A DNA stretch of 34,660 nucleotides from a virus: positions 1 through 34,660 of the IMG/VR virus record IMGVR_UViG_3300032284_003392; one strand, 5' to 3'. The notes beneath the pieces were generated by a model, which worked only from the letters and a program-made list of their open reading frames with translations, had not been told where the DNA came from and made no database searches. The number at the start of each line of letters is the position of its first letter. Within the stretch, counting starts at the first letter, position 1. Shown here piece after piece: positions 1 through 34,660 of the stretch. The translations under genes and the position numbers were made by a program.

Positions 1-126
1 AACAGTATAAGTGCCAGTTGGACTTGCTGTTGTTGTGCCAGCAACAGTATAAGTGCCAGTTGGACTTGCTGTTGTTGTGCCAGCAACAGTATAAGTGCCA
101 GTTGGACTTGCTGTTACTGTGCCAGC
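1..126. repeat. Three tandem 42-bp direct repeats inside the fibre gene
   Basis: Positions 1-42, 43-84 and 85-126 carry the same 42-base unit; the first two are identical and the third differs at two bases. The unit is 14 codons, so copy-number change keeps frame. The array may continue beyond the left edge. Confidence 0.95.
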
Positions 127-1215
127 CACCGTTTGGGTTCCTGTTGGTGAAGAAACAACTGTAAAAGATGGCTGATTATTTGCCAAAACAACTCTTAATG
201 TTCCAGCAGAGGCATTTCCTGTGTTTGAATCAACTACTGATCCATTTATTTCACTAATTGCACTTCTATTATTACCCAAGGAAGTTATAGATCTTGGTCC
301 TGTAGCCATAATTCCGAAAGTGGTGCTACAATTTAAAAGTGTTGTTGAGACAGCACCATTATTTGTAATCCTAATGCGAAAATAATTACCGGGAAGAGTT
401 ATATTTTCATTAAATTCATAACCTCCAAGATTTCCAATAGTGCTTCTTGTGAAAATATCAGTACTGACCGGATATGTTATGTCGCTATCAAAATATTGAT
501 CAACGTACAAAGTAAATGGCTGATCGCTGTAAATAGATATTTGAGCAGCCTGTTGATTCAGAATGGTTTCTAATATTCCTGTAAAAGTAGATCCAGCAGA
601 TAATTGGCTGGTTGTGCTATTTTTGACAGATGATGGATAACTTAAAGAATTTAATGCAACTCCAACATTTGATTGGTCGCTGGCAATTACTACAGGAAAA
701 CTATTCGTAGAATTTTTTTGTCCTTGTGGAGATGCAGCAACAGTGTAAACTCCCGTTGGCGGAGATGTTACGCTACCAGTAACAGTTTGTGTTCCTGTTG
801 GATTAGTTGTCACAGAACCGCTAACTGTATAAACTCCTTTTGGTGAGGCGGTTACAGTTCCAGAAACAGGTTGTGTTACATTAGAGCCATCAACCGTCAA
901 GGCAACCATTCCAGAAACACCTTGAACTGTAATTACTCCAGAATCTGCTGTTCCTGCTACTCCCAATCCAGTTACCGTTTGAGTTCCAGAAGGAACTGTG
1001 GTAATTAATGGATTTATTGTAATGGTGGGAGGAGGAATTACTATAGGAGTAGTAAGCGTAACAGTTCCAGAGATTGGCATGGGATTGTCGGCACTTACTT
1101 GTGTCACAGTGCCAGAGTTACCAATTTCCAATTTTACCTTTAGATGCTTGATATTATCTATCTCATCTGCGGCAACTAATTTATCGTGATGTGTAAGCCT
1201 CATATTATCAGTCAT
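1..1215 (-). CDS. Repeat-rich tail fibre / virion surface protein (partial, C-terminus beyond window)
   Basis: An open minus-strand frame runs from ATG at 1215 to the left edge, at least 405 codons, with AGAGG as ribosome binding site a few bases upstream. The N-terminal third and the visible end are built from imperfect units of the form G-T-x-T-V-x-G-x-V-T-x-x-P-T-G. A central non-repeat domain (about residues 165-330) begins with a PVVIASDQS motif often seen in phage fibre-like proteins. The last visible part is three near-identical 14-residue units (TVAGTTTASPTGTY). Low Cys, high Thr/Ser/Val/Gly and beta-rich repeats fit an elongated trimeric fibre or adhesin. The assignment is by composition and motif only; receptor binding is inferred. 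Confidence 0.7.
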   Translation of the reverse strand, partial: MTDNMRLTHHDKLVAADEIDNIKHLKVKLEIGNSGTVTQVSADNPMPISGTVTLTTPIVIPPPTITINPLITTVPSGTQTVTGLGVAGTADSGVITVQGVSGMVALTVDGSNVTQPVSGTVTASPKGVYTVSGSVTTNPTGTQTVTGSVTSPPTGVYTVAASPQGQKNSTNSFPVVIASDQSNVGVALNSLSYPSSVKNSTTSQLSAGSTFTGILETILNQQAAQISIYSDQPFTLYVDQYFDSDITYPVSTDIFTRSTIGNLGGYEFNENITLPGNYFRIRITNNGAVSTTLLNCSTTFGIMATGPRSITSLGNNRSAISEINGSVVDSNTGNASAGTLRVVLANNQPSFTVVSSPTGTQTVAGTVTASPTGTYTVAGTTTASPTGTYTVAGTTTASPTGTYTV

Positions 1216-1238
1216 GATTTACCTCTTGAACAGTGATA

Positions 1239-1249
1239 TTTTATATATC
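1239..1249 (-). promoter_or_regulatory. Candidate late promoter motif GATATATAAAA
   Basis: On the minus strand GATATATAAAA lies 23 bases before the fibre gene start. The same 11-mer occurs before two other virion genes (15497-15507 minus, 16925-16935 plus). T4 late promoters consist of a single TATAAATA-like box read by gp55, and a gp55 homologue is encoded at 24160-24705. Function is inferred. Confidence 0.35.
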
Positions 1250-1253
1250 ATTA

Positions 1254-1979
1254 TCAAAAGGAAAAACAATCTAGCGATTTCCTGATTTTTCTACATGCAT
1301 CACGCATATCCATTTCTCGACAAGAATGGCACATCCAAGGTAAGTTATATTCCATAAAAGCTTTAACTTCTAAAGTCAATCTTTTTTTGTGAATATAAAA
1401 ATTTTTTTTACAAATGTTACAATGGGTCCTTTTGTGATTAATTTTTAGTCTTTTATTGGGTTTTTCCCTATCTATTTTTCTTTTTAAAGATTTTTCATCT
1501 GGTTTATTTTTCCAATAGTAGGCTAACAATTCCTCTGGCATAGGAGGAATTGGCATTTTGCTATCTTCTAGCCAATTATATCTAGATCCATCATAATGAA
1601 CAGATGGAGGAACAACAGATTGGTGTAAAAATCCACGAAATTCTATGTCATTAATGACATATCGTGTAAGATTTGGATCAGGATTTAGAAAAAGATGGTG
1701 AACTGATTTAGAACTACTAAATTTCGGATGAGGAAATCCGTCGATCATTCGTTCCAACAAATCGTTTGCTTCTTGGGAGTCTCCCTCGACATCGACAATA
1801 TCACCTAGAAGCAATCCTATATTGTATGAACTAACTTTAGTTTTAAAATAGGGACGCCATTTCTCTGGCGACCAATCTTTATTCCATCCTTCACCAACAG
1901 GACACTTTGTGTCTTTATATACAGCAATTGGCTTGAAACCAGCTTGTGCATATATATCAAAATATTTCAAATATATCAT
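1254..1979 (-). CDS. Stand-alone prim-pol (bifunctional primase/polymerase N-domain) with C-terminal zinc motif
   Basis: 241 residues. Residues 1-160 follow the prim-pol fold seen at the N-terminus of replicative primase-polymerases: an opening G-F-x-P-I-A-V strand, a Lys followed by P..GW, NIGLLLG at 53-59, an acidic D-x-E pair (D63, E65), His94/His95 matching the third catalytic position, and VPPSVHYDGSRYNW (123-136), the usual closing motif. A basic linker (163-185) leads to two Cys pairs (C187/C190 and C217/C220), a likely zinc ribbon for DNA binding. No helicase domain is present, unlike the long plasmid or phage versions. Catalytic residues look intact, so primase or DNA-synthesis activity is plausible but not proven. 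Confidence 0.65.
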   Translation of the reverse strand: MIYLKYFDIYAQAGFKPIAVYKDTKCPVGEGWNKDWSPEKWRPYFKTKVSSYNIGLLLGDIVDVEGDSQEANDLLERMIDGFPHPKFSSSKSVHHLFLNPDPNLTRYVINDIEFRGFLHQSVVPPSVHYDGSRYNWLEDSKMPIPPMPEELLAYYWKNKPDEKSLKRKIDREKPNKRLKINHKRTHCNICKKNFYIHKKRLTLEVKAFMEYNLPWMCHSCREMDMRDACRKIRKSLDCFSF

Positions 1980-1992
1980 TCAGCAAATTCTT

Positions 1993-2151
1993 CTAAGAGT
2001 GGGATGGATCACGAAGATAAGCCTTCATTGCTTCTATGATAGTATTTGTATCTAAGTTTTCTATTGGAACATTTTGACGGTGTGCCCATTCCACAACTTT
2101 GAGCAGGTTTTTCTCGTTCTTTTTTGTTAACCAAAAATTTCTTAATTTCAT
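1993..2151 (-). CDS. Small basic protein, unknown function
   Basis: 52 codons from ATG at 2151, starting MKLRNFWLTKKNEKN and ending DPSHS. The start has a GGAA element upstream. The stop lies 13 bases before the prim-pol start, so the two are probably co-transcribed. It is Lys-rich at the start, then has an amphipathic helix-like stretch (LDTNTIIEAMKAYL). No family recognised. Confidence 0.6.
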   Translation of the reverse strand: MKLRNFWLTKKNEKNLLKVVEWAHRQNVPIENLDTNTIIEAMKAYLRDPSHS

Positions 2152-2262
2152 ATTTTATTTCCGCAAAGAAAAGAAGCGAATCATTAAAGCATTATACGTA
2201 AAATAATATTTGCCGTATAGAGCAATATGAGCAATTAGAAAATTTTATGTGTACAACAAAAA

Positions 2263-2288
2263 AAGGCGAAGATTTTACTCTTCGCCTT
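2263..2288 (-). terminator. Rho-independent terminator for the acidic protein gene
   Basis: AAGGCGAAGA and TCTTCGCCTT form a perfect 10-bp stem with a 6-base loop, and on the minus strand it is followed by a run of seven T. It sits 25 bases after the stop of the gene at 2313-3293. Confidence 0.85.
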
Positions 2289-2312
2289 CCCCGTTCAAAT
2301 TAATCATTTTTA

Positions 2313-3293
2313 TCAGCTAAAGAAGCTCAATCTTGTCTGTGGAGCAAATCCGGGCTGTCCTGCTTCAGGTTCTGGTCTAACAGCCTGCGTTAAATTGTCG
2401 GTATCTACAGGCTTAAATAGATCGCTGCTCTGATATTCAGACCAACCATCATTATATTTTTCCCCATAAGAACCAGTCATGTTGTGGACACTATTCCACC
2501 ATGCTTGCTCTTCAGCAGATTCAGCTTTAACTTTTTTGCCTTTCTTGAGAGGCTTTAATCCTTTTTTAGCTCTTGTTGCATTAATTTTTGCAACGTGTTC
2601 AGCACTTTCACCTGCTTCTTTATCCTTATCTATATCAATTCCTGTTTCTTCTTCACGCTTTTCTTTTTTGCTATCGGACTTCATCTTTTTCTTGGAATAC
2701 ATAGGAGCATTAGTTCCATCTTCGTTGCCGGGACCCTTTTCTCCTTGTCTCTTACCAGCGTCACCACCTCGACCTCCAAGTGTCGGAGATTCATCTTCAT
2801 CTTCATCTTCGTCATCTTCATCTTCATCTTCATCTTCATCTTCATCTTCATCTTCGTCATCTTCATCATCTTCATCTTCATCATCTTCGTCTTCATCTTC
2901 GTCGGATTTCATTTTTTTCTTAGCATAAGCTCCGCACTTGCCACACTTTTTGGCATCTTCGTCATCACCATCTTCACTTTCTTCATCTTCGCCATTGTGG
3001 ACATCAACATCGACATCATCGCAAGTGCAATCTTCTTTGCTTTCGCCACATTTTTCGCATGTATCTTCTGGTTTATCTTTTTCTTCAGCAGGTTCGACTA
3101 GATCAGTGTCGCCATCTTCATCATCTTCGTCGTCCTTCATTTTTTTCTTGGCTTTTTTCTTAGCCATTTTAGTTTCTTCTAAATCCATAGCAAATTGGCT
3201 TTGAATGCCCAAATTTTGAGGATTAGCAATGCCGAGATTAAAACTCGGAAGGACAGATTCATTTAACATTTTCCATTGTTTGTATGATAACAT
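2313..3293 (-). CDS. Highly acidic Asp/Glu-repeat protein with Cys motifs and a T4-like N-terminal tag
   Basis: 326 residues, ATG at 3293 with a good GAAAGG site. Order: N-terminal MLSYKQWKMLNE, basic KKKAKKKMK, acidic linker, CEKCGESKEDCTC (a possible metal site), a second CGKCG, then about 50 residues of almost only Asp and Glu (encoded by 2790-2910), a Gly-rich linker, more KKKMK blocks and a C-terminal WWNSVHNMTG domain. The N-terminus resembles the T4 capsid-targeting peptide, and LNE followed by S fits the LxE site of T4 prohead protease. This suggests a scaffold or internal head protein, by inference. The acidic run could mimic nucleic acid or bind cations. It has its own terminator and divergent upstream neighbour. 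Confidence 0.7.
   Translation of the reverse strand: MLSYKQWKMLNESVLPSFNLGIANPQNLGIQSQFAMDLEETKMAKKKAKKKMKDDEDDEDGDTDLVEPAEEKDKPEDTCEKCGESKEDCTCDDVDVDVHNGEDEESEDGDDEDAKKCGKCGAYAKKKMKSDEDEDEDDEDEDDEDDEDEDEDEDEDEDEDDEDEDEDESPTLGGRGGDAGKRQGEKGPGNEDGTNAPMYSKKKMKSDSKKEKREEETGIDIDKDKEAGESAEHVAKINATRAKKGLKPLKKGKKVKAESAEEQAWWNSVHNMTGSYGEKYNDGWSEYQSSDLFKPVDTDNLTQAVRPEPEAGQPGFAPQTRLSFFS
2790..2911. repeat. (TCATCT)n-type microsatellite encoding the Asp/Glu run
   Basis: An imperfect hexamer array of TCATCT and TCGTCA units covers about 120 bases. It encodes alternating Asp and Glu on the minus strand, so it is likely to vary in length by slippage without loss of frame. Long Ser-rich frames on the opposite strand are an artefact of this array. 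Confidence 0.9.
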
Positions 3294-3334
3294 ATTTCAC
3301 CTTTCAATCTAAACGGGTTAAACTATATATGTAC

Positions 3335-4156
3335 ATGAATATAAATCTTTTACAAAAAGGAAAATATGAAAAGAAAATTCTCTTCACATTTTTTTGCCTT
3401 TTCATAATGTGTTGGCTGCTTAAACCACAAGCTAATCCAGTTTATTTATCATCCGATGTCCAATTATTCCACGGAGAAATTAAATCTAGTCATGAAATAT
3501 TACAAATAATTCATGAAATTAACGACAAAAACGAACTCATCAAAAATATTTTCGTTAAAAGAATGCCTATAACAATTCAACAAGGATCAATGAAAGGCAA
3601 AGTTTTTGGTGAATTGGCGATGGAAAAGCCAAAAAATTTCAGGCTCAAGATATCGCATGAACTATTTGGACAAGAAATGGATATCGGATCGAACGATACA
3701 TTATTTTGGTTTTGGTCTAAAAGACTAAATCCTCCTATATTGAATTATGCGGCTCATGAAAATTTCAAAAAATCAAATTTAAAAATGATATTGAGTCCAA
3801 ACTGGATGTTGGAATGTCTAAATGCAAATAGAATTAGTACAGAAAATATAGAATTTGGAAGATTTAAGAATTTTTGGTTGCTTTTAGAAGATAAAGAAGA
3901 AGTTACAATCGCAACATTAATTGAGCCTAGCAAAAAGCAGATTGTAGGAAGATATTTATATAACGAAAAAGGAAAATTGATTGCGAGTGCGGAATACTCC
4001 AATTTTAATGATCAAATTCCAAAAAATATTTTAATCATTTGGTATGAAGAAAGAATTATCATGAAATGGGATTTATCAGAAATGAAAATAAATTCGGACA
4101 TTAACCACATACTATGGATAATGCCCGAAAAGGAAAACATGAACATTGGTAAATAA
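3335..4156 (+). CDS. Exported LolA/outer-membrane-lipoprotein-like protein
   Basis: About 273 residues from ATG 3335. An earlier in-frame ATG at 3284 would overlap the divergent gene starting at 3293, so 3335 is preferred, though its ribosome site is weak. A positively charged segment (KGKYEKK) precedes a hydrophobic stretch (ILFTFFCLFIMCWLL) and a possible PQA cleavage site, so export is likely. The mature part has GSNDTLFWFWSKRLNPPIL, a motif I associate with LolA-like periplasmic proteins of Planctomycetota, and a later VGRYLYNEKGKLIASAEYS strand pair. In a phage this is probably host-acquired. Function on infected-cell envelopes is speculative. Confidence 0.5.
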   Translation: MNINLLQKGKYEKKILFTFFCLFIMCWLLKPQANPVYLSSDVQLFHGEIKSSHEILQIIHEINDKNELIKNIFVKRMPITIQQGSMKGKVFGELAMEKPKNFRLKISHELFGQEMDIGSNDTLFWFWSKRLNPPILNYAAHENFKKSNLKMILSPNWMLECLNANRISTENIEFGRFKNFWLLLEDKEEVTIATLIEPSKKQIVGRYLYNEKGKLIASAEYSNFNDQIPKNILIIWYEERIIMKWDLSEMKINSDINHILWIMPEKENMNIGK

Positions 4157-4157
4157 A

Positions 4158-4388
4158 TTATTTATTTAAAGCTTTTTGAATAGCGGCTCTACGAAGAGCT
4201 TGAACTTTTCTGCGTTCCGCATCAATTCCACCTGTATTTATGTTTGCAGCATGAGGAGATTGTGTTTGCTGCGGTCTTAATTGGGAAGCAGTTAGTCCTG
4301 ACGCCAAACTTCTTGTTTGCACGCTTGCCGGTCTTAGAGCAGATCTAGATCTTTGATTTGATTTGTTGCCGCCGCATCCACATGCCAT
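4158..4388 (-). CDS. Small GCGCGGN-type protein (second of pair)
   Basis: 76 residues beginning MACGCGGNKSNQRSRS, then a Ser/Gln/Arg-rich region and a charged helix (DAERRKVQALRRAAIQKAL). A strong AGG site sits 9 bases before ATG at 4388. It shares the CGCGGN motif and a charged C-terminal helix with the gene just upstream (4398-4565), indicating duplication. The clustered Cys near the N-terminus could bind metal or be acylated; no function is known to me. Confidence 0.65.
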   Translation of the reverse strand: MACGCGGNKSNQRSRSALRPASVQTRSLASGLTASQLRPQQTQSPHAANINTGGIDAERRKVQALRRAAIQKALNK

Positions 4389-4397
4389 AATATTACC

Positions 4398-4565
4398 TCA
4401 TAAAAAAAGCTTCGTTTTGGTTTTATAAATTAGATTTTTATTCTGACTGTTATTTTTACGAATGCGAGCCAGTAACTCTTTTTTCTTTTCGTCTAATTCG
4501 GTTTGTTGTAAGCTTTGAACATTAGAGTTTCCGCCACAACCACATCCATTATTATTTTGCGTCAT
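4398..4565 (-). CDS. Small GCGCGGN-type protein (first of pair)
   Basis: 55 codons from ATG 4565: MTQNNNGCGCGGNSN, a charged helix (TELDEKKKELLARIRKN) and a basic tail. The stop lies 9 bases before the start of the related gene at 4158-4388, whose ribosome site overlaps this stop. The pair forms a two-gene minus-strand unit between divergent and convergent plus-strand genes. Function unknown. Confidence 0.6.
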   Translation of the reverse strand: MTQNNNGCGCGGNSNVQSLQQTELDEKKKELLARIRKNNSQNKNLIYKTKTKLFL

Positions 4566-4594
4566 ACTATATTTATGTTACAAAGATTTAAATT

Positions 4595-6064
4595 ATGTTT
4601 ACAACGCAAGAGATTTCACAGTTAATTGAACAGGCAAAAGAAATTGCTTTAGAAAAATTTAAGAATAATTTATACGAAGAAGCAGAATTGGTGCTTGAAT
4701 ATTCTTTAAAAGTTCAACCAGAAAATATAGAGATTCTTCAACTAATGGGATTGACACAATATCGCTTAGGCAAATTTGATTGTGCCATTAAATTTTTCGA
4801 AAACGCTTTAAAAAATGATGCCAAAAATACCGAAAATTACAGCAACATAGCATTGTGCTATTCAAGCACAGGAAAATATCAAAAAGCAATAAGTTATCTA
4901 GAAAAAGCGATACAATTAAATCCAGAACATTCATATTTGTACAGCAATATTGGACTGCAATATAGAAATATTGGCAATTTAGAAAAAGCAATTGAATGTT
5001 TCAAAAAATCTAATTCTATTTGTGAAAAAGAAACCACTTGGGCAATGATGGGTGGATGCTTTGGAGAAAGGAAGCAATTAAAAGAAGCAGAAGAATGTTT
5101 AAAAAAATCCATTGAAATAAAACCAGACTTTGCTGCTGCACATGTAGACTTAGCTTCTGTATATCATCTACAAGGAAAATGGGACCAAGCTTGGAAAGAA
5201 TACGAATGGAGAACAGAAGTTTATGATCAACTCAAATTTTGGAATAACATTTTAGATCCAGAAAAAAAATGGAAACAAGAATGTCTAGACGGAAAAATAA
5301 TTTTAATTCATGAAGAACAAGGAAGTGGAGATACAATTAATTTCTTTAGATATATTTCTTTGGTGAAAAAATTAGGAGCACACATTATTTTGTGCTGCAA
5401 TAGTTCCTTAGAAAAGCTATTTAAAAATCAAGTAGATGAAATTTTCATTGTAGATGCTTCAACAAAAAAAATGCCAGAACATGATTATCATTGTTCGGTG
5501 TTAAGTCTGCCATACTTATTGGACAATCCAATAATTCCTGACTGCCCTTATTTATTTGCAAATAAAACCAATATGGATGACTATAAGGGTTTTTACAAAA
5601 TTGGAATTGCATGGGCAGGAAATCCTCAACATTCAAATGATTTTTACCGTTCTTGCAAATTAAGCAACTTCAAAAACATTCATGATATTCCCAAAGTAAA
5701 ATTATTTAGCCTAGTAAAAGACACGAGACCAAGAGCATATAGATTTAATCCTGATCCTGTTGATTTAACTGAAAATTGTGAAAATATGAAGATAGTCGAT
5801 ATGCGTGAACGCATGGAAAATTATCAAGATACTGCTGAAATTATAAATTATTTAGATTTAATAATCACTGTAGACACTTCAATTCTTCATCTTGCAGGAG
5901 CTTTAAATAAAGCCACTTACGGTCTTTTGCCATATAACGCAGATTGGAGATGGGAATTAGAAGGAGAAAAAACAGTTTGGTATCCTAGTGTTCGACTATT
6001 CAGACAGAAATCATCAAGAGACTGGAACAGTGTCTTTTCAGAAGTAGAAAAGCTTATCAAATAA
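4595..6064 (+). CDS. TPR protein with C-terminal GT-B glycosyltransferase (heptosyltransferase-like) domain
   Basis: 489 residues. Residues 10-210 hold at least five tetratricopeptide repeats (for example EEAELVLEYSLKVQPENIEI, YSNIALCYSSTGKYQKAISY). Residues 230-489 match the glycosyltransferase domain that follows TPRs in many bacterial proteins: KIILIHEEQGSGDTINFFRY (P-loop-like GSGDT), GIAWAGNP, then DLIITVDTSILHLAGAL, the nucleotide-sugar-site region of GT9/GT41-like enzymes, and a closing WYPSVRLFRQ. It may glycosylate a phage or host protein or surface glycan. No operon partner; it ends at a bidirectional terminator. The class assignment is firm; substrate is unknown. Confidence 0.75.
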   Translation: MFTTQEISQLIEQAKEIALEKFKNNLYEEAELVLEYSLKVQPENIEILQLMGLTQYRLGKFDCAIKFFENALKNDAKNTENYSNIALCYSSTGKYQKAISYLEKAIQLNPEHSYLYSNIGLQYRNIGNLEKAIECFKKSNSICEKETTWAMMGGCFGERKQLKEAEECLKKSIEIKPDFAAAHVDLASVYHLQGKWDQAWKEYEWRTEVYDQLKFWNNILDPEKKWKQECLDGKIILIHEEQGSGDTINFFRYISLVKKLGAHIILCCNSSLEKLFKNQVDEIFIVDASTKKMPEHDYHCSVLSLPYLLDNPIIPDCPYLFANKTNMDDYKGFYKIGIAWAGNPQHSNDFYRSCKLSNFKNIHDIPKVKLFSLVKDTRPRAYRFNPDPVDLTENCENMKIVDMRERMENYQDTAEIINYLDLIITVDTSILHLAGALNKATYGLLPYNADWRWELEGEKTVWYPSVRLFRQKSSRDWNSVFSEVEKLIK

Positions 6065-6096
6065 AAAAAGGACAGGTTTTTTCCTGTCCTTTTTTT
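6063..6096. terminator. Bidirectional terminator
   Basis: AGGACAGG (6069-6076) and CCTGTCCT (6083-6090) pair around a T6 loop, flanked by A-run and T-run, so it works for both the plus gene ending at 6064 and the minus gene ending at 6111. Confidence 0.9.
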
Positions 6097-6110
6097 TATA
6101 ATAAAATCAA

Positions 6111-6446
6111 TTAGTTAGCTGGTTGCGAACAAGTTGTGGTTTGATCGCCGGTACAAGTCGTCTTCTTCTTCACGATAACGGCAGCCTTCTTGGCAGCGGT
6201 CTTTACGGGAGCCTTAACAGACTTGGCTGTTGCCTTTTCGCCAAGATCAATATCAGAAAAGCCCAATGACTTTGCCAAACTGCGTGCTGCGCCAGTGACA
6301 CTAGACTTCGTGGGGAACTGAGTGCTGCCATCAGCCTTGCGTGCCAACTTAGTTGGCTTTAGTCCTGCAATGCTTACGGTGCCTTCGTACCATTCGCCAG
6401 CTTCGGTCTTGCGATTCGTAACTCTTACAGATAGTGTGTTGCTCAT
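6111..6446 (-). CDS. Small Lys/Ala-rich protein, possibly nucleic-acid binding
   Basis: About 111 residues from ATG 6446, chosen because GAAAGG lies 10 bases upstream; an upstream in-frame start at 6488 lacks support. N-terminal half is a beta-like domain (NTLSVRVTNRKTEAGEWYEGTVSI), the middle reads TKSSVTGAARSLAKSLGF, and the end is basic Ala/Lys repeats like histone H1 tails, closing with two Cys (TCTGDQTTTC). Codons are richer in G/C than neighbours. No family recognised. Confidence 0.6.
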   Translation of the reverse strand: MSNTLSVRVTNRKTEAGEWYEGTVSIAGLKPTKLARKADGSTQFPTKSSVTGAARSLAKSLGFSDIDLGEKATAKSVKAPVKTAAKKAAVIVKKKTTCTGDQTTTCSQPAN

Positions 6447-6529
6447 TCTTCTATAACCTTTCTTGTGTATACACATTGGTTGGCTCAATTGTCAACCTTA
6501 TTTTATTCTATAACTAAAAGAGTAGTCAA

Positions 6530-7210
6530 TCAAGTTTTTTTATTCAAATCTTTCAAAATAAAATTTCTGATTCTTTCAAAATTTTTTGTTTGCGACAAAT
6601 TAACCCCCAAGGTGGGAATTAGCATCTTTTTATTTTCTGGTCGTCGTCTATGTGTGTAAAACAATTCAATTGCATCTTTGTATTTTATATACATAGACGA
6701 CAGACTTACCCCTCTGGAGACTTCAGAAAGGTTAAATGATAAAAGAATGCTCAAAACTGTTTTATAAATTTCTTCAATTGGAATTTTTTTCTTAGTATTT
6801 CCAACCTTTGCAAAATCAATAAACCAAAGCATGGTTTCTGGATCATATGAGAAACAAGGATTTACTAATCCCGCTTTTTGGTGCGATTCAATAAAATCCT
6901 CAATTTCAGAAATATAAATTGCTCCTTGATTCAGATAATGTTGGTAATAATATTGTGCAACAATGCTACGAAAACTTAAAATAAGTACATTTTTATTGTT
7001 TTTTGTATGAAAATTATGCCTTAAGCAGAAGGAACAGTAAAAATTTCCTTCGCCAGAAAGCTTATTTATAGATGAAGAATGATCCGTGAACACTTCGCAA
7101 GACTTTTCGCAAAAATTGCATTTGCAATAAATTTTTTCGCAAAGTTCTCCAGAAGAAGTTTCTGGCAATGGATTTAAAATAATTTTTGAAATAGAAATTT
7201 TTTCAGACAT
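6530..7210 (-). CDS. Zinc-finger protein, conserved-phage-like, unknown function
   Basis: 226 residues. The N-terminal 65 residues contain Cys pairs (CKCNFC and, later, CSFC with a preceding C), likely one or two structural zinc sites. The rest (80-226) looks like an alpha/beta domain with ALSILLSFNL-like helices and a C-terminal basic segment. ATG at 7210; the divergent gene begins at 7294. No known family recognised. Confidence 0.6.
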   Translation of the reverse strand: MSEKISISKIILNPLPETSSGELCEKIYCKCNFCEKSCEVFTDHSSSINKLSGEGNFYCSFCLRHNFHTKNNKNVLILSFRSIVAQYYYQHYLNQGAIYISEIEDFIESHQKAGLVNPCFSYDPETMLWFIDFAKVGNTKKKIPIEEIYKTVLSILLSFNLSEVSRGVSLSSMYIKYKDAIELFYTHRRRPENKKMLIPTLGVNLSQTKNFERIRNFILKDLNKKT

Positions 7211-7293
7211 TATATTCTTTTGAAAATTTAATGTGACGTACTACATAGTATTAAGTAAGTTAACTCTACTCAATCATTAGAGCGAGGAAAAAT

Positions 7294-7524
7294 ATGAAAA
7301 CATTTATTCAATGGGCAGGCGAAGTTAAGCGTGAATTACCTGTGTATTCACAAGAAGAAAGCGGTGCTCACCGTCGTGGTGGAATTGCACATTGGGCGTA
7401 TCCAGATGCTTATGTGCGTGCTCAATATCCTGATCTATACTTTACACCAATTGCTGCTGATGCGTTGCAGAAGATGGGCGATCATAAGCCAAATCGCAAA
7501 GCACCTCCAGACAATGCTCCCTGA
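7294..7524 (+). CDS. MKTFIQWAGE-tagged protein, first of tandem pair (possible packaged head protein)
   Basis: 76 residues with GAGG 8 bases before ATG. It begins MKTFIQWAGE, close to the T4 internal-protein targeting peptide MKTYQEFIAE, with Glu at the same position 10. The body shares HRRGGIAHWAYPD and YPDLYFTP with the next gene, three bases downstream, so the pair arose by duplication. Acts perhaps inside the capsid; this is inferred from the N-terminus only. Confidence 0.65.
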   Translation: MKTFIQWAGEVKRELPVYSQEESGAHRRGGIAHWAYPDAYVRAQYPDLYFTPIAADALQKMGDHKPNRKAPPDNAP

Positions 7525-7526
7525 TT

Positions 7527-7832
7527 ATGAATACATTCATACAATGGGCAGGTGAAAACCAAAAAGAACTGCCAGTATATTCACAAAATGAAACTGGTGC
7601 CACCAGACGTGCAGGGATAGCACACTGGGCATATCCAGATGGATATGTACGTTCTCATTATCCAGATTTGTATTTTACTCCGGGTGCGGCTGATGCTATT
7701 CAGAAAATGTCTCCCGGTCCACCTTTTACTCCATATAAACATCATGTTACGCATATGACTCCACCGGATTATGCGATAGGTCCAAATGGAGAAGAATCAC
7801 CAGAAGGCGAAATAGAATACGAAACCGATTGA
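7527..7832 (+). CDS. MNTFIQWAGE-tagged protein, second of tandem pair
   Basis: 101 residues starting MNTFIQWAGENQKELPVYSQ. Residues 1-65 align with the preceding protein (ATRRAGIAHWAYPD, HYPDLYFTP, AADAIQKM), followed by its own Pro/His-rich and acidic tail. The start is two bases after the previous stop. A perfect hairpin terminator follows the stop. Function unknown; possible prohead-packaged protein. Confidence 0.65.
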   Translation: MNTFIQWAGENQKELPVYSQNETGATRRAGIAHWAYPDGYVRSHYPDLYFTPGAADAIQKMSPGPPFTPYKHHVTHMTPPDYAIGPNGEESPEGEIEYETD

Positions 7833-7833
7833 T

Positions 7834-7859
7834 AAAAACCCGGCAATTGCCGGGTTTTT
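7834..7859. terminator. Perfect palindromic bidirectional terminator
   Basis: AAAAACCCGGCAA and its exact reverse complement are joined without spacer, giving a hairpin with A and T runs on either side, between the plus gene ending at 7832 and the minus gene ending at 7862. Confidence 0.9.
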
Positions 7860-7861
7860 GT

Positions 7862-8197
7862 TTAACTTCTAGCTTTTCTTATTCTATCGTCATGATCTTT
7901 TTCTGTTATAGAATCCTCATGTTTAGGAAGCATTTCTGGCACTCGTTCCCAATAAGCCCACTGATCTTCATTTTGAGGATTTTGAAAAACCATACCTTTT
8001 TTCCAATATTTCTGAATTATTTCTTCAACTCGTTCTTTCGTTAAATTCGCTTCTTTTGCAATAGCAGCAATAGATCGCCATTGCCATTTAGAATTTCGTG
8101 CTAAAGCAATAAAAAACCCTTGTTCTTCATCACCTTGTTTTGTTCCTTGCGGATACACAGAAGTCCACTTGGGTGGCTTGATAACTTTATTAGACAT
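7862..8197 (-). CDS. Winged-helix-like DNA-binding protein
   Basis: 111 residues. Residues 38-85 read WRSIAAIAKEANLTKERVEEIIQ then KKGMVFQNPQNEDQWAYWERV, the helix-turn-helix plus wing pattern of small wHTH proteins. A GGAG site precedes ATG 8197. The C-terminus is charged. Regulatory role is inferred; target unknown. Confidence 0.55.
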   Translation of the reverse strand: MSNKVIKPPKWTSVYPQGTKQGDEEQGFFIALARNSKWQWRSIAAIAKEANLTKERVEEIIQKYWKKGMVFQNPQNEDQWAYWERVPEMLPKHEDSITEKDHDDRIRKARS

Positions 8198-8287
8198 AAA
8201 ATTTCTCCAAAAAACATAAAAAGTTTCATACTATATTATTAAGGAGTGTGAAAAAAATCAATCCTTAAATTTTAAAAAAGGCAAAAT

Positions 8288-8767
8288 ATGCGAAAAGGAC
8301 CAAAACTCAACAGATATGAACGTCGTGCTGTTCATGCTGAAAAGCTCAAAAACGACATGTCAGGAACTGGAATTTATGTTTACGAAAATAACACAGATGC
8401 AGATTTAAAATTGCCAAAAGCAACGGCATCTGGAATTAGAACAGTTGGACCAAGAAAAAGGTTTCAAGGGGATAGCTATTACATGTCTTGGGTTGGATCA
8501 CCAATGAATCTACTTCGATTTATTGAAGAAATTTCGCCAAAAGATAATCCTTTTCAAGAAAATACACAGGAGCAAAACATGGAAAATCAGAAAAAATTGT
8601 TGTTAGATCAACCAGATACAATTACAAATCAGGGAAAAATTGAACACGTCGTTGTTCAAAACCAACCACAACCGCTTAATGATTCTACTGGACCAGTTCA
8701 ACAAAGTACTGGAGAAGTCCTTTTGACAGAAGATCCTTTGGATGGCGTAGAAATTATTCTTGGCTAA
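8288..8767 (+). CDS. Conserved phage-like protein, unknown function
   Basis: 159 residues. Residues 1-85 look like a compact domain (RKGPKLNRYERRAVHAEKL, YVYENNTDADLKLPK, RFQGDSYYMSWVGSPMNLLRFIEE); residues 90-159 are Gln/Asn-rich and probably disordered. It starts at ATG 8288 after an AAAGGCAAAAT site and ends at a terminator. Structural or virion role is possible, not shown. Confidence 0.55.
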   Translation: MRKGPKLNRYERRAVHAEKLKNDMSGTGIYVYENNTDADLKLPKATASGIRTVGPRKRFQGDSYYMSWVGSPMNLLRFIEEISPKDNPFQENTQEQNMENQKKLLLDQPDTITNQGKIEHVVVQNQPQPLNDSTGPVQQSTGEVLLTEDPLDGVEIILG

Positions 8768-8776
8768 TTTTTATTC

Positions 8777-8812
8777 AAAAATATGACGGTCGCAAAAGAT
8801 CGTCATATTTTT
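8777..8812 (+). terminator. Hairpin terminator
   Basis: AAAATATGACGGTC and GATCGTCATATTTT pair (one G-T) around GCAAAA, followed by T-run. It separates the 8288-8767 gene from the promoter at 8824. Confidence 0.8.
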
Positions 8813-8823
8813 TTTAAACCTGC

Positions 8824-8852
8824 TTTACAACCAGAAAAAAAAGTGATACAAT
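8824..8852 (+). promoter_or_regulatory. Promoter A (TTTACA, 17 bases, TACAAT)
   Basis: Sigma70-like -35 TTTACA and -10 TACAAT with 17-base spacing, overlapping GTGATA (8843-8848). The same layout recurs at 11818 and 29967. Predicted transcription start is about 25 bases before the AAA+ gene. Confidence 0.6.
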
Positions 8853-8883
8853 TGTTTGTCAAAAAAAATTCTAAAGGACAACA

Positions 8884-10092
8884 ATGTACACTCTGACGCT
8901 CCAACGAACTATGAGCCGCCGCAAAAGCGACGTGTCCATGAAGGAACAAATTGACTATATTGTTTCCAGAGGACTTGCTGGTCATCGAGGACGTACATGG
9001 GAAGCATCTGTTCACATGTTTCCTCCCGAACACAATCCAAATGATACTTGGACATTCAAGTGTCGTTTGGATTTTCGTAAAATTAAAGGCGATGTTGCCA
9101 CTGTTGTCGAAGAAAAACAATGGCGAGACATTAAGAATATGATTGTCCAAACGGGCAAACGTGGACAATTTAAACAAAATTCTTGGACCAATATCGAAGA
9201 TTCCAATTCTAAAGGTTCTAGCATTTTGAATAATCTTTCAAATACCGCAACGTCTGCAATTAGCCAAGTTAATCAAATTATTTCACCAATTAATGCACCA
9301 ACATGGCAACAACTTGTTGTGCCGCCAGAATTACTTGGCGATGATAGCGATATTCATTTGGCAAATCATCCTGCATGGAATAAATTGTATGGTGTCGCTC
9401 CTCAGATTCGAATTCTTTTGAGCAATATTAAGCGTGCCCAAGAAACAAATGGGGAAAGTCGCAATCACGCTGTTTTATTTGGACATTCTGGATGTGGTAA
9501 AACCACAACGCTTCGTTCTTTGGAACAAATGTTCGGAGAAAATAGCGTTTTAAAGCTTGATGCAACCAGTACTACTCGTGCTGGTCTAGAAAAACTATTC
9601 TTTAATCAATTGACTGATATTCCGCCACTTGTTTTTATGGAAGAAGCAGAAAAAGCTGATCCAGAAGCACTTAAGATTTGGCTGGGAGCATTGGATGATC
9701 GTGGAGAAATTCGAAAGGTTAATTTCCGGGTAAATCAAATTCGTGCTTTGAAAGTTTTGTTCATCTGTACTGTTAACAACAAATCATTGTTTGATCGCAT
9801 GATGGGCAGCGATGGTAGCGAAGCAGGTGCTTTGTCTAGTCGTTGTGTAACTCAAATTTATTATCCAAGACCAACCGAAATGATTCTACATCAGATTTTG
9901 ATTAAAGAAATTCGGGAAAAAGGTGGTCGTGAAGAATGGATTGCTCCTGCAATCCAAATGGCTAAAGAATTGGGAGCAACAGATCCTCGAATTGTACGCA
10001 GTTATTTGGCGGGCGGCGATAGACTTTTAGACAAAAGCTATCAACGTGACTGGATTGCCGTTTATGAAGCCAGAAAGTCATTTAATAAATAA
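8884..10092 (+). CDS. AAA+ ATPase (RuvB/clamp-loader-like core)
   Basis: 402 residues. N-terminal part (1-140) has an unrecognised domain. The AAA+ core shows Walker A GHSGCGKTT (200-208), Walker B PPLVFMEEAEKAD (247-259), sensor-1 FICTVNN (293-299) and a candidate Arg finger in ALSSRC (R320), then a helical lid (residues 330-400). AGGACAACA gives the ribosome site. It uses promoter A. The core resembles clamp-loader or RuvB-type ATPases, but it is not a T4 gp44 match; role in replication or packaging is inferred. Confidence 0.7.
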   Translation: MYTLTLQRTMSRRKSDVSMKEQIDYIVSRGLAGHRGRTWEASVHMFPPEHNPNDTWTFKCRLDFRKIKGDVATVVEEKQWRDIKNMIVQTGKRGQFKQNSWTNIEDSNSKGSSILNNLSNTATSAISQVNQIISPINAPTWQQLVVPPELLGDDSDIHLANHPAWNKLYGVAPQIRILLSNIKRAQETNGESRNHAVLFGHSGCGKTTTLRSLEQMFGENSVLKLDATSTTRAGLEKLFFNQLTDIPPLVFMEEAEKADPEALKIWLGALDDRGEIRKVNFRVNQIRALKVLFICTVNNKSLFDRMMGSDGSEAGALSSRCVTQIYYPRPTEMILHQILIKEIREKGGREEWIAPAIQMAKELGATDPRIVRSYLAGGDRLLDKSYQRDWIAVYEARKSFNK

Positions 10093-10093
10093 A

Positions 10094-10588
10094 TTATTCT
10101 GCGTATTTTTCAAACAACCTTTTCACTTTATTTAAATGCACATTCATATCGATTCGCATTTGATTTGAATTAACATCAGGATTGTTAATTCCAGCGGAAC
10201 TTGTAATAGAAACATTTGTTCCTTTTCTGCTCGGAGATAAAACTATTTCTGATGTAGAAAATTCAATTCCTCCTGAAACAGATTCAACCAAAACGGACTT
10301 ATGAATATATTTGTCGCCCTTTTTTTCTACAGTTTCTTGTGCAACCCAAACAAAAACACCTTTAGCACTATTACGGCGAACTTTTATTTTCCCATTACCT
10401 AAATCTTTTACTAAATCTACTCCTGCTGCTTCACGGATTTCACCTTTGTGAGAATTCATCCAAGCATTGACTTTCTCAACAGAAACTTTTAAATTAAATT
10501 CTTTATCCAAAGTCGCTTCAGAGTCAGCAGCCAAAGAATAATTGATAAAAAACAAAAGGGAAAATAATGCAAAAACAAACTTGTTCAT
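10094..10588 (-). CDS. Exported protein with signal peptide
   Basis: 164 residues with a clear signal peptide (MNKFVFALFSLLFFINYSLA, cleavage after SLA). The mature part is rich in Lys and Asp/Glu with VKVRRNSAKGVFVWVAQETVE and a charged C-terminal helix (NVHLNKVKRLFEKYAE). CAGGAGTG precedes ATG. No family recognised; with the LolA-like protein it is one of two exported proteins here. It ends two bases after the convergent AAA+ gene. Confidence 0.65.
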   Translation of the reverse strand: MNKFVFALFSLLFFINYSLAADSEATLDKEFNLKVSVEKVNAWMNSHKGEIREAAGVDLVKDLGNGKIKVRRNSAKGVFVWVAQETVEKKGDKYIHKSVLVESVSGGIEFSTSEIVLSPSRKGTNVSITSSAGINNPDVNSNQMRIDMNVHLNKVKRLFEKYAE

Positions 10589-10642
10589 TTGAACACTCCT
10601 GTAATATTAGATAAAGATATCTATGACAAAGGGATAAAAAAA

Positions 10643-11374
10643 ATGAAAGCAGCAATTTTGGCTGGTGGCGAAGGAACTCGCTTGAAGCCTTTGACCAATG
10701 TCACAAACAAATGTTTATTGCCGGTTTATGATCAACCAATGATCTACTATCCCATTCAAACACTAGTAAACAGCGGGATAAAAGATATTTTATTGGTTTG
10801 CGGTGGAAATTCAGCAGGAGAATTTGTTAGAATTCTAGGAAATGGCGAAAACTTTGGAATCAAAAATCTAAATTACGCCTATCAAAGCAAAGCGAAAGGC
10901 ATTGCAGACGCACTTTTATTGGCTGAAGAATGGGCTGGAAATTCACCAATTACGGTAATTTTGGCTGACAACATATTTGAAAACCCAATTCCCGATGTTG
11001 TTAGCGAATTTGATAAAAACCCCGATGGGGCAACACTATTTCTAACAGAAGTAGAACATCCAGAATGTTATGGCGTGGTAGAATTAGATGATTCAAATGC
11101 AATCATCGGAATTGAAGAAAAGCCAAAACAACCTAAGTCTAATTTAATTTCTGCGGGATTGTACATATACGATTCAAGCGTATGGAACAGAATTAAAAAT
11201 CTAAAACCATCATCCAGAAACGAATTGGAAATTACAGATTTAAACAGCACATATCTACGAGACAATAAACTGCAAGCCCATAAAATCAAAGGTTGGTGGG
11301 CTGATGCAGGAGAAAGTTTGGATGGTTATACGCAAGTTTGTTATGAAGTCAGAAAACTTAGGAAAGGAATATAA
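10643..11374 (+). CDS. rmlA: Glucose-1-phosphate thymidylyltransferase-like nucleotidyltransferase
   Basis: About 243 residues from ATG 10643, preceded by AAAGGGATAAAAAAA; an upstream TTG would overlap the divergent gene. The N-terminus MKAAILAGGEGTRLKPLTN carries the GGxGTRLxPLT nucleotide-binding loop, followed by NKCLLPVYDQPMIYYPIQTL, VILADN metal site and NLISAGLYIYDSSVW, all typical of RmlA. It is shorter than bacterial RmlA (about 290), lacking part of the C-terminal extension used for allosteric control. Product would be dTDP-glucose or a similar sugar nucleotide, feeding a glycosyltransferase such as those at 4595 and 24996; this link is inferred. Confidence 0.8.
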   Translation: MKAAILAGGEGTRLKPLTNVTNKCLLPVYDQPMIYYPIQTLVNSGIKDILLVCGGNSAGEFVRILGNGENFGIKNLNYAYQSKAKGIADALLLAEEWAGNSPITVILADNIFENPIPDVVSEFDKNPDGATLFLTEVEHPECYGVVELDDSNAIIGIEEKPKQPKSNLISAGLYIYDSSVWNRIKNLKPSSRNELEITDLNSTYLRDNKLQAHKIKGWWADAGESLDGYTQVCYEVRKLRKGI

Positions 11375-11376
11375 AT

Positions 11377-11811
11377 TTGCAAGAGCTTATTCTTATGAGA
11401 GGGGCACCGGGTTCTGGAAAAAGTTACAAAGCAAAAACGCTTGTTAAAAGTGGAGTCATTTTTTCCACCGATGATTTCTTTTATGTTGATGGAATCTATC
11501 AATTTGATTTGTCAAAAATCCAAGAATATCATCAAAAAAATCAAAAACGAACAGAAGATGCGATGAAACAAGGAATTTCTCCTATTGTTGTTGACAATAC
11601 AAATACAACAGCTTGGGAAATGAAGCGATATGTCAATTTGGCAGATCAATATGGATACAAAATTTCTTTAGAAACGCCAGACACAGAATGGGCGTGGAAC
11701 TCAGAAGAATTAGCCAAACGAAACACTCACGGTGTGCCAAAAGACACAATTGATCGCATGCTTGCAAGATTCCAACATGAAATTAGCTTGGATGAAATTA
11801 GAAATTCATAA
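11377..11811 (+). CDS. P-loop kinase (AAA_33 / N4BP2-like polynucleotide-kinase family)
   Basis: 144 residues, TTG start at 11377, three bases after the rmlA stop, with GGAAAGGAAT upstream. Walker A GAPGSGKS is at 9-16, the substrate-binding D-D after the second strand (FSTDDFF) is present, and IVVDNTNTTAWEM matches the NT-rich loop of the AAA_33 family. T4 polynucleotide kinase has the same kinase fold but also a phosphatase domain, absent here. RNA or DNA 5'-end or small-molecule phosphorylation is possible; substrate unknown. Confidence 0.65.
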   Translation: MQELILMRGAPGSGKSYKAKTLVKSGVIFSTDDFFYVDGIYQFDLSKIQEYHQKNQKRTEDAMKQGISPIVVDNTNTTAWEMKRYVNLADQYGYKISLETPDTEWAWNSEELAKRNTHGVPKDTIDRMLARFQHEISLDEIRNS

Positions 11812-11817
11812 TTTCTC

Positions 11818-11845
11818 TTTACAATCTCAAAAATTGTGATAAAAT
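11818..11845 (+). promoter_or_regulatory. Promoter B (TTTACA, 16 bases, TAAAAT)
   Basis: TTTACA at 11818-11823 and TAAAAT at 11840-11845, with GTGATA at 11836-11841. Matches promoters A and C. It precedes the nadV gene by about 40 bases. Confidence 0.6.
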
Positions 11846-11885
11846 TTGACATCGGATAAATTTACTTTTTCTCAGAAAGAACAAA

Positions 11886-13262
11886 ATGAATTGGTTGAAC
11901 AACATTTGCTGTTTGACAGATAGCTACAAATGCACACACTATCCGCAATATCCTGCTGGAACAAAAAGGATTTATGCCTATTTTGAATCTCGTTGTGGTT
12001 CTTTGTATCCAGAAACGACATTTTTTGGACTTCAATATTTTATTAAAGAATATCTTGAAGGCAAAGTTGTTACAAAAGAAAAGATTGATGAAGCAGAAGA
12101 AATTTTCAATCTTCACTTTGGGTCACATGTGTTTAACCGTGCTGGTTGGGAACACATTCTTAAAAAGCACAAAGGACGATTGCCAATCGAAATTAAAGCT
12201 GCTCCAGAAGGGAGTGTTTTCAAAGAATCAAATGTTTTGATGACAGTTGAGAATACTGATCCAGAAGCATATTGGCTTACCAATTATTTGGAAACATTGC
12301 TTGTTCAGACATGGTATCCTTCTACTGTGGCTACGCAAAGTCGTGCCATGAAAAAGATCATTTTGCGATATCTTTCAGAAACTGGAGATCCTAGTCTGAT
12401 TGATTTCAAGCTTCACGACTTTGGTTTTCGTGGAGTAACTTGTCCCGAACAAGCTGCAATCGGCGGTGCTGCTCATCTTGTAAATTTCAAGGGAACAGAT
12501 ACTGTCGCAGCACTGATGATGCTTCGCAAATATTATGGCGAAGAAATGGCTGGGTTTTCTATTCCTGCCGCAGAGCATAGTACGATTACTTCGTGGCGTC
12601 GAGACAATGAAGTTGAAGCTTGCCGTAACATGCTTAAACAATATCCCACTGGTCTGGTTGCCTGCGTAAGCGACAGCTACGACATTTATAATTGCTGTGC
12701 CAACATTTGGGGTGGAGTTTTGAAAGATGAAATTCTGGCTCGTGATGGAGTTTTGGTTGTCCGTCCTGACTCTGGAGATCCCCCAACCGTTGTTGTAAAG
12801 GTTTTGGATATTCTTGGAGAGAAGTTTGGCTTCACCACTAATTCCAAGGGATTTAAAGTTCTGCATCCAAAAGTCCGTGTTATTCAAGGTGATGGAATTG
12901 ATTTCAACATGCTTGATTTAATTTTGGTCATGATGCAAAGTCGTGGATGGTCAGCAGACAACATCGCCTTTGGATCGGGTGGTGGACTTTTGCAAAAGAT
13001 CAATCGTGATACTCAAAAGTTTGCATTTAAGTGTGCATCTGCCACAATTGGCGATGAAGAACGTGACGTTTTTAAGCAACCAGTTACTGACAACGGAAAG
13101 AAATCAAAAGCTGGTAGAATGAAATTGATTCACGATGGGACAAATTATGTCACTGTTCCAGAATCTAGTGAAGGTGAAGATGTTTTGCAATTTGTCTTTA
13201 GAAATGGCAAATTGCTAATCGATCAAAGTTTTGCTGAAATTAGAAAAAGAAGTGAAATTTAA
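11886..13262 (+). CDS. nadV: Nicotinamide phosphoribosyltransferase (NAMPT)
   Basis: 458 residues, near the usual length. It converts nicotinamide and PRPP to nicotinamide mononucleotide. Seen in the sequence: TDSYKCTHYPQYP (11-23), KLHDFGFRGVTCPEQAAIGG (175-194), NFKGTDTVA (D205, matching human Asp219), PAAEHSTI with His231 matching human catalytic His247, VRPDSGDPP (R293, D295), and GSGGGLLQ near 363. All catalytic residues are intact. NAMPT genes are known in large phages, sometimes with an NMN adenylyltransferase; none is seen here. A small wHTH gene follows one base after the stop. Confidence 0.92.
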   Translation: MNWLNNICCLTDSYKCTHYPQYPAGTKRIYAYFESRCGSLYPETTFFGLQYFIKEYLEGKVVTKEKIDEAEEIFNLHFGSHVFNRAGWEHILKKHKGRLPIEIKAAPEGSVFKESNVLMTVENTDPEAYWLTNYLETLLVQTWYPSTVATQSRAMKKIILRYLSETGDPSLIDFKLHDFGFRGVTCPEQAAIGGAAHLVNFKGTDTVAALMMLRKYYGEEMAGFSIPAAEHSTITSWRRDNEVEACRNMLKQYPTGLVACVSDSYDIYNCCANIWGGVLKDEILARDGVLVVRPDSGDPPTVVVKVLDILGEKFGFTTNSKGFKVLHPKVRVIQGDGIDFNMLDLILVMMQSRGWSADNIAFGSGGGLLQKINRDTQKFAFKCASATIGDEERDVFKQPVTDNGKKSKAGRMKLIHDGTNYVTVPESSEGEDVLQFVFRNGKLLIDQSFAEIRKRSEI

Positions 13263-13263
13263 T

Positions 13264-13497
13264 ATGGGAAAATACATTAGCTCTGCCGCCAAGAAGACGC
13301 CACTTATAGATCAAATTGTAAATGTTCTTCGTCGTGGTCCATGTAGTGCAATGCAAATCAGCAAAAGACTTGGCACCAGTTCGAGCAATGTTTCAGCAGT
13401 TTGTTATAGAAATTTAGATATCTTCGAAAAGCTTGAAGAAAAACAAATTGGCGATAAAAGACCTGTTTATTTTTGGAAGTTGAGAAATCCAGAATAA
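13264..13497 (+). CDS. Small winged-helix protein downstream of nadV
   Basis: 77 residues from ATG 13264, one base after the nadV stop. Residues 14-65 show a wHTH pattern: LIDQIVNVLRRGPCSAMQIS, then KRLGTSSSNVSAVCYRNL (recognition helix) and a wing (IGDKRPVYFWKL). Its position suggests regulation within this operon or of host genes; inferred. A strong terminator follows. Confidence 0.65.
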   Translation: MGKYISSAAKKTPLIDQIVNVLRRGPCSAMQISKRLGTSSSNVSAVCYRNLDIFEKLEEKQIGDKRPVYFWKLRNPE

Positions 13498-13528
13498 AAA
13501 AAATCCCCCAGAAATGGGGGATTTTTTT
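13497..13528. terminator. Bidirectional terminator after the nadV operon
   Basis: AAAAAAATCCCCC and GGGGGATTTTTTT pair around AGAAAT. It overlaps the stop of the convergent Nudix gene (13527). Confidence 0.9.
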
Positions 13529-13976
13529 ATTTATCTCTTTCATCTAGCCATTCTTTAAAAGACTTTTTATTGGGAAATTTTTTCTTAATTGCCTTCAATA
13601 ATTCTGGCCAAGCTTTTTTTAATCTTGGATGAAGCCTCATTTCTTCTATTTTTTTTATTGAAGCCCACTTGTAATCATCGTGTTCTTTGGATATTTCCAC
13701 ATCAAAAGGTTTTTTGATAGCAAACAAAAATGTATGAAAATGGTGATCTCCATCAACATCTTGATAATGTCCAAATTGGACACCTTCACATGATCCACAT
13801 TCTTCCTTCGTTTCACGCTTTGCAACTTCTATAGGCGTTTCGTTTTCTCTTGCTCTGCCACCGGGAATACCCCAACGTCCCTTATTGTCGCTATCGCCAT
13901 CTCTTTTTAGAAGTAAAATCTTTTTTCCATCAGTAAAAAGAATTCCTCCACCAAGTCTGCCAAAATATTTTTTCAT
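13527..13976 (-). CDS. Nudix hydrolase
   Basis: 149 residues. The Nudix box fits G-x5-E-x7-R-E-x-x-E-E-x-G: GGRARENETPIEVAKRETKE then ECG, with Thr in place of the usual hydrophobic residue after RE. Residues before it (GGGILFTDGKKILLLKRDGD) and WGIPGG are typical. There is no nucleotidyltransferase domain, so it is not a NadM-type fusion. The start overlaps the upstream stop by four bases (ATGA), so translation is coupled. It could hydrolyse ADP-ribose or damaged nucleotides; substrate unproven. Confidence 0.8.
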   Translation of the reverse strand: MKKYFGRLGGGILFTDGKKILLLKRDGDSDNKGRWGIPGGRARENETPIEVAKRETKEECGSCEGVQFGHYQDVDGDHHFHTFLFAIKKPFDVEISKEHDDYKWASIKKIEEMRLHPRLKKAWPELLKAIKKKFPNKKSFKEWLDERDK

Positions 13977-14566
13977 TGTTTTGGTCCTCTCTTTAATGGT
14001 ACAGGACGAAGATTTGGAATATTTCTATCTGGCTGTCCTTTAAGATGATGCATCGTATTATGTAATTCTTTCGTTATATCTGCTGCTGTATCGGCAGTAC
14101 ATTCTTTGGAACTTTGAATAGAAACTGTTTTTCGATCCTTATTATAAAAGCCTTTACTTAGCACAAAACAGTTTCGTTCATGATTCCATGTGACCATGCC
14201 TATCCATTCTCCATTATCCCAATTTCTAGAAGAAACTAGCAATCGCAATGGTTTTTCTGTGAAAACGTGTTTTGTGTGATATCCATATTTCTTCAACGCA
14301 GCAGAAACATATCCAAGACAAATCTTGGCGAAACCTTCAAGAGCTTCTTTTTTGTTTGTTCTATAATTAACTTCGATGGCGTATCTTGAAGTTTCAACTG
14401 ATTCAATTAAATTTTCATGGCGATGTTCATGATACGTTTTCATTGAACCACAAATGCTTGCGCTAAAATATTCTTGGCAAATACGTAAAAAATGGTCTTG
14501 AGATACTGTATGTTCAGTATATTCATCAAGATTTTTTTCCTTTCGCCAATTTTGGAAATCTTTCAT
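13973..14566 (-). CDS. MKDFQNW-tagged protein, unknown function
   Basis: 197 residues, ATG at 14566. It begins MKDFQNWRKE, with Phe, Trp and Glu10 arranged as in the T4 capsid-targeting peptide and the other tagged proteins of this window. The body is alpha/beta with a central charged region and ends in Pro/Arg (NLRPVPLKRGPKQ). No enzymatic motif recognised. Coupled to the Nudix gene by ATGA overlap. Confidence 0.6.
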   Translation of the reverse strand: MKDFQNWRKEKNLDEYTEHTVSQDHFLRICQEYFSASICGSMKTYHEHRHENLIESVETSRYAIEVNYRTNKKEALEGFAKICLGYVSAALKKYGYHTKHVFTEKPLRLLVSSRNWDNGEWIGMVTWNHERNCFVLSKGFYNKDRKTVSIQSSKECTADTAADITKELHNTMHHLKGQPDRNIPNLRPVPLKRGPKQ

Positions 14567-14595
14567 TTAAACCTCTCATATGAGAAAAATTAAGC

Positions 14596-15468
14596 TTACA
14601 TCATACGTGGACCCAACAAATCGCCCCATCTATTAAGTAATTTTTCTTCCCAATCTTTCTTTTCTTGTAAACCCTCAGCTAAAATTGTTTGTCCATCCAA
14701 CTGAACTCCTCCATTTGGACCGGGAGGATTCATGATCCTGCTACGAATTCTTCCTAATATAATTTTAGCGAATGCCAATGCACCTTCTTGCATTGCCTGT
14801 GTAACCAATTTAAAGTCTGGTCTACGTTGTAAGTATCTTACAGCAACTGGATAGGATCTATAAGGAACTGGATATAATTTTATATTGTTATATCCACCTA
14901 AAAATTCCCATCCACCTTGTTGTCCAGACACACGGTTGTACATATCTTCGTATTGTTTGTACATTACCCAATCTGACATTTTTCCCCACACAGGCTGTTG
15001 CGGGTTAATACCACCAGCAATTGAGCCATATGCTCCTGCGCCCATGTATTCCAGTGGAATCACACCACCCAAATCTGATGCGGAGAAAGCATAATTGGCA
15101 GTTTCCTTGTAAGAAATATGTCTTACGAAGCCAACATCATTTGGTAAGGTATAAACACTTTGACCCGGAGTTGTATAAAAAGAGTAATATTGAAAATATT
15201 CCATAGGAGCATAATCTTCGAATATCTGAAGAGAAAAATCAATGCAATTCTCTAATTGTTGATCATCTAGTTCTAGAGGAATAACAGGTGCTCCCAACAT
15301 GGTAAGAACATAATCTTTAATTTGTTCTCTAACCTTTGCTCTATTTCTGCGTGGACCAATTGGATCTATAGGATCTGTAGGTCCAAGATTATTGCAACCC
15401 TGTCCACATGAAAGATTTGAAAATTGGTCTGGGGTTGGTCGTGGTATAGAAAGAATATTATTAGCCAT
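14596..15468 (-). CDS. Virion protein, neck/connector-like (putative)
   Basis: 290 residues. After a Pro-rich leader, residues 47-75 read VREQIKDYVLTMLGAPVIPL then ELDDQQLENCIDF, a pattern seen in head-tail connector or neck proteins of large myophages, followed by TTPGQSVYTLP and a long beta-rich region. The late-type motif at 15497-15507 lies 28 bases upstream. The exact morphogenetic role is not settled by sequence alone. Confidence 0.5.
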   Translation of the reverse strand: MANNILSIPRPTPDQFSNLSCGQGCNNLGPTDPIDPIGPRRNRAKVREQIKDYVLTMLGAPVIPLELDDQQLENCIDFSLQIFEDYAPMEYFQYYSFYTTPGQSVYTLPNDVGFVRHISYKETANYAFSASDLGGVIPLEYMGAGAYGSIAGGINPQQPVWGKMSDWVMYKQYEDMYNRVSGQQGGWEFLGGYNNIKLYPVPYRSYPVAVRYLQRRPDFKLVTQAMQEGALAFAKIILGRIRSRIMNPPGPNGGVQLDGQTILAEGLQEKKDWEEKLLNRWGDLLGPRMM

Positions 15469-15496
15469 AAAAATTATTGCCCCAAATTAATTGTTG

Positions 15497-15507
15497 TTTT
15501 ATATATC
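15497..15507 (-). promoter_or_regulatory. Candidate late promoter motif GATATATAAAA
   Basis: Minus-strand GATATATAAAA, identical to the motif before the fibre gene, 28 bases before the 290-residue virion gene. Confidence 0.35.
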
Positions 15508-15578
15508 TATTCAAATTTTGAATAAAAGTCATCATTGCAGTGATAACTATCTTAAATTATTACAGAAAGGCAAATTCA

Positions 15579-15860
15579 ATGGCTAGTTGGCTGGATTACT
15601 TAGCAAACCCCCGCAGCAATCAACTTAAAAAGGTAATGTTTGAAGTACTTAAAGAAAGATATTCTCAAAACGACCAAATAATTGAACGAGTTGGAGCTTC
15701 GCTTTTGACAGAATCAGATACAAATTCTTTTTTGAAATTAGTGACTGATATTTATGAAACAGCGTATATGAAAGCAGTAAGCGATCATCGTGAACAACTT
15801 GCTAAAGCAGGTTTGGTTGCCAGAATTGTGCCACAAAATCAAAAATCAAATGAAGGCTGA
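15579..15860 (+). CDS. Small helical protein, unknown function
   Basis: 93 residues from ATG 15579, chosen for the GAAAGG site; an earlier in-frame start at 15540 lacks one. Mostly helical with charged residues (KKVMFEVLKERYSQNDQIIERV). Ends 22 bases inside the convergent gene. No family recognised. Confidence 0.6.
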   Translation: MASWLDYLANPRSNQLKKVMFEVLKERYSQNDQIIERVGASLLTESDTNSFLKLVTDIYETAYMKAVSDHREQLAKAGLVARIVPQNQKSNEG

Positions 15861-16462
15861 TACTCTGAAATCATTGCGGTCAATAACCATCCTCCTGCTT
15901 TACTTTCTTTGTTTTGGACTTTCCACCACCTTTTAAAGTTGCTTTTTGGATACAGAATTGATCCGGCTTCGATTTTATCTACATCCGTCCAAATCTCTAT
16001 CATTAAATCTTCTTGTTTTATTATAACGCCTTCAAAAGAAGTAGGTTTTTCATATTGTATCGTGTTATATGTTTCTCCATAAAGATCATCTCTTCTTTGG
16101 CGAATTTTAGCAGGAAGACAATGTATAAATGTTTTTTCTATTCCATCATTAGATAATTCTTCTTGTCTTTTTTCGTCAACTTTTACAACTGGAGTTCTAT
16201 CAACGACAGAATATTCTTTTTCTTGTTCTATAGGCTTTTCGACAACCTTAATTTCTTCTTTTGCATCGTCCAAATCTTGAAGAAATGTATTTTTTACTTG
16301 AAAATCCGAAGAAATAGGGTCTACTTTTGAAGTATCTTCTGCTTTTTCATCTTGCCATTCCATATTGTGGACTTTGAATTCTTCCCATATCTCTTGTGAT
16401 TTCATGACAGGATTTGGAGATCTAAGCTTATATACTGTACCATTTTTATTATAAAGTGCCAT
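15839..16462 (-). CDS. MALYNKNGTVYKL-type protein with acidic middle
   Basis: 207 residues. N-terminus MALYNKNGTVYKL matches that of the divergent protein at 16938 (MPLLNSDGTPYKL). The middle (40-105) is acidic and Lys-rich, probably flexible; the C-terminal 100 residues form a compact domain (FEGVIIKQEDLMIEIWTDVD, FKRWWKVQNKE, GGWLLTAMISEYQPSF). Possibly a virion or neck component; function unknown. GGAG lies 11 bases before ATG. Confidence 0.55.
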   Translation of the reverse strand: MALYNKNGTVYKLRSPNPVMKSQEIWEEFKVHNMEWQDEKAEDTSKVDPISSDFQVKNTFLQDLDDAKEEIKVVEKPIEQEKEYSVVDRTPVVKVDEKRQEELSNDGIEKTFIHCLPAKIRQRRDDLYGETYNTIQYEKPTSFEGVIIKQEDLMIEIWTDVDKIEAGSILYPKSNFKRWWKVQNKESKAGGWLLTAMISEYQPSFDF

Positions 16463-16504
16463 GTAATATATATCTCCAGATGGTTTTAGAAAAGGAAAAT
16501 AAAA

Positions 16505-16924
16505 ATGTCTCTAGTAGTTCCAAATGATTCTGATGTTTTAATGTTAAAGTATATAGTAAACAATCTCGCACAAGATGGAGGATCACCACCTTCGGGCGGT
16601 CAAAGACTTTTGCGACTTTTTACGAATAATTTAACTCCGGGAAAATCAACAACAATAGCCAACATAAATGAAGCCACAGCAACTGGTTATTCTCCAATAA
16701 CTCTCACAGGAACAAGTTGGACAGTTACCTCAAGTGCCGGAACAAATTCTGCTGTTTATAACCAGCAGACATTTACTTTTACAACAGGCTCAAGTGTTTA
16801 CGGATATTATATAACAACAATTGCAGGAGATTTGTTATGGCTAGAAAGATTTTCTGTTGCTCCATTTGTTCTTCCATCAGGCGGTGGAGAAATCGCAATA
16901 ACTCCAAAACTTAATTTAAACTAA
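16505..16924 (+). CDS. Small beta-rich virion-type protein
   Basis: 139 residues, Thr/Ser/Gly-rich. It has LRLFTNNLTPGKSTTIANI, ATGYSPITLTGTSWTVT, YNQQTFTFT, YGYYITTIAGDLLWLERFS and a closing IAITPKLNLN, a pattern I have seen in phage structural proteins. First gene of a plus block (16505-17881). No catalytic motif. Confidence 0.55.
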   Translation: MSLVVPNDSDVLMLKYIVNNLAQDGGSPPSGGQRLLRLFTNNLTPGKSTTIANINEATATGYSPITLTGTSWTVTSSAGTNSAVYNQQTFTFTTGSSVYGYYITTIAGDLLWLERFSVAPFVLPSGGGEIAITPKLNLN

Positions 16925-16935
16925 GATATATAAAA
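16925..16935 (+). promoter_or_regulatory. GATATATAAAA motif close to the next start
   Basis: Third copy of the motif, but only two bases before ATG 16938. A promoter here would start transcription at or after that codon, so function is less likely than for the other two copies. Confidence 0.2.
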
Positions 16936-16937
16936 AT

Positions 16938-17480
16938 ATGCCACTACTAAATTCTGATGGAACTCCGTATAAACTCAATGGCAGCGTTCAAATGTTTGAT
17001 CCGCTGAATCCACAATTTGAGTTATTTAATTTATGGGATCAAGAAGCAATATTGCGTGGCGGTTCTCCAATTTATTATTATGAAGTAATTATAACTCCAA
17101 ATATGATTGACCCGATATATTTGGAAGCCAGAAACAAACTTTTTAATCCAAACCCTGTAGAATTGTGGTGCAATTATGAACCAATTCCTTCACAAAACCT
17201 ATTAAATCAATTTGGAATTGATGCTCCAGATGAAATGAAATTTGAATTAAATTACAGAGCAGTATTACAAAATATTGGGCATCCACCTAAAATTGGATCT
17301 CGATTATTCACGCCACACCTAAAAGAAAATTGGGTAATTGTTCAAAGAAATTTAGGTGAATTTAAAATGTGGGGAGTTTTGAGAATTGAACTTATTTGTC
17401 AAAGATTCCAAGAAGATGTGGTTACTGGCGAAGGTAGAGTGACAGAAAAACAACCAGATTTAAAAATTAAAATTGTATAA
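16938..17480 (+). CDS. Neck/head-completion-like virion protein (putative)
   Basis: 180 residues. N-terminus MPLLNSDGTPYKL is shared with the protein at 15839-16462. The core contains PVELWCNYEPIPSQNLLNQF, DEMKFELNYRAVLQNIGHPP, IGSRLFTPH and ENWVIVQRN, which I recall from neck or tail-completion proteins of T4-like phages, though I cannot name the T4 homologue with certainty. Part of the plus block leading to the sheath genes. Confidence 0.5.
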   Translation: MPLLNSDGTPYKLNGSVQMFDPLNPQFELFNLWDQEAILRGGSPIYYYEVIITPNMIDPIYLEARNKLFNPNPVELWCNYEPIPSQNLLNQFGIDAPDEMKFELNYRAVLQNIGHPPKIGSRLFTPHLKENWVIVQRNLGEFKMWGVLRIELICQRFQEDVVTGEGRVTEKQPDLKIKIV

Positions 17481-17488
17481 GGAAAAAA

Positions 17489-17881
17489 ATGAAATCTTTT
17501 TTTGAATTTTACCAAAAAATGTTACATGAGCAACAAGTAGCACCAGATGCCATGACCACCGGAACAGATGATGGTGCCTTAATGAACGTTCCATCAACAC
17601 AAAATCCTCCACAAGATCAAAACCAAGGACAAGAACCTTCGCAAGACATGTCTGGTCAAGAAGATCAAGCACCAGATCAAGCACAAGCCCCGGATGCCAC
17701 ACAAGATCAATCACAAGGAATTGCACCGCCTGTTGGTTTTGAAGAAATTTCAAAGGCGATGGACACACTTCAAAAAACCTTGCCACAAGATGATGAAGAA
17801 ATTGCTGCAAAGTTTAAAGAGTTTACAGATTTGCTATCCAAAAAAGGAGTTTTTGGAAAAGACCAACAAGCTAATCAATAA
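17489..17881 (+). CDS. MKSFFEF-tagged, Gln/Asp/Pro-rich protein (possible scaffold or internal head protein)
   Basis: 130 residues. Begins MKSFFEFYQKMLHE: Phe/Tyr pattern of the T4 targeting peptide plus LHE, which fits the LxE cleavage site of T4 prohead protease. The middle (45-80) is Gln/Asp/Pro/Ala low-complexity, the end a charged helix. AAGG precedes ATG. Overlaps the convergent small gene by 11 bases. Confidence 0.6.
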   Translation: MKSFFEFYQKMLHEQQVAPDAMTTGTDDGALMNVPSTQNPPQDQNQGQEPSQDMSGQEDQAPDQAQAPDATQDQSQGIAPPVGFEEISKAMDTLQKTLPQDDEEIAAKFKEFTDLLSKKGVFGKDQQANQ

Positions 17882-18077
17882 TTTCAGGCTTTTTAACAGA
17901 TTCAAAAACTACAGATTGAAGCATCTTAGATCTCAAATCAACATTAAATAAAGTTGGTTGATGAATTTTTGGAAAAAATTTAAGAGGCAATTTTGGTTTC
18001 GGAAAAGAACTAATAGGAGGTTCAAGAATAAATATTGGAACTCTATTGGTTCTTTTTTTTATTTTAAAAGATTTCAC
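17871..18077 (-). CDS. Small Pro/Lys-rich protein, GTG start, coupled to upstream gene
   Basis: 68 codons from GTG 18077, which overlaps the stop of the upstream gene by four bases (GTGA), with AAGG upstream. It would fill an otherwise empty 190-base gap. Pro-rich, basic, no family. Real but weakly supported. Confidence 0.45.
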   Translation of the reverse strand: MKSFKIKKRTNRVPIFILEPPISSFPKPKLPLKFFPKIHQPTLFNVDLRSKMLQSVVFESVKKPEIID

Positions 18078-18892
18078 AATTTCCTTTTTTTGATGAACGT
18101 ATTTTTAATTTTTTTATGTTTTACATTCTTTTTATCAAGAGAGTCAATTAAATCATAAATTCCTTGAATTCCTTTTTTGGCAAAAATAGAACTCAATATT
18201 TTATATTTGTCGTCAAAATTGTTTCCTTTATAATCAAACCAATCATTTTTTACAATTTGTTTGCGATATTTATCAATTTGAGCATCAAGATGGGCACGCT
18301 GAAATTGTTCAACCTGAGACATTTCCTGAATATCATATTCGACTTTTTTGGGTAAAACCAGTGCCTGACCATATGGTTCGCCTTTTCTAAAAATAATTGT
18401 TTGTCCGGGAACTGGATTTTTAAAAACGACAAAAAATATTTTTGACCACCATTCTGTTTGAATATGTGCGGGTAAAGCACAAGGAACCGTTGTCGTACAA
18501 TCAGTATAAAATCTAGGATGTGTTTCTAGCCTTAAAATATAACCAGACGGCACCTTGATATCTAATGCAGAAGTCATGCCAAAATGTCCGGGAGAAAAAG
18601 AAAGAAAAGGAGGCAAATTTACATCTTCGCACATTTTATTTTCTTCAGAGAAATCTCCTTCAAAAACAATTTCTCCATCGATATTTTTGACATGACATTC
18701 TGTGTCAAATGGATAACAAAGTTCTAGACCGTATGTGGTTCCTTCAATAAAAGGCGTGCAATGCCAAGGTTGTGGTTTGTCGCCACTAGTATGATTATTA
18801 GGTTCTCCTGCCCATCCGGGTATCTCTAATTTTGTTAAACGAGGGGCAATTCCATTGTACCATTTTCTCCATTTTATTTGTAATTTTTCCAT
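18074..18892 (-). CDS. DUF6065-like protein
   Basis: 272 residues. Core motifs PQPWHCTPFIEGTTYGLELCYP, FLSFSPGHFGMTSALDIKVP and FRKGEPYGQALVLPK match, from memory, the DUF6065 family found in bacteria and phages; function of that family is not established. The last 60 residues are Lys-rich, ending KKRKL. The start is divergent from the gp15-like gene at 18934. Confidence 0.5.
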   Translation of the reverse strand: MEKLQIKWRKWYNGIAPRLTKLEIPGWAGEPNNHTSGDKPQPWHCTPFIEGTTYGLELCYPFDTECHVKNIDGEIVFEGDFSEENKMCEDVNLPPFLSFSPGHFGMTSALDIKVPSGYILRLETHPRFYTDCTTTVPCALPAHIQTEWWSKIFFVVFKNPVPGQTIIFRKGEPYGQALVLPKKVEYDIQEMSQVEQFQRAHLDAQIDKYRKQIVKNDWFDYKGNNFDDKYKILSSIFAKKGIQGIYDLIDSLDKKNVKHKKIKNTFIKKRKL

Positions 18893-18933
18893 AATTTAAC
18901 TTCCAAATGACTAACTAATTATAGGAGAAGTAA

Positions 18934-19926
18934 ATGACCAGCACAAATAATCCTAATCAACAACAGAAAAGTCTAGTTGAATGCAACGACAAATCACCTT
19001 TGCCTCCTGATATCAATCTTGATAATTCACCGCCTTATTGCGGCGTAAACGATCCAAATAATCTTAGAAGCATCAATGATGATAGTCTAAATTGGCTCAA
19101 AGATCAAACCATGAAAAAGACTGGTTTTGGAGCAAGGGTTGATTGTGATCCTATGCAAACTGGTCAAATTTTAAATGATCCAGAACAACCAGATAGAACA
19201 ACAGTATATCGTTATTCAAAATCAATTCGTGGCACAGATGAAGCCATGCTTGATATGTTTAAAACAATTGTCGTAATTGATGAAGACGGCAAAGCTTGGC
19301 CAATTCCTGTTGTACTAGGACCGCCAGAAAAAGCAGTTGCTGCAATTGTGCAGGACAATGTGAGAAAAGACGAAACACTTGTTGTGGATAGAATTAAGTT
19401 GCCATTGATGGCATTAACGCAAAAAAGTATTGATTACGACTTAAACAGATACACATACCATAAGGCTTTAAATTATTTTCGTGGACCTGATGGAAAACCC
19501 GGAATTACCATAAAGGAACAATTTGAAAAAGATACGGTTTTTGGATTTGCCAGAGGCATACCAATCAATATTGGGTACTCTTTAACTGCATGGACTATGT
19601 ATCGTGAAGATATGAATCAAATTTTAGAACAAATTTTGTCAAAATTTAGCCAAATTGCATATATAAGAGTAACTGGTGTACCGTGGGAAGTAATTGTTAA
19701 ATTGGATTCGATGGCCAATAATATGGACTCCGAACCGGGCGATCAAAAAATTAGAATAGTAAAATATGAATTTAATTTTACAGTACAAACATATATACCA
19801 CAACCAATCCAACGAAGAAAGGCTATTTTAAAGACAAAAGTTGATTTTGTTGATGGCTTAACTGAGGAGGAAATCACCGAAGTGATTGCGAGAATAGAAG
19901 AATCTGTTAAGGAATTAGAATGTTAG
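18934..19926 (+). CDS. Tail sheath stabiliser / completion protein (T4 gp15-like)
   Basis: 330 residues with GGAG before ATG. The first 60 residues are Pro/Asn-rich. The core includes TVYRYSKSIRGTDEAMLDMF, GFARGIPINIGYSLTAWTMY and MNQILEQILSKFSQIAYIRV, the pattern of T4 gp15, which caps the sheath and joins it to the head. Location directly before a small protein, the sheath and the tube is as in T4-type order (15, 18, 19). Longer than T4 gp15 (272). Confidence 0.6.
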   Translation: MTSTNNPNQQQKSLVECNDKSPLPPDINLDNSPPYCGVNDPNNLRSINDDSLNWLKDQTMKKTGFGARVDCDPMQTGQILNDPEQPDRTTVYRYSKSIRGTDEAMLDMFKTIVVIDEDGKAWPIPVVLGPPEKAVAAIVQDNVRKDETLVVDRIKLPLMALTQKSIDYDLNRYTYHKALNYFRGPDGKPGITIKEQFEKDTVFGFARGIPINIGYSLTAWTMYREDMNQILEQILSKFSQIAYIRVTGVPWEVIVKLDSMANNMDSEPGDQKIRIVKYEFNFTVQTYIPQPIQRRKAILKTKVDFVDGLTEEEITEVIARIEESVKELEC

Positions 19927-20117
19927 AAATAAAAAATAATAAAAAATTTCCAGTCCAATTAATAGTCCGATCAAGAACAAAACCCCGTGCATTTACAGTT
20001 TTAAATGTTCCGGGAGTTGGCTGTGGAAAAAATATTTATTTTCTTGAAGATGAAAGATCAACTGTATACATAGATAAAGCAGAAAAAGATGGATTAATTT
20101 CCATAAAGCAAATATAA
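19920..20117 (+). CDS. Small protein between sheath stabiliser and sheath
   Basis: 65 residues; ATG at 19920 overlaps the previous stop by seven bases. Sequence is beta-like (FPVQLIVRSRTKPRAFTVLNV, STVYIDKAEKDGLISIKQI). Position suggests a minor tail component; unknown. Confidence 0.55.
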   Translation: MLEIKNNKKFPVQLIVRSRTKPRAFTVLNVPGVGCGKNIYFLEDERSTVYIDKAEKDGLISIKQI

Positions 20118-20145
20118 AACAAGTTATGAAAGGGAGAATAAGACT

Positions 20146-22515
20146 ATGGCGATTTTAATGGGTTTCCCGCCTTCTAACACTATTAGCCCAAGTGTTAGAA
20201 TAACTGAGAGAGATTTGAGCTTCATTGCTCCTCAACAATCTACAAACAATGCGGGCTTGATTGGATTTGCCTCGAAAGGCCCGGTCAATTTGCCGACCCT
20301 AATTTCGACAAGTCGTCAATTAACAACGATATTTGGTAATCCACATCCAGATGTCGGCGATCCTTTCCTCATATATGCTGCTCAGCAATATTTGCTAGTA
20401 GCAAACACACTATATGTCGTTCGTATTGCAGACACCGATCCAGTAAGTGATGAACAAGCTTTAACGGCAACAGTTGATGTTCCAGCAGCAGGAACAATAA
20501 TTGATATCGTTTCAACAACAGCCGGTCCTTACAGCTTCGACACAGATTCATTCTTTAGATGGAAACTTAATGGAGTTCTATCTTCAAAGACTTTAGTTGT
20601 TTTATCTGATGCAAATCGTCCTGCTCCATATACTGGAATGGCTTATAGCACCGATGAACTCGTTGAAGAATTAAACAGTCAACTAGATATTCAAAGTGAA
20701 GGAATCGAATTCCACAAATACACATCTGGACCAAACGATTATATCGCAGTTAAAACAGTTTGGGCATATGGTCTTGATTCTTCTCTAGAATTCGTTTCTG
20801 TACAAAATGCAATTTATGGATATGACGGAGTAACTGGATTGGGTTCAGGAATGACCCAAGCATTAGTTGTTGGATCTCTTTCAAAATATCCAAGTTCGGA
20901 ATCTGTCGCAGGTAATTACAACCTAACTGGACTAACTGGATTAAATCTCCAAATCGTTCTAGACGGCACAGATAATGTTCTAATTGACGGAATTGTCCAG
21001 ACCATTGATCTCTCCGCATTAGAAGGCAGCACACATACGATTGGCGATATAGTAACAGCAATTAATGCAGAAAAAGTTGAAAACGGTGGAACTCTTCCGG
21101 GAGGATGGGATGCAGTTGCAGTTGGAAATAACCTCCAATTCGTAACAATGGCTAGTGGTCGTGATTCTAGATTAAGAATTAAGTCGCAAAGCACTGCTGC
21201 TACAATTTTTGGGCTAGATACTGTTACACATGCCGGAACAAGTCCATCAGGCGCAACAAATGATGTTGCTGTAACAACATTTGGAATTATCACTGGTGCA
21301 GCAAACGTAACAAATGACGTTAGCTTTACCGTCAATGCTGATAGCCCCGGAATTGATGGAAATATGACGCAAGTTGTTATTAGCAACGACACCAGAGACA
21401 ATCACTTTGTGATAACTGTTTACAACAATGGCAATCCAGTTGAAACTTGGGGTAGTTTAACAAAAGACACTGCAAGTTCATACTATGTCGAAACTTACAT
21501 TTCTTTAGTTTCAGATTACATTCGTGTTACTGACAACACCAGTGTTGGTGCTGGTCCAAAGAACGGAACATACACATTGGTAGGCGGAACCGATGGTATT
21601 CCTTCCGATCCAGATAAACAGGATGCATTACTAATCGGAGATCCTGTTTCATACACAGGCATCTATACTCTATCTGAACCTGAACAAATTAACATTGACT
21701 TGGTTGCCGTTCCCGGACACAGCAGCACAGCAGTGATTCAAGCATTGCTCAATTTGTGTCAGTCTTATCGACAAGATTGCTTGGCAATCATCGATCCTCC
21801 ATTCGGCTTTACAGTTGAAGAAATTATCGCATGGCAGAATGGAACACATCCATTAAACAACGATAAGTTTGATTCAGATTTTGGTGCTCTATATTGGCCT
21901 TGGGTAAAACTCTACGACACACACAACCGTGTTGATGTTTGGGTTCCACCAAGCGGATCAATAATGGCAGTTATTGCCCGCAGCGACTTCATAGGTGCTC
22001 CTTGGTTTGCCCCTGCTGGCATCACCCGTGGTGCGGTTCCAACAATAACAGACGTTTACAGCAGACCAACGCTTGCCCAGCGTGATTTGATGTACGGAAA
22101 TAGCAACTGTATTAATCCTATTGTCCAATTCCCAGATGTTGGCGGATTCTTGGTTTGGGGACAAAAGACTCTACAACGTCGCCCATCAGCCTTGGATCGT
22201 GTTAATGTTCGAAGAATGATGTTCTATGTAGAAAAACAGATTCGTATTGCAAGTAGATCACTATTGTTCGAACCAAACGATGATACGTTCCGCACAAACT
22301 TTGTGAAAATTGCATCAGCAATTCTAACAAAGGTTAAAGTGGGTCGTGGACTAAACGACTTCACGATTCTAGCGGACACCACTATCAATACTCCAGATGT
22401 TATTGATAGAAATGAATTCCGAGCACAAATAGGAATTCAGCCAACGTATGCTGCTGAATTCATTTTCATAGAATTTTCTATCAATAAAACAGGCGATTTT
22501 AGTTCTCCTGCTTAA
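20146..22515 (+). CDS. 18: Tail sheath protein (T4 gp18-like)
   Basis: 789 residues (T4 gp18 is 659). N-terminus has SPSVRITERDLSFIAPQ and GLIGFASKGPVNLPTLISTS then a QLTTIFGNP stretch, the conserved sheath start. The C-terminal 150 residues (DRVNVRRMMFYVEKQIRIAS, NFVKIASAILTKVKVGRGLN, NEFRAQIGIQPTYAAEFIFI) are the conserved domain that forms the contractile helix. The middle has inserted beta domains, consistent with the extra length. GGGAG precedes ATG. It polymerises around the tube. Confidence 0.92.
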   Translation: MAILMGFPPSNTISPSVRITERDLSFIAPQQSTNNAGLIGFASKGPVNLPTLISTSRQLTTIFGNPHPDVGDPFLIYAAQQYLLVANTLYVVRIADTDPVSDEQALTATVDVPAAGTIIDIVSTTAGPYSFDTDSFFRWKLNGVLSSKTLVVLSDANRPAPYTGMAYSTDELVEELNSQLDIQSEGIEFHKYTSGPNDYIAVKTVWAYGLDSSLEFVSVQNAIYGYDGVTGLGSGMTQALVVGSLSKYPSSESVAGNYNLTGLTGLNLQIVLDGTDNVLIDGIVQTIDLSALEGSTHTIGDIVTAINAEKVENGGTLPGGWDAVAVGNNLQFVTMASGRDSRLRIKSQSTAATIFGLDTVTHAGTSPSGATNDVAVTTFGIITGAANVTNDVSFTVNADSPGIDGNMTQVVISNDTRDNHFVITVYNNGNPVETWGSLTKDTASSYYVETYISLVSDYIRVTDNTSVGAGPKNGTYTLVGGTDGIPSDPDKQDALLIGDPVSYTGIYTLSEPEQINIDLVAVPGHSSTAVIQALLNLCQSYRQDCLAIIDPPFGFTVEEIIAWQNGTHPLNNDKFDSDFGALYWPWVKLYDTHNRVDVWVPPSGSIMAVIARSDFIGAPWFAPAGITRGAVPTITDVYSRPTLAQRDLMYGNSNCINPIVQFPDVGGFLVWGQKTLQRRPSALDRVNVRRMMFYVEKQIRIASRSLLFEPNDDTFRTNFVKIASAILTKVKVGRGLNDFTILADTTINTPDVIDRNEFRAQIGIQPTYAAEFIFIEFSINKTGDFSSPA

Positions 22516-22566
22516 AAATGATTAATTATTTTAAATTTAAAACAATAAAATTAAAAGGAGAAACAC

Positions 22567-23187
22567 ATGGGACGAGCAATGGGACTAGGAAAGCTAGGCG
22601 GAAATAACCTAGTTTTCAAAAGAAAGTTTAGATGGACGTTCGCCGTGCAACCATACTGCGGCAGATCAGCCGGAATTCCAGAGTATTTTGTAAAAACCTC
22701 TGCAAGACCAAACGTTACAATTGAAGATACAGAAATTAACTTCCTTAATGGAAAAATGTGGATTCCCGGAAAAGCAACATGGGAAACAATCACAGTTACA
22801 TTTTATGATCTAGCAAGTGCTGACACTGGTGGAATTCAGTCTCTTTATGGCTGGTTAGCAACTGTATACAATTTTACAGATCCTATTAATTTGCAGCAGT
22901 CTTCAAGAAAGGGAGATCGCAGCACAACTGGCTATGGTGCAGACGGTACTCTAACACTATATGATGGTTGTGGAAACGGATTAGAAAGATGGACATTAAG
23001 AAATATGTTTCCAAGTGCGATTAACTTCGGAGAACTAGATTATTCATCTTCTGATGAAGTGACAATCGAACTAACCATTCGATATTCAGACGTTCAATTT
23101 GAAAACCTATGCGGTGGAGGCTTCGAGTTCTGCTGCGACGGTTGCGGACCTTCTAGCGGAGGAGTGGCTGGCGTTCCTCTGTCCTAA
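22567..23187 (+). CDS. 19: Tail tube protein 1 (T4 gp19-like)
   Basis: 206 residues (T4 gp19 is 163). KRKFRWTFAVQ, INFLNGKMWIPGKATWETIT, LYDGCGNGLERWTLRNMFP and INFGELDYSSSDEVTIELTI match the tube fold. The C-terminus adds a Cys/Gly-rich tail (CGGGFEFCCDGCG). Strong AAGGAG site. Directly after the sheath, as in T4. Confidence 0.85.
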   Translation: MGRAMGLGKLGGNNLVFKRKFRWTFAVQPYCGRSAGIPEYFVKTSARPNVTIEDTEINFLNGKMWIPGKATWETITVTFYDLASADTGGIQSLYGWLATVYNFTDPINLQQSSRKGDRSTTGYGADGTLTLYDGCGNGLERWTLRNMFPSAINFGELDYSSSDEVTIELTIRYSDVQFENLCGGGFEFCCDGCGPSSGGVAGVPLS

Positions 23188-23212
23188 GAACCGAAATTCA
23201 TCAAAGATCTTT

Positions 23213-23253
23213 AAAAACCTTATATTTAATTCTATATTAAATATAAGGTTTTT
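23213..23253 (+). terminator. Long AT-rich hairpin terminator
   Basis: An 18-bp perfect stem (23213-23230 with 23236-23253), loop TCTAT, ending in T6. It separates the two tube genes, so the second may be transcribed at a different level. Confidence 0.75.
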
Positions 23254-23270
23254 TCAATAAGTGAGGGAAA

Positions 23271-23792
23271 ATGGCAAGATCAATGTCTTTTGATTTTGGA
23301 TTATCAAATCCAGAAACATGCTTTAAAAGAAAATTTCGATGGTTATTTAAAATTGCCGATGTAAGTGCAGAAGGAGTTGATGCACTACCTCCTTCTAGGG
23401 GTTCTAGACCAAGTTTTAGTTTCAAAGAAATTGAAGTGCAACACACAGCCGAAACTATTTATTTTCCCGGAAAACCAGAATGGAAACCTATAAGCCTGAC
23501 GCTTTATGACCTAAAAAAGAATGTGATGAATCCTGTCTTTGCATGGCTATCTGAAGTTTATAATCCCCAAAATAATAGCCTATACAAACCATCTTGCAAT
23601 GGTTTCAAAAAAGACGAAGCTACGCTAGAACTGTATGATGGATGTGGAAATACAATTGAAACTTGGGTATTTGAATCGATTTGGCCACAGGCAGTCGATT
23701 TTGGAGAATTAGACATGTCTCAAAGCGAAGTTGTCACTTGTGATTTAACACTTCGCTATGACAGAGCTTATATCAAATTAAATCCACAATAA
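23271..23792 (+). CDS. 19: Tail tube paralogue 2 (T4 gp19-like)
   Basis: 173 residues, closer to the T4 tube length. Shares KRKFRWLFKIAD, IYFPGKPEWKPISLTLYDLK, LYDGCGNTIETW and VDFGELDMSQSE with the gene at 22567. Possibly a tube terminator or minor tube, or a baseplate-end tube protein. AGGG precedes ATG. Confidence 0.8.
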   Translation: MARSMSFDFGLSNPETCFKRKFRWLFKIADVSAEGVDALPPSRGSRPSFSFKEIEVQHTAETIYFPGKPEWKPISLTLYDLKKNVMNPVFAWLSEVYNPQNNSLYKPSCNGFKKDEATLELYDGCGNTIETWVFESIWPQAVDFGELDMSQSEVVTCDLTLRYDRAYIKLNPQ

Positions 23793-23796
23793 AAAT

Positions 23797-24066
23797 TTAA
23801 TTTTCTTCTTCATTATCTTCTTCTATTTCGTCTGCTAATTCTCTTTTCAATAATTCCTGACACCCAAGTATTGCATCTTCTAGATCCTTGGGTTTACATT
23901 TTAAAACTCGACAAGCACCACTTTTGTTGAGCCTTCCTTTTTTCGTATAAACTTTGCCGTCATTTAGAAGAAAAGCATCAACGAGATCGCCATAACCATT
24001 ATCAATTAATTTTTGAATTAATTCTTGATTTTCTAGTTGATGAAAAACATTGCTATAATTTATCAT
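23797..24066 (-). CDS. Small acidic-tailed protein downstream of the late sigma factor
   Basis: 89 residues with VFHQLENQELIQKLIDNGYG, KKGRLNKSGACRVLKCKP and an acidic end (DEIEEDNEEEN). It is in the same direction and next to the gp55-type gene. T4 gp33 works with gp55, but I see no similarity to it. Function unknown. Confidence 0.55.
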   Translation of the reverse strand: MINYSNVFHQLENQELIQKLIDNGYGDLVDAFLLNDGKVYTKKGRLNKSGACRVLKCKPKDLEDAILGCQELLKRELADEIEEDNEEEN

Positions 24067-24087
24067 AATTTATCACAATAAAAGCCA

Positions 24088-24107
24088 GAATGGAATTATT
24101 CTGGATT
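24088..24107 (-). terminator. Weak hairpin between two minus genes
   Basis: CCAGAAT and ATTCTGG pair around GGAATT; on the minus strand it is followed by CTTTTATT. A partial terminator downstream of the sigma factor is possible. Confidence 0.35.
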
Positions 24108-24159
24108 AATTAATCAATTATATAGTAATCTACAAAAAAAACAAGTTTTTTTGGAAAAA

Positions 24160-24705
24160 TTAATCGTAAGATAAATTATTTTGAGATTTATGAGAAATTT
24201 TATTTTTTCCATTAAAAGAATTTTGCCCAATTTGTTGTTGCACAAATTCGGCAAATTTTCTTTTTAATTCATTATGATTTCTGTGTGTTCGATATAGTTG
24301 TCGATATGCATTTAATTGAACAGTAGTTAGATAATTAAAAGCTTTTCCTTTTTTTGCATCAAATTTATCTATCTTTTCAAAACATATCATAACACCTTCT
24401 TGTATGGCATCGTCTTGATCTATGAGATTAAATTTAGCATAACGCACGATATTTTCAGCCAAAGTATAAAATGCACCAGCAAGTTGTTGTTGGATTTTTT
24501 GAAAATCATTTGTTAAAGCTTGATATTTCGCTTCGGCAAGAACCCAAGAATCTGGTTTACGAAATTTGCTTCGCTTTGATGTTCTTTTTTCTGTGGCAGC
24601 TATGTCTTCAATAAATAACTGATATTTAGTACGTTCTTTTTTTATCTTTTGAAATTCTACAATTAACTTTTCCAAAGATTTATTGTTGAGATATTCTGTA
24701 GCCAT
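24160..24705 (-). CDS. 55: Late-transcription sigma factor (T4 gp55-like)
   Basis: 181 residues (T4 gp55: 185). The core reads AGAFYTLAENIVRYAKFNLI then DQDDAIQEGVMICFEKIDKF, DAKKGKAFNYLTTVQLNAYR and QLYRTHRNHNELK, the sigma region 2-like sequence typical of gp55 in T4-like phages. It would direct host RNA polymerase to late promoters made of a single AT-rich box. AAGGAG precedes ATG. The C-terminal 25 residues are poorly conserved Asn/Ser/Lys. Confidence 0.85.
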   Translation of the reverse strand: MATEYLNNKSLEKLIVEFQKIKKERTKYQLFIEDIAATEKRTSKRSKFRKPDSWVLAEAKYQALTNDFQKIQQQLAGAFYTLAENIVRYAKFNLIDQDDAIQEGVMICFEKIDKFDAKKGKAFNYLTTVQLNAYRQLYRTHRNHNELKRKFAEFVQQQIGQNSFNGKNKISHKSQNNLSYD

Positions 24706-24823
24706 AAGCTCCTTAAAAATTCAATAGAGAAATTGAAATATATATACCACGCCTAACGTCAATTCTCGCTTGCTCATAATTTCAAGAGCTTTTGTCGCAT
24801 TCATTGCGTACACAAATTATAGT

Positions 24824-25036
24824 ATGCCTAACTATTATTTAATTATGGAAATATACCAAATTTTAATTTCTTTGCTAGAAAGACCAGATTCCCCAAAATA
24901 TTATCGGGAATTAAGAGATTACTATCAAAAATTAGGATTGGAAAATGAAACAGAAGCAATTACCTATTTAATAGAAAGGAAATTTAACAACAAAGATGTA
25001 TTCTCCGTTGACGATTCAAATAATAGCGATGAATGA
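24824..25036 (+). CDS. Small protein before the glycosyltransferase
   Basis: About 70 residues from ATG 24824 (24845 also possible; no clear ribosome site for either). Helical, with SLLERPDSPKYYRELRDYYQ and an acidic end. Its last 41 bases overlap the next gene. Function unknown. Confidence 0.45.
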   Translation: MPNYYLIMEIYQILISLLERPDSPKYYRELRDYYQKLGLENETEAITYLIERKFNNKDVFSVDDSNNSDE

Positions 25037-25973
25037 TGAATCCACAATTGGAAACACTTTGGAATCAATTGCTTCACTTAATTCACAAATTCTAGTTGCA
25101 GATTTGGGATGTACCGACAAAACAATTAGCATCTGCAAAAAATATAAATGTAAAATAGAAAAAATGCATTTCGACAATGATTTTTCTTTGATTAGAAATA
25201 ATCTTATGAATTTGTCAAATACTAAATGGAATTTATTTTTAGATCCTTGGGAAACATTCTTGGCAGGCAAAGATGTCATATCAAAATTGATTGCAAAAGA
25301 AGCATGTGCTTTTAAATTTAATATAATACAAGGAGATATGATTACAAAATCGATTAGATTATGGCACAAAGATACGAAGTTAGTTTTCAACAATCCTGTG
25401 TTCGAAACATTAGTTGGAGAATTCCCATCACAAAATTTAGATGTTTACATATCTTCAAACAACAAAAAAAATATAAATTTAAATTTAAAAATAGCAAAAC
25501 ATTGGCAAGAAAAACACCCTTTATCTAGCGATCCAATTTATTACTTGGCATGTGCATATTTAACAGAAAAAAATTGGAATAGTTTTTTAAATTTTGCTGA
25601 TTTATATTTGCACCAAGAAAAATCTGAAAATATGTCCGTATTTATGACTCACTATTATTGTTCAATGGTGAATTGTTATGTTAAAAACAAATATCAAGAT
25701 TCTGCAAAACATATTTTGAGATGTATTATAAAAAGACCAACTATGGCAGAATTTTGGTGTCTACTTGCAGACATATACTACAAAACAAAAGATTACAAAA
25801 GAGCTAAAACATTTTATGAAAATGCAATATTAGTAGGATCTAAAAGGTTAAAAAATGATGGGTGGCCTTTAGAAATATCAAAATATAAAGAATATCCGCT
25901 TAAGATGATTGAAGCGTGCGACAAAATTAATGAATCTTCACGCCTCTACAGTTCAAATCTTCATAATCCTTAA
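24996..25973 (+). CDS. GT-A family 2 glycosyltransferase with C-terminal TPRs
   Basis: 325 residues. Start ATG 24996 is needed to include the first strand (LTIQIIAMNDE). IAMNDESTIGNTLESI, VADLGCTDKTISIC and FSLIRNNLMNLSNTKWNLFL are the family-2 pattern; the usual D-x-D is replaced by DPWE. Residues 175-290 hold TPR-like repeats (YYLACAYLTEKNWNSFLNFA, FWCLLADIYYKTKDYKRAKT). Like the enzyme at 4595, a TPR-linked glycosyltransferase. End overlaps the convergent PAS gene by 47 bases. Confidence 0.65.
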   Translation: MYSPLTIQIIAMNDESTIGNTLESIASLNSQILVADLGCTDKTISICKKYKCKIEKMHFDNDFSLIRNNLMNLSNTKWNLFLDPWETFLAGKDVISKLIAKEACAFKFNIIQGDMITKSIRLWHKDTKLVFNNPVFETLVGEFPSQNLDVYISSNNKKNINLNLKIAKHWQEKHPLSSDPIYYLACAYLTEKNWNSFLNFADLYLHQEKSENMSVFMTHYYCSMVNCYVKNKYQDSAKHILRCIIKRPTMAEFWCLLADIYYKTKDYKRAKTFYENAILVGSKRLKNDGWPLEISKYKEYPLKMIEACDKINESSRLYSSNLHNP

Positions 25974-26340
25974 TTCGATCAATAATATTCCTGTTTATCA
26001 GAGAAATTTTTTCCAGATGTGGTGCAATGTTGTATTCGCAATTATTTTGATCGCTAATATTTTGAATTGTGCCTTCTATAACTTCTTCTTCTGGATTTAA
26101 TTTTGCAGAAAGACTAACCCATATTTGTTTTCCGTCTTTTCTGTTAAAAAGAAATCCATAATTAGAAATTTGTCGTCCTTCTTTTATTTTTTCGCACAAA
26201 CTACTGACAAAATCAACTTCTAAATCTTCTAAGTTATCAACTCCTAATATAGAAAGAGTGGTTTTATTTACATGAAGCAATTTACCATCTATGCTAGTAG
26301 TCCAAAGACCCACTGGTGCAGTATCATATAAATCTTTCAT
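25927..26340 (-). CDS. Single PAS-domain protein
   Basis: 137 residues from ATG 26340, chosen for the perfect AAAGGAGGATC site. Residues 5-100 are a PAS domain: LYDTAPVGLWTTSIDGKLLH, VNKTTLSILG, FLFNRKDGKQIWVSLSAKL and VIEGTIQNISDQ. No kinase, cyclase or other output domain follows; the rest is a helix. Sensing or dimerisation module of unknown partner; rare in phages as far as I know. Confidence 0.75.
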   Translation of the reverse strand: MKDLYDTAPVGLWTTSIDGKLLHVNKTTLSILGVDNLEDLEVDFVSSLCEKIKEGRQISNYGFLFNRKDGKQIWVSLSAKLNPEEEVIEGTIQNISDQNNCEYNIAPHLEKISLINRNIIDRIKDYEDLNCRGVKIH

Positions 26341-26369
26341 GATCCTCCTTTCTCTACAGTATATATGTT

Positions 26370-26753
26370 TCAATAGAGAAAATCTAATTCATTAACTATC
26401 ACTGTTACTTCATCTTCATAGCGTGCGATAGCAATTTGTTTTCGACCAGTAGGAAGTCGTTTTAATTTTTCTTCCAGATTATCAATATGACAATTAATTA
26501 CGCTAAATTTATTCTGAGATAATTTTTGAGCATCGTCTTCAAAGTCGGCTACAGTTCTATTTGGGTAATATTCCTGCAATTGCTGTTTTGCGTTTGTTAT
26601 AACTTTTTTGTAAAATGGTACATTGCAAGCACAACCGGGATTTTGGAGATATTTTTGAACATCTTCTTGAAATTCGCTAGGCAAATTGTCACGAAATCGA
26701 CGGTCCCTCAATGCCTGCTTCACTTCCATTAGACCAATTGGTTTGTTGCTCAT
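26370..26753 (-). CDS. Conserved-phage-like small protein with PGCACN motif
   Basis: About 127 residues from ATG 26753, overlapping the upstream gene by 65 bases. Core LRDRRFRDNLPSEFQEDVQK, NPGCACNVPFYKKVITNAKQ and a beta-rich C-terminus (KQIAIARYEDEVTVIVNEL). The two Cys may be structural. Function unknown. Confidence 0.5.
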   Translation of the reverse strand: MSNKPIGLMEVKQALRDRRFRDNLPSEFQEDVQKYLQNPGCACNVPFYKKVITNAKQQLQEYYPNRTVADFEDDAQKLSQNKFSVINCHIDNLEEKLKRLPTGRKQIAIARYEDEVTVIVNELDFLY

Positions 26754-27003
26754 CTTCTTTTTTATGCTCCACAAATGTAATTTTTCTTGCTTTTATTATA
26801 TGTCCACATTTTGGACATTTAAATTTTCTGATCTGTTTAAGTGGAGGTGGAACTACCACTTTTTTAGTTAACGGATCAATTTTTGGAGATCCCTTAGGAA
26901 TTGTAGAAGTTTTAACTTCAATCAGATCTTGGATATCTTTTCCATTTGTTATCCTTTTATAGCAACAATTATCGCAAAAAAATTGATAGTTATTAGTTTC
27001 CAT
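26689..27003 (-). CDS. Zinc-ribbon protein
   Basis: 104 residues with FFCDNCCYKR at the start and FKCPKCGHIIKARK in the middle, forming a likely treble-clef or ribbon site. Overlaps the membrane-protein gene by 11 bases. Possibly a nucleic-acid binder; unproven. Confidence 0.6.
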   Translation of the reverse strand: METNNYQFFCDNCCYKRITNGKDIQDLIEVKTSTIPKGSPKIDPLTKKVVVPPPLKQIRKFKCPKCGHIIKARKITFVEHKKEDEQQTNWSNGSEAGIEGPSIS

Positions 27004-27328
27004 TGTTATTGCTCGGCAAATTGACTATGGTTGCTGCTTCAATCCAATTCAAAATCGCAGCAGCCAAATTAGAAAGAAAAGCTCCAGCACAACCACAAGC
27101 AAAAACTTTTAATGGTTCTTTTGAAATCCAAACATATCCCATTAAAAAGCCGCACCAAGTGCCGCAACAAAGATAGCAATCTACAACGCCTCCTAAACTT
27201 GGAATTCTGATGGTGTTAGCTACTGTTTTAACTAAAGCACGGAATTTTTCCATAATTGAGCCATCCACAATTATAAGGCACATCCCAATAGTAGAAACAA
27301 CAAATAAAAACAACGATGCAAAATCCAT
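26993..27328 (-). CDS. Small membrane protein with CYLCCGTWCG motif (DUF1360-like)
   Basis: 111 residues with hydrophobic segments at about 4-22, 60-78 and 82-100. CYLCCGTWCGFLMGYVW resembles the C-x-x-C...W motif of DUF1360-type phage membrane proteins. Could be holin-like or a membrane anchor; inferred. Lies three bases after 27332-27691. Confidence 0.5.
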   Translation of the reverse strand: MDFASLFLFVVSTIGMCLIIVDGSIMEKFRALVKTVANTIRIPSLGGVVDCYLCCGTWCGFLMGYVWISKEPLKVFACGCAGAFLSNLAAAILNWIEAATIVNLPSNNNGN

Positions 27329-27331
27329 AAT

Positions 27332-27691
27332 CTATCTCCAAAATGTTAAACTAACTTTATCCTTATTTCGATAAACGCAAAACTCTTTAAAAGCAGAAAA
27401 TTTACATAAATCATTTATTTCATCAACCGTGCAACTTAAATTTGCAATTGTTCTATGATCAAGCCTATCAATCAAAATTTTATCTGAAAAATATTCTTCC
27501 AATATTTGGATATGATTTTCATTAAGAGAATTCAATAATTCTAGAGCACTTTTTAAAGCAAGAAATTTCATGCCGGGAATCGTTTGAGATATTGTCCATT
27601 GATCAAAAAGATTTTTGAAATCTGGCAAAATATTTCTTATTTTTTTATCATAAAAAATTTGTTCTTCAATATTTTGAATATTTATTTCCAT
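27332..27691 (-). CDS. Small acidic helical protein, unknown function
   Basis: 119 residues, first gene of the minus block that ends with the PAS protein. Mostly helical (LPDFKNLFDQWTISQ, LALKSALELLNSL). No family recognised. ATG 27691 is divergent from the baseplate hub gene at 27751. Confidence 0.5.
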   Translation of the reverse strand: MEINIQNIEEQIFYDKKIRNILPDFKNLFDQWTISQTIPGMKFLALKSALELLNSLNENHIQILEEYFSDKILIDRLDHRTIANLSCTVDEINDLCKFSAFKEFCVYRNKDKVSLTFWR

Positions 27692-27750
27692 GACACTATT
27701 TTAACCTAAGTTGACCATACAAGTATAAGGTAGTAATATAAGGAGAAATT

Positions 27751-28875
27751 ATGGCTGATGAAATTTTTCGTCCAAGACGCCCACAAAATCCAACAAATCC
27801 TAATGAAGACCAAAATATGCAAGAAGACCAAAATGAAGCTTTTGATCCCGGAGTTGCCCTAAGAAATCAGATCGCAAAAGAAAAAGGCGAAGATTTAACA
27901 GTGCCATCAGAAGGAGCACCATTCAACATTCAAGGAAATGCCCCTACTGAATTTTTAAAAGCACTCAAGGGAATAAAAAGTGGAGAATCTGACGAACCCA
28001 AGCGTGGATTTAGCCAAATGGGAAAAGAAGTTGCTCCTGCTCCACAAAAGCCTGCCCGACAAATAAGTTCAGGATCTGATCACTTAAGGGAATTGCTAGA
28101 AGGATTAAAAGGAAGTGCGACCACATATGAAGAAGTTGAACTTCCCTCAAAAGGCAAATTTTATGATGGCGAAAATGGTCCAGCCAACGGCATTGTTTCT
28201 ATTCGACCAATGACAGGCGAAGAAGAACAAATTTTGGCAACGCCTCGTTTTGTCCGCAAAGGGCAAGCAATTAATATGATCTTCCAAAGATGCATCAAAG
28301 AAAATTATCGCCCAGAAAATCTTTTAACAATTGACAGAACATATTTGCTGATTTATCTACGTGGCATTTCTTATAGCCCAAGTTATGATGTTGAAATTAA
28401 ATGTCCAGAATGCGATAAGAAATTTTCGACAACAATTGATCTAAACAGCCTTTTTGTTGAAAGTTGTCCTGATAATTATGGTCCAGTTCTCCAAGACATT
28501 CTACCAAACACAAAGCTACCTTTTGCATATCGTCTTGGAACGGGCAAAGATGAACAAGACATCTCAGATTATCGTGATAGAAGAATCAAAGCCTTCGGAG
28601 ATTCTTCTACCGATGACACACTGACATATAGAACATCTATGCTGCTTGACAACATTGACGGAATTGATAGCAAAAACGAACTTCAAATTCTTTTGAAGAA
28701 TCTTCCCATCAATGATGTATCTTATATCAGAAATTGCATCAACGAACCACCTTTTGGAGTTGATACAGATGTGGAAATTATTTGCCCAAGTTGTTTACAA
28801 GACTTCACAGTTGATTTACCATTAGAGTCAAATTTTTTCTTCCCACGGCGGAAGAAGGGGACGACCCAAGTTTAG
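27751..28875 (+). CDS. 26: Baseplate hub protein (T4 gp26-like), zero-frame product
   Basis: 374 residues. The first 125 are Pro/Gln/Asn-rich; from about 128 the sequence matches the T4 gp26-type baseplate domain: EEVELPSKGKFYDG, MTGEEEQILATP, CIKENYRPENLLTIDRTYLL and RGISYSPSYDVEIKCPECDK, with a second Cys pair IICPSC at the end, perhaps a structural zinc site. AAGGAG precedes ATG. The zero frame stops at 28873-28875 with a short basic tail, but a slippery site (28830-28839) probably diverts some ribosomes into the next frame. Confidence 0.75.
   Translation: MADEIFRPRRPQNPTNPNEDQNMQEDQNEAFDPGVALRNQIAKEKGEDLTVPSEGAPFNIQGNAPTEFLKALKGIKSGESDEPKRGFSQMGKEVAPAPQKPARQISSGSDHLRELLEGLKGSATTYEEVELPSKGKFYDGENGPANGIVSIRPMTGEEEQILATPRFVRKGQAINMIFQRCIKENYRPENLLTIDRTYLLIYLRGISYSPSYDVEIKCPECDKKFSTTIDLNSLFVESCPDNYGPVLQDILPNTKLPFAYRLGTGKDEQDISDYRDRRIKAFGDSSTDDTLTYRTSMLLDNIDGIDSKNELQILLKNLPINDVSYIRNCINEPPFGVDTDVEIICPSCLQDFTVDLPLESNFFFPRRKKGTTQV
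28830..28839 (+). other. Putative -1 ribosomal frameshift site A AAT TTT TTC
   Basis: In the zero frame (TCA AAT TTT TTC) two overlapping heptamers fit X XXY YYZ: A AAT TTT (28830-28836) and T TTT TTC (28833-28839). A hairpin TTCTTCC...GGAAGAA (28837-28843 with 28850-28856) sits just after. The -1 frame is open from 28815 to 29051. Confidence 0.65.
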
Positions 28876-29054
28876 CATTATGGAATTCATTAGCTGAAGA
28901 AATATTTTTCTTCCAATACCATTTAAGGTTAAATATGGCAGGATCAATGAGTTTGCCAATCAATTTAAGAAAATGGATGATTGACAGATTTATAGATCAA
29001 AAACAACAGGAAAATGAAGCAATGGAATCTGCTCGCAGGAAGTCAAGTAAATGA
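28839..29054 (+). CDS. gp51-like baseplate extension reached by -1 frameshift
   Basis: 71 codons in the -1 frame, from the slip site to TGA at 29052-29054: LPTAEEGDDPSLALWNSLAE, EIFFFQYHLRLNMAGSMSLP, INLRKWMIDRFIDQKQQENE, AMESARRKSSK. The IFFFQYHLRLN...LPINLRKWMIDRFI pattern resembles T4 gp51 (hub assembly). The frame has no ATG, GTG or TTG before ATG 28935, which would skip the conserved WNSLAEEIFFFQYH part. Read as a fusion with the hub protein it gives about 434 residues. Alternative: a sequencing indel in the T6 run. Confidence 0.6.
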   Translation, partial: LPTAEEGDDPSLALWNSLAEEIFFFQYHLRLNMAGSMSLPINLRKWMIDRFIDQKQQENEAMESARRKSSK

Positions 29055-29075
29055 TTTTTATTGAAAGAAAGAATA

Positions 29076-29807
29076 ATGTCAAAAACAGTTGAAAGATATC
29101 AAAATCCTACTTGTGGCGATACTATTAATCTTCGGTTATTCACATATAACAGCAATAATAGAAGTAATGTAAAATCTATTACCCAAGTAGACATTTATGT
29201 TCAAGATGAGAATTCTTCAACAGGATATAGGTTAGTTGAAACAATTCCCGGCTACAATGTTGTACAAGAAGACACTGGCAGATATTTATTGCAAATAACT
29301 GCAACAGATTTACTGTATACAATCGGAAATTATCAAGACGTTTGGACTGTTGTTTTTGATGACGACATATGTTCTTCTGCACAAATAACAAATAATTTTC
29401 AGCTATATTCCAATCTTTGGTTTACAACCACTATTCCGCCAATTTATGACTTTAATTTCAATTTTAGACCAAATAAAATTCGAAAAGGTACAAAACGGTA
29501 TCTTTTAATTGAAGTTGTTCCGAATGTTCCACGAGGGGCTGATCTACTATCGTACTACCAAAATCTCGCCATAGTCTCAGATTTGAAAGTATCTATAGAA
29601 ATTGTCTGTGGGGGGTGTGTCCCAACAGAGCAAGACCTACGCCTGATAGTAGATCAGCAACTCGTGGATTATCGGGAAAAAGGATACGCCTATTATTTCC
29701 TAGACACAACAGATTACGACGAAGGCATCTATAACATTTGGTTCGAACTTTCTTTCGGAGAAAATGTTTTCATTTCTGACAAAAATTCTTTTCAGATATT
29801 CAGCTAA
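29076..29807 (+). CDS. Beta-rich virion structural protein (putative)
   Basis: About 243 residues from ATG 29076 (a TTG at 29061 is less likely). Beta-rich with repeats of Tyr/Asn (RLFTYNSNN, VETIPGYNVVQEDTGRYLLQ, YDFNFNFRPNKIRKGTKRYL), no enzyme motif. Contains an inverted repeat (29529-29551 with 29645-29667). Stop TAA overlaps the next start by one base (TAATG). Confidence 0.55.
   Translation: MSKTVERYQNPTCGDTINLRLFTYNSNNRSNVKSITQVDIYVQDENSSTGYRLVETIPGYNVVQEDTGRYLLQITATDLLYTIGNYQDVWTVVFDDDICSSAQITNNFQLYSNLWFTTTIPPIYDFNFNFRPNKIRKGTKRYLLIEVVPNVPRGADLLSYYQNLAIVSDLKVSIEIVCGGCVPTEQDLRLIVDQQLVDYREKGYAYYFLDTTDYDEGIYNIWFELSFGENVFISDKNSFQIFS
29529..29667. repeat. Imperfect inverted repeat (21/23) with nested hairpin inside a coding region
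   Basis: Arms 29529-29551 and 29645-29667 match at 21 of 23 bases, separated by 93 bases. A smaller hairpin (29605-29613 with 29621-29629, one mismatch) lies inside. Reading the inverted middle in frame gives a stop, so simple invertible-segment function is unlikely. Confidence 0.85.
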
Positions 29808-29965
29808 TGGAAAAAAATTCCGATCAAAACCAAGCATACACAGATTACAAAAAAAACAGTCGCTATCGCTGCCCAAAATGCAAAGCCATTCATCATTGGC
29901 AAGCAAACAAATGCTTCCGTCCAAAATGCAACTTCGTTGGCAAACTGATCCTAATCAAAAAATGA
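29807..29965 (+). CDS. Small zinc-ribbon protein
   Basis: 52 residues from ATG 29807, overlapping the previous stop (TAATG). RCPKCKAIHHWQANKCFRPKC provides Cys22, 25, 36 and 41, a likely zinc knuckle. Promoter C begins one base after the stop. Function unknown. Confidence 0.6.
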   Translation: MEKNSDQNQAYTDYKKNSRYRCPKCKAIHHWQANKCFRPKCNFVGKLILIKK

Positions 29966-29966
29966 C

Positions 29967-29994
29967 TTTACAATTTTCAAATTTGTGATATGAT
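29967..29994 (+). promoter_or_regulatory. Promoter C (TTTACA, 16 bases, TATGAT)
   Basis: TTTACA at 29967-29972, TATGAT at 29989-29994 and GTGATA at 29985-29990, matching promoters A and B. Predicted transcription start near 30001 rules out translation from ATG 29998 and supports ATG 30028. Confidence 0.6.
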
Positions 29995-30027
29995 TGGATG
30001 AAATCTTTTGCCATTGAAGGAAGCAAA

Positions 30028-31206
30028 ATGTCATCTGTTGCAAAGTTGGATTATTTAGTCAAGAACAGCAAAAATGTGCTTTTTATCGGAAAACATGGAG
30101 TTGGAAAAACCGGAATAACCGAGGAACTTTTCAATCGACACAAACTCAATTGGCGATATTATTCCGCTTCAACTATGGACCCGTGGGTAGATTTCGTTGG
30201 GGTTCCCAAGGAAAAAACCGATGGAAAAATTCCAGAACAATTTGAAGTCATTCGAGAATTGGCAAACATTGATGCAAATTTTGCTTGTGAATGGATTCAA
30301 AACAATTGGAAGATGAGTCCAGAATCATCCAGAAAAATTGTTTCTGATGTTATGAATCGGCAACAAGGATTAACATATCTAGACCTTGTTCGTCCATATA
30401 CGTTCGCAACTGGCGATATCGAAGCATTATTTTTTGATGAATTTAATCGTTCGCCAAAAAAAGTACGCAACGCCGTTATGGAACTCATTCAATTTAAGTC
30501 GATTAATGGACTTAAATTTCCAAAACTTCGTCTTGTTTGGGCTGCAATTAATCCAGATGACGATGAAGAAAACACATATGATGTTGAAAAACTTGATCCT
30601 GCACAACAAGATCGCTTTCACGTCACAATGGTAATTCCATACAAGCCAAATGCCCCTTGGTTCCGTCAAAGGTATGGAAATAAAATTGCAGATTCAGCAA
30701 TTGAGTGGTGGGATGAGCTTCCAAAAGAGCAACAAAATCTCATTAGCCCTCGTCGCTTGCAGTACGCTTTGGATTTCTTCGTAAATGACGGCGACATGAG
30801 AGATGTATTGCCATTGAAGTGTGGTGTAAGCAAACTCATTTCCGCTCTAAACAATGGATCTATTTCAGACAAATTGTCAGAACTTCTAACCAAAAAAGAT
30901 GATGTTGAAACCCGTATTTTCCTGCAAAATGAGAATCAATACGAATCAGCAATGAAGTATATTGAAAAATCTGAGACTTTAATCAATTACTTCATTCCTT
31001 TGATCCCGAAGGAAAAGATGGCGGCAATCATGAATGACAATGATAAACTTTGTCAGTTTATCATCAACAATTCTACAAAAATTGACGTTTTTGGTAATGT
31101 CTGCAAAGAAATTATATCTGCCAATACCAACAAACATCTTGTGCGTCGAATTCGAAGAACATTAACTGAAAATCAGGATCTGGCAGAAAATCTTTCGGAT
31201 AAATAA
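30028..31206 (+). CDS. MoxR-type AAA+ ATPase
   Basis: 392 residues from ATG 30028, which has GAAGGAAGC upstream; the earlier ATG 29998 would be at the promoter start. Walker A GKHGVGKT (21-28), Walker B ALFFDEFNR (about 133-141), sensor-1 VWAAINPDD and a lid with ISPRRLQYALDFF. The partner VWA gene follows after one base. MoxR ATPases typically remodel VWA-containing partners; substrate here unknown. Confidence 0.75.
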   Translation: MSSVAKLDYLVKNSKNVLFIGKHGVGKTGITEELFNRHKLNWRYYSASTMDPWVDFVGVPKEKTDGKIPEQFEVIRELANIDANFACEWIQNNWKMSPESSRKIVSDVMNRQQGLTYLDLVRPYTFATGDIEALFFDEFNRSPKKVRNAVMELIQFKSINGLKFPKLRLVWAAINPDDDEENTYDVEKLDPAQQDRFHVTMVIPYKPNAPWFRQRYGNKIADSAIEWWDELPKEQQNLISPRRLQYALDFFVNDGDMRDVLPLKCGVSKLISALNNGSISDKLSELLTKKDDVETRIFLQNENQYESAMKYIEKSETLINYFIPLIPKEKMAAIMNDNDKLCQFIINNSTKIDVFGNVCKEIISANTNKHLVRRIRRTLTENQDLAENLSDK

Positions 31207-31207
31207 C

Positions 31208-32524
31208 ATGGACGAAGAAATCAATCTCGACGTTGCATCATTTCCAAAATATAATCTTCGTATTTCAAACGAAGAATGGTTTGAAATTAGCCTTGCTCTA
31301 GAACCTCATCATGCTGTGTTTTATAAAATATGGCAAATGGGCAAACCTGTATTTAACGAAGAAATAGAAACTGCTGCTGTTCAGTTTGACGATCAAGGCA
31401 AATTCGTATGGTTTCATTTTAATCCTCAGTTTTGGAAAAGATTGCAATTTAAACATAAATTATTTGTTATTAGCCATGAAGCATTACACATTATTTTAAA
31501 TCATGGTATTCGTACCAAAGATTGCAATGTTAATCGAATGGCAACAAATGTCGCTCTTGATGTTGTTGTAAATCATACGCTTGTAAACAATTTTGGTTTT
31601 GCCAGACGAGATATCGTTGATTGGCAAGATTATTGTTGGGTTGATACAATATTCAAAGATAAAAAACCATTGCCCCCTGAGAACGAAATGTATGAATATT
31701 ATTACAATTTGTTCGAAAAAGTTTATGGGGATGGCGGTCCCGGAGATGGTGAAAATGGACCAAAAACAGTTGATGACCATGATGGTTTGTCATCTGGAAA
31801 TTGGGGAGAAGTCATAAAAGAACTCAGCGAAAGTCTTTCTGAGGAAGAAAAACAGTCGCTTAAATCAACAGTAAATAAACATTTTCAAAAAACTGAGACT
31901 GAGAATCAAAAAGCAGGCACAGGTACAGGTGGGCAATGGGTCTTTGCAAATGTAGAAAATGTTGCTCCCAAGAAAAAATGGGAAACTGTTATCAAAAAAT
32001 GGAGCAGAAAATATCTTACAACGACCGATAAAGACACAGAGCAATGGGTTCGTCTTAATCGACGCATGTGTATGTTGCCAAACGATATGTTTTTGCCAAG
32101 CGATATGGAAATCGAAGAATACGAAGACGATAAAACAAGAATTCAAGTTTGGTTTTTTCTTGATACTTCTGGATCTTGTTGGAATCTCAAGGACCGTTTT
32201 TTTAATGCAGCGATGAGTTTGCCAAAAAAACGATTTGATATTCGCCTCTTTTGCTTTGATACAAAAGTTGAAGAAACTACATTGGAAAGCCGCAAAATTT
32301 ATGGCGGTGGAGGAACTTCATTTAAAATTATCGAAGAAGAAATTCAAAAACATGTTTTACAAGGCGAAAATTATCCAGAAGCCATTTGGGTTATAACAGA
32401 TGGCTATGGTGATCGCATTAAACCCCAATATCCTGAAAAATGGTCATGGTTTATAACCAATGGCGGCTCTAAAACATACATTGATCCAAAATGTAATTTT
32501 TTTAATCTAAAAGATTATGATTGA
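31208..32524 (+). CDS. VWA protein with HEALH metallopeptidase motif (DUF2201-like)
   Basis: 438 residues. N-terminal domain has ISHEALHIILNHG (H90, E91, H94), a zinc-peptidase-like HExxH as in the DUF2201 N-domain, and NVALDVVVNHTL. The middle (170-260) is a flexible Gly/Glu region. The C-terminal VWA domain has WFFLDTSGSC (D319-S323, MIDAS) and VITDGYGD. Paired with the MoxR ATPase. Could be a regulated protease or scaffold; unproven. Ends 10 bases into the convergent gene. Confidence 0.75.
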   Translation: MDEEINLDVASFPKYNLRISNEEWFEISLALEPHHAVFYKIWQMGKPVFNEEIETAAVQFDDQGKFVWFHFNPQFWKRLQFKHKLFVISHEALHIILNHGIRTKDCNVNRMATNVALDVVVNHTLVNNFGFARRDIVDWQDYCWVDTIFKDKKPLPPENEMYEYYYNLFEKVYGDGGPGDGENGPKTVDDHDGLSSGNWGEVIKELSESLSEEEKQSLKSTVNKHFQKTETENQKAGTGTGGQWVFANVENVAPKKKWETVIKKWSRKYLTTTDKDTEQWVRLNRRMCMLPNDMFLPSDMEIEEYEDDKTRIQVWFFLDTSGSCWNLKDRFFNAAMSLPKKRFDIRLFCFDTKVEETTLESRKIYGGGGTSFKIIEEEIQKHVLQGENYPEAIWVITDGYGDRIKPQYPEKWSWFITNGGSKTYIDPKCNFFNLKDYD

Positions 32525-33075
32525 ATTTCTTTTAAGAAAAATTTATCTTCTAGTTCAAGCAAATATTCTAAGGCAACGGCAGTCCATTTGCCATAAATCA
32601 ACTTATATTTAAATTCATAACCTTCTAAATCCTTGGTGAGCAAAAAAGCAAGCCAAGGTTTTCTTGTTTTTTTCCAGCACAACATTGGTTTTCGATCACA
32701 TCGCTTTGCATCCGAAGACGCTTGTTCTAAAAATTTGTCTAATTCGCTATTTCCACGAATAAATATAGAACTCATATCTATAGCGTCATAACCGCCCTTG
32801 CTTTCAATCGCAAATAGAAATCCAGCAGGAACTATAAGATCTCCCGAAAAAACGTCTCTTGCATGTTTTGGAAGATTATTGACCTGCGACCAACGATTTC
32901 CAGAACCAACGCTGCGGCTGAACCCTGTTCCAAATCTTTTGTTTAAAACTTTTGTAAGATCTAATTCGGTTCGATTGCCTTTTTTCTTTCCATCAACTTT
33001 TTTCTTTTTTTTCTTAGGGTTTAAAAAGTCATCATCCGAAACAAAATCTTCCGAGTCTTCAAATTCATATGTCAT
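32515..33075 (-). CDS. PD-(D/E)XK nuclease, Holliday-junction-resolvase-like
   Basis: 186 residues. After an acidic start and a KKKKKK block, the nuclease core has E37, FSRSVGSGNRWSQV, GDLIVP (D79) and IESKGG (E91, K93), the E...D...ExK set of Hjc-like resolvases. Function in resolving recombination branches before packaging is likely. GAGG precedes ATG 33075. Confidence 0.7.
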   Translation of the reverse strand: MTYEFEDSEDFVSDDDFLNPKKKKKKVDGKKKGNRTELDLTKVLNKRFGTGFSRSVGSGNRWSQVNNLPKHARDVFSGDLIVPAGFLFAIESKGGYDAIDMSSIFIRGNSELDKFLEQASSDAKRCDRKPMLCWKKTRKPWLAFLLTKDLEGYEFKYKLIYGKWTAVALEYLLELEDKFFLKEIQS

Positions 33076-33104
33076 AATTAACTCCTCTGTTATATTTAGA
33101 AGAG

Positions 33105-34226
33105 TTAAATTACAATAATCCTACTCAATGCATCTAATTGTTGTCTCTCATCTTCTAAATTCTGCAATAATTGATCATAATCTTGATCAGTTATTGATCC
33201 CTCATTAATTATCATGTCAACGTAGGCTCTTATGCTTTCAACAATAGATATCATTTCGTCGCATTTATGATTAATGCTGCTCATCGATATATAATCTTGA
33301 TTTTCTTCTACTTCATATTCTTTTTGTATTTTAAATTGACTGATTATTTGATCATTATCATCTAAGTTGGTAATTACTCCAAAAGATGGCTTATTTAATA
33401 TTCTGTTATACTTTTTGCCATCAAATGTCCAGTTAGACAAGTTTTCTTTTACAACTTCATATCTCTCAACACTTTTTGGGTGTATTTCATCGCATGTTAT
33501 TTTGAATTGCCATATTTGTTCGACAGGCAACTCAATTAGTTTTTGCGATTTGGCAATAGTTTTAACGCCAGAACATTCATTTACAGCATCTTCCCATATA
33601 TTTGGCTCAGATATAAAAAATATTTGCCCTAAAGCTTCTCTCATATCTATGATCCACAATGGACGATGTTGATTGCGAAACAACCACATCATTCTTTCAC
33701 CATTGGGAAGTCTTTCTCCAATACTAACCGCCATGTGCCCTTCATTGATTAAGCTAAAGATATCTTGAATGCCTTCTAAGCGTGTTGGTTTATTTTCAAA
33801 TATTCTCAAAAGAATCTCTGAATCACAATTAGATGACAATTCATATTTTTGCTTAAAAGCTTGATATTCGCATTCATCAACTCTACCGTTGTGAATTAAT
33901 CCTAAAGATTTATCTGAAGAAGTGAAAGGATGATTGTTGTGGTTAAATCGTGGCTCGCCAACACCTTTAGACGCACCACGAGCATGAGCAAGCAACAAAT
34001 TGGGATTGTAACTTGCTAAATTTTTCCATGCTTCTTTTTTAACAAATTGGCTAGCTCTTAAAGGCTCTTTGTGGTAAAGAACACGACCATCAATGCCGGA
34101 TTCTGTTCCCCAAAATCCTGCTGCATCTAAGCCTCTGGATTCGCTCTTTTCAAACAGTTTCGTTATGAGTTGATAGGTAAGTACAGGCTTTTTGGATTCG
34201 CCTATATAACCAGTAAGACCACACAT
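33105..34226 (-). CDS. Class II glutamine amidotransferase (GlmS-N-like), single domain
   Basis: 373 residues. Met-Cys start (MCGLTGYIG, nucleophile Cys2 after Met removal), ESRGLDAAGFWG, LLAHARGASKG, NHNNHPF and LIHNGRVDECEYQAFK are the class II (Ntn) amidotransferase signature. There is no isomerase or synthetase domain; the C-terminal 120 residues are charged helices. Ammonia would be passed to an unseen partner. Possible roles include nucleotide or sugar modification; not determinable here. Confidence 0.8.
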   Translation of the reverse strand: MCGLTGYIGESKKPVLTYQLITKLFEKSESRGLDAAGFWGTESGIDGRVLYHKEPLRASQFVKKEAWKNLASYNPNLLLAHARGASKGVGEPRFNHNNHPFTSSDKSLGLIHNGRVDECEYQAFKQKYELSSNCDSEILLRIFENKPTRLEGIQDIFSLINEGHMAVSIGERLPNGERMMWLFRNQHRPLWIIDMREALGQIFFISEPNIWEDAVNECSGVKTIAKSQKLIELPVEQIWQFKITCDEIHPKSVERYEVVKENLSNWTFDGKKYNRILNKPSFGVITNLDDNDQIISQFKIQKEYEVEENQDYISMSSINHKCDEMISIVESIRAYVDMIINEGSITDQDYDQLLQNLEDERQQLDALSRIIVI

Positions 34227-34238
34227 TTGTTTTTCCTT

Positions 34239-34660
34239 TTAGAATGCACCAAATGGACCTGAAGAGCCTCCCAACGGGGGCGATGCCATATCTTGACCTG
34301 TACCAGCAGGCGATACAGCGGGTCCTGCCTGATCAATGTTTGCGGGCTTAACAGGAGGAACAGATTGATCTTTGACAGGTTGGGATACTGATTTATCTGA
34401 TTTAGTATCATCAGTTGGTGCTACATCGGATACTGCCAATTTGTTTATAGGAACTCCCAAATCAGAAACTAATTTTTCTAAAGCCAAAGATACATTTTCA
34501 ATTGTTTCTGGTAAATTTTCTTTGTCAGCAATTGATTTCATTAAAGAAACACCTATTGCCTGAAGAGTTTTCAAATTTTTAGCCTCTTCGGGAGGCCAAT
34601 GACTATGCAAAACATTTCGAATTTGGTTGACAATTCCCTGAGAAAATCTAACTAAATCTC
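34239..34660 (-). CDS. Pro/Ser-rich protein (partial, N-terminus beyond window)
   Basis: The minus frame is open past the right edge, so the start is not seen; a TTG at 34610 is inside the frame and need not be the start. Visible order: helix (VRFSQGIVNQIRNVLHSHWP), ALEKLVSDLG, then a Pro/Ser/Asp/Gly-rich low-complexity tail ending SSGPFGAF. No family recognised. It is 12 bases before the amidotransferase gene. Confidence 0.6.
   Translation of the reverse strand, partial: DLVRFSQGIVNQIRNVLHSHWPPEEAKNLKTLQAIGVSLMKSIADKENLPETIENVSLALEKLVSDLGVPINKLAVSDVAPTDDTKSDKSVSQPVKDQSVPPVKPANIDQAGPAVSPAGTGQDMASPPLGGSSGPFGAF

Follow-up and report, generated by a model that had tools for sequence, protein, structure and literature searches.

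A probable −1 frameshift joining gp26-like and gp51-like coding sequences in a putative tail assembly chaperone locus of uncultured phages

The gp26-like gene of an uncultured phage (IMG/VR record IMGVR_UViG_3300032284_003392; the window analysed is the whole stretch of 34,660 nt) very probably specifies two proteins, a short chaperone and, by means of a −1 frameshift, a minority long form with a gp51-like tail. A −1 frameshift joining the gp26-like protein to a gp51-like extension had been proposed in the initial annotation and is strongly supported by conservation across 42 loci. Under the proposed mechanism most ribosomes would read the gp26-like gene to its stop, yielding the short chaperone. 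A minority would slip back one base at T TTT TTC, since tRNA-Phe would re-pair from UUU UUC to UUU UUU, and would produce the long form bearing a gp51-like helical tail. By analogy with lambda and P2, both forms, present in a fixed ratio, would coat the tape measure protein, recruit tube subunits and then leave the tail.

The slip site and its predicted products

The features of the locus are listed in Table 1. The zero-frame DNA around the slip reads gag tca aat ttt ttc ttc cca cgg, and the two overlapping heptamers reported previously are both in the correct register. From the slip site the −1 frame contains no stop until the TGA at 29052-29054, in agreement with the end originally given for it. 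Slippage at either heptamer would yield the identical protein of 434 residues (363 + 71). The predicted sizes of 374 and 434 residues match those first proposed, and the N-terminal part is common to both products. Both readings of the dual-coded stretch are seen again in relatives.

Table 1. Positions of features at the gp26/gp51-like locus (window coordinates)
Feature	Position	Strand	Remarks
gp26-like short product, 374 aa	27751..28875	+	stop TAG 28873-28875; putative TAC-N / lambda gpG role
CPEC, first Cys pair, residues 218-221	28402..28413	+	C218 invariant, C221 nearly invariant (alignment A2)
CPSC, second Cys pair, residues 345-348	28783..28794	+	nearly invariant (alignment A2)
A AAT TTT heptamer overlapping T TTT TTC	28830..28836	+	~34/42 non-redundant relatives; not universal
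Slippery heptamer T TTT TTC, conserved −1 site	28833..28839	+	codons invariant in 42 relatives; 78/78 cyanophage-type loci
gp51-like extension, −1 frame, 71 codons + TGA	28839..29054	+	part of predicted 434-aa long product; putative TAC-NC / gpGT role
Dual-coded stretch	28840..28875	+	zero frame FPRRKKGTTQV, −1 frame PTAEEGDDPSL

The hairpin described just after the site proved weak. The 60 nt following the site were no more stable than shuffled sequences (z = −0.28), the shuffles being mononucleotide and hence a lenient control. Taken as a group, the 42 loci exhibited a mild excess of structure downstream (mean z of approximately −1.6 for the segment that begins at +27). RNAalifold gave a consensus fold of −2.7 kcal/mol across these loci, with no helix supported by covariation and no compensatory change. 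The hairpin was consequently rejected as a conserved stimulator, there being no conserved helix across the 42 loci. The proposed slippery pair stood in part, in that T TTT TTC is invariant in 42 of 42 loci and A AAT TTT, found in about 34 of them, is optional; the latter was rejected as a required site. Neither the hairpin nor A AAT TTT is needed for the frameshift case.

Conservation and distribution of the frameshift locus

A protein search of IMG/VR yielded 67 relatives. The site was scored in 68 records (L002-L067, the window and LR756511), and an in-register site followed by a long −1 extension was present in 67. The sequence of the lone exception, L056, ends before the site. The distant relative L068 carries its extension in the +1 frame in place of the −1 frame. 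Removal of near-copies left 42 non-redundant loci, which share descent, such that counts among them are not independent events. The comparison of the slippery site across related phages that had been suggested as a check bore out the proposal: TTT and TTC of the slip are each invariant (42/42), the synonymous difference there being 0.00, compared with 0.91 on average over the gene. A Phe codon situated 10-11 codons upstream serves as a control, since its ancestry is the same as that of the slip codons, and is divided between TTC (24 loci) and TTT (18 loci).

At none of the 42 loci is the −1 extension interrupted, against a median of 3-4 stops in the two remaining frames, so the open frame is not due to chance. 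Among unsaturated pairs, pN/pS was approximately 0.46 for the extension and 0.32 for the gene body, indicating that the −1 reading is under selection. From these features we infer that slippage occurs, at a rate that would leave the long form in the minority.

A base lost or gained through sequencing error or gene decay could in principle have split one gene in two, and the window is a single uncultured contig. The same arrangement recurs, however, in sequenced isolates and in over 60 additional contigs drawn from many metagenomes; the probability of this explanation is negligible, and it is already refuted by the sequences of the relatives.

The site extends beyond the window clade. T TTT TTC and an open −1 frame end gp26 in S-SM2, RaK2, Atu_ph07, Vibrio phage 2.275.O, PA5oct and LR756511. 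The same site is present in S-PM2, P-HM2, S-CRM01, R10Z, ACP17 and LPCS28; in RAS14 the T run is longer. A second search, made with the gp26 protein and blind to the slip motif, provided 80 further loci, 78 of them complete to the gene end; these were the best-scoring 80 of at least 600, are cyanophage-like and do not constitute a random sample. T TTT TTC was found in all 78 of the cyanophage-type genes that reach the gene end.

Slippage by RNA polymerase on the T run would add a base, so that some mRNAs would carry the fused frame; the run does precede the frame change, and the same protein would result. Six T residues are nevertheless short for transcript slippage, each window-clade or cyanophage-type site inspected has a run of exactly 6 T held in the X XXY YYZ register, and longer T runs are not favoured. 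We consider this explanation very improbable.

Only marginally more probable is translation of the extension as a separate small gp51 from its own start, by internal initiation or stop-start coupling and with no fusion. A separate gp51 is annotated in cyanophages, and an ATG at −1 codon 8 in 76 of the 78 cyanophage-type loci would allow independent initiation within that group. A TAATG stop-start overlap in Vibrio phage D507 (L087, 3672), the extension of which lacks T TTT TTC, likewise favours a separate start. Against this, no start codon is conserved in the window clade: none precedes the FFF.Y motif at 27 of the 42 loci, and those of the remainder share no common position. The earlier statement that the conserved part has no ATG, GTG or TTG holds for these 27 relatives and for the first 34 −1 codons of the window; it fails thereafter, as the earliest −1-frame ATG after the slip site in the window, at 28935, is within the conserved block. 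Independent initiation would also leave unexplained both the zero synonymous change at TTT TTC and the genetic fusion represented by T4 gp51. A −1 frameshift is the preferred reading for the window clade.

Other arrangements were observed elsewhere. The extension is in the +1 (= −2) frame in SP-15, LIS04, GXN1, immuto, MelJY01, LR756508 and L068, and in L072-L077 and L068 the shift seems to take place close to the FF codons or slightly downstream, as in the −1 clade. CBA120 (L083, 3813) has a −1 extension with neither T TTT TTC nor another clear site. A T4-type gp51 gene in L300 (approximately 2001-2746) is broken by a change of frame; as this break falls within the gp26-like body, at a distance from the slip position, it was rejected as a frameshift site.

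Homology to T4 gp26 and gp51 and the putative chaperone role

The window gp26-like protein matched PF12322 at 64.6 bits (curated cut-off 24.5; E = 1.4e-17) and, over the same span, residues 125-365, the phrog_150 'baseplate hub' family (E = 2e-20). Foldseek aligned it to the SP-15 baseplate hub subunit (E = 1.8e-20, TM 0.85 of the target). Full-profile PF12322 matches were obtained for both T4 gp26 (208 aa; 8.8e-64) and T4 gp51 (249 aa; 3.9e-52), which are themselves related by BLASTP (2e-6). The first ~200 residues of T4 gp51 are gp26-like, and the protein has in addition a phrog_634 'hub assembly catalyst' region (1.2e-23), a family corresponding to cyanophage gp51 (1.7e-26). As T4 gp51 is thus a gp26-like body plus a phrog_634 region, T4 gp26 corresponds to the short form and gp51 to the long form.

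The resemblance of the extension to T4 gp51 was traced by hhalign from the window clade to the SP-15 type (97.9%, E = 6.6e-13), from the SP-15 type to cyanophage gp51 (93.8%, 1.7e-7) and from cyanophage gp51 to the C-terminus of T4 gp51 (94.6%, 6.9e-8); the SP-15-type sequences used were translations of those loci. Direct hhalign comparison of the window extension with T4 gp51 was not significant, and a profile search found no direct match of the extension to phrog_634. The extension thus appears gp51-like, a likeness supported only transitively and visible only through intermediates, and the resemblance initially drawn to T4 gp51 is to be read as one with its C-terminal ~50 residues.

In a tree of 31 proteins the T4-type gp26 and gp51 formed sister groups whose support, 87/86, falls short of the starred level; both are placed among lineages employing the −1 site. 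Because the rooting of this tree is arbitrary, we only infer that T4 swapped the frameshift for gene duplication.

In SP-15, LIS04 and Flavobacterium phage immuto the gene order is sheath, tube, gp26, extension and tape measure. In the LIS04 record (L074) the interval from gp26 to the tape measure gene has no gene annotated. Within the window clade, gp26 comes after the sheath and tube genes. Its downstream neighbours are an uncharacterised short gene and then genes for an ATPase of the MoxR type and for a VWA/metallopeptidase-like protein, the latter assigned by eye from its sequence. In the window, the MoxR-like ATPase (phrog_1297) and the metallopeptidase/VWA-like protein occupy 29998-31206 and 31208-32524, and relatives L302 and L306 have similar neighbours after gp26. 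No tape measure gene was recognised beside gp26 in the 76 kb examined in each of the larger relatives G001 and G003. The tail tube gene appears duplicated, with adjacent gp19-like (phrog_4542) genes at 22567-23187 and 23271-23792 directly after the sheath gene. Elsewhere in the window, 2313-3293 on the minus strand encodes a protein of low complexity with a long Asp/Glu repeat run.

Sequence and fold searches of the PDB revealed no significant relative, and comparison with the fold of the HK97 chaperone (2OB9) was insignificant (E = 4.7, TM 0.41 of the target). A BFVD fold search recovered the gp26 family among viral models, with tail assembly chaperone (TAC) entries at the edge of noise. Of the original description as a gp26-like hub protein, the gp26-like part is upheld by the PF12322 match; gp26 is better read as a probable tail assembly chaperone than as a structural part of the hub.

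Comparison with known systems

The tail assembly chaperones of T4-like phages were identified by Vladimirov, Gautam and Davidson (2022, Virology 566:9-15), as cited in PMC12846349 and PMC10885494. The same study is credited with polyT slip sites in the TAC-N genes of this group (PMC12846349), and some T4-like phages are described as having a separate, fused long gene (PMC10885494). Judging from the title of that study, from the papers citing it and from the present homology results, we take the published T4-like chaperone genes to be gp26 and gp51. The suggestion that a gp26/gp51 frameshift is without known precedent is therefore withdrawn, going by these citing accounts: because T4-like TACs and their polyT slip sites are already published, the window locus adds a well-supported case to the published T4-like chaperone frameshifts and is not new in kind.

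The locus widens the range of the −1 form to include a large clade of uncultured giant phages, and it connects gp26 and gp51, T4 hub proteins that have long been puzzling, with the general long-tail chaperone mechanism. A 2010 review lists both as hub assembly chaperones, with gp51 'essential, of unknown function' (PMC3004832), and a 2016 review of frameshifting describes G-T frameshifting as widely conserved, T4 excepted (PMC5009743). The relatives indicate that the frameshift is common around T4, which itself holds both forms as two genes. In many genome records the long form is absent or cut short; the gp51 annotated in P-HM2 (L089, 3789-3881), at ~30 residues, covers the −1 extension only in truncated form.

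Evenly balanced, in our judgement, is the broader proposal that one homologous T4-superfamily chaperone locus keeps the short/long pair and swaps the route of production, the ratio and not the decoding trick being what is selected. The routes would comprise a −1 slip at T TTT TTC in the window clade, cyanophages and several jumbo phages; a shift of +1 or −2 near that position in SP-15, LIS04, Streptococcus phage GXN1 and Flavobacterium and Microcystis phages; possibly stop-start coupling in D507; and gene duplication in T4.

The T4-like chaperones gp26 and gp51, as far as the citing papers describe them, occur as short and long forms, as predicted for the window clade. T4 employs two genes and no frameshift, whereas the window clade employs a frameshift, has an extra N-terminal region of ~110 residues, mostly predicted to be disordered, and retains a zero-frame tail of ~12 codons after the site. 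The short/long pairs G/GT of lambda and E/E' of P2 are matched by the two predicted gp26 forms of the window and occupy the same gene place as gp26 and its extension in SP-15, LIS04 and immuto; the CxxC pairs of gp26 are a point of difference. For the Vandenendeviridae (phage Adele), in phage families different from the window clade, a −1 frameshift late in TAC-N was likewise proposed from a conserved open −1 frame, there at a GTTTTT motif (PMC12846349). In a different phage lineage again, orf143/144 of 0305phi8-36 (PMC2147016) represent a two-gene G/GT form without a frameshift, like T4 gp26 and gp51.
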